Source of the DNA: Polaribacter tangerinus | GTDB taxonomy: Bacteria > Bacteroidota > Bacteroidia > Flavobacteriales > Flavobacteriaceae | Direction of reading: 5' to 3' | NCBI RefSeq assembly: GCF_038024095.1 | Contig: NZ_CP150668.1 | Span: 1,612,001 to 1,676,000, forward strand | DNA length: 64,000 nt | In this document: positions 1 through 64,000 of the stretch, piece by piece | Layout of the letters: the number at the start of each line of letters is the position of its first letter | How positions within the stretch are numbered: the first letter of the stretch is position 1 | Notes under the pieces: model-generated | Told to the model about the DNA's origin: nothing | The model's input: only the letters and a program-made list of their open reading frames with translations | Database searches by the model: none | Program-made: the position numbers and the translations under genes

Positions 1-16
1 AGGTGTTTTTACAAAC

Positions 17-580
17 TTATTTTGTTGTTTTAAGTTGTTCTTTTTTTTGTAGATATAAGTTAGCAATCGTCGGGTTATTTAAACAGGATGTTAGTTGAAT
101 TAGTTCGTCACCTTTTTTTACAGTTCCTGGTTTAATTACCTTAAAATACACTCCACAAAAAGTAGTATTCCAGAATTGTTTTACAATTTTCATATCGTTA
201 AAACGAGCGCCTAATTTATAACAAGGATCTCTTTGAATGGTTGCTTCTATAATGGCTTCTCCAACTTTAAAGGTATCTCCCGAATGAATAGTTGTTTCTT
301 CGAGGTTTGAAATGGTTAAGTTTTCGCCAAACATTCCGTAGTTAAATTCTGTAGATGGATATTTCTCTTTCCAAAATTTGTAATGTTCTAAAGAATATGC
401 ATATACGGCTTGTAATATACCGCCGTGATATTTTTTATCTGAAATTTCATCATTGTTTACGCCTTCTTTATTTAAAAAAATAGGTGTATTAACTGGGTAT
501 TTATAAATACCTGTGGTAAACTTTTTTCCTTTCCAGTTTACTTCTTTTCGTTCGCCAATATTCGTTGAAACTACCTTCAT
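17..580 (-). CDS. MOSC domain protein, YiiM-like
   Basis: This 187-aa protein has the layout of a stand-alone MOSC domain, the sulfur-carrier domain shared with the C-terminus of molybdenum cofactor sulfurase. The family's conserved cysteine lies in a RDPCYKLG segment near residue 118, preceded by GMFGENLT and GDTF/GEA motifs typical of YiiM-like proteins. YiiM-type proteins are linked to molybdenum-cofactor-dependent reduction of N-hydroxylated compounds; that role is inferred from the family. It starts at an ATG 18 bp after the upstream acyl-CoA hydratase gene and is the last gene of a leftward run MATE-hydratase-MOSC. No signal peptide is seen, so it is probably cytoplasmic. Confidence 0.85.
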   Translation of the reverse strand: MKVVSTNIGERKEVNWKGKKFTTGIYKYPVNTPIFLNKEGVNNDEISDKKYHGGILQAVYAYSLEHYKFWKEKYPSTEFNYGMFGENLTISNLEETTIHSGDTFKVGEAIIEATIQRDPCYKLGARFNDMKIVKQFWNTTFCGVYFKVIKPGTVKKGDELIQLTSCLNNPTIANLYLQKKEQLKTTK

Positions 581-598
581 AATTTTTGTTGGGAAAAC

Positions 599-1366
599 TT
601 ATTTTTTAAATTTTTCTATGGCTTTTTTTGTAAATGCAGAGAGTACTAGTTTACCAGAAATTTCTGCTCTTTCGCTAAGTAGTTCATTCCAGTTTTCTGT
701 ACCATACCACAATACATTTTTCATTTCTGAAAGCGCCTCTTTATTGTAAGAAGCCAATTTTTCGGCAAATAATATAACTTCTTCATCTAATGCTTTTTTT
801 GTTTCAAAAACTCTAGAATAAAGTCCTTTTTCTTTAGCCCAATATGCATTTTGCCATTGAGTAGCATCTAAAGTTAATGTTGCAGTTGCTGCCACACCAA
901 TTTTTCTTGTAACGATAGGTTCTATAACAAAAGGACCAATTCCAATGGTAAGTTCAGAGAGTTTTATGGAAGCGTTTTCAGTAGCCATGGCATAATCACA
1001 AGCAGCTATTAAGCCAACACCACCGCCAACTGCCTTACCCTGTACACTACCAATTATTAGCTTACCACAGGTTCTCATAGCATTTATTACATTGGCAAAG
1101 CCGTTAAAAAATAGTTTGCCTTCATCTTTATTTGTAATGGCAATTAGTTCGTCAAAAGAAGCTCCAGCACAAAAGGTTTTTTTACCTTCTGATTTTAAAA
1201 TAATGACAGCTACATCAGGATTTTTACCCACTGTTATTAGCTCCTTTTGGAGTCTTTCTAGTAATTTAATAGGAAAAGAGTTACTTGCCGGATGACCAAA
1301 TTCTATAGTTGCTATTTTTGCATGAATATGAGTATATAAGCTTCCGTTTTGTCTTGTAGTAGTCAT
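599..1366 (-). CDS. enoyl-CoA hydratase/isomerase family protein, methylglutaconyl-CoA hydratase (LiuC)-like
   Basis: A 255-aa crotonase-fold protein. The oxyanion-hole segments are visible (FCAGAS near residue 66, and VGGGVGLIAACD near residue 112). The first catalytic Glu of classical enoyl-CoA hydratase, in GGGCEL, is replaced here by Gly (GGGVGL), while the second Glu is kept in KLSELTIG. As I recall, the leucine-catabolism hydratase LiuC and its relatives have the same Gly substitution and a similar SE-x-x-IG-x-x-P segment. I therefore favour methylglutaconyl-CoA hydratase over a fatty-acid hydratase. It lies 9 bp from the MATE gene and 18 bp from the MOSC gene, with no other leu/liu genes nearby. 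The family call is firm and the substrate is inferred. Confidence 0.85.
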   Translation of the reverse strand: MTTTRQNGSLYTHIHAKIATIEFGHPASNSFPIKLLERLQKELITVGKNPDVAVIILKSEGKKTFCAGASFDELIAITNKDEGKLFFNGFANVINAMRTCGKLIIGSVQGKAVGGGVGLIAACDYAMATENASIKLSELTIGIGPFVIEPIVTRKIGVAATATLTLDATQWQNAYWAKEKGLYSRVFETKKALDEEVILFAEKLASYNKEALSEMKNVLWYGTENWNELLSERAEISGKLVLSAFTKKAIEKFKK

Positions 1367-1375
1367 AAATTTATT

Positions 1376-2731
1376 TTAAAGTTTTCGAGTATTTAATTCT
1401 TGGGTTGAAGCTAGAGGTATAAATTTAGTTCTAAATTTAATAATTAATGGCAATCCTCTGGCAATTATCCAAAAAGTAAAAGCAATCCAAATAGCTATTA
1501 GTTTGTAGTTAAGATAATCAAAAATTAGTAAAGTTGGTATAAAGACAACTCCAGTTGCAAGTATTAGTAAATTTCTTAAGTATTTCATTTCTCCCATTCC
1601 TTTAAACATTCCATCAAAAATAAAGGTTATGGCATTTATAGGCTGTGTTATTAATACTATCCAAAAAATAGTATAAAACTGCTCTAAAACCAAGGGTTCT
1701 TTTGTAAAAATTTGTCCTATAAAGTTATACAAACAAAAACCAATACTAGCCATAATAGTTCCTACAAAAATGGCGTACTTAAATAACTTATTACTCAGTT
1801 TTAAAAGTGTTTTATATGCTTTGGCACCTAAAAGTTTACCCGATAAAATATTACCAGCACTCGAATATCCATCAATCATAAAGGCCCCTAAAAGCCAAAT
1901 ATTTAGACTAATTGTATAAGCTGCAATGTATTCTTTACCATAGTATGTAGCGTAAGAAGTAGCAAAATACAATGCAACATTTAAAGCAATAGTTCTCACA
2001 AACAGATTGCCAATCATACCCAATAACCTAGGTACTTCTTTATGAAAGGGAAGTACTATTTTTAATGATATATTTGTTTTTTTTATTAATAAAATTAGTG
2101 AGAGTATTGCCATAACAATTTGTGCAATTACACTTGCATAAGCAGCTCCTTTTATATGCATTGCAGGTATAAAATTATCGATTCCATATACAAGAATTAC
2201 ATCTAAAATAATGTTTGTTAAAGCGCCAATAATTGCAATAATCATTGGATAAAAAGTATTTTGCAATCCTCTAAAAACACCAAATATAGAAAATACAAAA
2301 AGGGCAAAAGGAAAGCCAAATATTCGAATATTAAAATATACAATACAATATTCTAAAATTTTATCTGTTGCATTATAAAATTGAAAAATTTGTTTCGAAA
2401 AAGGGTAACAACAAACTAAAACAAATACACTTCCTAAAATTACAATGGCAATTGCTTGTGCAGGTAGTTCTTTAATTTCTGATAATTTGTTGGCTCCTAC
2501 ATACTGAGAAATAATAGACGAAATTGCACTTCTAATTTGTCCGAAAACCCAAATAAGCATAGATATAAATGCACCAACAATACCTACTGCAGCCAAGCTT
2601 TCTGTTGCGTTAACACTTATATTGCCAATTATTGCCGTATCTGTAATAGATAATAAGGGTTCTGCAATACCTGCAATAAGAGCAGGAATAGCCAGTTTAT
2701 TAATGTTTTTAAATGAAATACTATTTGTCAA
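1376..2731 (-). CDS. MATE family multidrug/Na+ efflux transporter (DinF-type)
   Basis: An integral membrane antiporter of about 451 aa with roughly twelve hydrophobic segments. The N-terminus (NKLAIPALIAGIAEPLLS, then DTAIIGN) is the DinF-type MATE signature, and length fits the family. The reading frame is open from a TTG at 2758, but a good Bacteroidota -7 element (TACCTTTG on the minus strand, 2746-2753) lies inside that extension. Transcription would then begin around 2739, so I place the start at the second TTG (2729-2731), giving a product beginning M-TNSISFKNINKL. No ATG is available nearby. It is the first gene of the MATE-hydratase-MOSC run. The substrate cannot be told from the sequence. 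Confidence 0.85.
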   Translation of the reverse strand: MTNSISFKNINKLAIPALIAGIAEPLLSITDTAIIGNISVNATESLAAVGIVGAFISMLIWVFGQIRSAISSIISQYVGANKLSEIKELPAQAIAIVILGSVFVLVCCYPFSKQIFQFYNATDKILEYCIVYFNIRIFGFPFALFVFSIFGVFRGLQNTFYPMIIAIIGALTNIILDVILVYGIDNFIPAMHIKGAAYASVIAQIVMAILSLILLIKKTNISLKIVLPFHKEVPRLLGMIGNLFVRTIALNVALYFATSYATYYGKEYIAAYTISLNIWLLGAFMIDGYSSAGNILSGKLLGAKAYKTLLKLSNKLFKYAIFVGTIMASIGFCLYNFIGQIFTKEPLVLEQFYTIFWIVLITQPINAITFIFDGMFKGMGEMKYLRNLLILATGVVFIPTLLIFDYLNYKLIAIWIAFTFWIIARGLPLIIKFRTKFIPLASTQELNTRKL

Positions 2732-2745
2732 AAAATATTTTTTTA

Positions 2746-2753
2746 CAAAGGTA
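2746..2753 (-). promoter_or_regulatory. -7 promoter element of the MATE operon
   Basis: On the minus strand this reads TACCTTTG, an exact match to the Bacteroidota -7 consensus TAnnTTTG. It falls inside the longest possible reading frame of the MATE gene and so argues for the shorter TTG start at 2731. Confidence 0.5.
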
Positions 2754-2796
2754 ATCAACTCTAAAAACAGTCCCTATTTAATTCGCTAAAAAATAG

Positions 2797-2804
2797 TAAC
2801 TTTG
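2797..2804 (+). promoter_or_regulatory. -7 promoter element of the universal stress protein gene
   Basis: TAACTTTG matches the Bacteroidota TAnnTTTG consensus and lies 19 bp before the ATG at 2824. No clear -33 TTG was seen at the expected spacing. Confidence 0.5.
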
Positions 2805-2823
2805 CTTTTTAATCTCTTCTATT

Positions 2824-3615
2824 ATGAAACATATTTTAGTACCAATTGGAGCTACAGAAAGCGCTCAAAAAACATTGCAATATGCTATAGATTTTGCCTC
2901 AGAAATAAACGCTAAAGTGTATGTTTTTAGAGCTTATAATGTTAAAGCGAAAGCTGGCACTATTATAAATATAGACTCTATTATTGCTCGTGAAACGAGT
3001 TTGTACTTAAGGGCAATTGTAAGTGCTTGTAATACTAAAAATGTAGATATTAAATTGATTTCTGTAAAGGGAGGTGTAGTAGATAGTGTGCATCATATTG
3101 TAGACGAAATTGGTGTTGATTTAATAATTGTTGGTGCAAAAAATAATACCATTAAAGAAGAATTGTTTTTAGGTAAAACAGCTGGTAAATTGGTAAAACA
3201 GACTAATATACCGTTGTTGGTAATTCCAGAAAATTACGAGTATCAACCAATTAAAAACGTTTTAATGGCATTTAAATCTGGTGTAGTAAAGAGTAAAACC
3301 GTATTAAACCCATTAAAATATTTTGTAAATAATTTTGGTGCTTTGGTACATTTATTATTGGTAAAAACGCCCAATTATACAGAAGATGATTTAGTGCTAG
3401 ACGCCAACTTAGAAAATTTAAAAACTACCTTAACAGTTTCAGAAAATGCCACAACATTTCAGGGAGTTTTAGAACATGTAAAAACGCAAAACCCAGATAT
3501 GATTTGTGTTTACAGACGCAAAAGAGGTTTTTTTAACAAACTCTGGGAGAAAAATACCATACTAAAAGAAGAGTTTTATTCTAATGTACCTTTGTTAGTT
3601 TTAAAAGGAAGATAG
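2824..3615 (+). CDS. universal stress protein, two tandem UspA domains
   Basis: A 263-aa cytoplasmic protein with two tandem UspA-like domains. The first (residues 1-138) starts MKHILVPIGATESAQ and ends with LLVIPEN, with the strand-helix pattern and a GxxxNTIKEELFLGKTAGKLVKQ stretch in place of the usual nucleotide loop. The second (about 145-263) is more divergent and ends VPLLVLKGR. Two-domain Usp proteins of this length are common in Flavobacteriia and are associated with stress or energy limitation, but no precise function is known. It is divergent from the MATE operon and convergent with the AddB-like gene, whose stop lies 6 bp away. Confidence 0.9.
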   Translation: MKHILVPIGATESAQKTLQYAIDFASEINAKVYVFRAYNVKAKAGTIINIDSIIARETSLYLRAIVSACNTKNVDIKLISVKGGVVDSVHHIVDEIGVDLIIVGAKNNTIKEELFLGKTAGKLVKQTNIPLLVIPENYEYQPIKNVLMAFKSGVVKSKTVLNPLKYFVNNFGALVHLLLVKTPNYTEDDLVLDANLENLKTTLTVSENATTFQGVLEHVKTQNPDMICVYRRKRGFFNKLWEKNTILKEEFYSNVPLLVLKGR

Positions 3616-3621
3616 TTTTAG

Positions 3622-6375
3622 TTAGTATTTTAATCCTTCGGGCTCAATAAAAGGTATCTCTGGGTTATATATTTCTATTATAAACTGTTTTATTTCTGCT
3701 AAAAATTCGTCTAACCTTTCAGGAGTAATATCTAGGTCTTGTTTTCTAGTATTTTTAGAAAAATTTACTGGTAAAAAGCCATTATTTAAGTTCTTAAAAG
3801 AATAAATTCCTGCTTTTAGAGGTTTGTTAAAATTGTGATTTTTGTTTCTGGTATACAAAATAGCATACAACAAAACTTGAACAGCTTTGTGGTATTTTTC
3901 GTCTCTCAGCTCAGTAAATGTTGGCACTTTTAAATTGCTAGTACTTACCATTCCAGTTTTATAGTCTATAATTCTTATAGTACCGTTAAGCTCATCTATT
4001 CTATCAATTTCTCCGTTTAATTTTACAGGAAAAGGTAATTCTTTAATGTTAATTTCTGTAGATAATTTTACCTCTGTCGCAATAACTTTTAACGTGTTTT
4101 TTGGATTTAGAAGTAGTGCTTTTTCCTGAGATAAAAAATTGCTTACAAACCTATTAGCTACCTCAAAAATGAGTCTATTTTTACCGGTGGATAAATCGCC
4201 GTTTTTAAATTCTGTTTTAAAAAAATTAATAACCAAGTTTTTGGCTTTACTTTCCATTTCTACAATCATTGCTACAGACAGGTTTGTATGTAAGTTTGGT
4301 TTATACAAAGCGTCTAGCGTTTTATGAACCACTGTTCCTAAGGTGTTAAAAGCAACGGTTTCTTCTACATCGTCAAATTCTTTTATTTTAAGTATTTTTC
4401 GCTGATAAAAGGATACAGGATTGTACAAATAGTTAGTTATTGATGAAGGAGAAAAGCCTGTAGAAGCAATGTTTTTTAAGCGATCTAGAGTTATTTTGTC
4501 TTTAGAAATTTTTTTTAATGCTTTTTTATCTAACACTATTTTTGGTGCTATTAATTTTTGACTAACGTCCTGTCTTATCATTTCTAGCTGGCTAACAAAC
4601 CTACTTTTTTCTCCACTACCAAATACGTCATGCTCCGTATTGTAAATAATAAATACATTTTTTGCGCGCTGCAATAATCTAAAAAAGTGATAGGAAAAAA
4701 TTGCATCTTTTTCTTTGTAGGTTGGTAAGCCAAAGGCTACTTTTACATCAAACGGTATAAAAGAATTTTGTTGTGCACTTGCTGGTAAAACCCCTTCGTT
4801 TGTAGAGGTTAAAATAATATTTTCGAAGTCTAAAACTCGAGTTTCTAACATTCCCATTAGTTGAAGACCTTTTAGTGGTTCTCCCTGAAAAGAGAGCGAT
4901 TCAGAACCAACTAATTGATTAAAAAATAGCGATAATGTTTTTAAATCTGTAAAGTAAGAAAATTGATCTTGTAGTGTTTTTAGTTGAGTGAAAACAGTAT
5001 GATATCGATATAAAAACTCTTTCTCTAAACTATCTTTTGTGTTTCTAAGTAAATTTATTAATTGTAAAATTCTGTTTAAGAATTGGTCGATGGTACTAAA
5101 GCTATCAAAAATACTAATTATAACTTTATGGGTTTCTATTGTGGTTTGTTTTAGAAAATTATTAAGTTTATCTACGGTGATAAAAGTATCGTTATTCTTA
5201 GCAATACTTTCTGTAAAATCATCTACAATACTACTATTGTCTTTAGTTAAATACCCATACACACTTTGGTGTTTTAAAAAGCGAATAATATCTTTATAAT
5301 AAAACTCATTAACAGCCTTTTTTTGCAACCTTTCTTGCGAGATAAATAGTTGAAATATGGCATGAAATAAACTAGTAGTAGGAATATCTTTTAGAGGATA
5401 TCCCATGGTTATATTTATAGCATTAATGTTTTTAGGTAAAGAATTTAGAGTAATAGGCAACAGTGTTTCGTCTGCTAAAACCAATGCTGTATTGTTAAAA
5501 TTAGCAAATTTTTCTAAAATTTCACCTGCATATTTAATTTGCGTTGTGTTTTTAGAGGCGCCAATAACTTGTATGTTTTTTGTTTCAGAAAAATTATTAC
5601 CTATTGTTTTTAGCGTATTTTTCTCGTAATACTTCCATTCTTTTTTATATTTTCTGATAAAAGCACCAGCTTGATGATTGGAGTTAAAAAAAGCACTGTC
5701 TAAATCCCAATAAATATCTGAATTTCCAGCACCAAGAACTTTTTGAAACAATAGCTCTTCGGCTTTGTTTAGAGCGTTAAAACCTAAAAAAATGAATTTT
5801 TTGTGGTTGTTTTTCTCTAGATAATTGTCAATTTTAACACAAGATTCTCTATACATTAAACCTTGGTAACCCTTTTTTCTGTCTTTTAAAAAGTTATAAA
5901 ACTTAGGGTAGTAGAGATGTAACTTTTCTAAGAATAAATAATGATCTTTCATGAACTCAGTTTCCTGAAATGTGCCAGTTACCGACCATTTCTTTAATCG
6001 CTGAATATCTCTTAAATAAATAAATATCTCTTTTGTATTTATTAAATGTTGGTCTAACTCGTTAAAATCTTGTAGAACTGTAAAAGCCCACGAAGAAAAA
6101 ACATCAAAAGAATCTGCATTTTTTTCCAATGATTTGTAAACGCTATAAAAGTCGAATAGCAATTGTACGCTATCAGCTTTTTTAATTTCAGAAACTTGCT
6201 CTATAAATTGCTCTATACTTAAAGTTTCTGGTAAAAAGCCAATAGAAATTTTTTCTTTTATAGTTTGCTTTAAAAATACTTTTGCCCTTTGAGACGGTAA
6301 AATAAATACTACATCATCAAAAGATTTTGTAGTTTTTAATACTTCGTCTAAGGTTTGAGAAATAAAAGAATTCAT
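3622..6375 (-). CDS. PD-(D/E)XK nuclease family protein, AddB-like
   Basis: A protein of about 917 aa with an inactive-helicase-like body and a C-terminal RecB-type nuclease domain. The nuclease motifs are visible in order: HKTLDALY (His), NGEIDRID (Asp) and IIDYKTG (Asp and Lys), roughly residues 690-820. This is the Bacteroidota AddB-like partner of a UvrD/RecB-like helicase-nuclease in double-strand-break resection. The helicase partner is not in this window, and I do not see the four-Cys iron-sulfur cluster of classical AddB. The frame is open to a TTG at 6390, but the ATG at 6375 gives the expected N-terminus MNSFISQTL and is preferred. Confidence 0.85.
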   Translation of the reverse strand: MNSFISQTLDEVLKTTKSFDDVVFILPSQRAKVFLKQTIKEKISIGFLPETLSIEQFIEQVSEIKKADSVQLLFDFYSVYKSLEKNADSFDVFSSWAFTVLQDFNELDQHLINTKEIFIYLRDIQRLKKWSVTGTFQETEFMKDHYLFLEKLHLYYPKFYNFLKDRKKGYQGLMYRESCVKIDNYLEKNNHKKFIFLGFNALNKAEELLFQKVLGAGNSDIYWDLDSAFFNSNHQAGAFIRKYKKEWKYYEKNTLKTIGNNFSETKNIQVIGASKNTTQIKYAGEILEKFANFNNTALVLADETLLPITLNSLPKNINAINITMGYPLKDIPTTSLFHAIFQLFISQERLQKKAVNEFYYKDIIRFLKHQSVYGYLTKDNSSIVDDFTESIAKNNDTFITVDKLNNFLKQTTIETHKVIISIFDSFSTIDQFLNRILQLINLLRNTKDSLEKEFLYRYHTVFTQLKTLQDQFSYFTDLKTLSLFFNQLVGSESLSFQGEPLKGLQLMGMLETRVLDFENIILTSTNEGVLPASAQQNSFIPFDVKVAFGLPTYKEKDAIFSYHFFRLLQRAKNVFIIYNTEHDVFGSGEKSRFVSQLEMIRQDVSQKLIAPKIVLDKKALKKISKDKITLDRLKNIASTGFSPSSITNYLYNPVSFYQRKILKIKEFDDVEETVAFNTLGTVVHKTLDALYKPNLHTNLSVAMIVEMESKAKNLVINFFKTEFKNGDLSTGKNRLIFEVANRFVSNFLSQEKALLLNPKNTLKVIATEVKLSTEINIKELPFPVKLNGEIDRIDELNGTIRIIDYKTGMVSTSNLKVPTFTELRDEKYHKAVQVLLYAILYTRNKNHNFNKPLKAGIYSFKNLNNGFLPVNFSKNTRKQDLDITPERLDEFLAEIKQFIIEIYNPEIPFIEPEGLKY

Positions 6376-6455
6376 TACATTTTTTTTCAAATAAAGAGAT
6401 TTCTAAATTACAAAAAGTTACCTTTATAACTCAGCTATTTTAAAAATTAATTTTC

Positions 6456-7238
6456 ATGCAAAACGAATTAAAAATTGTTGGTGTTCAGGCACCTTTGTTT
6501 TGGGAAGATGCAAGCCAAAATTGTTGTTTTTTCGAACAAAAAATTCAAGAACTAAAAGGGAGTATCGATCTAATTGTATTACCAGAAATGTTTACATCTG
6601 GTTTTACGATGCAGCCAAATAAGGTGGCAGAAGAGATAGACGGTTTTTCTGTTTCTTGGATGCAAAAAATAGCAAGTTTAAGGCAAGTTGCTATTTGTGG
6701 AAGCTTGGTTATTAAAGAAAAAAGCAACTATTTTAACACATTTATTTTTGTACATCCATCAAAAAAAGTAGAAACCTATATAAAAAGGCATTCATTTACT
6801 TTAGCAGGTGAACACAAACTATATACTTCTGGAAAAGAACAGGTTATTATTACATACAAAGGATGGCGTATTTGCCCTCAAATATGTTATGATTTACGGT
6901 TTCCTGTTTGGTCTAGAAACACAAACAACTATCATTTATTAATTTATGTTGCCAACTGGCCAGTAACTAGAATAAAAGCATGGGAAACTCTTTTACAAGC
7001 TAGGGCTATAGAAAATATGTCTTATACAATAGGAGTTAATAGAATTGGTAAAGATGCAAATGGTTACGAATATTCTGGCAATTCTTTAATTATAGATTAT
7101 TTAGGTGAAAAGTGTGCTTCTTTACATACTAATACCGAGGGTTTTATTATTACTACATTGCATAAAAGCGCGCTTGAAGAAACCAGAAATAAACTGAATT
7201 TTTTAGCCGATATGGATTCCTTTTCTATTGCTAATTAA
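6456..7238 (+). CDS. nitrilase-superfamily amidohydrolase (omega-amidase/YafV-like)
   Basis: A 260-aa cytoplasmic enzyme with the complete Glu-Lys-Cys triad of the nitrilase superfamily: Glu in LPEMFTSGF (about residue 44), Lys in YIKRHSFTLAGEH (about 110) and Cys in PQICYDLRFP (about 145). The FTSGFTM and AGEHxxYTSG signatures fit the omega-amidase branch (YafV/Nit2). That branch hydrolyses alpha-ketoglutaramate, a metabolite-repair step; this substrate is inferred from the family. It is divergent from the AddB-like gene across 80 bp and is followed by a strong bidirectional terminator. Confidence 0.9.
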   Translation: MQNELKIVGVQAPLFWEDASQNCCFFEQKIQELKGSIDLIVLPEMFTSGFTMQPNKVAEEIDGFSVSWMQKIASLRQVAICGSLVIKEKSNYFNTFIFVHPSKKVETYIKRHSFTLAGEHKLYTSGKEQVIITYKGWRICPQICYDLRFPVWSRNTNNYHLLIYVANWPVTRIKAWETLLQARAIENMSYTIGVNRIGKDANGYEYSGNSLIIDYLGEKCASLHTNTEGFIITTLHKSALEETRNKLNFLADMDSFSIAN

Positions 7239-7242
7239 TAAA

Positions 7243-7276
7243 AAAACTCCTGTAAATTTATATTTACAGGAGTTTT
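7243..7276. terminator. bidirectional terminator between convergent genes
   Basis: A perfect 15-bp inverted repeat (arms 7243-7257 and 7262-7276, loop of four) with A-run and T-run flanks. It lies between the convergent nitrilase and propeller-protein genes. Confidence 0.85.
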
Positions 7277-7293
7277 AAAAGAGTGTTAAATTG

Positions 7294-10122
7294 TTATTTT
7301 ATTTCAAATGTATTTTCTGCACTTTCTATTTTAACCGTATATTTTCCTTTGGGTAAATAATAGATACCATTTTTACCAGGTTTCAATTCTGAATTTTTAT
7401 TTGCCTTTTCAAATGACTTTTTTCCTTTTTTAGAAAAGGAAACATCAAATGTTGCTTCGTTATAGCCTTTGTCTGCTTTTACTTCTATGGTATTTACTTT
7501 AGTATCATTATTGTAAATTTCTATAGTTACGTTTTGCTCAGATTTTACATAAAAAGGAATTTTTAATTCAGGTACAAAAGCTTCTCTCCATTGGCTCCAT
7601 GAACTTCCCCATCTGTTATTTTTTCTTACATTATTAATAGAGAAAATATGGAAGTTTTTATCCATAACCTTTTCATTAATTTCTTGTAATGCAGCAATAT
7701 TAGCGGTATACAAACTACGCCCGTGAGTACCAACAATTAAATGTTTTTCTGTTGGTTGAATAACTAAATCGTGCACGGCAACATTTGGTAAGTTTTTAGA
7801 AAAAGCACTCCAAGTAGCTCCTTTGTTAAAGGTAACATATAAACCATTATCTGTACCTACATACAAAATATGTTCGTTTTCGGTATCTTCTCTAATAACA
7901 TTTACTGGAGACGTAGCAATATTATTGCTAATTTTAGACCATGTTTGTCCGTAATTTTCTGAGACATATACATAACTTGTAAAGTCGTCAAATCTGTATC
8001 CGTTTAAGGTTGCATATACACGTTCTTTTTTATGTTTTGATGCCACAACTCTAGAAACCCATAAGTTTTCTGGTAAATTATTGGAAATACGTGTCCAGGT
8101 TTCGCCACCATTTTTTGTAATATTAATGTAACCATCGTCTGAGCCAACATAAATTAATCCGAATTGAAACGGACTCTCAGAAATAGTGGTGAGCGTTCCG
8201 TAGGCAACATTTCCTTTTTTAGCACCCGCTGTTAAATCGCCCGAAATTTCTGTCCAATCGTCACCTTTATTAAATGAACGATGTAGTTTATTACTTCCGT
8301 AGTATAAAATATCTTGATTATGGTGTGATAATAAAATTGGTGTTTGCCAATTAAAACGGTATGGTTTTTCTCCTTTAGCGTGTTTTGGCTGAATGTAAGT
8401 TCTTTTTCCTTTATCAGTTTCTAACCTATAATAGTTCCCGAATTGAGAACCTGTATATATTATATTTGAATTTCTATTGTCTACCTGAACCTGCATTCCG
8501 TCTCCGCCCATAATAGATTTGTATGGATTTTGACCAGACTGATGCCAACTTTTGTTTATTTGAGCATTGTGCGGGCCGAACCAAACTCCGTTATCTTGTA
8601 AACCACCATATACATTATAAGGCTTTTGGTTGTCTGCATAAACTGCATAAAATTGACCAACCGCAGGAGAGTTTAATTTAAACCAGCTCTCACCATCATC
8701 ATAAGAAAGATTTAAACCACCATCATTACCGTTTAATATATGGCCAGGTTTGTTTGGATTTACCCATAAAGCTTGGTGGTCTGAGTGAACATTTTCTCTA
8801 CTTATTGATGAAAATGTTTTACCACCATCTTTAGATTTTATAATACCAATACCTAGTACATATATTCCGTTTTCATTTTTTGGATCTACTCTTATTTCAC
8901 CGAAATAATACCCGTAAGAACTGTATATACCATCTAAATAATTTGTGTGAGTTTTTGTCCAAGTTTTACCTCCATTTTTTGTTTTAAAAACTTCGGCGCC
9001 AATTACAGGTTCTTCAAAGGATAAACTAGTTTCATTTTCTAAAAAAGATACCAGTTCTTTGGGTTGCATGCCTCCAGGTCTTAGTAATTGTTTTACATTT
9101 TCTGCTCTAAATTTTTCTTGAAAACCACTTGCTTTTATGTAGTTGTCTAATACTTTATTTCTCAAAGCCAAAATATTTTCTGTGCTCATGTTTTTTATAG
9201 CATCTTTAGAAAGGTTAACAGAGGCTATTTTATTTGTGCTTGGTTTTCTTCTATATTGGCTGTCGTGTAATGCGTATACAGTATTTGCATTATAAACTGC
9301 TAACCCTATTCTACCTACTCCATCTCCGGTAGGGAAACCACTTTTTTCTGAAATTTTATTCCAAGTTGTTCCTCCATCTGTACTTTTATAAATAGCAGAA
9401 TTACTACCATCGCCATCAAAATTCCAAGCTTTTCGTTCTCTTTCCCAAGCGGCTGCATACATAATATTAAAGTTTTCTGGAGCTGCAGCTACATCAATAA
9501 TACCAGTTTCATTGTTTATAAAAAGGGTTTTAGTCCAGGTTTTACCACCATCGGTGGTTTTAAAAACACCTCTTTCTTCATTTGATGAATATAAATGACC
9601 AATAACACCCACAATAACTTCATTGGCATTATTTGGGTTTATTAAAATTCTACTAATATGATGAGAATCTGTTAAGCCAACGTTAGCCCATGTTTTACCA
9701 CCGTCGGTAGATTTTAACATTCCGATACCTGCATAAGAAGAACGAGAAGAGTTTTTCTCTCCAGTTCCTACCCAAATAGTTTTTGTGCTCCAATCTACCG
9801 CAATATCACCTATATTTTGTGTTGGAGAATTGTCTAAAATTGGTGTAAAAGTGCTTCCATTATTGTTGGTATGCCATAATCCGCCAGAGGCGTAACCAAC
9901 ATAAAATTCTGTTGGGTCTGTAGGGTTTACGGCTACATCTGCAACTCTTCCACTCATTACAGTTGGTCCGATGCTGGTAAATTCAACATTTTTTACAATA
10001 GAAGATTGCATCATCTTAGATTTCTGATTCAAAGATTGCTCAATTATTGTTGATTTTGTTGGTGTTTGCGCAAATAAACTAATAGATACACAAAGCATAA
10101 AAAACTTAAAAATTGATTTCAT
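7294..10122 (-). CDS. VPS10/BNR-repeat beta-propeller exported protein
   Basis: A 942-aa exported protein. A signal peptide (MKSIFKFFMLCVSISLFAQ) is followed by many sialidase-type Asp-box repeats (S/T-x-D-G-G-K/T-T-W), for example STDGGKTWANV, TTDGGKTWTKT, KSTDGGTTWNKI and KNGGETWTRI. This matches the VPS10/sortilin-like or WD40/YVTN/BNR glycosidase-like propellers common in Flavobacteriia. The last 100 residues look like a small beta-sandwich rather than a type IX sorting domain. No catalytic residues can be assigned, so enzymatic activity is unproven; sugar binding or peptidase-associated roles are alternatives. A second, different propeller protein is encoded at 20091-22808. Confidence 0.85.
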   Translation of the reverse strand: MKSIFKFFMLCVSISLFAQTPTKSTIIEQSLNQKSKMMQSSIVKNVEFTSIGPTVMSGRVADVAVNPTDPTEFYVGYASGGLWHTNNNGSTFTPILDNSPTQNIGDIAVDWSTKTIWVGTGEKNSSRSSYAGIGMLKSTDGGKTWANVGLTDSHHISRILINPNNANEVIVGVIGHLYSSNEERGVFKTTDGGKTWTKTLFINNETGIIDVAAAPENFNIMYAAAWERERKAWNFDGDGSNSAIYKSTDGGTTWNKISEKSGFPTGDGVGRIGLAVYNANTVYALHDSQYRRKPSTNKIASVNLSKDAIKNMSTENILALRNKVLDNYIKASGFQEKFRAENVKQLLRPGGMQPKELVSFLENETSLSFEEPVIGAEVFKTKNGGKTWTKTHTNYLDGIYSSYGYYFGEIRVDPKNENGIYVLGIGIIKSKDGGKTFSSISRENVHSDHQALWVNPNKPGHILNGNDGGLNLSYDDGESWFKLNSPAVGQFYAVYADNQKPYNVYGGLQDNGVWFGPHNAQINKSWHQSGQNPYKSIMGGDGMQVQVDNRNSNIIYTGSQFGNYYRLETDKGKRTYIQPKHAKGEKPYRFNWQTPILLSHHNQDILYYGSNKLHRSFNKGDDWTEISGDLTAGAKKGNVAYGTLTTISESPFQFGLIYVGSDDGYINITKNGGETWTRISNNLPENLWVSRVVASKHKKERVYATLNGYRFDDFTSYVYVSENYGQTWSKISNNIATSPVNVIREDTENEHILYVGTDNGLYVTFNKGATWSAFSKNLPNVAVHDLVIQPTEKHLIVGTHGRSLYTANIAALQEINEKVMDKNFHIFSINNVRKNNRWGSSWSQWREAFVPELKIPFYVKSEQNVTIEIYNNDTKVNTIEVKADKGYNEATFDVSFSKKGKKSFEKANKNSELKPGKNGIYYLPKGKYTVKIESAENTFEIK

Positions 10123-10234
10123 AAGTATAAAGTTTGATTTTCAATTGATGAAAATACTATTACTATTTCCAATATCAAAAAAATTAACATTTTAAATGAA
10201 TTTCATAGATAAAATAGCCCAACTTAAAACAATG

Positions 10235-10242
10235 TATCTTTG
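10235..10242 (+). promoter_or_regulatory. -7 promoter element of the DEAD-box helicase gene
   Basis: TATCTTTG matches TAnnTTTG exactly and lies 43 bp before the ATG at 10286. Confidence 0.55.
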
Positions 10243-10285
10243 CCAAATAAACTACTACATAAAGTGAGTTTTGTAAATACTATTT

Positions 10286-11605
10286 ATGACATTTAAAGAT
10301 TTAGGTTTATCTGCAGCGTTGGTTAAAGCAGTAGAAGAAAAAGGATATACCAAACCATCACCCATACAAGAAAAAGCAATACCGTTTATTTTAGAAGGCA
10401 AAGATATTTTAGCTTCTGCTCAAACAGGAACTGGTAAAACAGCTGGGTTTACATTACCAGTTTTACATTATTTAGCCGATACTAAGCACCCTAAATACCG
10501 ACCTTTAAGAGCTCTGGTATTAACACCTACAAGAGAGTTAGCAGCACAGGTATATGATAATATTAGAGAATACAGTAAGTATGTAAATATTAAGTCGGCC
10601 GTAGTTTTTGGAGGTGTTAAGGCAAAACCACAAATAGCAACTTTAAAAAATGGAGTAGATATTTTAGTCGCTACACCAGGCAGATTATTAGATTTACACG
10701 ATCAGAAAGCAGTTTCTTTTAAACGAATAGACGTACTTATTTTAGATGAGGCAGACAGAATGTTAGATATGGGTTTTGTAAGAGACATTAATAAGATTAT
10801 TAGTTTTATGCCAGAAAAACGTCAGAACTTATTATTTTCCGCTACCTTTTCTAATGATATTAAAAAGTTGGCTTCGGGTATTTTAAAAAATCCAGTTTCT
10901 GTGGAAACTGCCCCTCAAAATTCAACCGCAAAAAAAGTAACCCATCAAGTATATAAAGTTGATAAAAAGAAAAAAACTGAGTTTACTATTAAATTGATAA
11001 AAGATAATAATTGGACTCAAGTTTTAGTTTTTACAAGAACTAAACATGGTGCCAATAAGCTAACAGAAAAATTGATAAAGGCGGGTGTTTCTGCAGCTGC
11101 AATTCATGGAAATAAGAGTCAAGGAGCTAGAACAAAGGCGTTAAAAAGTTTTAAAGATAACTCGATAAAAATTTTGGTAGCTACAGACATTGCTGCTCGT
11201 GGATTAGATATTCCTTTACTACCACACGTAATTAATTACGAATTACCAAATATTCCGGAAGATTATGTTCACAGAATAGGTAGAACAGGTAGGGCAGGTG
11301 CTGCCGGAGAAGCAATTTCTTTGGTTTGTAGCGAGGAGGTAGAGTATCAAAGTGAAATTGAAAAATTACTAAACGAAAAGTTAAACTCTAGTATTATTGC
11401 TGGTTTTGAACCAACAGATACTGCGCCTCCAAAAAGAGCTGCAACTCAGAGTAAAGGTTCTTTTGGTAAGAAAAAGAAACCCGGTAGTTCTAAAGTTAGT
11501 AATGGTAGTAAGCCTAAAAATAAGCCTCACTTTAAAGCAAACAAAACGTCTGGTTCAAACTCAGGAAGAGGAAGAACTAGTGCTCCCAAAAAGAAACGCT
11601 TTTAG
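10286..11605 (+). CDS. rhlE: DEAD/DEAH-box ATP-dependent RNA helicase, RhlE-like
   Basis: A 439-aa RNA helicase with all core motifs: Q motif (GYTKPSPIQ), motif I AQTGTGKT (about residue 46), PTRELA, TPGR, motif II DEAD (about 155), [13 protein letters not shown] and [10 protein letters not shown] (about 330). A basic, low-complexity tail rich in Lys, Ser and Gly runs from about residue 380 to the end, typical of RhlE-type proteins and likely to bind RNA. Role: remodelling of rRNA and mRNA structure, ribosome assembly and cold adaptation (family knowledge). It has its own promoter and is followed by a repeat region rather than a simple terminator. Confidence 0.92.
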
Positions 11606-11626
11606 TAATTTTAGTTTGTTTTTGCC

Positions 11627-11737
11627 GTGTGTTTTTGCTGCATGCAGTTTAGTTACCATTTAGTTTTGTCATTCTGTAAGAATTCCTGTTACAGTTGCTC
11701 ACTCATGCGCGAGACCCTTTTCAGGGCGACAAACAGT
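11627..11737. repeat. structured intergenic repeat, copy 1 of a tandem pair
   Basis: A unit of about 111 bp immediately repeated at 11738-11847 with only a few differences. It contains three small inverted repeats in series: CTGTAA/TTACAG (11674-11694), CTC/GAG around ATGCGC, and CCCT/AGGG around TTTC. No open frame spans it. It behaves like a mobile or REP-type intergenic repeat or a duplicated structured RNA, and its function is unknown. Confidence 0.75.
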
Positions 11738-11847
11738 GTGTGTTTTGCTGCATTCAGTTTAGTTACCATTTAGTTTTGTAATTCTGTAAGAATTCCTGTT
11801 ACAGTTGCTCACTCATGCGTGAGGCCCTTTTCAGGGCGACAAACTGT
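11738..11847. repeat. structured intergenic repeat, copy 2 of a tandem pair
   Basis: Second copy of the 110-bp unit. Its CTCATGCGTGAG hairpin has a four-base-pair stem where copy 1 (CTCATGCGCGAG) has one mismatch. The other two hairpins are conserved. Between this copy and pepP (11848-11939) I see only the pepP promoter. Confidence 0.75.
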
Positions 11848-11911
11848 GTGAGATTTTGTAGAATATAACTGTGCTATACATTTCTTATTTTACGTTGGCA
11901 TTAAGATTTCT

Positions 11912-11919
11912 TATCTTTG
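11912..11919 (+). promoter_or_regulatory. -7 promoter element of pepP
   Basis: TATCTTTG matches TAnnTTTG and lies 20 bp before the ATG at 11940, giving a very short leader. Confidence 0.55.
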
Positions 11920-11939
11920 ATTCTTAAATAAGAAACATT

Positions 11940-13238
11940 ATGAAATATCACCCTATAGCATCAGAATTATTTATAAAAAACCGTAAAAATTTTGCCTCTA
12001 AAATGAAGCCTAATAGTTTGGCTATTTTTAATTCTAATGATATTTATCCTATTAGTGCAGACAGTACAATGCCTTTTGAACAACATAGAGATATTTTTTA
12101 TTTATCTGGTGTAGACCAAGAGGAAAGTGTATTAATGCTATATCCAGATTGTCCGAATAAAAATTTAAGAGAAGTATTGTTTGTTAGAGAGACAAACGAT
12201 CATATTGCTGTTTGGGAAGGAGAAAAGCTAACTAAAGAGGCTGCTTTTAAAACTTCAGGAGTTAAAACTGTTTATTGGTTGCAAGATTTAGAAAAGGTAC
12301 TTGCCGAAATGGCTGCTTATGCAGATACATTTTATATAAATACCAATGAACATTATAGAGCAAATGTAAGTACAGAAACACGTGAAGATCGTTTTACAAA
12401 ATGGCTGTTGGCAAAATATCCAGCACATAGTGTTGCAAAAAGCAACCCAATTTTGCAGAGATTGCGAGCGGTAAAAGACAGTATAGAAATAGCTCTTATG
12501 CAGCAAGCATGTGAAATTACAGAAAAAGGATTTCGAAGAATTTTAAACTTTATTAAGCCTGGCGTTTGGGAGTATGAAATTGAGGCAGAACTTTTGCACG
12601 AGTTTGTAAGAAATAGGTCGAAAGGGTTTGCATATACACCAATTATTGCATCAGGTAATAATGCCAATGTGTTACATTATGTAGAAAATAATCAACAATG
12701 CAAAGCTGGCGATTTAATTTTATTTGATATTGCGGCAGAATATGCCAATTATAAAAGTGATTTATCTAGAACAGTTCCTGTTTCCGGACGATTTACCAAA
12801 CGCCAGAAAGAAGTATATAATGCCGTAAATTATGTAAAAAAGGAGGCAACAAAATTATTGCTTCCTGGTACTTTATGGAAAGAATACCATATAGAGGTAG
12901 GGCATTTGATGACTGCAGAGTTGTTAAAATTGGGTTTACTAGACAAAGCAGATGTACAAAATGAAGATAAAAATTGGCCAGCATACAAAAAGTATTTTAT
13001 GCATGGAACGAGTCATCATATTGGTTTAGACACTCATGATTATGGCCTTTTGCATGAACCTATGCAAGCCAACAATGTGTTTACTGTAGAGCCAGGTATT
13101 TATATTCCTGAAGAGGGTTTTGGTATTCGTTTAGAAGATGATGTTGTGGTTCAGGAAAAAGGGGAACCTATTAATTTAATGGCAAACATCCCTATAGAAG
13201 CTGATGAAATTGAAGAAATTATGAATGGAAATTCATAA
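11940..13238 (+). CDS. pepP: Xaa-Pro aminopeptidase (aminopeptidase P, M24B)
   Basis: A 432-aa cytoplasmic metallopeptidase. The N-terminal aminopeptidase P domain (about residues 1-150, with PFEQHRDIFYLSG) is followed by the pita-bread catalytic domain. The dinuclear-metal ligands are recognisable: the two Asp in LILFDIAAEYANYKSDLSRT, His in HGTSHHIGLDTHD, Glu in TVEPGIYIPEEG and Glu in IRLEDDVVV. It removes N-terminal residues preceding proline. It has its own promoter and is followed by a terminator shared with the convergent hydrolase gene. Length and motifs are normal for the family. Confidence 0.93.
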   Translation: MKYHPIASELFIKNRKNFASKMKPNSLAIFNSNDIYPISADSTMPFEQHRDIFYLSGVDQEESVLMLYPDCPNKNLREVLFVRETNDHIAVWEGEKLTKEAAFKTSGVKTVYWLQDLEKVLAEMAAYADTFYINTNEHYRANVSTETREDRFTKWLLAKYPAHSVAKSNPILQRLRAVKDSIEIALMQQACEITEKGFRRILNFIKPGVWEYEIEAELLHEFVRNRSKGFAYTPIIASGNNANVLHYVENNQQCKAGDLILFDIAAEYANYKSDLSRTVPVSGRFTKRQKEVYNAVNYVKKEATKLLLPGTLWKEYHIEVGHLMTAELLKLGLLDKADVQNEDKNWPAYKKYFMHGTSHHIGLDTHDYGLLHEPMQANNVFTVEPGIYIPEEGFGIRLEDDVVVQEKGEPINLMANIPIEADEIEEIMNGNS

Positions 13239-13257
13239 ATAGGTTATAAATTATTGT

Positions 13258-13283
13258 AAAAGCGGGTTTTATTACTCGCTTTT
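13258..13283. terminator. bidirectional terminator between pepP and the hydrolase gene
   Basis: AAAAGCG (13258-13264) pairs with CGCTTTT (13277-13283), followed by a T-run on the plus strand and preceded by A residues, between convergent genes. Confidence 0.7.
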
Positions 13284-13285
13284 TT

Positions 13286-14068
13286 TTATTTTAAAGAGGT
13301 TATAAAATTTATGGTTTTTTTGTTAAAAGTTTCAGGTTGCTCTACATTTACTACATGACCGCAATTGGCCACGACAAAAAGTGATGAGGTAGTATGTTTT
13401 AAAACGATATTTTTTATAGAAGGTAAAAAGAGGTGATCTTCTTCTCCCATAACATATAAAGTAGGAATTTTGATATCTTTTGCCCTAAAAAAGCGTAAAA
13501 GAGGATTTATTTCCGAAGTTAATTTAAACCATCTAATAAACTCTTTTTGGTATAGTTTTTTTGCTTCGTTTACAAAAAGCAAACGCGAGTTTTTATGATT
13601 TTTATTTGGCATTATTATAAATGCAAATAATTTATAAAGTAACATGTAAGGCACTACAGATTTAAAAATGTTACCCACTTTCATTAACACTTGAGATCTA
13701 AAATTCATTTTAATAATAGCGCCACCCATAATCATGCTTTGCACTAATTCTGGTCTTTTTTCAGCTAAATTCCGAATTAGAATAGTACCCAAAGAAATGC
13801 CCACAAAATGAGATTTTGATATTTTTAAATGTTCAATAACTTCAACAATATCTGCTGTTATAGAGTTAAAAGTATATTTGGCTTTAAAGGTATCTTTTAA
13901 AGAGGGTTTGCTATTTCCATGACCTCTTAAATCTAAAATTAAGACATTAAAGTGTTTCTTAAAATCGCGAACTTGTTTGTACCAAATAGTACTACTTCCT
14001 CCTGCACCATGTACAAAAGTTACCCACTCTTTCGAGTTAATATTAGGATATGAATAGTAGTTTAACAC
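13286..14068 (-). CDS. alpha/beta-fold hydrolase
   Basis: A 260-aa alpha/beta hydrolase. The oxyanion HGAGG motif sits near residue 20, the nucleophile elbow is GISLGT (Ser near residue 93), and the acid and base are likely Asp in MGEEDHLF and His in NCGHVVNVEQP close to the C-terminus. The substrate is unknown; such enzymes act on esters, lactones or haloalkanes. It starts at GTG (14066-14068), with no in-frame ATG near the expected N-terminus. It is monocistronic and convergent with pepP. Confidence 0.85.
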   Translation of the reverse strand: MLNYYSYPNINSKEWVTFVHGAGGSSTIWYKQVRDFKKHFNVLILDLRGHGNSKPSLKDTFKAKYTFNSITADIVEVIEHLKISKSHFVGISLGTILIRNLAEKRPELVQSMIMGGAIIKMNFRSQVLMKVGNIFKSVVPYMLLYKLFAFIIMPNKNHKNSRLLFVNEAKKLYQKEFIRWFKLTSEINPLLRFFRAKDIKIPTLYVMGEEDHLFLPSIKNIVLKHTTSSLFVVANCGHVVNVEQPETFNKKTINFITSLK

Positions 14069-14184
14069 AAAAAAAAATATAAAAAAGTAAAAGTAGTGAT
14101 TTTAAAATTACCAAATATAGAAGTACAAATTTTAGTAAAATTATTTTTAACAATAGTATTTTATGTTATCTAATTTTTACATAT

Positions 14185-14192
14185 TATCTTTG
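14185..14192 (+). promoter_or_regulatory. -7 promoter element of the broken CxxxCH gene
   Basis: TATCTTTG matches TAnnTTTG and lies 17 bp before the TTG at 14209. It implies a very short leader and supports the TTG as the ancestral start position. Confidence 0.5.
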
Positions 14193-14208
14193 TATTTTAA
14201 ATTTAATT

Positions 14209-14592
14209 TTGAGAAAAGTTTTAACCTTATTAGTTTTAATATCTTTTTCTTTAAGACCATTGTTTTCTATTGGTTATCTGGCCTATTTTCAATTAAATAT
14301 AGATTACATTATAGAAACATATTGCGTTAATTAAAAAGCTCCAGAGCTAGCGTGTAACGGAAAATGTCATCTAAAAAAAGTACTTACATCTACAGAAAAT
14401 TCAGAGGATACTTTTGAGGGAGTGTTCTTTGTTTCAGAAGCTTTTTTTCCAGTTTTTCATCAATCTGATTTTACTTTATCTTTGAGTCTATGTTGTATTT
14501 TAAATACTTCTAAAAACAATTGGAAATTAAATTCATTACATCCAATTCTTACCATTTCTCGTATAGAACAACCACCAGATTTTATTGTCTAA
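14209..14592 (+). pseudogene. small membrane/periplasmic CxxxCH (copper-associated) protein, interrupted by an in-frame stop
   Basis: Reading from TTG 14209 gives a hydrophobic N-terminal segment (RKVLTLLVLISFSLRP), then NIDYIIETYCVN, an in-frame TAA at 14332-14334, then KAPELACNGKCHLKK and about 85 further open codons to TAA 14590-14592. I recognise the joined sequence as a small flavobacterial protein with the conserved pattern YCVNK...L-x-CNGKCHL. A single AAA-to-TAA change would explain the stop. The CNGKCH motif (CxxxCH) suggests metal binding and fits the MbnP/MbnH/SCO neighbourhood. The frame is otherwise undamaged, so the break is recent, is a sequencing error, or is tolerated by read-through. 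The normal ATG also appears as TTG. Confidence 0.7.
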
Positions 14593-14889
14593 ATTATACA
14601 AATAATCTGTTGCAAATAATTACTTATAAGTATTTATTATGGGTGTTCATTGTCTTTTATGAAGCTAAATTTAGCTGAAAAAGTTACACTTGTACTTTGT
14701 CTTATACTTTTTTGCATTAAAATAATTTATTAAAACAAGGCGTTAATTTTTTTTATAAAAATTTCTAAAGATATACTTCTTTGGGTTTCTTATTTAAAAA
14801 GATTATCGTTTAAAGTTTCAATTATTTATAAAAATTGATTGTAAATCAGTTGTTATAAATAACGATTTAAAAAAATTAAAAATTAAAAA
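14593..14889. other. gene-poor stretch upstream of the MbnP-like gene, with a perfect palindrome
   Basis: About 300 bp without a convincing gene. It contains a perfect 14-bp palindrome, AGCTAAATTTAGCT, at 14663-14676. A 24-codon frame (14659-14733) with a hydrophobic end overlaps the palindrome but has no other support. No exact TAnnTTTG element was found; TACTTTG at 14692-14698 is a weak candidate. Confidence 0.5.
14663..14676. promoter_or_regulatory. perfect 14-bp palindrome, candidate operator of the copper island
   Basis: AGCTAAATTTAGCT reads identically on both strands and sits about 215 bp upstream of the MbnP-like start. A dimeric regulator site is possible. No regulator gene is adjacent. 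Confidence 0.35.
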
Positions 14890-15666
14890 TTGAAAATCAA
14901 TATATACATATCTTTATTAATGGTATTTGTTAGTTTTTCCTGTACTAACACAGAAGATGATATTCTTTATGGAAAGGGAAATTTATCGCTTGAATTTGAT
15001 AATTCTTACGGCGATTCTGACTTAATTTTAAATACCACTTCATACCTCGCAAACGAAACTGAAAAAATAAAAATTTCTAAAGTAACCTATATAATCAGTA
15101 ATATAAGGTTAGAAAAAGCAGATGGAACTATTTTCACCTACCCAAAAAATGATTCATATTTTATAGTAGATGAATTTGTGAATAGTTCTCAGTTTATTTC
15201 TCTTTCTAATATTCCTGAAGGAGATTACACAAAGATTACTTTTGGAATTGGTGTAGATCAGGAAAAATATTTAGAAGGAGCAACGGGTCAGGGTAATTTT
15301 TTAACCCTTGCTCAAGATGCAGAAATGATGTGGAGTTGGCAGGCAGGGTACAAGTTTTTAGTTTTTGAAGGAGAATATACTTCTATAAATTCTCCCACTC
15401 CAAGTGCTTTTGCATTTCATATGGGAAGTCATGGAAAAGTATTGGACAATTATAGAGAGGTAACATTGTCGTTACCAAATTCTGCAAGAATTAGAACAGA
15501 TAAAATACCAGAAATCCATGTAGTTTCTAATGTGTTTTACATATTGTCTGGAAGCACCAAATTTTTGTTAGATGAAGGGTCACAAATTCATGTAGATGCA
15601 TTAAAATCTCCAAAAATTGCCAATAATACAAGCGAAATGTTTTACATAGATCACGTACATAATTAG
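14890..15666 (+). CDS. MbnP-like copper-binding lipoprotein
   Basis: A 258-aa lipoprotein. The N-terminus KINIYISLLMVFVSFSC carries a lipobox with Cys near residue 18. The body has the MbnP-family pattern: a first strand LSLEFDN, the segment KISKVTYIISNIRL, GIGVDQ, the aromatic motif MMWSWQAGYKFL and a late HMGSHGK. MbnP is the periplasmic copper-binding partner of the di-haem enzyme MbnH, which oxidises a Trp of MbnP to kynurenine in characterised examples; Trp residues are present in the WSWQAGY motif. The start is a TTG, needed for a full signal peptide. It is 11 bp upstream of the MbnH-like gene, so they are almost certainly co-transcribed. Copper binding is inferred from the family. Confidence 0.8.
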   Translation: MKINIYISLLMVFVSFSCTNTEDDILYGKGNLSLEFDNSYGDSDLILNTTSYLANETEKIKISKVTYIISNIRLEKADGTIFTYPKNDSYFIVDEFVNSSQFISLSNIPEGDYTKITFGIGVDQEKYLEGATGQGNFLTLAQDAEMMWSWQAGYKFLVFEGEYTSINSPTPSAFAFHMGSHGKVLDNYREVTLSLPNSARIRTDKIPEIHVVSNVFYILSGSTKFLLDEGSQIHVDALKSPKIANNTSEMFYIDHVHN

Positions 15667-15677
15667 TATTAATCGTC

Positions 15678-16733
15678 ATGAAAATAATGCAAAAAATAAC
15701 TGTTTTCATTTTTATTCTCTTTTTTGGTTGTGAAAATCATGAGGAAGAATATGTAAAAATCACTACTAAAGTTGCGTTAAACCAGCCCTCAAATTTTCCT
15801 AAATTACGCTATAACCTTATTCAAAACCCTTTAACTGAAGAAGGAATAGCTTTAGGAAAAAAACTTTTTTATGAGGGCCGATTGTCTAAAAATTCTGTTG
15901 TTTCATGTGGTTTTTGCCACGAACAAGCTTCGGCATTTACTCATCATGGTCATACTATTAGCCATGGTGTTAATAATTTATTAGGTTTTAGAAATGCACA
16001 ACCAATTCAGAACTTGGCATATTTTGAGGAGTTTAATTGGGATGGTTCTGCAATACATTTAGATTTGCAACCTATTATACCTATTACAAGTGAGTTTGAA
16101 ATGGGTGAAACAATACCATCTGTTTTAGATAAATTAAGTTTAGATACCGATTACAAGCAATTATTTGAGGATGCTTTTGGTGATGATGAAATTAATTCTG
16201 AAAGAATGTTAAAAGCACTTTCTCAATTTATGGTAACCATGATTTCTTCTAATTCTAAATACGATAAAATAGTAAGAAATGAAGGTAATATTTATTTTAC
16301 AGATGAAGAAAAGGAGGGTTTTAAATTATTTAAAAACAAATGTGCGTCATGCCACTCGGGAGAATTATTTACAGATAAATCATATAGAAATAATGGTTTG
16401 CCTTTTAATTCTAAGTTTCCTGATGAAGAAGGACGAGCACGTGTTACAGGTTTCTTAGATGATTTTTATAAGTTTAGAGTACCAAGTTTACGAAATGTTG
16501 CTGTAACTTTTCCGTACATGCATGATGGTAGGTTTAAAACTTTAAACGCTGTATTAAATTTTTATTCAGAAGGAATGTTAGATAATGGTGGTAAAATTGA
16601 TACACTTTTATTAAAAAGAGATGGAAGTTTCGGAATTAACTTAACTCCTTCAGAAAAAAAATACCTCATCAAATTTCTTAATACATTAACAGATAATACT
16701 TTTTTAAATGATAAACGTTTTTCAGAATTTTAA
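15678..16733 (+). CDS. di-haem cytochrome c peroxidase family protein, MbnH-like
   Basis: A 351-aa lipoprotein-type di-haem protein of the cytochrome c peroxidase/MauG superfamily. It has a lipobox (LFFGC, Cys about residue 18) and two haem-binding motifs, CGFCH at residues 77-81 and CASCH at 222-226. The typical segments GKKLFYEGRLS, FNWDGS, PSLRNVAVTFPYMHDGRF and LNTLTD are present. Its position directly after an MbnP-like gene supports an MbnH role, namely oxidative modification of the partner, rather than simple peroxide removal. Both proteins look lipid-anchored and so could meet at the same membrane. A bacterial cytochrome c peroxidase role is the alternative. Confidence 0.85.
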   Translation: MKIMQKITVFIFILFFGCENHEEEYVKITTKVALNQPSNFPKLRYNLIQNPLTEEGIALGKKLFYEGRLSKNSVVSCGFCHEQASAFTHHGHTISHGVNNLLGFRNAQPIQNLAYFEEFNWDGSAIHLDLQPIIPITSEFEMGETIPSVLDKLSLDTDYKQLFEDAFGDDEINSERMLKALSQFMVTMISSNSKYDKIVRNEGNIYFTDEEKEGFKLFKNKCASCHSGELFTDKSYRNNGLPFNSKFPDEEGRARVTGFLDDFYKFRVPSLRNVAVTFPYMHDGRFKTLNAVLNFYSEGMLDNGGKIDTLLLKRDGSFGINLTPSEKKYLIKFLNTLTDNTFLNDKRFSEF

Positions 16734-17715
16734 ACAATCAATTCTAATATTTTTATTTTTTTTGACCATTTCATTTGATGGGTTTTCAAAAAAATTAATA
16801 GATTATAAATCAGATAATATACTAAATAATATCGAGTATTATTTTTGCGATATATGTGGTTCTTCAGCAAACGGAGCAAGTTTTGGTATAGGAACAATTA
16901 GCAGTGCAAGTTTTATAGGAGTCAGATATATGTATCAATCTTACACTTCTAAAGATGGTATTTTTGTAAATTCGCCATCAACAAAAGAGCATTTTAGTGC
17001 TTATCAACTTTGGGGTAAAATACCAGTTAACAGTTCAATTTATATAAGTGCAGTAATGCCTTATCAAGATTTAGAAAGGAGATTTTCTAATAAAACGGAG
17101 GCAGTTAGTGGTTTTGGAGATGCTATAATTATGGGTTGGTATCAATTAAAATTATTTAAGCAATCTTCAGAGAACAACACTAATTTAATACCTGTGAAAG
17201 AAACATCAAATCACTCATTAGAATTTGGTTTTGGGGTGAAATTGCCTACAGGTAAATTTGAACAAGTACTAGCAAATCGTGTAAACCCAGGTTTTCAGGT
17301 AGGTACAGGAAGTTTAGATGTTGTTCTTGCACTTTCACATGGCTTTAATAAAAATAATTTTGGGCTTAGCACCTCTTTAACTTATTATCTAAAAGGTGAA
17401 AATAAGAATGAATACCGTTTTGGAAATCAGTTTAGCTACCGTACAAATTTATTTTATACAATAGCAAAAGATAATTTTAGTTTCTTACCATTTATAGGTT
17501 TTTCTGGAGATGTTTATAATCCTATTTCTCAATATAAAGAAACTATAAAAAATACAAGCGGTGATGTATTTAACGGAATATTAGGAGCAGAAACTATCTT
17601 TAATAAAGCAATTGTTGGTGTTAATTACACGTTGCCAATTCATCACAATTTATTTAACGGAAATGTTACTCCAAATAGTTCTTTAAGTGTTTATTTAAAT
17701 TTTTCTCTAGAATAG
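16708..17715 (+). CDS. outer-membrane beta-barrel protein of the MbnP/MbnH locus
   Basis: A 335-aa exported protein (signal peptide to about residue 28, FDGFSKK) that overlaps the 3' end of the MbnH-like gene by 26 bp, which implies translational coupling. After the signal it has a short CDICGSSANG segment, a CxxC motif, then repeated amphipathic strands (GVRYMYQSY, HFSAYQLWGKIPV, YISAVMPYQDL, GFGVKLPTGKF) ending in an aromatic-rich barrel closure (LSVYLNFSLE). This resembles transporter-type barrel proteins seen beside MbnP/MbnH and SCO genes in Bacteroidota. Possible roles are passage or sensing of copper or another metal; none is proven. Confidence 0.7.
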   Translation: MINVFQNFKQSILIFLFFLTISFDGFSKKLIDYKSDNILNNIEYYFCDICGSSANGASFGIGTISSASFIGVRYMYQSYTSKDGIFVNSPSTKEHFSAYQLWGKIPVNSSIYISAVMPYQDLERRFSNKTEAVSGFGDAIIMGWYQLKLFKQSSENNTNLIPVKETSNHSLEFGFGVKLPTGKFEQVLANRVNPGFQVGTGSLDVVLALSHGFNKNNFGLSTSLTYYLKGENKNEYRFGNQFSYRTNLFYTIAKDNFSFLPFIGFSGDVYNPISQYKETIKNTSGDVFNGILGAETIFNKAIVGVNYTLPIHHNLFNGNVTPNSSLSVYLNFSLE

Positions 17716-17727
17716 TTTTCTATGTGT

Positions 17728-17767
17728 AAAACAACTGAATATTTTTAAAAAAGTATTCAGTTGTTTT
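17728..17767. terminator. bidirectional terminator between the copper operon and the SCO1-like gene
   Basis: A perfect 14-bp inverted repeat (17728-17741 with 17754-17767, AAAACAACTGAATA and its complement). It overlaps the stop codon of the SCO1-like gene. Confidence 0.85.
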
Positions 17768-18446
17768 ATTCTCTAACGTATTCTTCCTTTAAAAGCAAAA
17801 TATCTGTTTTTAACCTTTCCATTTCTTCTTTATCTGTGCCGTCATAAGAACCTCTTATGCGTCTTTCTTTATCTATTAAAACAAAATTTTCTGTATGAAT
17901 AAAGTCGTTCTCTCCACCGTCGCCATCATCTAGAACAGCAAAATAACTTTTTCTTGCTAGTTCGTAAATATGTTTTTTAGGACCTGTTACTACATGCCAT
18001 TTACCATCAATAACCCCTTTCTTTTTTGCATATTCTTTTAATACAGAAACGCTATCTATAACTGGTGTAACCGAATGAGATAAAAACATAATATCAGTAT
18101 CGTTTTTGTAAAAATTTTGTAGCTCGCTCATATTATATGCCATTGCAATGCATATAGTTTGACACCTTGTAAAAAAGAAATCTGCTATGTAAATTTTGTC
18201 TTTAAAATTATTGTTAGTAACTATTTCTCCGTTCTGATTTACTAACTCAAAATCTGCAATTGTATGATTTTTAGTAATGTGTTTAATTGAAAAGTCCACC
18301 AATTGCGGATTAAAGTCTATAGGGTTATAAATTTTTAATGTTTTATCAACTTTTAATAGATGATAAAAAACTGGAATCGAAACTGCAGAAAAAGCAATTA
18401 AAAAAAGTAAAGTAGGAATTGATTTTTTAAAAAATTTAATTTCCAT
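17766..18446 (-). CDS. SCO1/SenC family copper chaperone
   Basis: A 226-aa membrane-anchored thioredoxin-fold protein. One N-terminal transmembrane helix (about residues 10-31) is followed by a SCO domain with the copper-binding CxxxC motif (C95 and C99 in TRCQTIC) and the third ligand His184 in DFIHTENF. SCO proteins insert copper into the CuA site of cytochrome c oxidase or handle copper in the periplasm. It is convergent with the MbnP-MbnH-barrel operon and shares its terminator, so the neighbourhood is plainly about copper. All copper ligands are intact. Confidence 0.9.
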   Translation of the reverse strand: MEIKFFKKSIPTLLFLIAFSAVSIPVFYHLLKVDKTLKIYNPIDFNPQLVDFSIKHITKNHTIADFELVNQNGEIVTNNNFKDKIYIADFFFTRCQTICIAMAYNMSELQNFYKNDTDIMFLSHSVTPVIDSVSVLKEYAKKKGVIDGKWHVVTGPKKHIYELARKSYFAVLDDGDGGENDFIHTENFVLIDKERRIRGSYDGTDKEEMERLKTDILLLKEEYVRE

Positions 18447-18627
18447 AAATATCTAGTTATAAAGCAAAAATACGACTTAATATTTCTTTAAAAAAGAACT
18501 AAAATCTAATAAAATCATAAAAATGTGGGTATTTTTTTCTTAATAAAAATGAATTTCTAAGTGTTTTACTTTTTTTTATAAAGTAATATTTAAAGTTAAT
18601 GATGTTGAAAGATTAATGGTTTTTGAT

Positions 18628-18635
18628 TAATTTCG
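18628..18635 (+). promoter_or_regulatory. promoter of the dGTPase gene
   Basis: TAATTTCG is one base off TAnnTTTG, with a TTG at 18605-18607 spaced 20 bp upstream, and lies 17 bp before the start codon. Confidence 0.4.
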
Positions 18636-18651
18636 ACGATATTTTACAATT

Positions 18652-19992
18652 ATGATGAATTGGGAACAATTACTTTCTTTAAAGCGTTTTGGTGATACAA
18701 AAAAAAGAGAAAGAATAGCACAAGATGAAACTCGTTTGGGTTTCGACGTAGATTTTGATAGAATTATTTTTTCAAAGGCATTTAGAAGTCTTCAAGATAA
18801 AACTCAAGTAATACCTTTGTCTGAAACCGATTTTGTTCATACAAGATTAACACATAGTTTAGAGGTTTCTGTAGTGGGTAGAACCCTTGGTAGAAAGGTA
18901 GGAAAGGTATTGTTAGAAAGGCATACTAATTTAGCAGCATTAGGGTATACTTTTAACGATTTTGGAGCTATTGTTGCTGCGGCTTCATTAATGCATGATA
19001 TAGGAAATCCTCCTTTTGGCCACTCTGGCGAGAAAGCTATTGGCGAATATTTTAAAACAGGAAAAGGGATACAGTTTAAAAAAGAATTGTTATCAAAAGA
19101 ATATCAAGATTTAATAGACTTTGAAGGGAATGCTAACGGATTTAAAATTTTAACAGAATCTAGAGAGGGTATTGCAGGAGGTTTAAGACTAAGTTATGCA
19201 ACATTGGGCGCATTTTTAAAGTACCCTAAAGAAAGTTTGCCAAAGAAGCCTACATTACATGTTGTAGATAAAAAATATGGTTTTTTTCAATCCGAAAAAC
19301 AAGCTTTTTTAGAGGTGGTAAACGAGTTAGGAATGTTACCAAAATCTATCGAAAATAACTCTTATTACAGACATCCATTGGCATATCTTGTTGAAGCTGC
19401 AGACGATATTTGTTATACAATTATAGATTTTGAAGACGGCATAAACCTAGGTTTAATAGAAGAAGAATTTGCATTGGAGTTTTTAATTAAATTGGTAAAA
19501 GATACTATTGATATTAAAAAATATCATTCTTTAGAACATAAAACAGACCGAGTAAGCTATTTAAGAGCATTGGCAATTGGAGTGCTTATTAATGAAGCGG
19601 TAACGCTGTTTTTAGACAATGAAACTGCGATATTAAATGGTACCTTTAACAAACCACTATTAGACAAATGTAGGTTTGAGGCACAGATTAAGGATATTAT
19701 TAATATAAGTATTAAAAATATATATAAGAGTAAAGAAGTAATTGAAAAAGAAGTTTCTGGTTACAGAATTATTGCCGATTTACTAGATGTATTTGTAACT
19801 GCTTTAAACAATCAGCATCAAGGAAAGGCCTCTAACTTCGATACACTTGTACTACATTTATTACCTGAAGAGTATCAAGTAGAAACAGAAAATTTGTATG
19901 ATAGAATCATGCAAATATGTAGCTATGTCTCTAGAATGTCTGACAGTTATGCCATTCGAATTCACAAAAAAATATCAGGAAATATAATTTAG
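18652..19992 (+). CDS. dgt: deoxyguanosinetriphosphate triphosphohydrolase (HD domain)
   Basis: A 446-aa HD-superfamily dNTPase. The N-terminus has the family pattern RFGDTKKRERIAQDETR and FDRIIFSKAFRSLQDKTQV. Metal ligands are His in RLTHSLEV (about residue 66), the HD pair in LMHDIGNPPFGHSGE (about 115) and a distal Asp in AADDICYTIIDFEDG (about 253). It hydrolyses dGTP or other dNTPs to the nucleoside and tripolyphosphate, adjusting the nucleotide pool. Two adjacent ATG codons could start translation (18652 and 18655). It is monocistronic. Confidence 0.92.
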   Translation: MMNWEQLLSLKRFGDTKKRERIAQDETRLGFDVDFDRIIFSKAFRSLQDKTQVIPLSETDFVHTRLTHSLEVSVVGRTLGRKVGKVLLERHTNLAALGYTFNDFGAIVAAASLMHDIGNPPFGHSGEKAIGEYFKTGKGIQFKKELLSKEYQDLIDFEGNANGFKILTESREGIAGGLRLSYATLGAFLKYPKESLPKKPTLHVVDKKYGFFQSEKQAFLEVVNELGMLPKSIENNSYYRHPLAYLVEAADDICYTIIDFEDGINLGLIEEEFALEFLIKLVKDTIDIKKYHSLEHKTDRVSYLRALAIGVLINEAVTLFLDNETAILNGTFNKPLLDKCRFEAQIKDIINISIKNIYKSKEVIEKEVSGYRIIADLLDVFVTALNNQHQGKASNFDTLVLHLLPEEYQVETENLYDRIMQICSYVSRMSDSYAIRIHKKISGNII

Positions 19993-20090
19993 AATCAATA
20001 TTAATTACTAAATTGTACGTTTTAAGGGAGTATTTTCTTTTAAATACCACTAATGTGTATCCCTAATTTTATGAACCATAATACAGTAAA

Positions 20091-22808
20091 ATGAAACAAA
20101 TTTACCAATTTTTAACCCTTGCCTTAGTGCTTACTTTTTTTGTTGCATGCAATTCTAATACAGAATTGTCATCAGAACTTAAGCACACAAAAAAGAAAAA
20201 GAAAACTCAAGAGGAGAAGGCAATTGCTACAAAACAAAGATGGTTACACGATTTTAACATGCAAAAAAATCCTTTAACAGGTAAAATACCAAAAGAGGAA
20301 AAGTTAAAAGAATTTGAAAATGCTTTGTTAGAAAAACAAAGTACTTATGCGTCGAGAACTAATACCAACAATTATATTAGTAGAGGTCCGTCTAATTTAG
20401 GTGGTAGAACCAGAGCATTGCAAGTAGATATATCTGATGCTTCAGGAAAAACGATGCTAGCAGGAGGTGTAAGTAGCGGTGTATTTAGAACCACAGATGG
20501 TGGACAAAATTGGACAAAAGTTTCTGCTTTTGATGAAATTCACAACGTTACTTCAATTGCACAAGATCCAAGGCCAGGTTTTCAAAACATTTGGTACTAT
20601 GGTACAGGAGAGTATGCTGGTAATAGTGCTTCAATTCAAGAGCAATACAGAGGCTATGGAGTATGGAAATCTACCGATAGCGGTTTAACTTGGCAACAAA
20701 TGGCTACAACGTCAAATGGTGCTTTTGAAAATTTTGACAACTTTTTCGATTATATAATTGATATGGAAGTACACCCTGTTTCGGGAGAACTTTTTGTTGG
20801 TACTGCCGGAAAAGTTTACAGATTAGCAAACCCTTCACCAGTGGTAGAGTTAGAAATAGATAATAATTCTTTAGGTTGGACAGATTTAGAAATTACTACT
20901 TCAGGAAGAGTTTTTGTTGCTATAGATGGAAGATTTTCTGCAGTTAGCGGTGTTTGGACTTCACCAACAGGTTCTGGAAACTGGACACGTATTTCAGAAA
21001 ATGTAACTAATTTTAGCCCAACGAGAAGAATTACTCTAGGTATAGCGCCATCTAACGAAAACATCGTATATGTGTTGTATGACAATGGAGACAATAATGC
21101 TGCAGGAAATCGAGTAGCTGAGGCAGATTTATTTCAGTATAATTTTTCAACAGATACTTGGGTAGACTACAGTAGTAAATTACCAGATGAAGCTGGAGAG
21201 TCTAATGGAAACGATCCCTTTTCTATACAGGGTGGTTATGATTTAGTGGTTTCGGTAAAGCCAGACAATGAAAACTTTGTGGTTATTGGTGGTACAAATA
21301 TTTATAAAATTAACAACATAACTACAGATACCACTTTTAAAAGAATTGGTGGTTATAAAGATGCCAATGGTTATGAACTTTATTCTAATCATCACCCAGA
21401 TATTCATGCAGTAGCTTGGGGATTAACAGATAGTAATATTTTGTATTCTGGAACCGACGGAGGTGTTCACGAAACAACAAACGTAAGTTCAGAAACGGTA
21501 AGCTGGAACAACTTAAACAACAATTATCTTACATATCAATACTATCATATAAATATGATGAATGAGTCAGGATCAGACATTGTAATTGGTGGAGCTCAAG
21601 ATAATGGTACTACCATTGGAGGAACTAATTTTGGTAGACCAGATAAATCTTCTATGAAATCATATTTTGGGGGTGATGGAGCTGCGGTAGCAGTTGCAAA
21701 TTCAGACAATTTATTAAGTGGATTTTATGTGTATGCTTCTACTCAGAATGGAAATATGTATAGAGGAGAAGATACTTTTTTAAATTCGAATATAACTCCT
21801 AAAGACGAGAATGGAGATGAATATGATAGTGGTTTTGTAACCTATTTTCACATGGACCCAGATAATTCAGAAATTATTTATTATGCTGGTGGAGATAAGT
21901 TATTAAGAACAGATAATGCAGAAACCGTAAGCAGTTCTACTTGGGATGAAATTGGAAAGTTACCTTTTGGAGAAAAAATTTTAACAATGGAAACTACCCG
22001 AGGAACTTATGATGCTTCTTCTAGTTTCCTTTTTATTGGTGGTAGAGGAGGTAATGTTTATAGAGTAAGCGATCCTAAAAATACTAGCGAAATTACACTT
22101 AAAAAAATGACACCACCAGGTGTTTTTGTTGATGATTTAGATATTAATAATAGTCAGTATATTTCTGATATAGCCATTCATCCCACAAATTCAGATATTT
22201 TAATTGCTACATATGCTAGTTATGGAAGTACTATAAAAAATATTTTTATTACTAAGAACGCAACTGCAGCAAGTCCAACATGGGTAGAGGTAGAGCGTAA
22301 TTTGGCTTCACATTCAATTCGATCGGCAGCTATTGCAATGGTGGGAGATCAAACTCATTATTTTGTAGGAACAGCAAGAGGTTTGTATTCATCTGAAAAT
22401 CCAGAAACTGAAGATTGGTCTCTGGAAGGAGGCACTGTTATGGGTATTCCTATTGTAAGCGGTTTGGTTTACAGACATTCAGATAATGTTTTACTGGTTG
22501 GTACCCACGGAAACGGTATGTTTGAAACCAACTTAAATAGCAGCTTATCTGTAAAAGAAACCTACAAAGAAACTGTTCAATTAGCCATGTACCCTAATCC
22601 TACGCAAAGAGAACTTACTCTTATTAGTCGCGATATTACTATTGGAAATTCTACAAAATTCTCTATATATAGTATTGATGGTAAAGAGGTAAAACGTGGT
22701 GTTGTACAAGATAAAAAAATAGATGTTCAAGATTTAAGTCAAGGTATGTATTTATTAAATCTTAAAAGTGATGGCAAAACAGTTACCAGAAAATTTGTTA
22801 AAAACTAA
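20091..22808 (+). CDS. T9SS-sorted VPS10/BNR beta-propeller protein
   Basis: A 905-aa secreted protein. The N-terminus (MKQIYQFLTLALVLTFFVAC) is a signal peptide with a possible lipobox, followed by a Lys-rich coiled region (residues 30-85), then propeller repeats with Asp boxes such as TTDGGQNWTKV and STDSGLTWQQM. The last 80 residues form a type A type IX secretion sorting domain: MYPNPTQRELTL, an IYSIDGKEV strand and a final GMYLLNLKSDGKTVTRKFVKN-type end. It should therefore be exported through the outer membrane by the T9SS and attached or released. The biochemical role is unknown. It is 3 bp upstream of a small lipoprotein gene. Confidence 0.88.
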   Translation: MKQIYQFLTLALVLTFFVACNSNTELSSELKHTKKKKKTQEEKAIATKQRWLHDFNMQKNPLTGKIPKEEKLKEFENALLEKQSTYASRTNTNNYISRGPSNLGGRTRALQVDISDASGKTMLAGGVSSGVFRTTDGGQNWTKVSAFDEIHNVTSIAQDPRPGFQNIWYYGTGEYAGNSASIQEQYRGYGVWKSTDSGLTWQQMATTSNGAFENFDNFFDYIIDMEVHPVSGELFVGTAGKVYRLANPSPVVELEIDNNSLGWTDLEITTSGRVFVAIDGRFSAVSGVWTSPTGSGNWTRISENVTNFSPTRRITLGIAPSNENIVYVLYDNGDNNAAGNRVAEADLFQYNFSTDTWVDYSSKLPDEAGESNGNDPFSIQGGYDLVVSVKPDNENFVVIGGTNIYKINNITTDTTFKRIGGYKDANGYELYSNHHPDIHAVAWGLTDSNILYSGTDGGVHETTNVSSETVSWNNLNNNYLTYQYYHINMMNESGSDIVIGGAQDNGTTIGGTNFGRPDKSSMKSYFGGDGAAVAVANSDNLLSGFYVYASTQNGNMYRGEDTFLNSNITPKDENGDEYDSGFVTYFHMDPDNSEIIYYAGGDKLLRTDNAETVSSSTWDEIGKLPFGEKILTMETTRGTYDASSSFLFIGGRGGNVYRVSDPKNTSEITLKKMTPPGVFVDDLDINNSQYISDIAIHPTNSDILIATYASYGSTIKNIFITKNATAASPTWVEVERNLASHSIRSAAIAMVGDQTHYFVGTARGLYSSENPETEDWSLEGGTVMGIPIVSGLVYRHSDNVLLVGTHGNGMFETNLNSSLSVKETYKETVQLAMYPNPTQRELTLISRDITIGNSTKFSIYSIDGKEVKRGVVQDKKIDVQDLSQGMYLLNLKSDGKTVTRKFVKN

Positions 22809-22811
22809 CGT

Positions 22812-23237
22812 ATGAAGTATCCTTTTTATTTTTTACTTTTTATTTTTCTAATGGGATGTAAAACTCAAAAATACCAATTGGTAGAGAGCAATGCACTTTC
22901 TTTAAAAGAAGGATATTACATAGAAATTCCACCCGGAACTTTTGAAGGTAAAACAGCTATAAATGCCGTATTAACTTTTGAAAAATTTGATAAAACAGCT
23001 ATTAAATTTTTAGGTATTTATTTTAGAAATGAGTTTGTAGCTACCTCAGGAATTAAAGATTCTTTTAAAATTGAAGCAGGAGTTTATAAAGAGAATTTTA
23101 AAAAATTAAAGGAGGATAATATTCCTTTTAAGTTAAAAAAATCTGAAGTAGTATTAAGCTATTTTTACAAAGGAAAGCAAAAATACACAAAGTATACTTT
23201 ACAAAAGAAATCGCCATTGGGCAATATACCAATGTAA
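22812..23237 (+). CDS. small lipoprotein of unknown function
   Basis: A 141-aa protein I do not recognise. It has a clear lipoprotein signal (FYFLLFIFLMGC, Cys at about residue 17) and a beta-rich, Lys-rich body ending in a basic segment (KYTKYTLQKKSPLG). It begins 3 bp after the T9SS propeller gene and is very likely co-transcribed with it, which suggests an envelope partner or accessory protein. A terminator follows. Confidence 0.7.
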   Translation: MKYPFYFLLFIFLMGCKTQKYQLVESNALSLKEGYYIEIPPGTFEGKTAINAVLTFEKFDKTAIKFLGIYFRNEFVATSGIKDSFKIEAGVYKENFKKLKEDNIPFKLKKSEVVLSYFYKGKQKYTKYTLQKKSPLGNIPM

Positions 23238-23269
23238 CAAGCTATTTTTTAGTAATTATTTTTAAAATT

Positions 23270-23293
23270 AAAGACGCTAGCAATAGCGTCTTT
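23270..23293. terminator. bidirectional terminator before dxs
   Basis: AAAGACGCTA (23270-23279) pairs perfectly with TAGCGTCTTT (23284-23293), loop GCAA, followed by a T-run. It lies between convergent genes. Confidence 0.85.
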
Positions 23294-23295
23294 TT

Positions 23296-25062
23296 TTATA
23301 TTTTATTAAAAAGTTTCCCCAAACTATTAGCATCTAAACAAGTCATTTCTTGAAGTTCTAAGACAGTGCCATGAGTAATAAAATTATCGGGAATACCAAT
23401 TACAGTAATTTTATTTTTATAGTTGTTTTCAGTAGCAAATTCTAGAATAGCACTTCCAAAGCCCCCTTTTTTTACACCTTCTTCCGCAGTAAAAATGGTT
23501 GTATATTTTTTAAAAATTGTATGAAGAAGTTCAACATCTAATGGTTTGATAAAGCGCATATTATAATGTGCTATTTTTTCGTTGTTTTTAGAATACTCAA
23601 TTCCTTTTTTAATATTTTCTGAAATAGTACCTACAGATAAAACTGCAGCCTCTTTACCTTCCTTTAATTGAATTCCTTTTCCAATTTTTATTCTTTTGAA
23701 TGGTAGCTGCCAATGTGTTAAGTTTCCTGTTCCTCTAGGGTACCTTATAGCAATAGGATTTTTTATCCCTAATTGTGCAGTGTACAATATATTTCTCAGT
23801 TCTATTTCGTTGCTTGGAGCAAAAATAGTTAAGTTTGGTATACACCGTAAATATGCCAAATCGAAAACACCATGATGCGTGGCACCGTCTTCACCTACTA
23901 GTCCTGCTCTATCTAAACAAAAAATTACAGGTAGTTTTTGCAGCGCAACATCATGTATTATTTGGTCGTAAGCGCGTTGTAAAAAAGTAGAATAGATATT
24001 ACAAAATGGTATTAATCCCTGAGTAGCCATTCCTGCTGCAAGTGTAACTGCGTGCTGTTCTGCAATACCAACATCAAAAGTTCTTTCTGGAAACTTTTCA
24101 AACATAAGTTTTAAAGAGCTTCCAGTAAGCATTGCAGGTGTAATACCTACTATTTTCGAGTTTTTTGTTGCTAATTCTAAAATGGTTTTACCAAACACAT
24201 CTTGATATTTGGTATATGGGTTTTTTAACTGTGCTAATCGTTCACCAGAAATTTTATCAAATTTACCAGGAGCATGGTAAGTCACTTGATCCTCTTCAGC
24301 TCTTTGCAACCCTTTTCCTTTTGTAGTAATTATATGTAAAAACTTAGGACCTTTCACGTTTTTTAACCGTGTTAATTCTGAAATAATTTTTGGCAAATTA
24401 TGACCGTTTATTGGTCCTGAATAGTCGAAATTTAAGGCTTTAATAATATTATTTTGGGCGGCTAATTTTCTATCTGTTTTTACTTTTGTTAAATATTCTT
24501 TTAAAGCACCAACAGCCGGGTCTATACCTATGGCATTGTCGTTTAATATTATTAATAAGTTAGCGTTAGAAACACCAGCATGGTTTAGCGCTTCAAAAGC
24601 CATACCACTGGCAATAGATGCATCTCCAATAACCGCAATATGGTGCCTTTTGGTTTCTCCTTTTAAATTGGATGCTATAGCCATGCCTAAAGCAGCAGAA
24701 ATTGAGGTAGAAGAATGCCCCACTCCAAAAGTATCAAATTCACTTTCTGTTCTAGTAGGAAAACCTGCAATACCATTTAATTGCCTATTTGTATGAAAAT
24801 TAGCTCTTCTACCGGTTAAAATTTTATGAACATATGCTTGATGTCCAACATCCCAAACTAACAAATCTTTTGGAGTATTAAATAAATAATGTAATGCAAT
24901 AGTTAGCTCTACAACTCCCAAACTAGCACCTAAATGTCCTTCTTTGGTAGCTAGAACCTCTATTATAAAAGCACGTAATTCTTTTGCCAATTGTGGTAAT
25001 TGAACTTCCTTTAATTTTCGTAAGTCTTTCGGACTTTCTATATGATCTAATAAACCCTTCAT
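23296..25062 (-). CDS. dxs: 1-deoxy-D-xylulose-5-phosphate synthase
   Basis: A thiamine-diphosphate enzyme of about 588 aa that condenses pyruvate and glyceraldehyde 3-phosphate, the first step of the non-mevalonate isoprenoid pathway. Landmarks are DVGHQAYVHKILTGR, GVGHSSTSISAALG, the ThDP/Mg segment GDASIASGMAFEALNHAG with NDNAIGIDPAVG, the catalytic Glu in IAEQHAVTLAAGMA, DRAGLVGEDGATHHG and the C-terminal transketolase domain. It is somewhat shorter than the Escherichia coli enzyme, as is usual for Bacteroidota. A GTG at 25071 is possible, but ATG at 25062 (MKGLLDHIESPKDLRKL) fits the family start better. Confidence 0.95.
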   Translation of the reverse strand: MKGLLDHIESPKDLRKLKEVQLPQLAKELRAFIIEVLATKEGHLGASLGVVELTIALHYLFNTPKDLLVWDVGHQAYVHKILTGRRANFHTNRQLNGIAGFPTRTESEFDTFGVGHSSTSISAALGMAIASNLKGETKRHHIAVIGDASIASGMAFEALNHAGVSNANLLIILNDNAIGIDPAVGALKEYLTKVKTDRKLAAQNNIIKALNFDYSGPINGHNLPKIISELTRLKNVKGPKFLHIITTKGKGLQRAEEDQVTYHAPGKFDKISGERLAQLKNPYTKYQDVFGKTILELATKNSKIVGITPAMLTGSSLKLMFEKFPERTFDVGIAEQHAVTLAAGMATQGLIPFCNIYSTFLQRAYDQIIHDVALQKLPVIFCLDRAGLVGEDGATHHGVFDLAYLRCIPNLTIFAPSNEIELRNILYTAQLGIKNPIAIRYPRGTGNLTHWQLPFKRIKIGKGIQLKEGKEAAVLSVGTISENIKKGIEYSKNNEKIAHYNMRFIKPLDVELLHTIFKKYTTIFTAEEGVKKGGFGSAILEFATENNYKNKITVIGIPDNFITHGTVLELQEMTCLDANSLGKLFNKI

Positions 25063-25145
25063 TTCTAACACAAAAATACAATTTAACTTTTGATGAATGT
25101 AAGTGAGTGTATGAAGAATTAAAAAAACTGTTGTATTTTTTTGCT

Positions 25146-25153
25146 TAATTTCG
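25146..25153 (+). promoter_or_regulatory. -7 promoter element of tadA
   Basis: TAATTTCG is one base off TAnnTTTG and identical to the element before the dGTPase gene. It lies 24 bp upstream of the tadA start. Confidence 0.35.
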
Positions 25154-25176
25154 TGTTTTACTAATTTCTACCACAG

Positions 25177-25626
25177 ATGATACAACCCTTTGATGATATT
25201 TATTTTATGAAAAAGGCCTATGAAGAGGCTATTATAGCATTTGATAAGGGAGAAATTCCTGTAGGAGCTGTAATTGTTTTTAATAATCAAATAATTGCAA
25301 GAGCCCATAATTTAACAGAAACGTTAAACGATGTAACAGCACATGCAGAAATGCAAGCATTTACCGCAGCTGCAGACTTTTTAGGTGGTAAATATTTAAA
25401 AAATTGCACTTTATACGTTACTTTAGAGCCTTGCCAAATGTGTGCAGGAGCTAGTTACTGGACTCAAATAGGTAAAATTGTGTATGGAGCAAGTGAGTTA
25501 GAAAGAGGTTTTATTCAGTTAAAAACAACGTTACACCCAAAAACTAAAGTTATTGGTGGTATTTTAGAAAATGAATGTTCATTATTATTAAAACGTTTTT
25601 TTATAGAAAAGCGTAATCTTAATTAA
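25177..25626 (+). CDS. tadA: nucleoside deaminase, probable tRNA-specific adenosine deaminase
   Basis: A 149-aa zinc-dependent deaminase of the cytidine-deaminase fold. The zinc and proton-shuttle motif HAE is in VTAHAEMQAF (about residue 55) and the second zinc motif PCxxC is in LEPCQMCAGA (about 88). GEIPVGAVIV and ARAHNLTE segments fit TadA, which converts A34 to inosine in tRNA-Arg. Guanine deaminases and other nucleoside deaminases share these motifs, so the tRNA substrate is the likely but not the only reading. It is divergent from dxs across about 115 bp. Confidence 0.88.
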   Translation: MIQPFDDIYFMKKAYEEAIIAFDKGEIPVGAVIVFNNQIIARAHNLTETLNDVTAHAEMQAFTAAADFLGGKYLKNCTLYVTLEPCQMCAGASYWTQIGKIVYGASELERGFIQLKTTLHPKTKVIGGILENECSLLLKRFFIEKRNLN

Positions 25627-25727
25627 TCTAAAACTGTTAAAATTGTAAGAATTTTTCATTTATAATTTGTAGTTTAAAATCTTTTAGAGAACTTTAACTT
25701 TTTAAGTTAATCAAACAACAAATACAA

Positions 25728-28235
25728 ATGAAAAATTTAATCTTATTTTTTGTGCTTTTTTTTACTGTGTCTATCAGTTTAGCACAAGAAACGCCCTCAC
25801 CAAATTACAGACAGGCAGCAAAGTATTCGCCTAAAAATTTAGCTAAAATGGTTCACTCAACTAGTGTGAGTCCGCATTGGTTAAAAAAAGGCAATCGTTT
25901 TTGGTATTCATATAAAACATCTGAAGGCTCAAATTATTATATTGTTGATGCAGATAAGAAAACAAAAAAGCCTTTGTTTAATAATTCTAAAATGGCTAAA
26001 TGGTTAACAGAAATTACAAAAGATCCATACGACGCACAGCATTTACCACGTTTAGATATTAAATTTAATGAAGCTGAAGACGCTTTTCGTTTTAGAGTAA
26101 CTGCTACAGAAGAAGTACCTGTAGAAGAGGATACTAAAAAAGAAACTTCTAAAAAAGATTCTACTGCTACAAAAAAGGCTAAAAAGAAAAAGCCTAAAAT
26201 GGAGAAGAAAGTATATTATTTAGAATATAAACTTGGTGGAAACGGATTAACAATTATCAATACAAAAAAAGAAGAAAAGCAGCCTTGGAGAAGATGGGCA
26301 AATATTGCTCCAGACAGTTCTATTGTTCTTTATTCTAAAAATTACAATTTGTATTGGATGGATAAAATGAACTTTAAAAAGTTTATTAAAGATGAAAAAG
26401 ATACGACTGTTGTAGAAAATCAGTGGACAAAAGACGGAGTAGAAAACTACGGCTATGGCGGCAGTAACCGAGGACAAGACAATGAAGATGTAGAAAAAAA
26501 TAAAGACAAACGTAAAGGAGTTTGGGGTACTTGGTCTCATGATTCTAAGAAGTTTGTTTTTCAAAAATCAGATTCTAGACATATTAAAGACTTATGGGTA
26601 ATTAACTCTACTGGTAAGAAAAGACCTACTCTAGAAACCTATAAATATCATATGCCAGGAGAACAAGAGTTTTATAAATCTGAATTATTAATTTTTGATA
26701 TTCCTACAAAAACTCATGTTAAAGTACCTTTAGATACTGTTCGTCAGCAAAGTATTTCAGTTTTTAGAGCACCAATGAAACAGTCTAGTCGAGATGATGA
26801 TTTTAGACCTTCTTTGTTGCTTTCAAAAAAAGGTAAAGTATATTTTAGTGTAATTTCTAGAGATCGAAAAAAATATGATATTAATGTAGCAGATATAAAT
26901 ACTGGTGAGTATAAAACGCTTATTAAAGAGCGCTTTAATACATACATAGAGTCGAGACCTCTTATTTTATTTAACAATGAAACAGAAATGTTACATTGGG
27001 CAGAGAGGGACGGTTGGGCTCATTTTTACTTGTATGATGCAGAAGGAAACTTAAAAAATCAGGTTACAGAAGGTGACTATCATGTAGATAATTTTGCTGG
27101 ATTGGATGAAAAATCTAGAACACTTTATTTTACGGCAAATGGTGTAAATAAAAATCAAGATCCTTACTATCTACACACTTACAAAATTAATCTTAATGGT
27201 ACTGGAATGCGCAGTTTAGATTCTGGAGATTTTACTGCAACAGCATCAATGTCAGATTCTAACAAGTATTTTGTAAGTAACTATTCTCGAGTAAATACAG
27301 TACCTAAATCTGAATTAAGAGATGTAAACGGAAGAAAAGTTATGGATTTAGAAACTGCCGATTTATCTCAATTATTTGCTTCGGGATATAAGTTTCCAGA
27401 GCCTTTTAAAGTAAAAGCAGATGACGGTATTACCGATATTTATGGTGTTATGTATAAGCCTTTTGACATGGATTCTACAAAAGTGTATCCGTTATTAGAG
27501 TATGTATATCCTGGGCCACAAACCGAAGCTGTAAACAAAGCTTTTTCCTATAGAATGGATCGTTTAGATAGAATGGCTCAAGTTGGTTTTGTAGTTATTA
27601 CACTGGGTAACAGAGGTGGTCATCCCGATAGGTCTAAATGGTATCATAACTACGGTTACGGTAATTTACGCGATTATGGTTTGGCAGATAAAAAGTATGT
27701 GGCTCAACAACTAGCTAATAAACATACATTTATAGACATTGAAAAAGTAGGAATTTATGGGCATTCTGGTGGTGGATTTATGTCTACTGCAGCTATGTTG
27801 GTATATCCAGATTTCTTTAAGGCAGCTGTTTCTTCAGCAGGTAATCATGATAATAGAGTATACAATTCTTGGTGGAGTGAAACCCACCACGGTGTAAAAG
27901 AAGAAATTGATGAAAAAGGAAAGATTTCTCATAAATATAATATTGATTACAATCAGGCGTTAGCAAAAAACTTAAAAGGACATTTAATGTTAATTCATGG
28001 AGACATGGATAATAATGTGCATCCGGCAGGAACTATAAGAATGGCAGAGCAATTAATTAAAGCTCATAAACGTTTTAAATTTATGATTATGCCAGGACAA
28101 AGACACGGTTTCGGAAACATGACAGAATATTCTTTTTGGCTAAGAGCCGATCATTTTAGCAAGTATTTGTTAGGAAAAGAAGCTACGGATACCGATATTC
28201 TGTATATGAATATGGATAAACCAATGAATAGATAA
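25728..28235 (+). CDS. S9 family prolyl oligopeptidase (DPP-IV-like), exported
   Basis: An 835-aa secreted serine peptidase. A signal peptide (ISLAQ at about residue 20) is followed by a DPP-IV-type N-terminal beta-propeller with a Lys-rich insertion near residues 125-165 (EEDTKKE, KKKKPKME), then the alpha/beta-hydrolase domain from about residue 560. The catalytic triad is Ser680 in YGHSGGG, Asp in HGDMDNNVHP and His in PGQRHGFG. It is expected to release dipeptides or cleave after proline in the periplasm, supporting peptide use. It is monocistronic with a strong terminator. Confidence 0.92.
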   Translation: MKNLILFFVLFFTVSISLAQETPSPNYRQAAKYSPKNLAKMVHSTSVSPHWLKKGNRFWYSYKTSEGSNYYIVDADKKTKKPLFNNSKMAKWLTEITKDPYDAQHLPRLDIKFNEAEDAFRFRVTATEEVPVEEDTKKETSKKDSTATKKAKKKKPKMEKKVYYLEYKLGGNGLTIINTKKEEKQPWRRWANIAPDSSIVLYSKNYNLYWMDKMNFKKFIKDEKDTTVVENQWTKDGVENYGYGGSNRGQDNEDVEKNKDKRKGVWGTWSHDSKKFVFQKSDSRHIKDLWVINSTGKKRPTLETYKYHMPGEQEFYKSELLIFDIPTKTHVKVPLDTVRQQSISVFRAPMKQSSRDDDFRPSLLLSKKGKVYFSVISRDRKKYDINVADINTGEYKTLIKERFNTYIESRPLILFNNETEMLHWAERDGWAHFYLYDAEGNLKNQVTEGDYHVDNFAGLDEKSRTLYFTANGVNKNQDPYYLHTYKINLNGTGMRSLDSGDFTATASMSDSNKYFVSNYSRVNTVPKSELRDVNGRKVMDLETADLSQLFASGYKFPEPFKVKADDGITDIYGVMYKPFDMDSTKVYPLLEYVYPGPQTEAVNKAFSYRMDRLDRMAQVGFVVITLGNRGGHPDRSKWYHNYGYGNLRDYGLADKKYVAQQLANKHTFIDIEKVGIYGHSGGGFMSTAAMLVYPDFFKAAVSSAGNHDNRVYNSWWSETHHGVKEEIDEKGKISHKYNIDYNQALAKNLKGHLMLIHGDMDNNVHPAGTIRMAEQLIKAHKRFKFMIMPGQRHGFGNMTEYSFWLRADHFSKYLLGKEATDTDILYMNMDKPMNR

Positions 28236-28269
28236 AAGAGTTTATCTTTTGAATTGGAATTAATATATT

Positions 28270-28301
28270 AAAAAACGCTGAATGAATATTCAGCGTTTTT
28301 T
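28270..28301. terminator. bidirectional terminator
   Basis: A perfect 14-bp inverted repeat (28270-28283 with 28288-28301, loop GAAT) with A- and T-runs, between the S9 peptidase and the HTH gene. Confidence 0.9.
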
Positions 28302-28313
28302 AATTATAACCTT

Positions 28314-28529
28314 TTAGCGTTTTTCTTCTTCTACAAATTCTAAAATATCTGCAGGCTGACAATCTAAAGCTTTACAAATTGCTTCTAACGTAGAAAACCG
28401 AATTGCTTTTGCTTTTCCAGATTTTAAAATAGATAAATTTGCTGTTGTTATATCTATTATTTCTGCCAAGTCTTTACTTTTCATTTTACGTTTTGCAAGC
28501 ATTACATCTAAGTTTACTATAATTGGCAT
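28314..28529 (-). CDS. small XRE-family helix-turn-helix regulator (YozG-like)
   Basis: A 71-aa Cro/CI-type HTH protein. The HTH spans about residues 10-60 (MLAKRKMKSKDLAEII, ITTANLSILKSGKAKAIRF, LEAICKALDCQPADIL), with a short acidic tail. It lies 2 bp after the second of two DUF2975 membrane-protein genes. This HTH plus DUF2975 pairing is like the YozG/YoaS pair and suggests a membrane-protein-linked regulator. It probably controls its own operon through the palindrome at 29588-29606 (inference). Confidence 0.85.
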   Translation of the reverse strand: MPIIVNLDVMLAKRKMKSKDLAEIIDITTANLSILKSGKAKAIRFSTLEAICKALDCQPADILEFVEEEKR

Positions 28530-28531
28530 AT

Positions 28532-29035
28532 TTATATGGTTAAGTCGTTTTCTTGTTTAATTTTTTTTCCTACTACAAGCACTTTACTAAAAATTATTAA
28601 AAAAAGACCAAACACAATCATTAATAAAGATAAATATCTAGAATTTGCATTAAAGTATACATAGTACTTTATATCTATAAAAAATATTGAAAAACTAAGT
28701 AAAAAGGCTACTATATTAGAAATTATAATAAGTTTACCTGCTTTATTTAAAAAGTTAAATGCGTTGTTGTTATAGTAGTCGGTAATATTTTTTATTAGCA
28801 AAATTTTAATAAGAAAATAAGCACCATATAAAAATAGACAAAAAGCAAAAAGTTTTATTATTACCACTATTTTTATTGGTAAAGAAGTTTTTTCATAACT
28901 AAAATGCCCAAGATGTAGTACATCATTGTTAAAAATTAAAGCACTAATAGTTAGTATATTATCTCCTAAAAACCACAAAAGTGTAAAGCTAAAAAGAATT
29001 AATACCATTCTTTTTAAAATTTTTATTTTTTTCAT
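28532..29035 (-). CDS. DUF2975 membrane protein, copy 2
   Basis: A 167-aa membrane protein with about four hydrophobic segments (residues 9-32, 52-75, 95-120, 130-152). It fits DUF2975 (YoaS-like) in size, topology and genetic link to a YozG-type HTH protein. It is a paralogue of the gene just upstream and ends in the same residues, ENDLTI, as that copy; the nucleotides around both stop codons are nearly identical too. The function is unknown. It lies between copy 1 and the HTH gene with 2-bp gaps, so the three are one operon. Confidence 0.75.
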   Translation of the reverse strand: MKKIKILKRMVLILFSFTLLWFLGDNILTISALIFNNDVLHLGHFSYEKTSLPIKIVVIIKLFAFCLFLYGAYFLIKILLIKNITDYYNNNAFNFLNKAGKLIIISNIVAFLLSFSIFFIDIKYYVYFNANSRYLSLLMIVFGLFLIIFSKVLVVGKKIKQENDLTI

Positions 29036-29037
29036 AT

Positions 29038-29553
29038 TTATATAGTTAAGTCGTTTTCAGATTGTATTTCTATACCTCTTTTTACAATCTGAGCAAAAAT
29101 GAAAATGATAAGAGATAGAAAAACAAAATCACTAGAAAATAAACTAATTTCAAAATCGTGCTTCTTGCCAATAAATTGAATGTGTGTATTGTGTACTATT
29201 GCTATTACCCATAAATAAAAAATAGCATAACTTATTTTTTTCATCATTTTATGTATGTCAATTTTAAATGGCTTTTCTAGGTTTAGTTTTTTTAATAGTA
29301 TAATAACTAAATAGGCAATATAGGCTTCTATTGCAAATAGTATTATTTTATAAAACACTAAAAAAGAATAGTTTACAAAACTATGGTTGTAATATTCGAA
29401 AAGATTTAAGCCTTCAAATAGGTTTTTTGCCATTTCTGGTTTGTAAATACTAGCGATGTATGAGGTTAAAATTACGCCACATTTAATCATCAATCCTATA
29501 AATGCGAACCATGAAAAGAATTTCATGATTTTTAAAATTGTTTCAGTTTTCAT
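29038..29553 (-). CDS. DUF2975 membrane protein, copy 1
   Basis: A 171-aa membrane protein with four predicted transmembrane segments and a DUF2975-like layout, the first gene of the DUF2975-DUF2975-HTH operon. The C-terminus ENDLTI is identical to that of the following gene although the rest differs. It has the best-formed promoter in the region, with a palindrome across the -33 box. Confidence 0.75.
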   Translation of the reverse strand: MKTETILKIMKFFSWFAFIGLMIKCGVILTSYIASIYKPEMAKNLFEGLNLFEYYNHSFVNYSFLVFYKIILFAIEAYIAYLVIILLKKLNLEKPFKIDIHKMMKKISYAIFYLWVIAIVHNTHIQFIGKKHDFEISLFSSDFVFLSLIIFIFAQIVKRGIEIQSENDLTI

Positions 29554-29574
29554 TTTTTATACATTTTGATGATA

Positions 29575-29582
29575 CAAATATA
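29575..29582 (-). promoter_or_regulatory. promoter of the DUF2975-HTH operon
   Basis: On the minus strand the -7 box is TATATTTG (29575-29582) and the -33 TTG is at 29600-29602, separated by 17 bp: a full Bacteroidota promoter. Confidence 0.65.
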
Positions 29583-29587
29583 TAAAA

Positions 29588-29606
29588 ATTATTGAAAAAC
29601 AATAAT
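29588..29606. promoter_or_regulatory. palindrome over the -33 box, candidate operator
   Basis: ATTATTG, five A residues, CAATAAT: perfect 7-bp arms covering the -33 element of the DUF2975-HTH operon. It is well placed for autorepression by the HTH protein. Confidence 0.5.
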
Positions 29607-29628
29607 AAAATATTAAATAAGAATAATT

Positions 29629-30063
29629 TTATACTTTTTTAATTACACTTGTTACAATTCCCCATATTACAAAATCGTTTTCTTCTGTAATTTTTATGAT
29701 TGGATAATCTGGGTTTTCAGGCTGTAACCAAACTTCATTTTTTTCTACACGTAGGCGTTTTACAGTAAACTCGCCATCTAAAAAACAAACAGCAATTTTA
29801 TTATTTGCAGGTTCTAAACTTCTATCTATTACTAGTAAATCGTTATCGTCTAAACCTGCATTAATCATAGATTGCCCTTTTACTTTAGCAAAAAAGGTAG
29901 CCTCTTTATTGGTAATTAGTTCATCATCTAAAGAAATTCTGGTTTCTCTAAAATCGTCTGCAGGAGAGGGAAACCCAGCAGAAATACCTGTATCAACAAA
30001 AATAGCTCCATTTCCAGAAGATGTTTTTGGAGAAAAAAAGACAAGATTTTTGGGTGTTTTCAT
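29629..30063 (-). CDS. umuD: UmuD-like S24 family peptidase, polymerase V subunit
   Basis: A 144-aa self-cleaving UmuD homologue. The cleavage site is Ala29-Gly30 (ISAGFPSP), the nucleophile Ser65 (GQSM) and the general base Lys102 (FTVKRL). Each is shifted by exactly five residues from E. coli UmuD, so the protein should be active. RecA-filament-stimulated cleavage gives UmuD', which activates the Y-family polymerase for translesion synthesis. The frame is open from a TTG at 30072, but ATG 30063 gives the normal N-terminus. Unusually it lies downstream of umuC, 40 bp away. Confidence 0.92.
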   Translation of the reverse strand: MKTPKNLVFFSPKTSSGNGAIFVDTGISAGFPSPADDFRETRISLDDELITNKEATFFAKVKGQSMINAGLDDNDLLVIDRSLEPANNKIAVCFLDGEFTVKRLRVEKNEVWLQPENPDYPIIKITEENDFVIWGIVTSVIKKV

Positions 30064-30103
30064 GTAGGGCAAATTATAATTTTTTTTCTAAATTTTTATT
30101 TTT

Positions 30104-31378
30104 TTATTTCTTATGATATGAATTAACAATAAAAACTTCGTTAATATTAGTTGTAAATTTTTTTGATAAACGCTCTTGTCGCATTTTCCAAGTTCGTTTT
30201 AAATCTTGATTTCCAAGTTTTATCTTATCGCTTTTAAATTTTTTATTTAAAGAGTCTATTGCAGCCATTAAAGGTTTATGTTTCGGATTTTCTTCAGAAA
30301 ATAAGTTCAATTGAAAATTATCGTTAGGTACGAGTCCAGAAATAATAACGCCTGCTTTTTTATATTGTATTCCTTTTTTGTAAATATTTTTTACTGCTTC
30401 TACAGCTGCTTTAGAAATAATTAATGAAGAGTCTGTCGGATATGATAAAATTGCGGTAGTACTTTCTTTTAAGTAAGGTTGATTTTTATCGAACCGATTG
30501 CTTCTTAAAAATACGGTAATAAGATGACAGCTCGATTTTTGTTCACGTAGTTTTTTTGCGCAACTTGTTGCAAAAGTAGAAATGCGTTCTTTTATATTTT
30601 CGATATCTGAATAAGTGTTTTCAAAGCTGCGTGTCGTTGCAATCATTTTTTTAGAAGACACAGCATCCTCTAGAGGTATTTTAGAAATTCCTTGTAAATC
30701 TTTTTGCAATCGCCATTCTACGATAGAAAATTCTTTTAAAACCCAATCGCTTGGTAATTGTGTAAAATCGTATGCTGTAACTACTCCTTTGGCTTCTAAG
30801 CGTTTTTGTAAACGGCCGCCAATTCCCCATACTTTACCAATTTTAGTCCATTTTAATGCTTTAATTCTTTTTTCTTCACTGTCTATTATACAAATTCCTT
30901 TAGATTGTTTTAAGTTAGATCGTGCTATTTTATTGGCTACTTTGCTTAAAGCTTTTGTAGGAGCAATTCCTACACAAGTAGGTATACCTGTCCATTTTAA
31001 AATTCTACGTCTCATTGTTGTAGCATATTCTGCAAAATTATAGTTGTCGAAACCTTTAAGTTCTAAAAAGGATTCGTCTATAGAATACACTTCTATATCT
31101 GGAGAAAAGTCTTTTAAAATATTCATTACACGTGCGCTCATATCTCCGTATAATGGATAGTTAGATGATAAAACGGTAATGTTGTTTGCTTTGCAAAAAG
31201 ACTCCCACTTAAAAATAGGTGCACCAAAAGGGAGTTGTAATTTTTTTGCTTCGTCGCTCATAGAAATTACACAACCATCGTTATTGCTTAAAATAGCAAC
31301 TGGTTTTCCTTGTAAGTTTGGGTTAAAAACGCGCTCACAAGAGGCATAAAAGTTATTACAATCTATAAGTGCAAACAT
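30104..31378 (-). CDS. umuC: Y-family DNA polymerase, UmuC-like
   Basis: A 424-aa translesion polymerase. The catalytic carboxylates are in MFALIDCNNFYASCERVF (Asp6) and YSIDESFLEL (Asp and Glu, about residues 98-102), and the GIAPTKALSKVANKIA and helix-hairpin-helix segments (KVWGIGGRLQKRLEAKGV) follow. The C-terminal UmuC-type little finger ends with the usual DUF4113-like tail (KSDKIKLGNQDLKRTWKMRQERLS). It is transcribed before umuD, the reverse of the standard umuDC order. The promoter is overlapped by a palindrome. Confidence 0.93.
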   Translation of the reverse strand: MFALIDCNNFYASCERVFNPNLQGKPVAILSNNDGCVISMSDEAKKLQLPFGAPIFKWESFCKANNITVLSSNYPLYGDMSARVMNILKDFSPDIEVYSIDESFLELKGFDNYNFAEYATTMRRRILKWTGIPTCVGIAPTKALSKVANKIARSNLKQSKGICIIDSEEKRIKALKWTKIGKVWGIGGRLQKRLEAKGVVTAYDFTQLPSDWVLKEFSIVEWRLQKDLQGISKIPLEDAVSSKKMIATTRSFENTYSDIENIKERISTFATSCAKKLREQKSSCHLITVFLRSNRFDKNQPYLKESTTAILSYPTDSSLIISKAAVEAVKNIYKKGIQYKKAGVIISGLVPNDNFQLNLFSEENPKHKPLMAAIDSLNKKFKSDKIKLGNQDLKRTWKMRQERLSKKFTTNINEVFIVNSYHKK

Positions 31379-31405
31379 GCTATAAAAATATCAAAAAATA
31401 ACAGG

Positions 31406-31413
31406 CAAAAATA
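31406..31413 (-). promoter_or_regulatory. -7 promoter element of umuC-umuD
   Basis: TATTTTTG on the minus strand matches TAnnTTTG and lies 27 bp upstream of the umuC ATG. Confidence 0.55.
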
Positions 31414-31418
31414 GGTTG

Positions 31419-31438
31419 TTAATATCTTAAGATGTTAA
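31419..31438. promoter_or_regulatory. 20-bp imperfect palindrome, candidate damage-response operator
   Basis: TTAAT-ATCTTAAGAT-GTTAA is symmetric except for one base pair, with a perfect 10-bp core ATCTTAAGAT. It begins 5 bp upstream of the umuC -7 box, covering the -12 to -33 region where a repressor would block polymerase. Confidence 0.5.
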
Positions 31439-31465
31439 ATTTTAAAGTTGTTAAAACAGCGTTAT

Positions 31466-32962
31466 TTAGGCTGTTATTGTAAGGTAAGCTTTTTTAAGTT
31501 TTGTAATAACAAAGGGAATTTCATTAGTGTTTAAATGACCAAAACCCAGTCGAATAGCACATGTTTTTTTATTTTGATATAAAACTGTTTTTGGGAGGTA
31601 TAGATCGTTTTTTTCTGCAGCTTCAGCAAGTTTTAATAAAGGTATTTTGGGTGTAAATTCTAACCATATTGCTAGTCCGCCAGAGGGAACTTTCCATTTG
31701 GCAATAGTTTTAAAGTGTTTTGTTAATTCTTTACACACAAGTGTATTTCTTTCTTTATAAATGTTAGTATTTTTTTTAATTAAACGATAAATTTCACCTT
31801 CATCAATAAGTTCAGACACTATTTGTTCTTGTATTAAATCTCCTTGTTTGTCTAATAGTTCTAAATAGTTTTTTGCTTCTGTAATTAAGTTTTCAGGAGC
31901 AACCACAAAGCCAATTTGAAAACTAGGAAATAAAGATTGACCAATTTTACCAAGGTATATTATCATTCCATTAGCATCTGCGCTAGCCATTGGTAACATG
32001 GCAGAACCTTTAAACTGAAAATCATAATCATAATCATCTTCTATAATAGCAAACTTATATTCTTTTGCCAATTGTAAAAGCGCCACTCTTCTTGCTGTAC
32101 TTAAAGTTGCAGTGGTTGGATAATGCCTATTTGCAGAAATATATACACAACGAATCTGATTTTTTTGTGCAATTTTTTTAATAAATGAAATGTTTATTCC
32201 TTTGCTGTCTACAGGGACTGTTTTAATCGTAGCACCTGCTTCCTGAAAAATTGTATTAGCAGCATAATTACTTAATTCTCCTACTATAACTAAATCGTTA
32301 TTTTTTACTAATAATTGACTTACAATGTATAAACTCATTTCTGTACTACGCGTGCTTATTACATTTTTAGGTCTTACGTGTAGGCCTCTAGTTACATTTA
32401 AGTGATTGCATAATTGTATTTGAAAAACAGTATTAGAAAATTGTGAAGGACGATTCCATTTTTGTAGCAACATTTTTCGTTTCATAGCGGCACTATACCA
32501 CCTAGTAAATTCTTGAACAGGATGTAGTCTTAAATCTGGTTTGCCATCATTTATACTATATTTAGCCTTAGTTTGTTCTTTTGTAGAAGCCAAATGAAAG
32601 GCTTCTTGAAAGGGAAATCCTGTAGTATTAGCATATGAATATACTTTTAAATTGTTAAATGATTTTGCTCTTAGCTTAGGAGTATTTGCGTCTGACTCTA
32701 AAATAAAAGTTCCACTATTTGGTAAAATTTTTACCCATCCTTGCGCTGCTAATTCATCATAAATTGCCACTGCTGTATTTCTATGAATATTTAATAGGGT
32801 ACTTAGTTTTCGTGTTCCTGGTAATTTTGTTCCCTTTACTAAATATTTACGCTGAATAGCATTAATAATTTGCTGAGAAACCTGAATATAAATAGATTTT
32901 TTAGTTTTTCTATCAATAGAAATCAGCTGTTTTAAAATGTCATTAACCGGACTATCATTCAT
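31466..32962 (-). CDS. MocR-family (GntR HTH plus aminotransferase-like) transcriptional regulator
   Basis: A 498-aa regulator with an N-terminal winged HTH (residues 18-85: IYIQVSQQIINAIQR, LPGTRKLSTLLNIHRNTAVAIYDELAAQGW) fused to a fold-type-I aminotransferase domain (about 125-498). The Asp of the cofactor pocket is present (IIEDDYDYDF). Where MocR proteins usually have the Schiff-base lysine (FSKTLFP), this one reads KIGQSLFPS, so Lys appears to be Gln, with another Lys three residues earlier. PLP may therefore bind non-covalently or not at all. It is divergent from a TonB-dependent receptor and probably controls it. Confidence 0.85.
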   Translation of the reverse strand: MNDSPVNDILKQLISIDRKTKKSIYIQVSQQIINAIQRKYLVKGTKLPGTRKLSTLLNIHRNTAVAIYDELAAQGWVKILPNSGTFILESDANTPKLRAKSFNNLKVYSYANTTGFPFQEAFHLASTKEQTKAKYSINDGKPDLRLHPVQEFTRWYSAAMKRKMLLQKWNRPSQFSNTVFQIQLCNHLNVTRGLHVRPKNVISTRSTEMSLYIVSQLLVKNNDLVIVGELSNYAANTIFQEAGATIKTVPVDSKGINISFIKKIAQKNQIRCVYISANRHYPTTATLSTARRVALLQLAKEYKFAIIEDDYDYDFQFKGSAMLPMASADANGMIIYLGKIGQSLFPSFQIGFVVAPENLITEAKNYLELLDKQGDLIQEQIVSELIDEGEIYRLIKKNTNIYKERNTLVCKELTKHFKTIAKWKVPSGGLAIWLEFTPKIPLLKLAEAAEKNDLYLPKTVLYQNKKTCAIRLGFGHLNTNEIPFVITKLKKAYLTITA

Positions 32963-32989
32963 TATAAAAGCGGACTATTTTAGTAGTCC
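32949..32989. promoter_or_regulatory. GGACTA repeats between the MocR gene and the TonB receptor gene
   Basis: GGACTA occurs at 32949-32954 and 32972-32977 (direct repeats, 23 bp apart) and inverted as TAGTCC at 32984-32989, so the last two form an inverted repeat with a 6-bp spacer. MocR regulators typically bind direct or inverted repeats about two helical turns apart. The first copy lies inside codons 3-5 of the regulator gene. Confidence 0.5.
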
Positions 32990-32999
32990 AGAAAGTTAC

Positions 33000-33007
33000 G
33001 ATTTTTG
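33000..33007 (+). promoter_or_regulatory. probable -7 element of the TonB receptor gene
   Basis: GATTTTTG is one base off TAnnTTTG and lies 34 bp before the ATG at 33042. The GGACTA inverted repeat then covers the -33 region. Confidence 0.35.
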
Positions 33008-33041
33008 TCGTGTTTTTAAAAATTTAAATAAAAATAATATC

Positions 33042-34859
33042 ATGAGAAATCTCCTATTACTATTCCTACTTTTTAGTCGTATATTTAGTATTCAATCTCA
33101 AGAAATTAAGTCAGTTCAAAAGTTAGATACGATACTTATAAAATCTACAAGAATAGCACTTCCTTTTAAAGAAAATGCTAGAACAATACAGCTTATTTCT
33201 TCTGAAGATATACAAAATAGTGCCGCTACTAATATAGTTGATGTATTGCAGCAAGTTGCGGGTGTAGACATTCGAAGAAGAGGAACAGGAGGCTCCCAAG
33301 CCGATTTGTATATAAGAGGTGGAGGTTTCGACCAAACATTGTTACTAGTAGATGGAATAAAAATGGACGATGCACAAACCGGTCATCATACTCTTAATGC
33401 TGCTTTGCCCTTAGAGGTTATAGAAAGAATAGAGATTATTAAAGGTCCGGCAGCCAGAGTTTTCGGTCAAAATGCGTTTACTGGTGCTATTAATATTGTT
33501 ACCAAAACTTCTTTTAAAAATAATAGTTCTCTTAATGTAGAGGGCGGTTCATTTGGTCAGTTAAATGCTTCGGCAACTATTGGTAAAGAGTATAAAAATA
33601 CTTCTGTTCTTGCTCATTTAGGTACTTTAACATCAGACGGTTACAGGAATAATACAGATTATAGAAATAACAATTATTTTATAAAAGCCATTTTTAATAA
33701 AAATAAACAACCAATTGAAGTTGTTGGTACTTTTTTTGATAAGAAATTTGGGGCGGAAAATTTTTATACTACAAACCCGGCGTGGAACGAGTATGAGGAA
33801 ACACAAAGTAGTTTGTTAGGTGTTTCTACAACTTTTAAAGGAAACGGTTTTAACGTAATGCCAAAGGTATATTGGCGAAGAGGACAAGATATTTTTTTAT
33901 TAAAACGAAATGATCCTAGTTTTTTTAGAAACCTACATATTACCAACAAAATTGGTTTCGAAACCAATGTTTCTTATACTTCTAAATTTGGTATTACAGG
34001 TTTTGGGGTAGATATTTCTCATTTTTCTATTCGTAGTAATAATCTTGGCGATAGAGAAAGAACTATGGCAAATGTGTTTTTAGAACATCGCTTTAAATTT
34101 GCTAACGGAAAAATTTCATTTACTCCAGGAGTAGCAATTTCTTATTTTTCGGATTTTAAGTGGAATGCTTTTCCTGGTATAGATGTTGGTGTAGAAATTT
34201 CGGACAATGTTAAAGCATACGGAAATATTGGTTATACCTTTAGAATACCAACTTTTACCGATTTGTATTACAGCGATCCTGCCACATCTGGAAATGCTAA
34301 TTTAACACCAGAAAGTGCTTTTGCTCAAGAATTAGGGGTAAAGTATCGTTATAATAACTTTACTGGGTTTTTATCATTTTTTAACAGAGATTCAGATAAT
34401 TTAATAGACTATATTAGACCAAATACGGGCATTAGTATTTTTACGGCACAAAATATTGCTACAGTAAATACAAAAGGGTTAGAACTTTCGGGCACTCAAT
34501 CATTTAAATTATTTAATTATAACCAGTCTTTTACTTTTGGTTATACCTATATTGATGATACTATTTTAGCACAAAACAAAGCATTGTCTAGGTATTCTTT
34601 AAATACGCTAAAACATCATTTTACGACTCGTTTTTCTACACAATTAGTAAAAAATGTACGTCAGAATATTATTTATAAGTACGCTCAAAGAAATATAGGA
34701 AACGATTATAATGTTTTAGATGCTTCTGTAATTATAAACGCCAATAAGTTTAATGTTACATTAACTGCTAGCAATATTTTTAACGAACAGTATATAGAAA
34801 CAGGTTTTGTACCTATGCCAGGAAGAAACTTTTTAGTAGGTTTGCGTTATCGACTATAG
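33042..34859 (+). CDS. TonB-dependent outer-membrane receptor (BtuB-like)
   Basis: An outer-membrane receptor of about 605 aa. The frame is open from 32937, but the upstream part reads as non-signal sequence and overlaps the regulator, whereas ATG 33042 gives a proper signal peptide (RNLLLLFLLFSRIFSIQSQ). The plug domain (about residues 30-160) has VDVLQQVAGVDIRRRG, DLYIRGGGFDQTLLLVDGI and GPAARVFGQNAFTGAINIVT, and the barrel ends in a canonical aromatic-basic strand (NFLVGLRYRL). It resembles vitamin- or cofactor-type receptors more than SusC. With a MocR regulator next door, a vitamin B6-, amino-acid- or amine-related substrate is possible, but this is inference. Confidence 0.88.
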   Translation: MRNLLLLFLLFSRIFSIQSQEIKSVQKLDTILIKSTRIALPFKENARTIQLISSEDIQNSAATNIVDVLQQVAGVDIRRRGTGGSQADLYIRGGGFDQTLLLVDGIKMDDAQTGHHTLNAALPLEVIERIEIIKGPAARVFGQNAFTGAINIVTKTSFKNNSSLNVEGGSFGQLNASATIGKEYKNTSVLAHLGTLTSDGYRNNTDYRNNNYFIKAIFNKNKQPIEVVGTFFDKKFGAENFYTTNPAWNEYEETQSSLLGVSTTFKGNGFNVMPKVYWRRGQDIFLLKRNDPSFFRNLHITNKIGFETNVSYTSKFGITGFGVDISHFSIRSNNLGDRERTMANVFLEHRFKFANGKISFTPGVAISYFSDFKWNAFPGIDVGVEISDNVKAYGNIGYTFRIPTFTDLYYSDPATSGNANLTPESAFAQELGVKYRYNNFTGFLSFFNRDSDNLIDYIRPNTGISIFTAQNIATVNTKGLELSGTQSFKLFNYNQSFTFGYTYIDDTILAQNKALSRYSLNTLKHHFTTRFSTQLVKNVRQNIIYKYAQRNIGNDYNVLDASVIINANKFNVTLTASNIFNEQYIETGFVPMPGRNFLVGLRYRL

Positions 34860-34884
34860 CTTTAGTAGTATAATACAAGCACAA

Positions 34885-34916
34885 AAAAAGTTCAGTCTTC
34901 TTAGACTGAACTTTTT
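34885..34916. terminator. bidirectional terminator between the TonB receptor gene and sdhB
   Basis: A perfect 14-bp inverted repeat (34885-34898 with 34903-34916) containing GTTCAGTCT/AGACTGAAC, with A- and T-runs. Confidence 0.9.
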
Positions 34917-34945
34917 AATTTTATATTATTTGTAATTGCTATTTC

Positions 34946-35686
34946 TTATATAGATGCTTTCATTAGCTCTCTATTCATTCTAGCAATATTATCTAAAGAA
35001 ATTCCTTTAGGACATTCTACTTCACAAGCACCAGTATTTGTACAGTTTCCAAAGCCTTCTAAATCCATTTGAGCTACCATATTTCTAACTCTATCTGCGG
35101 CTTCTACTTGCCCTTGTGGCAACAATGCATATTGAGATACTTTTGCACCCACAAATAACATTGCAGATGAATTTTTACAAGTTGCTACACAAGCTCCACA
35201 ACCAATACAAGTTGCAGCATCCATAGCGGTGTCTGCGTCTTTTTTAGGAATTGGAATTGAATTTGCATCTTGTGTATTACCAGATGTATTTACAGAAATA
35301 TATCCACCGGCATGTTGTATTCTATCAAATGCAGAACGGTCTACTACTAAATCTTTAATTACAGGAAAAGCAGTTGCTCTCCATGGTTCTATAGTAATGG
35401 TGTCTCCGTCTTTAAACATTCTCATGTGTAATTGGCATGTGGTTACGCCTCTATCTGGGCCGTGTGCTTCGCCATTAATATACATAGAACACATACCACA
35501 AATTCCTTCTCTACAATCATGATCGAAAGCAACTGGTTGTTCACCAGCATTTACCAACTGTTCGTTCAAAACATCCATCATTTCTAAAAAAGACATATGT
35601 TCAGAAATATCAGTCACTTTATAATCGACCATTTTACCTTTATCATTTGCATCCTTCTGACGCCAAATTTTAAGTGTTAAATTCAT
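34946..35686 (-). CDS. sdhB: succinate dehydrogenase/fumarate reductase iron-sulfur subunit
   Basis: A 246-aa electron-transfer subunit of complex II on the cytoplasmic face of the inner membrane. The [2Fe-2S] cysteines are in CREGICGMC and the following TC, and the [4Fe-4S]/[3Fe-4S] cysteines in [11 protein letters not shown] and [12 protein letters not shown]. It is the third gene of sdhCAB, separated from sdhA by a 71-bp hairpin-forming spacer. Confidence 0.95.
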
Positions 35687-35695
35687 AATTTTTAT

Positions 35696-35752
35696 GCTTT
35701 TGGCTGTTAGCTTTTGGCTGTTAGAAATTACTAACGGCTAAAGGCTAAAAGC
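35696..35752. repeat. hairpin repeat in the sdhA-sdhB spacer
   Basis: CTTTTGGCTGTTAG occurs twice in tandem (35697-35710, 35711-35724) and is followed by an inverted, imperfect copy CTAACGGCTAAAGGCTAAAAGC (35731-35752, 22 bases read as two arms). The transcript can fold into a long hairpin between two operon genes. It may be a small mobile repeat, an RNA-processing site, or an expression attenuator. Confidence 0.65.
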
Positions 35753-35757
35753 ACATA

Positions 35758-37755
35758 TTATTTATAACTTCTTTCTTTAACTTCTATATTTTCGTATGCC
35801 AATTCTTCTTTGTGTAATACTGCGTCTTTTGGCTCACCTTTGTATTCCCATGCAGAAACAAACTGAAATTCTTTCATTCTTTTTGCTTCTCCTTCTTCTG
35901 TTTGATGTTCTTCTCTAAAGTGACCACCAGCAGATTCTTCTCTAACTAAAGCATCTTTGGCAAACAGTTCTCCTAATTCTAAGAAGTCTGCAACCCTACC
36001 TGCTTTTGCAAGTTGCTCATTATATTCTGTAGCTGAACCTGGTACATTTACATTTTGCCAGAAATCTTTTCTAAGTTCAGAAATTTCTTCTATGGCAGAT
36101 TTTAATCCTTCTTCATTTCTAGACATTCCACATTTATCCCACATTATTTTACCTAATTTTTTGTGGTAATAATCTACAGAATGTTTTCCTTTATTGTTGA
36201 TAAAGAACTCTATGCGTTCGGTAACTTCTTTTTCTGCAGCATCAAATTCTGGGGTGTCTGTAGGTATTTTTCCAGTACGAATGTCATCTGCTAGGTAATC
36301 TCCAATAGTATATGGTAGTACAAAATAACCATCTGCCAATCCTTGCATTAATGCCGAAGCACCTAATCTGTTAGCACCGTGGTCAGAGAAGTTGGCTTCT
36401 CCTATTGCGTAGCAACCAGGTATTGTAGTCATTAAATTGTAATCTACCCAAATACCACCCATCGTGTAGTGTACCGCCGGATAAATCATCATTGGAGTTT
36501 CATATGGATTTTCATCTACAATTTTTTCGTACATCTGAAATAAGTTTCCATATTTAGCACGAACAATCTCCTGACCTAATTCTTTTATTTTTGCTTCTGA
36601 AGGATTTGATATTCCTTGAATTTTTGCTTGTTCTTTTCCGTATCTCATAAAAGAAGATGCAAAGTCTAAATAGACTGCTTCACCTGTAGCATTTACACCA
36701 TAACCTGCGTCGCAACGTTCTTTTGCTGCTCTAGAAGCAACATCACGAGGTACGAGGTTACCAAAAGCAGGATATCTTCTTTCTAAATAATAATCTCTAT
36801 CCTCTTCTTTTATTTCTGTAGGTCTTAGTTTTCCTGCTCTTATGGCTTCAACATCTTTTAAATGTTTAGGAACCCAAATTCTACCATCGTTTCTTAAAGA
36901 CTCAGACATTAAAGTTAATTTCGATTGATAATCTCCTGAACGTGGTATACAAGTTGGGTGAATTTGTGTATAACAAGGGTTTGCGAAATAAGCTCCTTTT
37001 TTATGAACTTTCCAACTTGCTGTTACGTTAGAACCCATGGCATTTGTAGATAAGAAATATACATTACCATAACCACCAGAGGCAATAACAACTGCATGTG
37101 CAGAATGACGTTCTATTTCTCCGGTAACTAAATTTCTGGCAATAATTCCTCTTGCTTTACCGTCTACTATTACAACATCTAACATTTCATGACGGTTAAA
37201 CATTTCAATTTTACCACGAGCAATTTGACGGTTCATTGCAGAATATGCTCCTAATAATAATTGTTGACCTGTTTGTCCTTTTGCATAAAATGTTCTAGAT
37301 ACAAGTACACCACCAAAAGAACGGTTGTCTAATAAACCTCCGTAATCACGTGCAAAAGGAACGCCTTGTGCCACACATTGGTCTATAATATTTGCAGAAA
37401 CTTCTGCTAGTCTATATACGTTTGCTTCTCTAGACCTATAGTCTCCACCTTTTACAGTATCATAAAATAATCTATAGGTAGAATCTCCATCTCCTTGATA
37501 ATTCTTTGCCGCATTAATTCCTCCCTGAGCAGCAATAGAGTGCGCTCTTCTTGGAGAATCTTGATAAGCAAATGCTTTTACATTGTAGCCTAACTCTGCT
37601 AAAGTAGCAGAAGCAGAACCACCTGCAAGGCCTGTTCCAACAACAATTACATCTATATGACGCTTATTTGCTGGGTTTACCAAGTTAATTTGATTTTTAT
37701 AAGTTGTCCATTTATCTTTTAACGGACCTTGAGGTACTTTTGAATCTAAAGCCAT
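35758..37755 (-). CDS. sdhA: succinate dehydrogenase/fumarate reductase flavoprotein subunit
   Basis: A 665-aa catalytic flavoprotein. FAD-binding [17 protein letters not shown] lies near residue 42, the FAD-linking His in [15 protein letters not shown], and the substrate-site motifs [44 protein letters not shown] and [18 protein letters not shown] follow. It is the B-type (Wolinella/Bacteroidota) form. It oxidises succinate to fumarate and passes electrons to SdhB. It is 12 bp from sdhC. Confidence 0.96.
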
Positions 37756-37767
37756 AATAATATAAGA

Positions 37768-38442
37768 TTAATGGTTAAGGTGATGAAATAAAGCAATGAA
37801 TATAAATCCTAAAGGAACTATAATGGCGTATGCTTTACCAACGTTTTCTAATTTTTTTCTTAACGATGCTGCTCCAACAGATTGAAATGCAGAGGTAAAA
37901 CCATGTGCTAAATGTAAGCCTAAGAATACAAATGCTACTACATATGCTGCCACTCTTGCAGGATGTAGAAATTTATGCACCAATTCTTCGTGGTATCTGT
38001 AACCTTCTACACCTGGCATAGTACCAGACCAATCTCCTTGAATAAATTTTGTATTGATTTCTGGAAACCAAAAATCTATAAAGTGTAACACAATAAATGC
38101 TAAGATAGTTATACCGCTTAAAACCATGTTTCTACTAAACCAGGTAGAGTTGGCAGCACCATTATTTTTAGCATATTTTGCACCGTTCGATTTTCTATTT
38201 TTAATATCTAAAATAAAACCCATTACAAAATGAAAAACAACCGCAAAAATTAAAATTGGTTGTAAAGCAAATTGAACTACTGGGTTTGTTCCCATAAAAT
38301 GAGAGACTTCGTTAAAAGTATCTGGACTAATAACCGATAAAATATTTATTGCTAAATGCTGAAGCAAAAAGAACATTAGGAAAAAAGCAGATAACGCCAT
38401 TGCTACTTTTCTTCCAATCGAAGATTTAAAAAATCCACTCAT
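37768..38442 (-). CDS. sdhC: succinate dehydrogenase cytochrome b558 subunit
   Basis: A 224-aa integral membrane anchor with five transmembrane helices and several helix-associated His residues (QHLAIN, FHFVMG, LHFIDFW, LHLAHGF) suited to bind two b haems. One subunit replacing SdhC plus SdhD is the rule for this complex II type. It reduces menaquinone with electrons from SdhB. It is the first gene of sdhCAB, behind a near-perfect promoter. Confidence 0.93.
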   Translation of the reverse strand: MSGFFKSSIGRKVAMALSAFFLMFFLLQHLAINILSVISPDTFNEVSHFMGTNPVVQFALQPILIFAVVFHFVMGFILDIKNRKSNGAKYAKNNGAANSTWFSRNMVLSGITILAFIVLHFIDFWFPEINTKFIQGDWSGTMPGVEGYRYHEELVHKFLHPARVAAYVVAFVFLGLHLAHGFTSAFQSVGAASLRKKLENVGKAYAIIVPLGFIFIALFHHLNH

Positions 38443-38469
38443 TGTATTTTTATATTAAAATTATAACAA

Positions 38470-38477
38470 CAAAAATA
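38470..38477 (-). promoter_or_regulatory. promoter of sdhCAB
   Basis: On the minus strand -33 TTTG (38498-38501) and -7 TATTTTTG (38470-38477) are separated by 20 bp, 27 bp before the ATG. Confidence 0.7.
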
Positions 38478-38560
38478 AGGCTAAACTAAATGCATAACAA
38501 AGTTTTTAAAGTTTTTTATAAAATATTTAGAATTATTTTAAATAGTTACTTCATAAACTA

Positions 38561-38594
38561 AAAAAAGCCCGAAAACTTAGTTTCGAGCTTTTTA
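38561..38594. terminator. terminator downstream of the small lipoprotein gene
   Basis: AAAAAGCCCGAAAA pairs with TTTCGAGCTTTTT with one mismatch; T-run at the 3' side of each strand. Confidence 0.7.
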
Positions 38595-38611
38595 GTTATG
38601 CTTTAATTTTA

Positions 38612-38851
38612 TTAGTCGCAATAATTTTCATAGGCAGCAGTTGCTTCTAACACATCATCGAATTTTTCTCCATTCAATTCCCACCAGGCGTTTCCTGATG
38701 CGTCTGCACAAGCTTTGTAAGAATAGGGTGTTTTATTACAGTCTAATCCTACATCTTTACAAATTACAGATTCTTCTGAGCTTTCGTTAGTCGTACAATT
38801 AAATAGAATAATTGATGTAAGTAATAAAGTTATTTTTAATATTGATTTCAT
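38612..38851 (-). CDS. small lipoprotein of unknown function
   Basis: A 79-aa protein starting at ATG 38851 with a lipoprotein signal (KITLLLTSIILFNC, lipobox Cys about residue 19). The mature part has six Cys in total with patterns CKDVGLDC and YKACADASG, and a conserved-looking WWELNGEKFDDVLEATAAYENYC tail. A longer frame starts at 38884 inside the preceding gene and is less likely. I do not recognise the family. It is co-oriented and 14 bp from the outer-membrane protein gene, so they likely form an operon. Confidence 0.65.
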   Translation of the reverse strand: MKSILKITLLLTSIILFNCTTNESSEESVICKDVGLDCNKTPYSYKACADASGNAWWELNGEKFDDVLEATAAYENYCD

Positions 38852-38865
38852 GTTTAATTTTTTTA

Positions 38866-39420
38866 TTAAATTTCTGTTCTCCAAATAAAGCCTAAATTAA
38901 AGCCAAAACCACCGTTAAAAGAGGTTAAAAGCTCAGCAGACACCCCATATTTTTTAGATTTAGATATAAAATATCTTGCTTCAAAACCTATTAGTGCATC
39001 AAGATTAAAGTCTGCTTTCATTTCGGCGCTTTCCTCAAATCCTTGTGAATCAAATGTTTTTGTTTCGTACAATGATACACCCACGTATGGTTTTACGTTC
39101 GGAAAAATTGAAAATTGATTGTCTACTTGAAATTCATACCCAAAAACGTAAGCTAAGCGTAGGTTTATTATATCTGATATTGGAAACACGTTCATTCCAA
39201 ATTCTAAACCATGTGCTAAGTTTTCGTGAAGTTTTCCGTTACTGCTAAATGGCGATACTTTTTTGTAAGCAATATTAAATTGCTCAAGGCCTTCATCACT
39301 AGAAGTAAAGCCTTTTAGGTCTACAAAAACATTTTGATACTCGTAATGTTTTTTATCATTTTCCTGAGAGAATACCATCACAGAAAAAAGAAATACATAC
39401 ATAAATAATAGTTTTTTCAT
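38866..39420 (-). CDS. outer-membrane beta-barrel protein of unknown function
   Basis: A 184-aa exported protein with a signal peptide (KKLLFMYVFLFSVMVFSQ) and a body of alternating amphipathic strands (LEFGMNVFPI, LRLAYVFGYEF, KPYVGVSLYET, ALIGFEARYFI) ending in a typical barrel closure, FGFNLGFIWRTEI. This fits a small 8-strand OmpX/OmpA-like barrel. Its function is unknown. It is first of a two-gene run with the small lipoprotein. Confidence 0.65.
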   Translation of the reverse strand: MKKLLFMYVFLFSVMVFSQENDKKHYEYQNVFVDLKGFTSSDEGLEQFNIAYKKVSPFSSNGKLHENLAHGLEFGMNVFPISDIINLRLAYVFGYEFQVDNQFSIFPNVKPYVGVSLYETKTFDSQGFEESAEMKADFNLDALIGFEARYFISKSKKYGVSAELLTSFNGGFGFNLGFIWRTEI

Positions 39421-39462
39421 TGAATTTTAATGTTAGGATTAATTTAACACAAACCAACAAAA

Positions 39463-39508
39463 AACTTAAGTTAATCCACAATTTTTGTCACAACTAACTT
39501 AAAGTTGT
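39463..39508. promoter_or_regulatory. palindromes upstream of the outer-membrane protein gene
   Basis: Two symmetric sites, AACTTAAGTT (39463-39472, perfect) and ACAACT-N7-AGTTGT (39490-39508), lie between the barrel gene and the LytTR gene. Both have an AACTTAA core. They are candidate regulator sites, possibly for the neighbouring LytTR protein. Confidence 0.35.
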
Positions 39509-39541
39509 ACACAACAAACAGGCTTTTAATTGAAAAAAATA

Positions 39542-41110
39542 CTACACCTTAGAAATTATTTTTTTTAGATTTTCTTTATAAGCTCTAGAGAGGTTTATTA
39601 TGGTTCCATTATGAAGCATTATTTTTGTTGAGTTTACTATTTTTATTTTAAAAACATTTACAATGTAAGATTTATGAACTCGCACAAAGTTACCTTCTGG
39701 CAAAGTATCTACTAGCTTTGTTAAAGAGTTTCTGTCTATTTCAGGCTTTTTTTTATCCTCTAAATAATACTCTACATAATGGCCGTCTGCTTTAATAAAT
39801 ACAATTTCTTTGCTATTAATTATAGCTTTGCTTTTTAAATGTATAAGTACCTCATTTGTGTTTGTTGCTTTTTGCTTATTGTATGAGTTAATTTTAACTT
39901 GTAGGCTATTAAACTCTTCTCGTAAAGCATCGTTTTTTTTAATAATATTTCGAAGAATAGAAAACAGGGCAATAGATAAAATAAGTACTTCTAAACCAAC
40001 TCCTATAAGTACAGGGTTTATAGAGAACCAATAATGAGGTATAACATTTATTTGAATACCTATATAAATTATAAAACTCACAACTACGAAGAAAATAGAA
40101 ATTATAAAAAGTTTTACCCTTTTTGCTTCTACTTCTCTTACTTTAAAAACTACGATAAATAAGCAGCTTATTAATATTAGGTAAGAGGTTCTAAAAAAGT
40201 AAGTTAACGCAATATTGTACTTGTAAAAAAGTTCTTTGTTGTAAATATATATGATAATAAATAGTAAAAATATAAACTTTAAGTTATTGAATATAAGGTA
40301 AATGAATTTTGAATATTTTTTTATCTTTAAAAATAGAACAAGAAAATTTATTGCAGATATGATTAAAATAGTTACTAAAAAGTACCTAGCATCATTGGTA
40401 ATATTTGTATTGTTTGGGTATATATATTGAAAAGAAAACCCAAGGGTTGTAAATAAATATAACCATAAACTTAAAACATAGAGCGCATAATAAAAAAATA
40501 TTTTTTTTCTTAAAAAAGCACTTAAAAGCATAGAACAAATTGCTATAAATAAGATAAAACTAAAGTATATTAAGTAAAAAATATTTTCTTTTTTCTCATT
40601 AATTTTAAAACCTTTTTTGTTCCAAAGCCAAATAGGAATTAACATTATAGATCTTCTATTATCAATCATTAAATAATAGCTAGTATTTCTTTGGGTATTT
40701 TTTAGAGGAAAAGTAAAACGTCTGTTTATATGAGATCGTTCGTAAAAAGTGTGAGATTTATCTCCTCCAAACCCAATTTTTTGAAATGTATTATCGGCTT
40801 TTTTCTCGTAAAGAACAAGGTCGTTTATAAATGGATTATTAATCTCTATAATCTTATCTTCTGTTTTCTTAGACCAATCTATGTTAAATTTTATCCATAA
40901 AAAATTATCAGAAATAGGATAGGTAGAGCTGCTTGTTTTTAAGGCTATTTTATTATTAATTACCAAACTATCTATTTGGTTAACAGTTATTTTTTTTTCT
41001 GTTAAGTAACTTTTAGCGCTAAGTAGTAGATTTTCTTTTTTTGATGATAATTGTGCAGAGAAAAAAAACGATTTTAAAAGTACAGCTATTAATAGCAAGT
41101 AAGGAAACAT
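39542..41110 (-). CDS. membrane-tethered LytTR transcriptional regulator with 7TM sensor (7TMR-DISM type)
   Basis: A 522-aa protein with a signal peptide, an extracytoplasmic beta-rich domain (residues 25-175; FLWIKFNIDWSKKTEDKII and DDRRSIM-like strands fit 7TMR-DISM extracellular domain 2), seven hydrophobic helices (about 180-390), a short coiled segment (KNDALREEFNSLQVKINSYN) and a C-terminal LytTR DNA-binding domain (about 415-522; FIKADGHYVEYYL, RVHKSYIVN, INLSRAYKENL). It should sense an envelope signal and act directly at DNA from the membrane, without a histidine kinase. Its target may include the adjacent small envelope genes (inference). Confidence 0.85.
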   Translation of the reverse strand: MFPYLLLIAVLLKSFFFSAQLSSKKENLLLSAKSYLTEKKITVNQIDSLVINNKIALKTSSSTYPISDNFLWIKFNIDWSKKTEDKIIEINNPFINDLVLYEKKADNTFQKIGFGGDKSHTFYERSHINRRFTFPLKNTQRNTSYYLMIDNRRSIMLIPIWLWNKKGFKINEKKENIFYLIYFSFILFIAICSMLLSAFLRKKIFFYYALYVLSLWLYLFTTLGFSFQYIYPNNTNITNDARYFLVTILIISAINFLVLFLKIKKYSKFIYLIFNNLKFIFLLFIIIYIYNKELFYKYNIALTYFFRTSYLILISCLFIVVFKVREVEAKRVKLFIISIFFVVVSFIIYIGIQINVIPHYWFSINPVLIGVGLEVLILSIALFSILRNIIKKNDALREEFNSLQVKINSYNKQKATNTNEVLIHLKSKAIINSKEIVFIKADGHYVEYYLEDKKKPEIDRNSLTKLVDTLPEGNFVRVHKSYIVNVFKIKIVNSTKIMLHNGTIINLSRAYKENLKKIISKV

Positions 41111-41172
41111 AAAAATTATTTAAAAACGTAAAAAGGTTTAATTTTAAGTGAATGCTTTTTAAATATTAGTGT

Positions 41173-42219
41173 TTATTTCATTTTTTTTATAAAACTACCT
41201 TCAGAATATAGGTATTCATTTACAACCTTGCCATTTTTATCATAAGTGGTGTACATACCATCTAATTGTCCGTTTTTATACTCTTGTTTACTTACTTTTT
41301 TACCATCTAAATTATATCTAAAAATATAACCATTTCCGTTTACAAGTGTTCCTTTGGCTAACTCTTTTCCTGTTTCAGAAAATAACTGGTTTATATTTTG
41401 GAGCTTTCCATTATTATATTCTTGTTCTACCCAAAGTTGGCCGTTATTGTACCATTGATAGTACTTTCCGTGAAGCTTATTTGATACATAATTTTTTTCA
41501 GTATTCTTTTTACCATCTTTAAAGTACGAATAATGCAGGCCTGTTTTTTCTGATAACCATTTGTCTTTTGTTGTAAATTTTGTATTTAATTCACCAGAAA
41601 TCCATCTTATTTGCACAAGATATTCATTGTCTATATAATCTGTATACTGAACGTATTTGGCGCCAAAAGAATTGGTATAGTTCCATTTTTCATCGTAATA
41701 TATTTTAACATTACCAATGGCTTTTATCATATGATATATATAATTGGCAGTTGTTTCTGCATTTGCAACACCGTCTACAAAACCAGATTTATAATTTATT
41801 ATTTTGTTGTTTACAATTAAATAGATTTGTGGTGCACTATTGATGTTTAATTTTTTCATGTAATTTCCTTCAGGGTCTTTGTAAATATCGAAATACCACT
41901 CTCGGTCGATGACAAATTTTTTAATTTCATCTGCATTTTTACCAGTATCTAAATTAAGAGCAACAAACTTTAAATTGTACTTTTCTTTTAAATCTTCATA
42001 GTAGTTATTGTTAAATTTATCTAACGTATTTACGCATGGCGAGCACCACCTTTTTGCCCAAGTAAATAACACAATAGGGTTGTCTTTTTTTTGTTTTAAT
42101 ACACTTAGTAATGGTATTTCTAAATCATTAATTGTTTGAATTTCGATGTCTTTTAGTTCGTTTTGTGAAGTTGAAAGTTGTGAAATAAAGAATATTGAAA
42201 TAAATATGAATTTTTTCAT
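41173..42219 (-). CDS. thioredoxin/TlpA-like domain fused to MORN-type repeats
   Basis: A 348-aa exported protein (signal peptide ISIFFISQLSTSQ). The first part (about 20-150) is a TlpA-type thioredoxin fold with a CxxC redox motif in KRWCSPCVNTL and a cis-Pro region SAPQIYLIV. The second part (about 205-348) holds four or five MORN/YwqK-like repeats (LHGKYYQWYNNGQLW, KLQNINQLFSETGKEL, QLDGMYTTYDKNGKVV). It should be a periplasmic oxidoreductase with a protein- or surface-binding tail; the partner is unknown. The fusion is uncommon. Confidence 0.75.
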   Translation of the reverse strand: MKKFIFISIFFISQLSTSQNELKDIEIQTINDLEIPLLSVLKQKKDNPIVLFTWAKRWCSPCVNTLDKFNNNYYEDLKEKYNLKFVALNLDTGKNADEIKKFVIDREWYFDIYKDPEGNYMKKLNINSAPQIYLIVNNKIINYKSGFVDGVANAETTANYIYHMIKAIGNVKIYYDEKWNYTNSFGAKYVQYTDYIDNEYLVQIRWISGELNTKFTTKDKWLSEKTGLHYSYFKDGKKNTEKNYVSNKLHGKYYQWYNNGQLWVEQEYNNGKLQNINQLFSETGKELAKGTLVNGNGYIFRYNLDGKKVSKQEYKNGQLDGMYTTYDKNGKVVNEYLYSEGSFIKKMK

Positions 42220-42415
42220 AATGAAGTGTCTAGGATATGTTTTTGGTTAATTAAGTAATATTTAGGATTGGTAATTTATAAAAAATAAATGAATTACTAT
42301 AAAGTTTTCATTTTAGCTATTTGATTTTGAAAGTTTTAATATTATAAATAATTGACTTTCTTTTAATACAGTATCAGTAAAAATAAGTTTTGAAATAAAA
42401 TGGCAACTTATTTAT

Positions 42416-43291
42416 CTATAACAGGCATAAATTTTTTTTTTCTCTTAGAATAAATTCCTTAATGGAGATAGGATTATTACCTGTTATTTTTTTGTAATTA
42501 TCGGAAATTATTGGTGCCGCTAGAAGCCTTGGTATAAAGTGAAGAATAGTTAAAACGAGAGCATAATCTCTTTCAAATCCGTCTTTTAATTTTCGGATAT
42601 AAAATAAGATGGGATTTACATTTTTAAACCTCATTTTTAAACCGGTAATTTTAGATATTATTTTAACAACCTCTGTAAAATTTTTATTTTCTGCACCAGT
42701 TATTTCATAGGCTTTACCTTTGTAATCATCGAATTTTAGTAATAGTTGTGCAGTAACTTCAGCAATATTTTTAACATCAATAAAATTAAATTTAGCGTTT
42801 CCCGAAGGTAAATAAATATGCTGTTTATTTAATATTTCTGGGAGCAATGTTGTGGTTAAATTTTGCATAAAATAGCTTGGTCTAACAAAAATATACTCTA
42901 ATTGCAATTCTTGTATTATTTTTTCTATTTTGTAATGAGGAATAAACTTACTTTTTTCTGCACCTTGAACCGATAAAAAAACCACTTTTTGAATTCCACT
43001 TTTTTTAGCTGCCTTTAAAAGCGGATAAAATACTTCTTTACTACTAGAAATGTGAGGTGGCCTTAGTAAAAAAAGAATATCTATTTGTTCAAATGCTTGT
43101 AAATAGGAATTTTTATTATCAAAATTAAATTTTCGATACCCTAGGTTAGGATACTTTTTAAAACTTATTTTCGCTTTTTCAATATTTCTAACCGCTACAA
43201 AACTTATACTATTAGTGCTTAAGTTATTTAGATAATCTATTAACTCTACTCCAATATTTCCTGTTGCGCCAGTTATAAGTATTCTTATCAT
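42416..43291 (-). CDS. NAD(P)-binding atypical short-chain reductase, NmrA-like
   Basis: A 291-aa protein with an N-terminal Rossmann fold (RILITGATGNIGVELIDYL, residues 3-21), a VFLSVQGAEKSKFIPHYKIE region in place of the SDR Tyr/Lys catalytic pair, and the RPSYFMQNL segment typical of NmrA/HSCARG and QOR2-like redox sensors. It binds NAD(P) and may be a redox-sensing regulator or a quinone reductase. No operon partner. The remnant just upstream is unrelated. Confidence 0.82.
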   Translation of the reverse strand: MIRILITGATGNIGVELIDYLNNLSTNSISFVAVRNIEKAKISFKKYPNLGYRKFNFDNKNSYLQAFEQIDILFLLRPPHISSSKEVFYPLLKAAKKSGIQKVVFLSVQGAEKSKFIPHYKIEKIIQELQLEYIFVRPSYFMQNLTTTLLPEILNKQHIYLPSGNAKFNFIDVKNIAEVTAQLLLKFDDYKGKAYEITGAENKNFTEVVKIISKITGLKMRFKNVNPILFYIRKLKDGFERDYALVLTILHFIPRLLAAPIISDNYKKITGNNPISIKEFILREKKNLCLL

Positions 43292-43365
43292 ATTTTATTA
43301 CACAGAGTATCTTTTTGGGTTTTTACCAGTTTTTATAACTAATTTAAAAAATATTATTTTCTTTT

Positions 43366-43494
43366 TTAGTTTTTAAAAAGTCCATCAAAAATATAAATAA
43401 CTTTAAACCCATCGTTTGCAAAATAATTTCCTATTGTTCTATAATTTGTAACAGGATTTCCAAATTTAGAGGTTGAAATAATAATGGTTTTCAT
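43366..43494 (-). pseudogene. N-terminal fragment of a glycosyltransferase-like gene
   Basis: A 42-codon frame from ATG 43494 begins KTIIISTSKFGNPVTNYRTI and continues with GFKVIYIFDG, resembling the first Rossmann unit of a GT-B glycosyltransferase, then stops after GLFKN. The rest of such a gene is absent: the next 70 bp lead straight to the NmrA-like gene. The likely explanation is a deletion remnant. Resemblance is judged by eye. Confidence 0.45.
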
Positions 43495-43506
43495 AGTTTA
43501 CTTTTA

Positions 43507-43872
43507 TTATTTTTTTTGATCTATATATTTAATTTTTAATTTATCTATCAAAAAAACAAGTAGTATTCCTAGAAGCATACCAATTAAATAATTGTAATCG
43601 ATGTTATTTTTTTGGTTAAAGTATCTAAAAATAAGCTCCACAATGATATAGAAAGAAATAAAAAAAGTAAAATTTTTGACTTTGATATTTTCTCTAGAAA
43701 AAAATATAAGTAATAAAAATAATAATTGGGGTTGTATACTTTGCTTTAATATTTTTAGAATGTTACTAGTATTTATATTGTTAATATTAATTTCTTTTGT
43801 GTAATTACTTAAAATATAATTTATTAAAATTAGAGCAATAATACCCAATAAACAGAAGTAATTTTTTTTCAT
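43507..43872 (-). CDS. small membrane protein of unknown function
   Basis: A 121-aa protein with four hydrophobic segments (residues 3-22, 48-62, 68-85, 92-110) and a basic C-terminus (DKLKIKYIDQKK). I do not recognise it. ATG 43872 is preferred over a TTG at 43884. It lies 12 bp upstream of the glycosyltransferase-like remnant and may have belonged to the same surface-polysaccharide gene group. It is extremely AT-rich and Ile/Asn-rich. Confidence 0.5.
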   Translation of the reverse strand: MKKNYFCLLGIIALILINYILSNYTKEININNINTSNILKILKQSIQPQLLFLLLIFFSRENIKVKNFTFFISFYIIVELIFRYFNQKNNIDYNYLIGMLLGILLVFLIDKLKIKYIDQKK

Positions 43873-43975
43873 AATTTTTTGCAATAAAATGATTAAACTT
43901 ATCTATACAACTCACCTAAAACAACATGTATTTTTATTGGTTTTATACACTCCATTATTTCTTGCTATTTCCTTT

Positions 43976-44377
43976 TTATTTTGTCCTACGAATTATAAAA
44001 CCATTATTTATTTTTTCAAATCCAATTTTCGGATAGTATTGCATTGCAGTAGTTGCGGAAAGTAAAATAAGCGCAGTTTCATTTCCGATTTCTTTTTCAG
44101 TTAATTCAATCAATCGTTTTCCAACTCCTTCTTTTTGGTATTCCTTTTTTACGGCCAAATCCGACAAATAACAAGCATAACAAAAGTCTGTTATCGCACG
44201 CGAAATTCCAATCAATTCGCCATTCAACCACGCAGAAATAATCAGATTTGAATTTGCATACATTTTCGCAATTCGTTTACTATCTTTTATTGGTCTGTTT
44301 ATTCTTGAACTATCATAAACCTCAATTATTTCAGATGTTTTTGGAATAATTCCGATTTTAAATTCAATATTTTTCAT
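43976..44377 (-). CDS. GNAT family N-acetyltransferase
   Basis: A 133-aa acetyltransferase with the GNAT acetyl-CoA motif A in YLSDLAVKKEYQKEGVGKRLIELTE (Q/R-x-x-G-x-G/A as QKEGVG, about residue 82) and a final ATTAMQYYPKIGFEKI. The substrate is unknown; amines or small peptides are usual. Base composition is visibly less AT-rich than the neighbours. It lies in the accessory segment next to a cassette-like hairpin, so horizontal acquisition is likely. Confidence 0.85.
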   Translation of the reverse strand: MKNIEFKIGIIPKTSEIIEVYDSSRINRPIKDSKRIAKMYANSNLIISAWLNGELIGISRAITDFCYACYLSDLAVKKEYQKEGVGKRLIELTEKEIGNETALILLSATTAMQYYPKIGFEKINNGFIIRRTK

Positions 44378-44401
44378 TCGGTTTCGATGTTTTTTAGCTT
44401 A

Positions 44402-44530
44402 CAAACAACGGTTTTCTCTCGGATTAGTTATCATATTTAATAAACTAATTTAGTAAATAAATCCTTAATCGAAAATTCGCGAGGATTTTTTAAGTAGGGG
44501 AGAACAAGCAATTACATATAGCCTTTGTTA
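44402..44530. repeat. cassette-type hairpin element B
   Basis: It begins ACAAACAACGGTTTTC and ends GCCTTTGTTA, with an internal AAAATTC-GCGA-GGATTTT stem. The 11 bases ACAACGGTTTT are shared exactly with element A at 46795, and the internal AAAAT(C/T)C...GGATTTT stem is also shared. On the minus strand it follows the truncated peptidase gene and precedes the GNAT gene. Confidence 0.5.
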
Positions 44531-44544
44531 TTTGAAGGCTTTTA

Positions 44545-45381
44545 TTATTTAATCGTCTTAAATTCAATTAAATATGGAGTTAAAGGAATTCCTTCTGTAT
44601 TTATAAATCCAGAACCAACTACAATTTGATATTTTTTTGATGGCTCTAATTTTTCAATGCCAAAACTTACAGACTTTCCGTCTTCCGAAAAACCTTGAAA
44701 ATCTTTAATTCTAATAACATTTTCTTCACCAAGAGGTCCAAATTGAAAATTACGAAAACGTGTATCCATTTTTTGAGAAAAATGAATTGTCAATACATCA
44801 ATGTTTGTCTGTACGTTGATGCTTTTATTTTGAATTTTATCTATACTTTCAACTTTGGGTCTGCTTTTTTCAAATGCTTCTTTGTATAAGTTTAAAGGAT
44901 TATTAAAATACCCTGATTTTTCTACGAATTTGATTAGCTCATTTTCATTATTGTAATCAAGTTCTATCATTTCTTTAATTGCCTTTTGTTTGTCCGTTGA
45001 TATGTTGTAATATTCTTCGCAAATCTTATAACCAACATAGTACGCCAAATCACGCATTTTAAACTCGTTATCCGAACTGTTCCAAATCCAGTTGTATATA
45101 TTTGGAGAAAACATTTCCAATTCAAATTTGGTTTTAATTTTAGCATCATTATTTCTGCCAAATTCAATTTGCGGGTTTGGCGACTTTGTCTCTAATGCTT
45201 TTTCAGCTAAGAATTCTGCAACGCCTTCCAAAACGGTTTGTGCTAATAAGCTATTTCCAATAGTTGTTTTTTGTTGCGTGTGAATATATTCGTGAATATT
45301 TAAGAATACAATGTTCTTGCTGGGTTCAGAATCAAAATAATTCTGTAAATGAGATAAATTTTTAGGAAACTCATTTGTGTA
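44545..45381 (-). pseudogene. 5'-truncated HEXXH zinc-metallopeptidase-like gene with C-terminal Ig-like domain
   Basis: An open frame of 278 codons runs from 45381, where an in-frame TAA (45382-45384) and the IS end (45388) cut it. No suitable start remains; the first possible internal start, TTG 45231, lies after the active site. The frame contains IHEYIHTQQ (HEXXH) followed 25 residues later by EGVAEF, a gluzincin-like zinc site, then helices and a C-terminal beta-sandwich (INVQTNIDVLTIHFSQKMD) resembling bacterial Ig-like domains. The signal peptide and first part were lost with the IS3-family insertion at this junction. The gene is probably dead. Confidence 0.7.
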
Positions 45382-45472
45382 TTATACTGATATAGGTTGA
45401 CTTTTTTTACACGTTCAAACAATTTTTTCAGCCTTTAAAGAGGTAAAAAAATAATTTGAACTAATTAAGTTA

Positions 45473-46246
45473 TCAGATCTTTATTTCAGGTAAATTTACA
45501 TTATTTTTTCGATATGATTTGTATTTGATATTAGGTTTAAGATGCACTTCTGCCGGATTTCTTAACGCTAGACTATAATGCAACCTTAAATTGTTGTAGA
45601 TGTGTACAGCTTGTTTAGTCATTTTTTGCGCTAAATGGTTGTTTTTAATGGTTTGTTTTAACCCATATTCATATTTAAGAGTTCTATTGATACGTTCGGC
45701 AACTGCATTTTCATACGGATCGTATTGCTCAGTCATACTCATTGTGATTCCGTTACTTTCAGCAAAATCAGTGTATTTAGGATTACAGTACTGAAAACCT
45801 CTATCGGAATGATGTATAAGCTTTTTATTGGGATATTTTCTATTTTTAATAGCCATAGCAAGCGCGTCCTTACAAAGCGATGTTTTCATATGATTGTCGA
45901 TTTTATAGCCCATAATTTGCTTAGAATAAGCATCTGTAACTAAGGCTAAATAGTTGTGCCCGTTTTCGGTTTTAATGTATGTGATATCGCTTACCCAAAG
46001 TTGTTCAGGACGAGTAGGAACGTGGTCTTTCACTAGGTTTTTATATTTCTTATACATATGGTTAGAGTTTGTTGTGGTGATGTAATTTTTGCGTTTAGGA
46101 ATCAGTAAGTTATTGCTTCTTAGAAATCGATAGAACTTGTCTCTTCCCATTTTAATATCCGCATTAATGAAGTCTTTTTTGAGGGCATTGTATAGTTTTA
46201 CACCACCAGTTTTAGAGCCTACAGTTTTGCGATAATCTTTAACCAT
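45473..46246 (-). CDS. IS3-family transposase OrfB (DDE integrase core)
   Basis: A 257-aa frame from ATG 46246, extended upstream by the -1 frame when made as an OrfAB fusion. Order: an HTH_21-like segment (GGVKLYNALKKDFINADIKMGRDKFYRFLRS), then the rve core with all three catalytic acids, D in LWVSDITYI, D in HHSDRGFQY and E in NAVAERINRTLKYE (D,D-35-E spacing). It is intact, so the element could be active. It catalyses IS excision and integration as the OrfAB fusion. Confidence 0.92.
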   Translation of the reverse strand: MVKDYRKTVGSKTGGVKLYNALKKDFINADIKMGRDKFYRFLRSNNLLIPKRKNYITTTNSNHMYKKYKNLVKDHVPTRPEQLWVSDITYIKTENGHNYLALVTDAYSKQIMGYKIDNHMKTSLCKDALAMAIKNRKYPNKKLIHHSDRGFQYCNPKYTDFAESNGITMSMTEQYDPYENAVAERINRTLKYEYGLKQTIKNNHLAQKMTKQAVHIYNNLRLHYSLALRNPAEVHLKPNIKYKSYRKNNVNLPEIKI

Positions 46247-46266
46247 TTTGATTAGCTTTTGTTGGT

Positions 46267-46725
46267 CTATTTGTTGTTTTTGTTGTGTTTTGAGTCTTTT
46301 GTAGAAAGCTTGTTTACTAATCCCAAAACACTCATAGAACCACTTTCTTTTAAACGGTTTTTCTTTTTTTGTTCTATCTCTTTTGCTAATGTTTTGGGCA
46401 ATGACTTTTTTGACATATCGACTCCTGTAATGAGTTCCATATCTGCAATAATATCTTGCTGAAAGTCCTTTACAAACTCTAGTTCTTCAATTTTTTCCTT
46501 AAGTTTTTTAATTTGATCGTTTTTGCTCATACCTATGTTTTGTTGCACTAAGGTACTATATTTTCTCAACCAATAAGTAATTGTTGTTCTAGGAATATCA
46601 TATTTTTTAGAAGCAGCACTTCTAGATAATTGTCCGTTTAAGATTTGGTCAACGACTAAAAGTTTGGTTTCTAGAGTTGCTTTTTGGTAGCTTTTTTTTA
46701 GCCAGTGTTCATTTTTTGTTTTCAT
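46267..46725 (-). CDS. IS3-family transposase OrfA (HTH)
   Basis: A 152-aa protein with an N-terminal helix-turn-helix (ATLETKLLVVDQILNGQLSRSAASKKYDIPRTTI-type pattern, residues 15-50) and a leucine-zipper-like coiled coil (IKKLKEKIEELEFVKDFQQDI). The C-terminus ends in an A-rich coding stretch (HNKNNK) next to the point where the -1 frame continues into OrfB through QQKQQIDQQKLIK, consistent with programmed frameshifting rather than a mutation. Confidence 0.9.
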   Translation of the reverse strand: MKTKNEHWLKKSYQKATLETKLLVVDQILNGQLSRSAASKKYDIPRTTITYWLRKYSTLVQQNIGMSKNDQIKKLKEKIEELEFVKDFQQDIIADMELITGVDMSKKSLPKTLAKEIEQKKKNRLKESGSMSVLGLVNKLSTKDSKHNKNNK

Positions 46726-46793
46726 AAGTGACTGTAATTAATGGTTTAATTTTTAGTCAACCTATTTCAGGAAAGTACCTGGTTATAATGAAG

Positions 46794-46927
46794 CACAACG
46801 GTTTTGTATATGAGCTGTGGCGTGTCTCGGTACGAACCTCTCCAAATAAAAACTGGCTTTGGAAAATCCGCAGGATTTTCCAAGTAAGCACAGACCAAGC
46901 CATAGCTTATATACGGTGTTGTAAAAC
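46794..46927. repeat. cassette-type hairpin element A
   Basis: A long imperfect inverted repeat: the left arm CACAACGGTTTTGTATATGA and GCTGTGGC pairs with GCCATAGCTTATATAC and GGTGTTGT on the right. Inside is a perfect GGAAAATCC-GCA-GGATTTTCC stem (46861-46881). It lies directly after the 3' end of the DUF4468-like gene (minus strand). The architecture of paired outer ends, bulges and an inner stem is like integron attC sites, but the core bases are not the canonical GTTRRRY. Confidence 0.6.
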
Positions 46928-46932
46928 GTTTT

Positions 46933-47499
46933 TTACCAGTCGTCTTTTTTTGTTTTTTTGTCTAAAAGAAAATTGGCTATTTCAGTTACTTTGGTGTTAA
47001 AATAATTCTCTATTTCTGTTTTCGTTTCGGGAAGCCTTAAATCTCCGTTCTTTTGGTTGTAAATCGGGTAACCTTTCCAAATACTGCCACTAAATTCAAC
47101 ACTTCGTCCACCATTGTCGGCAGTAATGCTTAATGCAGTTATTTCAAATCTTACTTTTCCGTCTTTAAATCTCAATTCCGTTGTATATTTCATACTCACG
47201 TCTAATTTTGCTCCGCTATTATTGACTTTCGTAAATTGAGGTACGTAAGTTTCAAATCGTAAATATTCGTTTTCTGTTTTTCCTTTAATTACTTCGTCTG
47301 GGTTTTTATAATTTTCATTCACGTATTTAATCGCGTTTTGATAAAGTTCCGCTGTTGTTTTGGCAGGTGTTTCAATTACCAGAAAAGCATTTTCAAGGTT
47401 AGATTTGTCTTTTAATCCGCTTGGTGTTACTTCATATTCTTGAGAGAATCCGATGAAATTTAAAAGCAAAAAGCTTAATAGAAATAATTGGTTTTTCAT
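46933..47499 (-). CDS. exported DUF4468-like protein of unknown function
   Basis: A 188-aa exported protein starting at ATG 47499 with a signal peptide (KNQLFLLSFLLLNFIGFSQ). The mature part (AFLVIETPAKTTAELYQNAIKYVNENY, MKYTTELRFKDGKVRFEITAL) matches in pattern the Bacteroidota DUF4468 beta/alpha domain. Its function is unknown. It is flanked by cassette-type hairpin elements A (3') and C (5'), as a single-gene cassette would be, and codon use is less AT-rich than in the core genes around it. Confidence 0.65.
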   Translation of the reverse strand: MKNQLFLLSFLLLNFIGFSQEYEVTPSGLKDKSNLENAFLVIETPAKTTAELYQNAIKYVNENYKNPDEVIKGKTENEYLRFETYVPQFTKVNNSGAKLDVSMKYTTELRFKDGKVRFEITALSITADNGGRSVEFSGSIWKGYPIYNQKNGDLRLPETKTEIENYFNTKVTEIANFLLDKKTKKDDW

Positions 47500-47536
47500 A
47501 ATTTTCTTTGTTTGATGGTTTTTGTTCAAATGTTTT

Positions 47537-47609
47537 ACAACTAGTTATATGAGGCACATAGTTCCTATTTATAGTTTTCTGTTACCGGATAACAGGAACT
47601 TTTGTGCTC
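47537..47609. repeat. cassette-type hairpin element C
   Basis: It begins ACAAC-TAG-TTATATGAGG, sharing ACAAC and TATATGAG with element A, and folds into a hairpin: GAGGCACATAGTTCCT with AGGAACT-TTTGTGCTC, plus an inner CTGTTA-CCGGA-TAACAG stem. It sits at the 5' side of the DUF4468-like gene and marks the right border of the accessory segment. Confidence 0.5.
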
Positions 47610-47708
47610 GTTTTAAAGTTTTCAATAAAAGTAAACTTTTTTTATAAAAATTAGAAATAAAAATACCTTTTTTCTTAAAAAAAGAAATTTTTTAAGAAAA
47701 AACAGTAT

Positions 47709-48770
47709 TTAATTCATAATCTTTTCTTTAATAATATACATGTAAACAGGATAATGATCTGAGTAACCACCTGTATAATTTCCATTAGAAAAACTCCGAA
47801 AAGGATACCCTTTATATTTCCCTTTTTGGTGTGTTAAAAACTGCTTATTAAAAATATTTGCCTTGTACATTTTAAAACTAGAATACTCTTTTTTACCAGT
47901 ATCTAATAGATTTCCGGAAATTAGTATCTGATCAAATAAATTAATATTATCTCTATAAACCAATGTATTAAACCCTCTTCTAAACATGTTTTCATAAGGG
48001 TTGTATAAATCGAACTCTTTAACAGTTCGCTTTTGGTGTTTTGTTTGTAAAACCTCTTTAAAACTCTTGTTTGTTGGGTCGTCATTAAAATCGCCCATTA
48101 TAAAAATTTTAGCATGTTTATCTTTATCTCTTATTTTAGCTATAATTTTTAAATTCTGATAAGCAGCCTTTTCTCGTAACGGACTACTATTTGCCGAACC
48201 ACCTCTTCGAGAAGGCCAATGGTTTACAATAATATGAACCATTTCATCATCTAAATAACCAGAAACCAATAATTGATCTCTCGTATAAACCTTTTTGTTA
48301 TCGCTATAAATATTAGGATTATAAACTTCATCAAAAACAGGTTTAAAATACTGCTTCCTATATAGTAAAGCTACGTCAATACCCCTTTTATCAGGAGAGT
48401 CGTAATGTATAATTCCGTAATCAAATGCTTTTAAATGCTTAGAATTTATCAAATCCCTTAACACATTTGTATTTTCTACTTCTGCAACACCAATTATAGC
48501 AGGACTCGTTTTAGATTCCTCCTTACCAATTTTTGCAATGGTACTGCTTAATTTTTCTATCTTATCATTGTAAACAAAAGATTTATTCCATTTTAATTCC
48601 ATTATCGGACTCGCCTCGTCATTTTTAGAAACATCATTAATTGTATCAAATAAGTTTTCTAAATTGTAAAAAGCAATTGTTCTAATGGTATATTTTTTAG
48701 CATTTTGCTGAGAACATGAACTACTAATACTAAATATAAATAGTAAAATAATAAAGTATCTTTTTTCCAT
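47709..48770 (-). CDS. endonuclease/exonuclease/phosphatase family lipoprotein
   Basis: A lipoprotein of about 353 aa (ATG 48770, signal KRYFIILLFIFSISSSC). The EEP fold is clear: FYNLENLFD, GVAEVEN (metal Glu), a HYDSPDKRGIDVALLYR strand, NHWPSRRGG, IFMGDFNDDPTN and a terminal GGYSDHYPV (Asp-His pair). It should be a surface or periplasmic nuclease or phosphodiesterase. It is divergent from a TonB receptor/DUF5689 operon, a grouping repeatedly seen in Bacteroidota and thought to serve use of extracellular DNA or phosphate. Confidence 0.88.
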   Translation of the reverse strand: MEKRYFIILLFIFSISSSCSQQNAKKYTIRTIAFYNLENLFDTINDVSKNDEASPIMELKWNKSFVYNDKIEKLSSTIAKIGKEESKTSPAIIGVAEVENTNVLRDLINSKHLKAFDYGIIHYDSPDKRGIDVALLYRKQYFKPVFDEVYNPNIYSDNKKVYTRDQLLVSGYLDDEMVHIIVNHWPSRRGGSANSSPLREKAAYQNLKIIAKIRDKDKHAKIFIMGDFNDDPTNKSFKEVLQTKHQKRTVKEFDLYNPYENMFRRGFNTLVYRDNINLFDQILISGNLLDTGKKEYSSFKMYKANIFNKQFLTHQKGKYKGYPFRSFSNGNYTGGYSDHYPVYMYIIKEKIMN

Positions 48771-48880
48771 AAGTAACATTTTTTTTAAAAACAAAACTAC
48801 AGTACAATGGTCGTCTTAAAAAATTAAATGTTAATTATTATTGCTTTTCTAACTAAAAATTGATTAGCTTTACTACGCTA

Positions 48881-48888
48881 TAAATTTG
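48881..48888 (+). promoter_or_regulatory. promoter of the TonB receptor-DUF5689 operon
   Basis: -33 TTG (48860-48862) and -7 TAAATTTG (48881-48888) are separated by 18 bp, 14 bp before the ATG. Confidence 0.6.
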
Positions 48889-48902
48889 AAATTGAAAAAG
48901 TT

Positions 48903-51653
48903 ATGAGAAAAAAATCTGTATTTACAGGAGTATTTTTGTTATGTTCTATGTGGCATTTTTCTCAGCAAACAATAAAAGGTATTATTCTAGATAACACTTC
49001 CAATTCGCCACTTACCAATGTTTCGGTAACTCTTAAAAATACTGTTTTAATTGCAAAAACAGATAACAAAGGCGAGTTTCAAATTAGTCTTCTCAAAAAA
49101 GGAAACTTTATCCTAGAGTTAAACTTAGTAGGCTATGAAATTCAAAATTTACCGATTACTTTAACCAATAAAAACATCAATTTAGGTACTATTTTATTAT
49201 ATAAAGATATTACAAGTTCCGAAGACCTAAGTGTTATTAGTATTACCGATGATGCGTTAGATGCAAATATTAATACTTCAGATAATATTGTTGGGTTGTT
49301 ACAAGCCTCTAGAGACGTTTTTTTAAACACTGCCGCTTTTCAGTTTAGTGCCTCGTTTTTTAGAGTTAGAGGTTTAGATGCCAACAACGGAAAAGTTTTG
49401 CTAAATGGGGTAGAAATGAATAAACTACATAATGGCAGAGCACAATGGAGTAATTGGGGAGGTTTAAATGATGTATTAAGAAATCAAGAATTTAGCAATG
49501 GTTTGGGGGTTTCTAATGTAACTTTTGGTGGTGTTTTAGGAACTACAAACACAACTACTAGAGCCAGTTTACAAAGGCCAGGCTCCAGAATTTCGTATTC
49601 TTCTTCTAACAGAAGTTATGTGCACAGAGTAATGGCAACTCATCATACTGGGGTTTTAAAAAATGGTTTATCATACAGTTTTTCTGTAAGTAGAAGAGCT
49701 GGTAAAGAGGGTTTTAATGAAGCTACTTCCTATAATTCTAATTCGTTTTTTATGGCTGTAGAAAAAAGGATTAATAAAAAGCATCATATCAATTTTACAG
49801 GAATTTATACGCCCAATAGAAGAGGTAAATCATCTCCAAACACCCAAGAGGTAATTAATTTAAAAGGAATAAAGTATAACGAATATTGGGGTTTTTTAAA
49901 TAATAGAAAAATAAATACTAGAATTAAAGAAGTTGCAGAACCTATTTTAATGCTAAGCCATTATTGGAGTTTTAAAAAAAATGCTACTCTTCAAACAAAC
50001 GTTTCTTATCAATTTGGTAAAGTTGCAAATTCTCGTCTAGATTTTAATGCAGGTGCAAATCCGAGTCCTACATACTATCAAAATTTACCCAGTTATTTTT
50101 TGCGGAATAATAATTTAGCAAAAGCGTATACCGCAAGAAATAATTTCGAGAATGATGGGCAAATAGATTGGCATCAAATATTCGATGCTAACAAAACAAA
50201 TGCAGCTGTAAATAAAAATAATGCTTATGTTTTATATGATGATAGAAATGATGATAAACAACTTGTAGTAAACACAATATACACCCATAATGTAAATAAT
50301 CATATAACTATAAATGCCAAGTTAGCATATAAAAAATTGCAAAGCGAAAATTTTGCACAAGTAATAAATTTATTGGGAGGCAACGGATACTTAGACATTA
50401 ATAATTTTGCAAAATCGTATACTCAACAGCAAAATGATGTATTAAATCCGAATAGAATAGTTACAGAAAATGATAAATTTAGATATCATTATACTATCAA
50501 CGCCGAGGTTGCGAACGCCTTTTTACAAGCACAATTTAAATACAGAAAAATAGATTTCTATATAGCTACTAACGCCTCTAAAACAAGTTATATAAGACAA
50601 GGACTGTATAAAAATGGTAGGTTCGAAAACAACTCTTTCGGCAACTCTAAAAAGTTAAATTTTAATAATTTTTCGGGCAAAACAGGTGCCACTTACAAAA
50701 TAAACGGAAGGCACCTAATAGATTTTAATTTTGGCTACATTTCGCAAGCACCATCCATTAGAAACTCTTTTTCAAATGCAAGAGAAAATAACAATACGGT
50801 GAACAATTTACAATCAGAAAAAATTTTAAGTACCGATATTAGTTACTTGGTTAGAAGTCCTTTTGTTACTGCAAGAGTTACAGCATATTTTGCTAATATT
50901 AAAGAGGCAACCGAAATTTCTTTTTACTTTGCAGATGGTGTTGGTGGCGACAATACAGCATTTGTTCAAGAAATTTTATCGGGCATTCAAAAGAAAAATA
51001 TAGGACTGGAAATTGGTGTAGAAGCCCAAGTTACATCAGCAATAAAAATTAAAGCAGCAGGCGCTATTGGCTCATTCACCTATGCAAATAATCCGGATTT
51101 ATATCTAACTTCAGATAAAATTAACGAGGGTATATTTGATAAAAACGGACAATCTAAAAACTACACGTCGTATTTAAAAAACTACAAACAAGCCGTAGGT
51201 CCGCAAAATGCCTATGCTATTGGTTTCGAATACAGAGACCCAAATTATTGGTGGATTGCCACATCAGCAAACTTCTTTAGTAATACATTTATAGATGTTG
51301 CTCCACTTACAAGATCTAGTAATTTTTATACGGCAGAAGACGGATTAACATTTAATGATTATAACATTACTACTGCACAAAAATTATTGCAACAAGAAAG
51401 GTTTAAAAGTTACAAAGTAATAAATCTTGTGGGCGGTAAGTCTTGGAAAATCAATCAATATTACATTAGTCTATTTGCAACCGTAAACAACCTGTTTAAT
51501 ACCATTTATAAATCTGGCGGATTTGAACAAGGTAGAAATGCAAATTATACAGAACTTAGAAAAGACAAGGCTTTAGAAAAGCCTGTTTTCGGAAACAAAT
51601 ATTGGTTTGGTAGAGGAACTACTTATTTTTTGAATGCAAATATCGGATTTTAA
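48903..51653 (+). CDS. TonB-dependent receptor with carboxypeptidase-regulatory-like N-domain
   Basis: A 916-aa outer-membrane receptor. The signal peptide (VFLLCSMWHFSQQ) is followed by a CarboxypepD_reg-like domain (residues 22-100: KGIILDNTSNSPLTNVSVTLKN), a plug (about 115-230: FRVRGLDANNGKVLLNGVEMN) and a large barrel ending in YFLNANIGF. It lacks a SusD partner; the next gene is a DUF5689 lipoprotein that may act as the substrate-binding lid. With the divergent nuclease gene, the likely substrate is a nucleic-acid or organophosphate breakdown product (inference). Confidence 0.9.
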   Translation: MRKKSVFTGVFLLCSMWHFSQQTIKGIILDNTSNSPLTNVSVTLKNTVLIAKTDNKGEFQISLLKKGNFILELNLVGYEIQNLPITLTNKNINLGTILLYKDITSSEDLSVISITDDALDANINTSDNIVGLLQASRDVFLNTAAFQFSASFFRVRGLDANNGKVLLNGVEMNKLHNGRAQWSNWGGLNDVLRNQEFSNGLGVSNVTFGGVLGTTNTTTRASLQRPGSRISYSSSNRSYVHRVMATHHTGVLKNGLSYSFSVSRRAGKEGFNEATSYNSNSFFMAVEKRINKKHHINFTGIYTPNRRGKSSPNTQEVINLKGIKYNEYWGFLNNRKINTRIKEVAEPILMLSHYWSFKKNATLQTNVSYQFGKVANSRLDFNAGANPSPTYYQNLPSYFLRNNNLAKAYTARNNFENDGQIDWHQIFDANKTNAAVNKNNAYVLYDDRNDDKQLVVNTIYTHNVNNHITINAKLAYKKLQSENFAQVINLLGGNGYLDINNFAKSYTQQQNDVLNPNRIVTENDKFRYHYTINAEVANAFLQAQFKYRKIDFYIATNASKTSYIRQGLYKNGRFENNSFGNSKKLNFNNFSGKTGATYKINGRHLIDFNFGYISQAPSIRNSFSNARENNNTVNNLQSEKILSTDISYLVRSPFVTARVTAYFANIKEATEISFYFADGVGGDNTAFVQEILSGIQKKNIGLEIGVEAQVTSAIKIKAAGAIGSFTYANNPDLYLTSDKINEGIFDKNGQSKNYTSYLKNYKQAVGPQNAYAIGFEYRDPNYWWIATSANFFSNTFIDVAPLTRSSNFYTAEDGLTFNDYNITTAQKLLQQERFKSYKVINLVGGKSWKINQYYISLFATVNNLFNTIYKSGGFEQGRNANYTELRKDKALEKPVFGNKYWFGRGTTYFLNANIGF

Positions 51654-51665
51654 AAAGCTATAAAC

Positions 51666-53087
51666 ATGAATTTAAAAAGCAACATTATTGGAATTATAGG
51701 TAGTATTAGTCTCATTATTGGTGGATGTGTAAATGATAATGATTTTTCTGTTCCAGAAAATTTAGGAGCAGAAGAAAATACAAAACAATTACTATTATTA
51801 GACAGTATAACAAGTAATTTACTTGAGTTAAAATCAATATCAGATTTAAAAAAATTATATGTTTCTGGTAGCAATCCATTAAAAATTGTTTCAAATATTG
51901 TTATCAAAGGATATGTAATATCTTCAGATGCCAAAGGCAATTATTTTCGAGAGTTTTACATGCAAGATTCACCCGAAAACCCAACATCAGGTATTAAAAT
52001 TGCCATAAATTTAACGAGTAGCTATAACAAATATAATGTTGGTAGAGAGGTTTATATACGATTAAAAGGCTTGTACTTAGGCGAAATAAATTCTGGTGAT
52101 GGTGTTTTTACCATTGGCGGAAGTTTAAAATTAACCAATGTAAAAGAGGTAGAAAGTATTTCTCAAAATCAACTTAAAAATCATGTATTTAGAGCCCCAA
52201 ATACCGCTATAATTGTTCCTAAAAAAATACCTTTTGGCGATTTAGACAATACGGCAAATATTGGCATTTTTGTGCAGCTAGAAAACACCTCTTTTGCCAA
52301 AAACTTAAAAGGGAAAACTTTTGTAGATCCTCTAGAAGATTTCGATACTAAAAGAACAATTGTTACATGTCTAGGACCAAGTTTTGCAACCTCATTTATA
52401 GAAACTAGTGCATTTGCAAATTTTGCAAACAATGCACTACCAACAGGAAGTGGAACAATAAATGCAGTGGTTTCTAGAGATTATGCTGGTAAATTTACAG
52501 TGTTGGTTTTAAACGAAGTAGAAGATATAGAAATGAACAATCAGCATTGTATTCCTTCAAATTTATCTGATTTTCCATTAATCCTTTTAAAACAAGATTT
52601 TGAAAACACCACAAGAATAATCCAAATTCCAGATTGGACCAATTTTGTAGAAAAAGGCTCTAAACCTTGGCGAGCTTATGATGATGCAAATTCTTTAAGT
52701 AGGGCGGCAAGAGTTAATTCTTTTCGTTCTGGTGATGATCATACCGTTTCTTGGCTAATTACAAAAGCCATAAATGTAAACAACACAACAGAAGAATACC
52801 TATCTTTCGAAACCTCTACCTCTTTTGCCGATGCTAGTATATTAGAGGTTTTAATTTCTGAAGATTGGAAAGGAGATACAAGTAAAATTAATGAGGCCAA
52901 TTGGCAAAAATTACCAGCAAGAATAGCCGGAAATAATGATGATTTTAATATTTTTAAACATTCAACTTTTATAAATTTGTCTTTATACTCAGGTACTGTT
53001 TATATCGCTTTTAAATATTCTGGAAATGAAAAAGAAGATTTTGATGGAACCTATGAAGTTGATAATATTGTAATTCATGCAAAATAA
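51666..53087 (+). CDS. DUF5689 lipoprotein with choice-of-anchor/jelly-roll C-domain
   Basis: A 473-aa lipoprotein (signal SNIIGIIGSISLIIGGC, Cys about residue 21). The first half is DUF5689-like, with OB-fold-type strands (IVIKGYVISSDAKGNYFREFYMQD, GREVYIRLKGLYLGEI). The second half (about 300-473: ILLKQDFENTT, WRAYDDANSLSRAARVNSF, YIAFKYSGNEKEDFDGTYEVDNI) resembles choice-of-anchor J/MAM-like jelly rolls. It lies 12 bp after the TonB receptor gene and probably sits on the cell surface as its accessory binding protein. Confidence 0.85.
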   Translation: MNLKSNIIGIIGSISLIIGGCVNDNDFSVPENLGAEENTKQLLLLDSITSNLLELKSISDLKKLYVSGSNPLKIVSNIVIKGYVISSDAKGNYFREFYMQDSPENPTSGIKIAINLTSSYNKYNVGREVYIRLKGLYLGEINSGDGVFTIGGSLKLTNVKEVESISQNQLKNHVFRAPNTAIIVPKKIPFGDLDNTANIGIFVQLENTSFAKNLKGKTFVDPLEDFDTKRTIVTCLGPSFATSFIETSAFANFANNALPTGSGTINAVVSRDYAGKFTVLVLNEVEDIEMNNQHCIPSNLSDFPLILLKQDFENTTRIIQIPDWTNFVEKGSKPWRAYDDANSLSRAARVNSFRSGDDHTVSWLITKAINVNNTTEEYLSFETSTSFADASILEVLISEDWKGDTSKINEANWQKLPARIAGNNDDFNIFKHSTFINLSLYSGTVYIAFKYSGNEKEDFDGTYEVDNIVIHAK

Positions 53088-53092
53088 TTAAA

Positions 53093-53506
53093 ATGAATAA
53101 AATAGAACATATTGGTATTGCTGTTAAAGATTTAGAAGTTTCAAATACGTTGTTTGCGTCATTATTTGGCAAGCCACACTATAAAGTAGAAGAGGTTCCT
53201 TCGGAAGGTGTAAAAACATCATTTTTTAAAACAGGACCCAATAAAATAGAACTTTTACAAGCAACTAACCCTACAAGCTCTATAGCAAAATTTATAGCTA
53301 AAAAAGGAGAAGGAATTCATCATATAGCCTTTGCAGTTACAGATATTAAAGCAGAAATTTCTAGACTTAAAAAAGAGGGTTTTACAGTATTAAATGAAAC
53401 ACCCAAAAAAGGAGCAGACAACAAATGGGTAGCCTTTTTACATCCTAAAACAACCAACGGAGTATTAATAGAGCTTTGCCAAGAAATAACCGCTTCCGAA
53501 AAATAA
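53093..53506 (+). CDS. mce: methylmalonyl-CoA epimerase
   Basis: A 137-aa vicinal-oxygen-chelate protein with the epimerase pattern: metal ligands His5 (KIEHIGIAVKDL), Gln/Glu in KIELLQATNP, His in GIHHIAFAV and Glu in VLIELCQE at the end. It interconverts (R)- and (S)-methylmalonyl-CoA in propionate/succinate exchange. It begins 5 bp after the DUF5689 gene but is functionally unrelated to it; the gap to ftsX (90 bp) suggests a new promoter follows. Confidence 0.92.
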   Translation: MNKIEHIGIAVKDLEVSNTLFASLFGKPHYKVEEVPSEGVKTSFFKTGPNKIELLQATNPTSSIAKFIAKKGEGIHHIAFAVTDIKAEISRLKKEGFTVLNETPKKGADNKWVAFLHPKTTNGVLIELCQEITASEK

Positions 53507-53596
53507 TAAAATTAAACATACGTTAAAATACAAGAAAGTCTTAGGGCAAAATGCATAGTAATTAGTATCTTGCCTGCGTTTTAAAAAGTTTTAAAA

Positions 53597-54475
53597 ATGG
53601 CATCTAAATTTGAGTCTTATCAAAAAAGACGCTTAGCATCTTCCTATATTTCCGTAGTAATTAGCATTGCTTTGGTGTTGTTTATGGTAGGTGTTTTGGG
53701 TTTAGTTTTGTTAAAATCTACCTTGGTAACAAACAGAGTTAAAGAAAAAGTTGCCATTACCTTATTTTTAAAAGATAAAGTAACCAGCAAGCAAATTAAC
53801 ACTTTTAAAGCCTCTTTACAAGCAGAAGATTTTACTAAAAGAGTCGTTTTTACATCTAAAAAGCAAGCAGCAAAAAATTACAGTAAAGAAATTGGCGAAG
53901 ATTTTATGCAATTTTTAGGAGAAAATCCCTTAAAAAACGGAATCGATATTTTTTTAAAAGCCCCTTATGTTACCCCAGAAAAAATGCAAGCGTTAGAGGC
54001 AAAATTTTTAAAAAATGCCTTTGTTGCTGAAGTTTCCTACGATAAAATTTTAATAGATTTAATTACTAAAAATATAAAAAAAATTAGCTTTTGGTTACTC
54101 GTAGTAAGTGGTTTTTTTAGCCTTATTGCGGTTATATTAATTAACAGTTCTATTAGACTGTCTATTTATTCGAAACGCTTTAATATTAAAACCATGCAAA
54201 TGGTAGGGGCAACCAAAGGATTTATAAGAAAACCCTTTATTTGGCAAAGTATAAAATTAGGCTTTATAGGTGCTTTTATAGCGCTTGTTGGTTTGGCTAT
54301 TGTATTTTATTACTTAGATAAATTTGCACCTAGCTTAGGTTTTTTAGAAGATTATAATACCATGTTATATTTGGTAGGAGGTGTAATTTCTGCAGCGTTT
54401 ATAATTACCTTAATTAGTACTTTTTTTGCTACACAACGTTTTTTAAACTTAAGAACAGACCAACTTTATTATTAA
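53597..54475 (+). CDS. ftsX: cell division protein FtsX
   Basis: A 292-aa permease-like protein with four transmembrane helices (about 20-44, 168-190, 215-240, 260-282), an extracytoplasmic ECD between the first two (KVAITLFLKDKVTSKQI, EIGEDFMQFLGENPL), and an FtsX/MacB-type C-terminal domain (IRLSIYSKRFNIKTMQMVGATKGFIRKPF). With FtsE it regulates peptidoglycan hydrolases at the septum; ftsE is not adjacent, as is usual in Bacteroidota. It heads a tight operon (3- and 2-bp gaps) with DUF3098 and uppP. Confidence 0.92.
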   Translation: MASKFESYQKRRLASSYISVVISIALVLFMVGVLGLVLLKSTLVTNRVKEKVAITLFLKDKVTSKQINTFKASLQAEDFTKRVVFTSKKQAAKNYSKEIGEDFMQFLGENPLKNGIDIFLKAPYVTPEKMQALEAKFLKNAFVAEVSYDKILIDLITKNIKKISFWLLVVSGFFSLIAVILINSSIRLSIYSKRFNIKTMQMVGATKGFIRKPFIWQSIKLGFIGAFIALVGLAIVFYYLDKFAPSLGFLEDYNTMLYLVGGVISAAFIITLISTFFATQRFLNLRTDQLYY

Positions 54476-54478
54476 ATT

Positions 54479-54721
54479 ATGAAAGAAAAAAATACAAAAA
54501 AACCAGCTTTTTTGTTTGCTAAAAACAACTATATTATCATGATTATTGGTCTTTTAGTAATAGCACTTGGCTTTATTTTTATGGCAGGTGGCGGTAGTGA
54601 TAATCCAGAAGTTTTTAACGAAGAAATTTATAATTGGCAACGTATTCGTTTAGCACCTACATTAGTAATAATAGGTTTGGGAATACAAATTTATGCAATT
54701 CTAGCAACGCCTAAAAAGTAA
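54479..54721 (+). CDS. DUF3098 small membrane protein
   Basis: An 80-aa protein with two transmembrane helices (about 18-36 and 60-77) around a GGGSDNPEVFNEEIYNWQRIRLAPT loop. This matches DUF3098, a Bacteroidota-specific family found between ftsX and uppP. The role is unknown; the constant position suggests a link to cell-envelope assembly. It is 3 bp from ftsX and 2 bp from uppP. Confidence 0.9.
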   Translation: MKEKNTKKPAFLFAKNNYIIMIIGLLVIALGFIFMAGGGSDNPEVFNEEIYNWQRIRLAPTLVIIGLGIQIYAILATPKK

Positions 54722-54723
54722 GT

Positions 54724-55518
54724 ATGGATGTTTTAGAAGCCATAATTCTTGGTGTAATTCAGGGTTTTACAGAGTTTTTGCCCGTTTCCTCTAGCGGACA
54801 TTTAGAGTTGGCAAAAGCCATTTTAGGAGATACTTCTGTGCCAGAAGAAAGCTTAACCTTTACTGTAATTTTACATTTTGCAACCGCATTAAGCACATTG
54901 GTTGTTTTTAAAAACGAAGTCTTAGAAATTGTAAATGGACTTTTTCAGTTTCGGTGGAATGAGTCGTTTAAATTTTCGTTGAAAATAATTTTATCTATGA
55001 TACCTGCTGTAATAGTTGGTTTACTTTTCGAAGAGCAATTAGCCGCATTTTTTGGAGGTAAAATTTTGTTAGTAGGTTGCATGCTATTGCTTACCGCATT
55101 TTTATTGTTATTAGCAGATAAGGCAAAAAACACCAATAAAGAGGTGTCATTTTTAAATTCGGTAATTATTGGTGTTGCACAAGCCATTGCTATGTTACCA
55201 GGTATTTCTAGATCGGGAGCCACAATTTCTACGTCAGTATTATTAAGAATAGACAGAACAAAAGCCGCTAAATTTTCTTTTTTAATGGTAGTACCTCTAA
55301 TTTTTGGTAAAATTGGTAAAGACGTTTTAAGTGGAGATATTAATTTTATGTCATCTGAAATTACACCTATGATAGTCGGTTTTTTAGCAGCATTTTTTTC
55401 GGGCTTACTTGCGTGTAAATGGATGATTTCTTTAGTTAAAAAAAGTAAACTATCTTATTTCTCTATCTATTGTGCTATTGTAGGTTCTATAGCCATTGGT
55501 TATGTTCTCTTAAATTAA
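54724..55518 (+). CDS. uppP: undecaprenyl-diphosphate phosphatase
   Basis: A 264-aa membrane enzyme of the BacA/UppP family with both signatures: GFTEFLPVSSSGH (Glu and Ser-rich loop, residues 16-28) and PGISRSGATIS (about 159-169, catalytic Arg/Ser). It recycles undecaprenyl pyrophosphate to the monophosphate lipid carrier used for peptidoglycan and polysaccharide export, and gives bacitracin tolerance. It is in the ftsX-DUF3098-uppP-truB operon. Confidence 0.95.
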   Translation: MDVLEAIILGVIQGFTEFLPVSSSGHLELAKAILGDTSVPEESLTFTVILHFATALSTLVVFKNEVLEIVNGLFQFRWNESFKFSLKIILSMIPAVIVGLLFEEQLAAFFGGKILLVGCMLLLTAFLLLLADKAKNTNKEVSFLNSVIIGVAQAIAMLPGISRSGATISTSVLLRIDRTKAAKFSFLMVVPLIFGKIGKDVLSGDINFMSSEITPMIVGFLAAFFSGLLACKWMISLVKKSKLSYFSIYCAIVGSIAIGYVLLN

Positions 55519-55545
55519 AAAAAATCAAATGATTAGTAGTACCTT

Positions 55546-56238
55546 ATGATAACGGAAGAGAATTTTAAAGATGGCCAAGTTTTATTAATCGATAAACCAT
55601 TAACTTGGACTTCCTTTCAGGTAGTAAACAAAATACGCTGGGAAATTAAACAGCGTTTCAACTTAAAAAAAATAAAAGTTGGGCATGCTGGTACTTTAGA
55701 TCCTCTAGCAACAGGTTTGTTAATACTTTGTACAGGAAAGCAAACTAAAAATATAAATACGTATCAAGGTCAAATTAAAGAGTATACAGGTACGTTTACC
55801 ATTGGCGCAACTACACCAAGTTACGATTTAGAAACAGCTATAGACAAAACATTTGAAACAGCTCATATTACCAAAGATTTATTACAGAATACCTGTGCTC
55901 AATTTATAGGAGAAATAAACCAGAAACCACCTATTTTTTCTGCAATTAAAAAAGATGGAAAACGCTTGTATGAACTCGCCAGAAAAGGAGAGTCTACAGA
56001 AATTAAAACTAGAAAAGTAACCGTTTTAGAGTTTGAAATAACTGCTATAAAAATGCCAAACGTTTCTTTTAGAATTGTATGTAGTAAAGGTACATATATT
56101 CGTTCTTTAGCTTTTGATTATGGTAAAGCATTAAACTCCGGCGCACATTTATCTGCTTTAAGGAGAACTAAAATAGGACAATTCTCTGTTGAAAAGGCAC
56201 TTTCTGTGAACGAATTTATAAGTAATTTAAAAAGTTAG
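55546..56238 (+). CDS. truB: tRNA pseudouridine(55) synthase
   Basis: A 230-aa pseudouridine synthase. The catalytic Asp lies in GHAGTLDPLATGLL (about residue 50), with KPLTWTSFQVVNKIR upstream, KPPIFSAIKKDGKRLYELARKGE and CSKGTYIRSLAFDYG downstream. It lacks a long PUA C-terminal domain, as usual for Bacteroidota TruB. It makes pseudouridine 55 in the T loop of tRNAs. It lies 27 bp after uppP. Confidence 0.94.
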   Translation: MITEENFKDGQVLLIDKPLTWTSFQVVNKIRWEIKQRFNLKKIKVGHAGTLDPLATGLLILCTGKQTKNINTYQGQIKEYTGTFTIGATTPSYDLETAIDKTFETAHITKDLLQNTCAQFIGEINQKPPIFSAIKKDGKRLYELARKGESTEIKTRKVTVLEFEITAIKMPNVSFRIVCSKGTYIRSLAFDYGKALNSGAHLSALRRTKIGQFSVEKALSVNEFISNLKS

Positions 56239-56247
56239 ATTTTAAGA

Positions 56248-56826
56248 ATGGAGTTTTCTGCAGATTTTTGGAACAATAAATATGAAAACAATAAGATTGG
56301 TTGGGATTTGGGAGAGGTTTCTCCACCTCTAAAAACTTATTTTAACCAATTAGAAAACAAACAAATTAAAATTTTAATTCCTGGTGGAGGAAACTCTTAC
56401 GAAGCGGAGTACCTTTATAAAAATGGTTTCAAAAATGTTTTTGTAGTTGATGTTTCTAAAATTGCATTAGATAACATAAAAAAAAGAGTTCCAGATTTTC
56501 CTGAATCAAACTTAATTTATGCCAATTTTTTTGATGTAAATGATACTTTCGATTTGGTTATTGAGCAAACATTTTTTTGTGCTATTAGTCCTGAGTTAAG
56601 GTCTAAATACGCTTTTAAAATGAACTCTATTCTAAAACCAAATGCCAAACTAGTAGGGCTACTTTTCGATGCTGTTTTAAATGATAATCATCCACCTTTT
56701 GGTGGTAGTAAAAAAGAGTACCTTTCGTATTTCGAGCCGTATTTTACTAGTATAAAAATGGAACCTTGTTATAATTCTTTTTCTAGTAGGCAAGGTATGG
56801 AGTTGTTTGTAAAACTTATAAAATAG
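56248..56826 (+). CDS. SAM-dependent methyltransferase, thiopurine S-methyltransferase family
   Basis: A 192-aa class I methyltransferase with the TPMT-type start FWNNKYENNKIGWDLGEVSPPL, motif I ILIPGGGNSYEAEYL (about residues 44-58), VFVVDVSKIALDNI (acidic residue binding SAM), and DLVIEQTFFCAISPELR. TPMT-like bacterial enzymes methylate thiols, selenium or tellurium compounds and halides. The substrate here is not determined. It begins 9 bp after truB and probably shares its transcript. Confidence 0.87.
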   Translation: MEFSADFWNNKYENNKIGWDLGEVSPPLKTYFNQLENKQIKILIPGGGNSYEAEYLYKNGFKNVFVVDVSKIALDNIKKRVPDFPESNLIYANFFDVNDTFDLVIEQTFFCAISPELRSKYAFKMNSILKPNAKLVGLLFDAVLNDNHPPFGGSKKEYLSYFEPYFTSIKMEPCYNSFSSRQGMELFVKLIK

Positions 56827-56838
56827 TTCTATTTCTAA

Positions 56839-56852
56839 GTAACAATTGTTAC
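56839..56852. promoter_or_regulatory. perfect 14-bp palindrome upstream of the RND operon
   Basis: GTAACAATTGTTAC reads identically on both strands and lies 22 bp upstream of the -7 box of the tolC-type gene. It is a candidate TetR/MarR-type operator or activator site. No regulator gene is adjacent. Confidence 0.5.
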
Positions 56853-56874
56853 CAACCAGCATTTTTCTTCCTAC

Positions 56875-56882
56875 TATTTTTG
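56875..56882 (+). promoter_or_regulatory. -7 promoter element of the RND efflux operon
   Basis: TATTTTTG matches TAnnTTTG and lies 19 bp before the ATG at 56902. Confidence 0.6.
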
Positions 56883-56901
56883 CACTGTAAATAGTGTAAA
56901 T

Positions 56902-58212
56902 ATGAAGAAAAGTAAATTTATAATCGTTTTAGCTTTATTTTTTATTGGGTTAAATAGCAATGCTCAAAATACAATTGCTATTACTAAAGAGGCAATACTA
57001 GAAGCAACGCTATCTAATAATTTGTCTTTAAAAATTGTTGGGAAAGAGTCGGAAAAAGCAGTAGCAGATTTTAAACAGTCCAATGCGTTGTTTTTGCCCA
57101 ACATAACTGCAAGTCATACTGGTTTTACAACTACAAACCCTTTAATGGCTTTTGGTTCTAAATTAAATCAAGAAATTTTAACAGCTTCAGACTTCAATCC
57201 TACGTTATTAAATAACCCTAGCCGAACACAAAATTTTGCAACAAGAATTGCTGTAGAGCAACCGCTTATAAATTTAGATGGTGTATACGAGCGTAAGGCT
57301 GCAAAATCTAAAATTGAGGCAATGGCATTGCAAACAATTCGTACCAAAGAACATCTTACTTTAGAAGTAGCAAAAGCGTATATGCAATTACAATTATCTT
57401 ATAAAGCATTACAAGTTGCTACACAAGCATTACAAACTACTCAAGAGCACTATCGAATTGCACATCAAAATTTTAAACAAGGCTTACTGCAAAAAGCATC
57501 GGTCTTAAACATTGAAGTTAGACTTACAGAGGTTAAAAACCACCTTCAAACAGCCAAAAGTAATGTGCAAAATGCTTCAGATTATATTTCTTTTTTAATG
57601 AATAATAAGGAAACAAATATTTACAAACCTCAAGATTCTTTGTCTGTTTTTGCAAACGTAAATTTATCTGAAAAAATTTCAGAAGACAGAGCAGATATTC
57701 AAGCAATGGGTTTATCGGTAAAAGGTAATGAAGCAATAAACAAAGCAACTAAAATGTCTTTTTTACCACGTGTAAATGCATTTGCTACTTATGAACTATA
57801 TGACAATGCTATTTTTACTGGTAATGCTTCTGGTTATTTAATTGGTGCAGCAGTAACATGGAATATTTTTGAAGGTTCAAAAAAAATTGGCAAACTACAA
57901 AAAAGTAAGGCTGTTTTAGAAACTTCTAAATTGGCTTACCAAGAGTATGTTTCTAAAAGCAATCTAGAATTTAATAAAGCACAGCGTATGTTATTAGACC
58001 TAGAAAATAAGTTAGAATTAACCCAATTGGCTGTTCAACAATCTAAAGAATCTTTACGAATTAGAACAAATAGATTTAAAGAAGGATTAGAAAAATCTGC
58101 AGAGCTATTACAATCAGAAACACAATATGCTCAAAAACAATTAGAATATTACAAAACCATATTCGAGTACAACTACACGGTGGCTTATTTGGCCTTTTTA
58201 GCAAAAGAATAA
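56902..58212 (+). CDS. TolC-family outer-membrane efflux protein
   Basis: A 436-aa outer-membrane channel protein with a signal peptide (SKFIIVLALFFIGLNSNAQ) and the duplicated long helical OEP repeats (residues 30-230 and 250-436; AYMQLQLSYKALQVATQAL, YAQKQLEYYKTIFEYNYTVAYLA). It forms the trimeric outer-membrane exit of the RND pump encoded by the next two genes. It is the first gene of the operon. Confidence 0.92.
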   Translation: MKKSKFIIVLALFFIGLNSNAQNTIAITKEAILEATLSNNLSLKIVGKESEKAVADFKQSNALFLPNITASHTGFTTTNPLMAFGSKLNQEILTASDFNPTLLNNPSRTQNFATRIAVEQPLINLDGVYERKAAKSKIEAMALQTIRTKEHLTLEVAKAYMQLQLSYKALQVATQALQTTQEHYRIAHQNFKQGLLQKASVLNIEVRLTEVKNHLQTAKSNVQNASDYISFLMNNKETNIYKPQDSLSVFANVNLSEKISEDRADIQAMGLSVKGNEAINKATKMSFLPRVNAFATYELYDNAIFTGNASGYLIGAAVTWNIFEGSKKIGKLQKSKAVLETSKLAYQEYVSKSNLEFNKAQRMLLDLENKLELTQLAVQQSKESLRIRTNRFKEGLEKSAELLQSETQYAQKQLEYYKTIFEYNYTVAYLAFLAKE

Positions 58213-58244
58213 AATATAATTAGAATTTAAATACGTAATAAGAG

Positions 58245-59321
58245 ATGAAAAAAATATATACAATTTTACTGTTTACAACAGCTTTATTAGTTACAGCTTG
58301 TAACACAAAAGTAAATAATGTGGCGGCAGATACTACTAGTTCAGTAAAAGTAAAAGTAGCCCAAGCTACACTGTTAAATGCTAACTCTAACTTGGCAGTA
58401 AGTGGTAAAATTAAAGCAGTAAATAGTGCAGATGTTAGCACAAGAATTATGGGTTTTGTAAATAAAGTGTATGTAAAAGTAGGCGACAAAGTAACAAAAG
58501 GACAAATATTGGTTGCCATAAATAATGCTGATTTACAAGCTAAAAAAGAGCAAGTTCATTCGGCCATTGTTAGTGCAGAAACTACATTAAAAAATGTTCG
58601 TAAAAACTACAATCGATATAAAAATTTATTTGATACCCAGAGTATTTCTCAAAAAGAAATGGATGATATGAAAACAAATTACTTAATGGCAAAAGCTCAA
58701 TTAGATCTTGTAAAAGCTCAACAAAGAGAGATTAATGCACAGTTTGCCTATACAAATATTACCGCTCCTTTTAATGGTGTTATAACCTCAAAAAATATAG
58801 AAGTCGGCGCAATGGCAAACCCAGGAGTCTCTTTATTGAGTATAGAGAATTCTGCTAATTTCGAGGTTATTGCAATGGTGCCAGAATCTGAAATAGCAAA
58901 TATTAAAAATGAGATGGCTGTAAATGTCTTGGTAAAATCCATTTCAAAAGAAGTGCCAGGTAGGGTAGTAGAGGTAAGCAGTTCTGCAAAAAATTCTGGT
59001 ACTCAGTATTTAGTAAAAGTAAAGTTAGAGAAGAGCAATAAAGCTCTCTTATCGGGAATGTTTGCAACTGTTCAGTTTCCTATAAATAAAAAATCTGCAG
59101 AGCAAACAGTAGTAATCGACAAAAAAGCTTTGGTTACAAAAGGGCAATTAACAGGAGTTTATACTGTTGGTAATAATAAAAAAGCTCTTTTAAGATGGCT
59201 GCGTTTGGGTAAAGATTACAACAATACCATAGAAGTTCTTTCTGGTATTCAAGCAAATGAAACCTATATTATTTCTGCAAATGAAAAGCTTTATAACGGA
59301 GTAAAAATATCAATTCAATAA
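58245..59321 (+). CDS. RND efflux periplasmic adaptor (membrane fusion protein)
   Basis: A 358-aa lipoprotein adaptor (lipobox LLVTAC, Cys about residue 19) with the standard order: lipoyl half (VSTRIMGFVNKVYVKVGDKVTKGQILVAI), an alpha-helical hairpin (about 95-165), second lipoyl half (NITAPFNGVITSKNIEVGAM), beta-barrel (EIANIKNEMAVNVLV) and membrane-proximal domain (KKALVTKGQLTGVYTVG). It joins the RND permease to the TolC-type channel. Confidence 0.93.
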   Translation: MKKIYTILLFTTALLVTACNTKVNNVAADTTSSVKVKVAQATLLNANSNLAVSGKIKAVNSADVSTRIMGFVNKVYVKVGDKVTKGQILVAINNADLQAKKEQVHSAIVSAETTLKNVRKNYNRYKNLFDTQSISQKEMDDMKTNYLMAKAQLDLVKAQQREINAQFAYTNITAPFNGVITSKNIEVGAMANPGVSLLSIENSANFEVIAMVPESEIANIKNEMAVNVLVKSISKEVPGRVVEVSSSAKNSGTQYLVKVKLEKSNKALLSGMFATVQFPINKKSAEQTVVIDKKALVTKGQLTGVYTVGNNKKALLRWLRLGKDYNNTIEVLSGIQANETYIISANEKLYNGVKISIQ

Positions 59322-59330
59322 ATAAAATTT

Positions 59331-59405
59331 GCGTTAGGGATAGTAGTGAAAATCCTTTTGATGAGTATTCATCAAAAGATTGCAACGAATAGCCTGTTAA
59401 AACGC
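59331..59405. repeat. REP-like hairpin between the adaptor and permease genes
   Basis: The spacer begins GCGTTAGGGATAGTAGTGAA, contains a perfect 10-bp stem CTTTTGATGA/TCATCAAAAG (59355-59378, loop GTAT) and continues GATTGCAACGAATAGCCTG. From memory this frame (GCGTTAGGGAT ... GATTGCAACGAA ... AGCC) is a recurrent intergenic repeat in flavobacterial genomes. Inside an operon it may stabilise or partly terminate the transcript. Confidence 0.6.
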
Positions 59406-59422
59406 CCAAAAAATATATAATA

Positions 59423-62400
59423 ATGAAAGAAGGTTTCGCTGGTAAAATTGCCAAAGTCTTTATGCAGTCTAAGTTAACAGTGTTGTTGATGATTGTATTT
59501 ATGGTGGTTGGTGTGTATAGTTCTTATTTAATACCTAGAGAGGAAGAGCCACAAATAGATGTGCCAATGGCCGATATTTTTGTGGGATATCCAGGGGCAA
59601 GTCCTATTGAAGTAGAATCTCGAGTTATAAAGCCATTAGAACAATTAATATCTAATATAAAAGGGGTAGAATATGTTTATGCCACTGCCATGAAAGAGCA
59701 AGCAATGGTAATTGTACAGTTTTATGTTGGCGAGGATATTGAGCGATCTTTTGTAAAGTTATATAATGAAATAAATAAGCATATGGATAAGTTACCAAAA
59801 GGAGTTACGCTTCCTTTGGTAAAAACACGCGCTATTGATGATGTGCCAATGCTAGGACTAACTTTATGGAGCGAAAATTATAGCGATTATGAGTTAGGTA
59901 AAATAGCACAAGAGTTAGAGACAGAAATAAAAAAAGTAAATGACGTAGCCATTACGCACAAAATAGGTGGTAGAAATAGGCAACTACGTGTTGTTTTAGA
60001 TAAAGATAAATTGGCAGCTAGCGGTTTAGATTTTTTGTCTGTTTCTAAAATGATACAAGTAAATAATACGCAATTAAGTGCAGGAAGTTTCGATAAAAAT
60101 GATACCGAATATCTTGTAAATTCAGGTAATTTTCTAACAAATGTAACCGATGTAGAAAATCTAGTAGTTGGTGTACAAGCCAATAAACCTATTTACTTAA
60201 AGCAAATTGCTAAAATTATTGATGGTCCAGAAATACCTCAAAATTATGTGAGTTTAGGTTTTGGAAAAGGAAGTGAAAAAGCAAACACTTACAATTCAGA
60301 TTATCCTGCGGTAACAATTTCTATTGCCAAAAGAAAAGGGGCAGATGCTATGAAAATTGCAGCTGTTATTTTAGACAAAGTAAAGCATTTACGTAAAAAC
60401 TTATTGCCAGATGATGTTCATGTAGAAATAACTAGAAACTATGGCGAAACTGCTTCACACAAAGTTTCGGAACTGTTATTACACCTTATGGGCTCTATTG
60501 TTGCAGTAACTTTAGTAGTAATGTTAGCCATGGGCTGGAGAGGTGGATTGGTGGTGTTTTTATCGGTGCCAATTACTTTTGCTTTAACACTTTTAAGTTA
60601 CTATTTAATGGATTATACCTTAAATAGAATTACGCTTTTTGCCCTTGTTTTTGTAACTGGTATTGTGGTAGACGACTCTATTATTATTGCAGAAAATATG
60701 CATAGGCATTTTAAAATGAAGCGACTACCGTTTAAGCAAGCTGCTTTGTATGCAATTAATGAGGTTGGAAATCCAACGATACTTGCCACATTTACAGTTA
60801 TTGCATCGGTTTTACCAATGGCTTTTGTATCTGGATTGATGGGGCCATATATGGCGCCAATGCCAATAGGAGCGTCTATTGCCATGATATTATCTCTTTT
60901 TGTAGCTTTAACGATTACACCATATTTAGGCTTGATTTTTTTAAGAGAAAAAGATAAAAAGAAACAAGAAGAAAAAGAAGATAAGCCTATTGAAAATACA
61001 TTTATCTACAAAATTTACAATAGGTTAGAAAGACCTTTATTAGAAAACAAAACCTACAGATGGCTGTTTTTAGGAGGAACTTTTGCGGTACTTTTAGCAA
61101 CAATGTTATTGTTTTTTACAAACTCTGTTGCAGTAAAAATGTTGCCTTTCGATAACAAAAATGAGTTTCAGGTAGTTATCGATATGCCAGAAGGAACCAC
61201 TTTAGAGAGAACTGCAGTGGTAGCGAAAGAAATATCGTTGTTTTTAGCAACCAGACCAGAAGTAGTAAATTTTCAAAACTATATTGGTACTTCTGCTCCA
61301 ATTACGTTCAATGGCTTGGTGCGTCATTACGATTTACGTGGAGGGAGTAATATGGCAGATATTCAGGTAAATTTAATAGATAAATCTCAAAGAAGCATTC
61401 AAAGTCATGACATCGCAAAACTATTAAGGCCAGAAATTCAAAAAATTGCTCAGAAGTTTAATGCAAATGTAAAATTGGTAGAAGTGCCGCCAGGACCACC
61501 AGTTTTGTCTACTATTGTTGCAGAAGTTTACGGGCCAAATTATGATGAGCAAATAAATATTGCCAATCAAGTACAGCAAATATTGCAAAACACAAACGAT
61601 GTGGTAGATATCGATTGGATGGTAGAAGCCGATAGAACAGAGTATGTATTTAACATAAACAAAGAAAAAGCAATGTTGTATGGTGTTGCCCCACAGCAAA
61701 TTAGTTACACACTAAATATGGCTTTATCCAATACTGCAATAACTACTTTATATGACGAAAATGCTGTGCATCAGGTAGGTTTAATATTGTCTTTAGAGGA
61801 AAAAGAGAAAGCGTCAATTTCTGCTATTTCTCAATTAAAAGTTACATCAGAGTTAGGTATTATGGTACCTATTTCTGATTTAGTAACCATAGAAGAAGTA
61901 CCATCGGCTAAAAGTATTTATCGTAAAAATCAGCAACGAGTAGTGTATGTATTGGCAGACATGGCTGGAGAGTTAGAGAGTCCGGCGTATGCTATTTTGG
62001 GTATGGATAAAAAGCTCAAAGAAGTAATTTTGCCAAAAGGATATACACTAAGTGAAATGTATATGGGACAGCCAGAGCAAGAAGATAACTATACTGTAAA
62101 ATGGGACGGTGAATGGCAAATTACGCTAGAGGTTTTTAGAGATTTAGGAATTGCTTTTTTAGGAGCATTAATTTTAATTTATATTTTAATTGTAGGTTGG
62201 TTTCAAAATTTTAAAGCGCCAATAGTAATGATGGTTGCTGTGCCTTTGTCTTTAATAGGTATTGTGCTAGGACACTGGGTTATGGGAGCATTTTTTACGG
62301 CTACTTCTTTTATAGGTATGATTGCTTTAGCGGGTATTATGGTTAGAAACTCGGTGTTATTAATCGACTTTATAAATTTAAGAACCGCCGAAGGCATTCC

Positions 62401-62617
62401 TTTAAAGCAAGCGGCAATAGAGGCTGGAGCCGTTAGAACTACCCCAATTTTATTAACTGCAGGAACTGTAGTAATTGGAGCATTTGTAATTTTATTTGAT
62501 CCAATTTTTCAGGGCTTAGCAATTTCATTAATGGGAGGTACTATAGTTTCTACTGTACTTACTTTACTAGTTGTTCCATTAGTGTATTATATGATAGAAA
62601 AGAAAAATTTTAAATAA
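59423..62617 (+). CDS. RND-superfamily efflux permease
   Basis: A 1064-aa inner-membrane proton-driven pump with twelve transmembrane helices in two sets and two large periplasmic loops. Landmarks: FVGYPGASPIEVESRVIKPLEQ near the N-terminus, the TM4 motif GIVVDDSIIIAENMHRH with the paired Asp of the proton relay (about residues 414-415), and the late MIALAGIMVRNSVLLIDFI. It resembles the AcrB/MexF-like hydrophobe exporters more than CusA metal pumps, but substrates cannot be assigned. It is followed by PII-like and DUF2892 genes. Confidence 0.94.
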   Translation: MKEGFAGKIAKVFMQSKLTVLLMIVFMVVGVYSSYLIPREEEPQIDVPMADIFVGYPGASPIEVESRVIKPLEQLISNIKGVEYVYATAMKEQAMVIVQFYVGEDIERSFVKLYNEINKHMDKLPKGVTLPLVKTRAIDDVPMLGLTLWSENYSDYELGKIAQELETEIKKVNDVAITHKIGGRNRQLRVVLDKDKLAASGLDFLSVSKMIQVNNTQLSAGSFDKNDTEYLVNSGNFLTNVTDVENLVVGVQANKPIYLKQIAKIIDGPEIPQNYVSLGFGKGSEKANTYNSDYPAVTISIAKRKGADAMKIAAVILDKVKHLRKNLLPDDVHVEITRNYGETASHKVSELLLHLMGSIVAVTLVVMLAMGWRGGLVVFLSVPITFALTLLSYYLMDYTLNRITLFALVFVTGIVVDDSIIIAENMHRHFKMKRLPFKQAALYAINEVGNPTILATFTVIASVLPMAFVSGLMGPYMAPMPIGASIAMILSLFVALTITPYLGLIFLREKDKKKQEEKEDKPIENTFIYKIYNRLERPLLENKTYRWLFLGGTFAVLLATMLLFFTNSVAVKMLPFDNKNEFQVVIDMPEGTTLERTAVVAKEISLFLATRPEVVNFQNYIGTSAPITFNGLVRHYDLRGGSNMADIQVNLIDKSQRSIQSHDIAKLLRPEIQKIAQKFNANVKLVEVPPGPPVLSTIVAEVYGPNYDEQINIANQVQQILQNTNDVVDIDWMVEADRTEYVFNINKEKAMLYGVAPQQISYTLNMALSNTAITTLYDENAVHQVGLILSLEEKEKASISAISQLKVTSELGIMVPISDLVTIEEVPSAKSIYRKNQQRVVYVLADMAGELESPAYAILGMDKKLKEVILPKGYTLSEMYMGQPEQEDNYTVKWDGEWQITLEVFRDLGIAFLGALILIYILIVGWFQNFKAPIVMMVAVPLSLIGIVLGHWVMGAFFTATSFIGMIALAGIMVRNSVLLIDFINLRTAEGIPLKQAAIEAGAVRTTPILLTAGTVVIGAFVILFDPIFQGLAISLMGGTIVSTVLTLLVVPLVYYMIEKKNFK

Positions 62618-62624
62618 TTAATTT

Positions 62625-62930
62625 ATGAAATTAGTAATCGTTACTTCGGTAGAAGAATATCAAAAAGAAGTTTTAGACTTTTTTAAAAGTGCTAATATCG
62701 AAAATTTAAGTACCTCTGATATTGATGGTTATAAAAATATAGCACCTGTTTTATTATCGTCAAATTGGTTTTCGGCAGAAAAAGCAGGCAATGAATCGCG
62801 TTTATTTTTCTCTTTTACAGATGATGAGCACATAGATTTGTTGTTTGGATTGATACAAGAGTTTAATAAAAATTTAGAGACATCAAATTTTGTTAAAGCA
62901 ATAGTTGTTCCGGTAGAGCGCTATATTTAA
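62625..62930 (+). CDS. PII-like/DUF3240-type small protein of the RND operon
   Basis: A 101-aa protein with a ferredoxin-like beta-alpha-beta pattern: KLVIVTSVEEYQKEVLDFFKSANI, then RLFFSFTDDEHIDLLFGLIQEF and a final VKAIVVPVERYI. It resembles PII/CutA-like small proteins that accompany RND transporters. It begins 7 bp after the permease and is clearly co-transcribed. It may sense a ligand or regulate the pump (inference); the exact family is uncertain. Confidence 0.65.
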   Translation: MKLVIVTSVEEYQKEVLDFFKSANIENLSTSDIDGYKNIAPVLLSSNWFSAEKAGNESRLFFSFTDDEHIDLLFGLIQEFNKNLETSNFVKAIVVPVERYI

Positions 62931-62973
62931 GAGTTTTACGAATAGATGTTCTTAGAAATTTAAAAATAAATAC

Positions 62974-62996
62974 AGTAAGATTTTAGCGGTCTTACT
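62974..62996. terminator. hairpin, possible partial terminator in the RND operon
   Basis: AGTAAGA (62974-62980) pairs with TCTTACT (62990-62996), followed by TTAAAA. The T-run is weak. Confidence 0.45.
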
Positions 62997-63013
62997 TTAA
63001 AAATTGAATAAAA

Positions 63014-63223
63014 ATGTTACAAAAGTATTTTAGAGTAATTGTGGGTACAATGGTTTTATTAAGTGTAGTGCTTACCAACTATGTAAGTCAATATTTTATA
63101 TGGTTTACAGTTTTTATTGGGGTAAATTTAATTCAGTCTGCTTTTACTAAATGGTGTCTGTTAGAAAAAATCCTTATTAAGTTAGGAGTTAAAGGCGAAG
63201 GAGCTAGTTGTAGTTCTTGTTAG
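63014..63223 (+). CDS. DUF2892 (YgaP-type) inner-membrane protein
   Basis: A 69-aa protein with two transmembrane segments (residues 6-24 and 28-45, YFRVIVGTMVLLSVVLTNYV and WFTVFIGVNLIQSAFT) and a Cys-containing end (WCLLEKI, then GASCSSC). It fits DUF2892, the membrane part of YgaP-like proteins that often carry rhodanese domains elsewhere. The terminal CSSC may bind metal or take part in thiol chemistry. It is the last gene of the RND run. Confidence 0.85.
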   Translation: MLQKYFRVIVGTMVLLSVVLTNYVSQYFIWFTVFIGVNLIQSAFTKWCLLEKILIKLGVKGEGASCSSC

Positions 63224-63244
63224 GTTTTAAGAATTTTAAATTTT

Positions 63245-63280
63245 AAAAGCACTTGAAATTATCATTCAAGTGCTTTTTTT
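63245..63280 (+). terminator. terminator of the RND operon
   Basis: AAAAGCACTTGA (63245-63256) pairs with TCAAGTGCTTTT (63266-63277), followed by more T residues. Confidence 0.85.
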
Positions 63281-63325
63281 ATGAGAAAAAATACAATCTA
63301 TTTTTATTTATTCTAAATAAAGAAT

Positions 63326-63333
63326 TATATTTG
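63326..63333 (+). promoter_or_regulatory. -7 promoter element of the Cys-rich small gene
   Basis: TATATTTG matches TAnnTTTG; the ATG follows 18 bp later, so the leader is about ten bases. Confidence 0.6.
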
Positions 63334-63350
63334 CATTATAATTGTTTATT

Positions 63351-63527
63351 ATGCTTGTTTTTTACACTCAACAGATAGTCAAAAAAGATATTTTAGCAAG
63401 TAATAGTTGCCAAAGCGATTGTGCTATTAGTTGTTTAAAACCGAAAACTAGTTGTTGCAAAAAGTATAAAAAAAAGGGAATCAACTGCAAAAGGTGTCCT
63501 CATATATTGCTTAAAAAAGCATCTTAA
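63351..63527 (+). CDS. small Cys-rich basic protein of unknown function
   Basis: A 58-aa protein starting at ATG 63351 (a TTG at 63342 is possible but would lie on or before the transcript start). It has a short hydrophobic N-terminus (LVFYTQQIV) and nine... see spacing CQSDCAISC, TSCCKKYKKKG, NCKRCPH: eight Cys in 36 residues, alternating with Lys-rich stretches. This suggests metal or cluster binding. I recall similar short Cys/Lys-rich proteins in flavobacteria but no named family. It has its own promoter and ends 7 bp from the convergent acyl-CoA dehydrogenase gene. Confidence 0.6.
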   Translation: MLVFYTQQIVKKDILASNSCQSDCAISCLKPKTSCCKKYKKKGINCKRCPHILLKKAS

Positions 63528-63534
63528 CATTTTT

Positions 63535-64000
63535 TTATTTAAAAGCATTTAAATTGGTAATATCTAAGCCTGTAATTAGTAAATGGATATCGTGTGTACC
63601 TTCGTAGGTAATTACACTTTCTAAATTCATCATGTGTCTCATGATAGAATATTCACCTGAAATACCCATTCCACCCAAAATTTGCCTTGCCTCTCTTGCA
63701 ATATTTAAAGCCATTTCTACATTATTTCTTTTGGCCATTGAAATTTGTGCAGAGCTTGCTTTATTTTCATTTTTTAGAGTTCCTAAACGCCATGTTAGCA
63801 ATTGAGCCTTTGTAATTTCGGTAATCATTTCTGCTAATTTTTTTTGTTGTAATTGAAACTGTGCAATTGGTTTGCCAAATTGCATGCGTTCTTTTGCATA
63901 CCGTAAAGCAGTATCATAACAATCCATAGCGGCACCGATTGCTCCCCATGCAATGCCATATCTAGCAGAGTCTAAACAACCCAAAGGAGCACCAAGGCCA
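63535..64000 (-). CDS. glutaryl-CoA dehydrogenase/acyl-CoA dehydrogenase, 3' part only
   Basis: The C-terminal 154 residues of an acyl-CoA dehydrogenase; the frame runs off the right edge of the window (LGAPLGCLDSARYGIAWGAIGAA continues upstream). It contains MQFGKPIAQFQLQQKKLAEM, QILGGMGISGEYSIMRHM and the catalytic-Glu motif TYEGTHDIHLLITG, which is characteristic of glutaryl-CoA dehydrogenase (lysine/tryptophan catabolism, glutaryl-CoA to crotonyl-CoA). An internal TTG at 63984 should not be mistaken for the start. Confidence 0.9.
   Translation of the reverse strand, partial: GLGAPLGCLDSARYGIAWGAIGAAMDCYDTALRYAKERMQFGKPIAQFQLQQKKLAEMITEITKAQLLTWRLGTLKNENKASSAQISMAKRNNVEMALNIAREARQILGGMGISGEYSIMRHMMNLESVITYEGTHDIHLLITGLDITNLNAFK

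What the first reader, a model, noticed from the sequence alone, without database searches (positions are those of the whole stretch)
14209..18446. Methanobactin-independent MbnP/MbnH copper island with barrel protein and SCO1
An MbnP-like lipoprotein, an MbnH-like di-haem lipoprotein and an overlapping outer-membrane barrel with a CxxC segment form one operon, facing a SCO1-like copper chaperone with all ligands intact. No methanobactin biosynthesis genes are visible. This suggests a self-contained copper uptake, storage or delivery system feeding cytochrome oxidase, possibly using a Trp-to-kynurenine-modified binder. The barrel and the broken CxxxCH protein are undescribed parts.
Basis: partly seen in the sequence, partly recalled or inferred. 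Interest (0 to 1): 0.7.

Follow-up and report, generated by a model that had tools for sequence, protein, structure and literature searches.

The report
Copper operon with broken leader peptide
A marine Polaribacter bacterium carries a set of outer-envelope copper-handling genes headed by a small protein that in its relatives looks like a copper-sensing switch built into translation, and in this strain that switch is cut short by a stop codon, so the genes behind it may be silent.

The parts
14185..14192 (+). Bacteroidota-type -7 promoter element TATCTTTG upstream of the leader (motif recalled, not from a call)
   Evidence: consensus match only
14209..14592 (+). Leader ORF (CutF/CruR-like), interrupted: hydrophobic N terminus, YCVN, then TAA at 14332-14334; the rest still reads CNGKCHL and ends EQPPDFIV-stop
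   Evidence: (tblastn 55% identity to the intact L004 copy)
14593..14889 (+). Intergenic region between leader and mbnP, 297 nt (140-232 nt in the nine relatives compared; gaps up to 577 nt occur elsewhere in the family)
14890..15666 (+). MbnP-family lipoprotein; WSW at residues 148-150, Met146, His177
15678..16733 (+). MbnH-like di-haem enzyme of the CCP/MauG family, two CxxCH
16708..17715 (+). Outer-membrane barrel of about 12 strands with CDxC before the first strand
17766..18446 (-). SCO1/SenC: convergent neighbour, core gene of the genus, not part of the conserved unit

Best explanation
A copper-responsive envelope operon: leader - mbnP - mbnH - barrel. In intact relatives the leader is translated first; its N terminus enters the Sec channel, its CxGKC motif lies 63-71 residues before the terminal Pro-Pro, so it is already outside when Pro-Pro reaches the ribosome's active centre, and copper on the cysteines changes how long the ribosome stalls at X-Pro-Pro. 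That decides whether the genes behind are expressed. The products are a lipoprotein MbnP that binds Cu(I) near Trp148/Met146/His177 after MbnH oxidises Trp148 to kynurenine, and a COG4313-like outer-membrane channel whose CDxC end could pass on copper or a copper complex. In this strain the leader stops at codon 42, before CxGKC and Pro-Pro, so the operon is predicted to be weakly expressed or silent. Shown here: gene order, conservation, linkage, predicted folds, the stop. Inferred: arrest, copper sensing, direction of transport, kynurenine, silence.
Against: No arrest, copper response or expression was measured. The residue before PP is H/Q/K/P/R, rarely E or Y; RAPP never occurs (0 of 108), and CutF's own proline motif did not stall strongly on its own (PMC9973294 passage). 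The hairpin effect is modest and start codons are uncertain. The operon genes of the window lineage show no clear decay: pairwise dN/dS below 0.3 where computable, though dS is near saturation; branches 2-3 times those of the sister, but a neighbouring gene is also 1.6-2.5 times longer. This fits a recent stop, a tolerated one, or a sequence error. Regions were chosen from genomes with a leader match, so operon tallies are neither random nor phylogenetically independent. Spacing to PP differs from CruR/CutF (45).
Confidence: 0.65

Rival explanations
1. The small protein is a secreted or membrane copper chaperone that works in trans; the window strain has lost it and the operon still works.
For: Signal-like N terminus and cysteines would suit a chaperone; downstream genes stay intact with dN/dS below 0.3 where computable.
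Against: The most conserved C-terminal feature is Pro-Pro beside the stop, with a divergent stretch before it; the gene heads varied copper-type gene sets; no family match supports a chaperone.
Confidence: 0.2
2. One reading: MbnP, MbnH, barrel and SCO1 form one copper-delivery island for cytochrome oxidase.
For: SCO1 is intact and adjacent, convergent. In G052 and G039, of another family of the order, an SCO1-family gene (34-36% identical over 140 residues) lies in the same co-directional unit as leader, MbnP, MbnH and barrel; a more distant one follows a leader in L229.
Against: Some SCO1 match in 78 of 78 genus genomes, a close one in 74. Of 15 other genus genomes with a strong barrel match, SCO1 and operon share a contig in 10, at 0.1-1.07 Mb, and lie on different contigs in 5 (computed). 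Absent from 9 of 9 named operon loci in the flanks held, from the two genus loci extended to 10 kb and from 80 of 80 family regions.
Confidence: 0.1
3. The stop codon is a sequence or assembly error and the operon is regulated normally in this strain (compatible with the leader reading).
For: Only 1 of 48 leader matches in the genus carries a stop; the rest of the frame is conserved; no second strain was found to check it.
Against: Single-contig genome, 99.99% complete; no read data to test.
Confidence: 0.15

Closest known systems
CutF-like proteins (Rhodobacter CutF; PMC9973294, passages read)
   Same: Small exported ORF, CxxxC, PP within 15 residues of the end, ahead of copper genes, hairpin before the next gene. 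That survey assigns 40% (normalised; 19% raw) of CutF-like proteins to Bacteroidota, so this family may be in its lists.
   Different: CxGKC-PP spacing 63-71 instead of 45; MbnPH-barrel operons not mentioned in the passages seen (supplements not readable); window copy interrupted.
CruR / DUF2946 (Bordetella; PMC9426467, passages and section 10 read)
   Same: Heads operons of TonB copper receptor, PepSY_TM, and also MbnPH-like and Sco genes; nonsense mutants silence the operon.
   Different: No DUF2946 match in 65 members at E 1 or better; never RAPP; the sampled Bacteroidota have separate DUF2946-like proteins with SRAPP or RGPP ends.
RAPP/RGPP arrest peptides (PMC12992588, PMC10987492; passages read)
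   Same: Conserved Pro-Pro near the C end of an upstream exported ORF.
   Different: The PMC12992588 survey says uORFs of Cu-related genes with RAPP/RGPP were not found in Bacteroidota; here mostly HPP, QPP, KPP, PPP, RPP.
MbnP/MbnH pair of Methylosinus trichosporium OB3b (7l6g; 6e1c, its source recalled)
   Same: WxW, Met and His positions, predicted fold, adjacent di-haem enzyme.
   Different: Below the curated NCBIfam cut-offs of both models; no MbnB match in the genome; barrel and leader added.
COG4313 outer-membrane channel (4rl8) and FapF
   Different: 12-14% identity; CDxC, which lies in the low-confidence part of the model; no Pfam match in 45 members at E 0.01.

Membership tests
MbnP | Pfam PF20243 above gathering score | tested here: met
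   156.6 vs 27 bits
MbnP | NCBIfam equivalog TIGR04052 above cut-off | tested here: not met
   41.9 vs 140 bits
MbnP | WxW motif with Met and His (ligand roles recalled) | tested here: met
   W148, W150 and H177 invariant, M146 nearly invariant in 14 sequences chosen to include WxW members; aligned with 7l6g
MbnP | MbnP fold | tested here: met
MbnP | Kynurenine and Cu(I) binding | not testable with these tools
   needs protein chemistry
MbnH | Di-haem CCP/MauG domain | tested here: met
   PF03150 168 bits
MbnH | NCBIfam TIGR04039 above cut-off | tested here: not met
   226.4 vs 362.85 bits
Methanobactin system | MbnB biosynthesis gene in the genome | tested here: not met
   no PF05114 match in G000 at E 0.001
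CutF-like leader | PP within 15 residues of the C end (relatives) | tested here: met
   108 of 108
CutF-like leader | Metal-binding CxxxC | tested here: met
   CxGxC in 106 of 108
CutF-like leader | N-terminal export signal | tested here: inconclusive
   hydropathy only, 97 of 106 vs controls 99 of 227; no signal-peptide predictor
CutF-like leader | Same-strand downstream gene within 1,000 nt | tested here: met
   107 of 108, largest gap 577 nt
CutF-like leader | Complete ORF in the window itself | tested here: not met
   TAA at codon 42
CutF-like leader | Copper-dependent stalling | not testable with these tools
   needs in vitro translation
DUF2946 / CruR | PF11162 match | tested here: not met
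   0 of 65 members at E 1 or better
DUF2946 / CruR | C-terminal RAPP | tested here: not met
   0 of 108 have APP
SCO1 as part of the operon | Conserved linkage of the window's SCO1 in the genus | tested here: not met
   SCO1-family genes are linked in two genomes of another family

The most novel reading that the evidence does not exclude
Bacteroidota use their own family of copper-sensing arrest leaders, unrelated by model to DUF2946, with an X-Pro-Pro stop-end and a cysteine sensor 63-71 residues upstream, to control copper uptake genes, among them a three-part MbnP-MbnH-channel unit that needs neither methanobactin nor a TonB receptor of its own; and the window strain is a natural nonsense mutant that has switched its unit off.
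Probability: 0.4. Interest if true: 0.65.

Novelty: new variant of a known kind. Interest (0 to 1): 0.5.

Why it matters
Copper import in Bacteroidota is, to my knowledge, poorly understood. One short conserved leader marks many candidate copper operons there, making uptake genes easy to find and giving a direct test of metal sensing by a nascent chain. It also ties the undescribed CDxC barrel and the MbnP/MbnH pair to copper by linkage rather than by name.

Tried and rejected
The window's SCO1 as a conserved partner: rejected by linkage, with the two linked SCO1-family cases in another family kept as evidence for a functional tie. Its odds were raised from 0.06 to 0.1. Relaxed selection on the operon after the stop: trees and pairwise dN/dS were not conclusive, since a neighbouring gene is also faster and dS is near saturation; the barrel breaks 6 of 100 near-invariant columns, equal to two other members and fewer than the distant L039. 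A second stop-bearing leader flagged in the family search (G067:C18; 2 of 125 matches were flagged, the other being the window) has its stop before a usable start and gives an intact 116-residue ORF, so I do not count it as broken. Intrinsic terminators or sigma-70 promoters: none above chance in 14069-18651. A conserved sequence motif in the leader-mbnP gap: none clear; hairpins differ in sequence between relatives. Families for the leader and barrel: none in Pfam and, for the leader members and the window barrel, none in NCBIfam, beyond scattered weak hits. Single-sequence search of solved structures for MbnP found nothing; the profile found 7l6g; the barrel profile found none. Literature searches for MbnP/MbnH, CruR/CutF and arrest peptides in Bacteroidota listed no paper on this leader or barrel that I recognised; supplements of the CutF survey could not be read, so it may already list members. 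Manesis 2021 and Kenney 2018 are not held; statements on MbnP ligands and kynurenine rest on recall.

Full report
What is there. The window (a single-contig 2.69 Mb genome; same genus group as Polaribacter cellanae, inferred from the shared contig length 4,143,164) holds, in order, an interrupted small ORF at 14209-14592, mbnP, mbnH and a barrel gene, then a convergent SCO1. MbnP is secure: Pfam score, WxW, and a predicted fold that matches OB3b MbnP 7l6g far above anything else listed. It lies below the stricter NCBIfam equivalog cut-off. MbnH is a di-haem CCP/MauG protein closest to 6e1c by sequence, also below its NCBIfam cut-off. The barrel has 264 homologues at E 0.001; CDxC is invariant in 45 members compared and a third cysteine, serine in the window, is nearly so. 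Its model (pLDDT 78; the CDxC stretch itself is low-confidence) matches the COG4313 channel 4rl8 and FapF.

Which genes belong together. Nine named loci found with the window MbnP (seven Polaribacter, one Tamlana, one Cloacibacterium) all carry leader, MbnP, MbnH and barrel in that order; none carries SCO1 in the flanks held, which are cut short in two of them. Of 30 loci kept from the first MbnP search of 59 relatives, 10 have leader and barrel near MbnP and 20 have neither within the 1.5 kb flanks by tblastn (the profile later called one further distant leader, in L002). In the genus sample every genome has an SCO1-family match (78 of 78, a close one in 74) and 42 of 78 have the leader. In ten genomes with close SCO1 and strong barrel match on one contig, the distances I computed run from about 0.1 to 1.07 Mb; in five they are on different contigs; an SCO1 paralogue in G433 is about 50 kb away, and the match list was cut. 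The barrel gave 20 matches in 19 of 78 genomes; all 20 lie downstream of a leader on the same strand, 16 at 2.0-2.5 kb (MbnP and MbnH fit between) and 4, weak matches, at 0.55-0.67 kb.

SCO1 elsewhere. No SCO1 match lies in the 80 family regions. But in G052 and G039, two genomes of another family of the order, the same-strand row is leader, a 91-residue ORF, an SCO1-family gene, a 224-residue ORF, a second leader, MbnP, MbnH, barrel (the 91- and 224-residue ORFs were not identified). A weaker SCO1-like match follows a leader in L229. So SCO1-type proteins can belong to leader-headed copper units, although the window's SCO1 is the core copy of its genus.

The leader. The alignment of 65 members keeps three cysteines and a terminal Pro-Pro without exception. 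Among 108 distinct leader ORFs in the loci then held (the window copy is not among them, since its pieces are too short for the caller), every one ends within 14 residues after Pro-Pro; 53 end two residues after it. Because the model contains Pro-Pro, I tested loci matched only through the N-terminal part: 18 of 20 gave an ORF hit, 17 of these with Pro-Pro in the last 17 residues and the eighteenth slightly further in; two gave no hit. Background in the same kind of DNA is 13 of 912. The family occurs in 98 of 149 genomes of the window's family (nearly one per genus) and 63 of 198 genomes across the phylum, 39 of 102 genera. It is not DUF2946: that model matches 5 of 198 genomes of the phylum (2 above cut-off), in His-rich proteins ending SRAPP or RGPP.

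What follows the leader. In 80 fetched regions (3 without a called leader ORF) the next genes are those listed under evidence: receptors, PepSY_TM, YtkA-like proteins, MbnP-MbnH and barrels. Most receptor and accessory labels rest on ORF length; ten proteins were checked by family search, one of them, a 145-residue ORF between two leaders, without a clear family. The same partners, receptor with PepSY_TM, MbnPH and Sco, are described for CruR operons, mostly of Proteobacteria (PMC9426467 section 10), so two leaders that no model used here connects appear to serve the same gene sets.

Mechanism. By analogy with CruR (copper relieves a stall, Rho then terminates) and CutF (copper prolongs a pause, a hairpin opens), the leader should couple copper to expression. 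The spacing of 63-71 residues would put the cysteines beyond tunnel and membrane if about 47 residues span both, as the CutF authors estimate (PMC9973294 passage). The hairpin excess before the next gene leans to a CutF-like step, weakly; the uptake-type targets lean to CruR-like repression by copper. I do not choose between them. The window leader stops at codon 42; CruR with a stop at codon 50 lost downstream expression. The plain prediction is a silent or weak operon here. No second leader was found in this genome (E up to 1).

What is known and what is new. MbnPH beyond methanobactin is known (PMC3621798, passages). CutF-like leaders in Bacteroidota are known as entries of a survey. I found no description of this leader family's phylum-wide pattern, of the MbnPH-barrel unit or of the CDxC barrel in the searches named. 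I therefore rate it a new variant of a known kind.

Noticed in passing
L020, L021, L025, L026, L028-L030 (relatives of the same genus): A second MbnP-like group (PF20243 matches) lacks WxW, with GGGYHF or GGGYHY there instead, yet an MbnH homologue was found beside it in six of these seven loci, so it should not form the kynurenine site in the same way.
   Followed up: partly
L083, L086, L116: Two leaders in a row with a 144-145-residue ORF between them, ahead of MbnP-MbnH-barrel; the one checked (L086) has no clear family.
   Followed up: partly
L243 (G052) and L244 (G039): Leader, 91-residue ORF, SCO1-family gene, 224-residue ORF, second leader, MbnP, MbnH, barrel, all on one strand.
   Followed up: partly
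L155-L159: Rare DUF2946-like proteins in the phylum, His-rich, four of five ending SRAPP and one RGPP: a second Pro-Pro-ended family.
   Followed up: partly
P0121, P0124: Database forms of the leader are 107 residues and start late, missing the signal-like N terminus, probably because the real start is TTG.
   Followed up: no
G017, G418, G429, G023 and others: Several SCO1-family matches in the genus are flagged with one in-frame stop.
   Followed up: no
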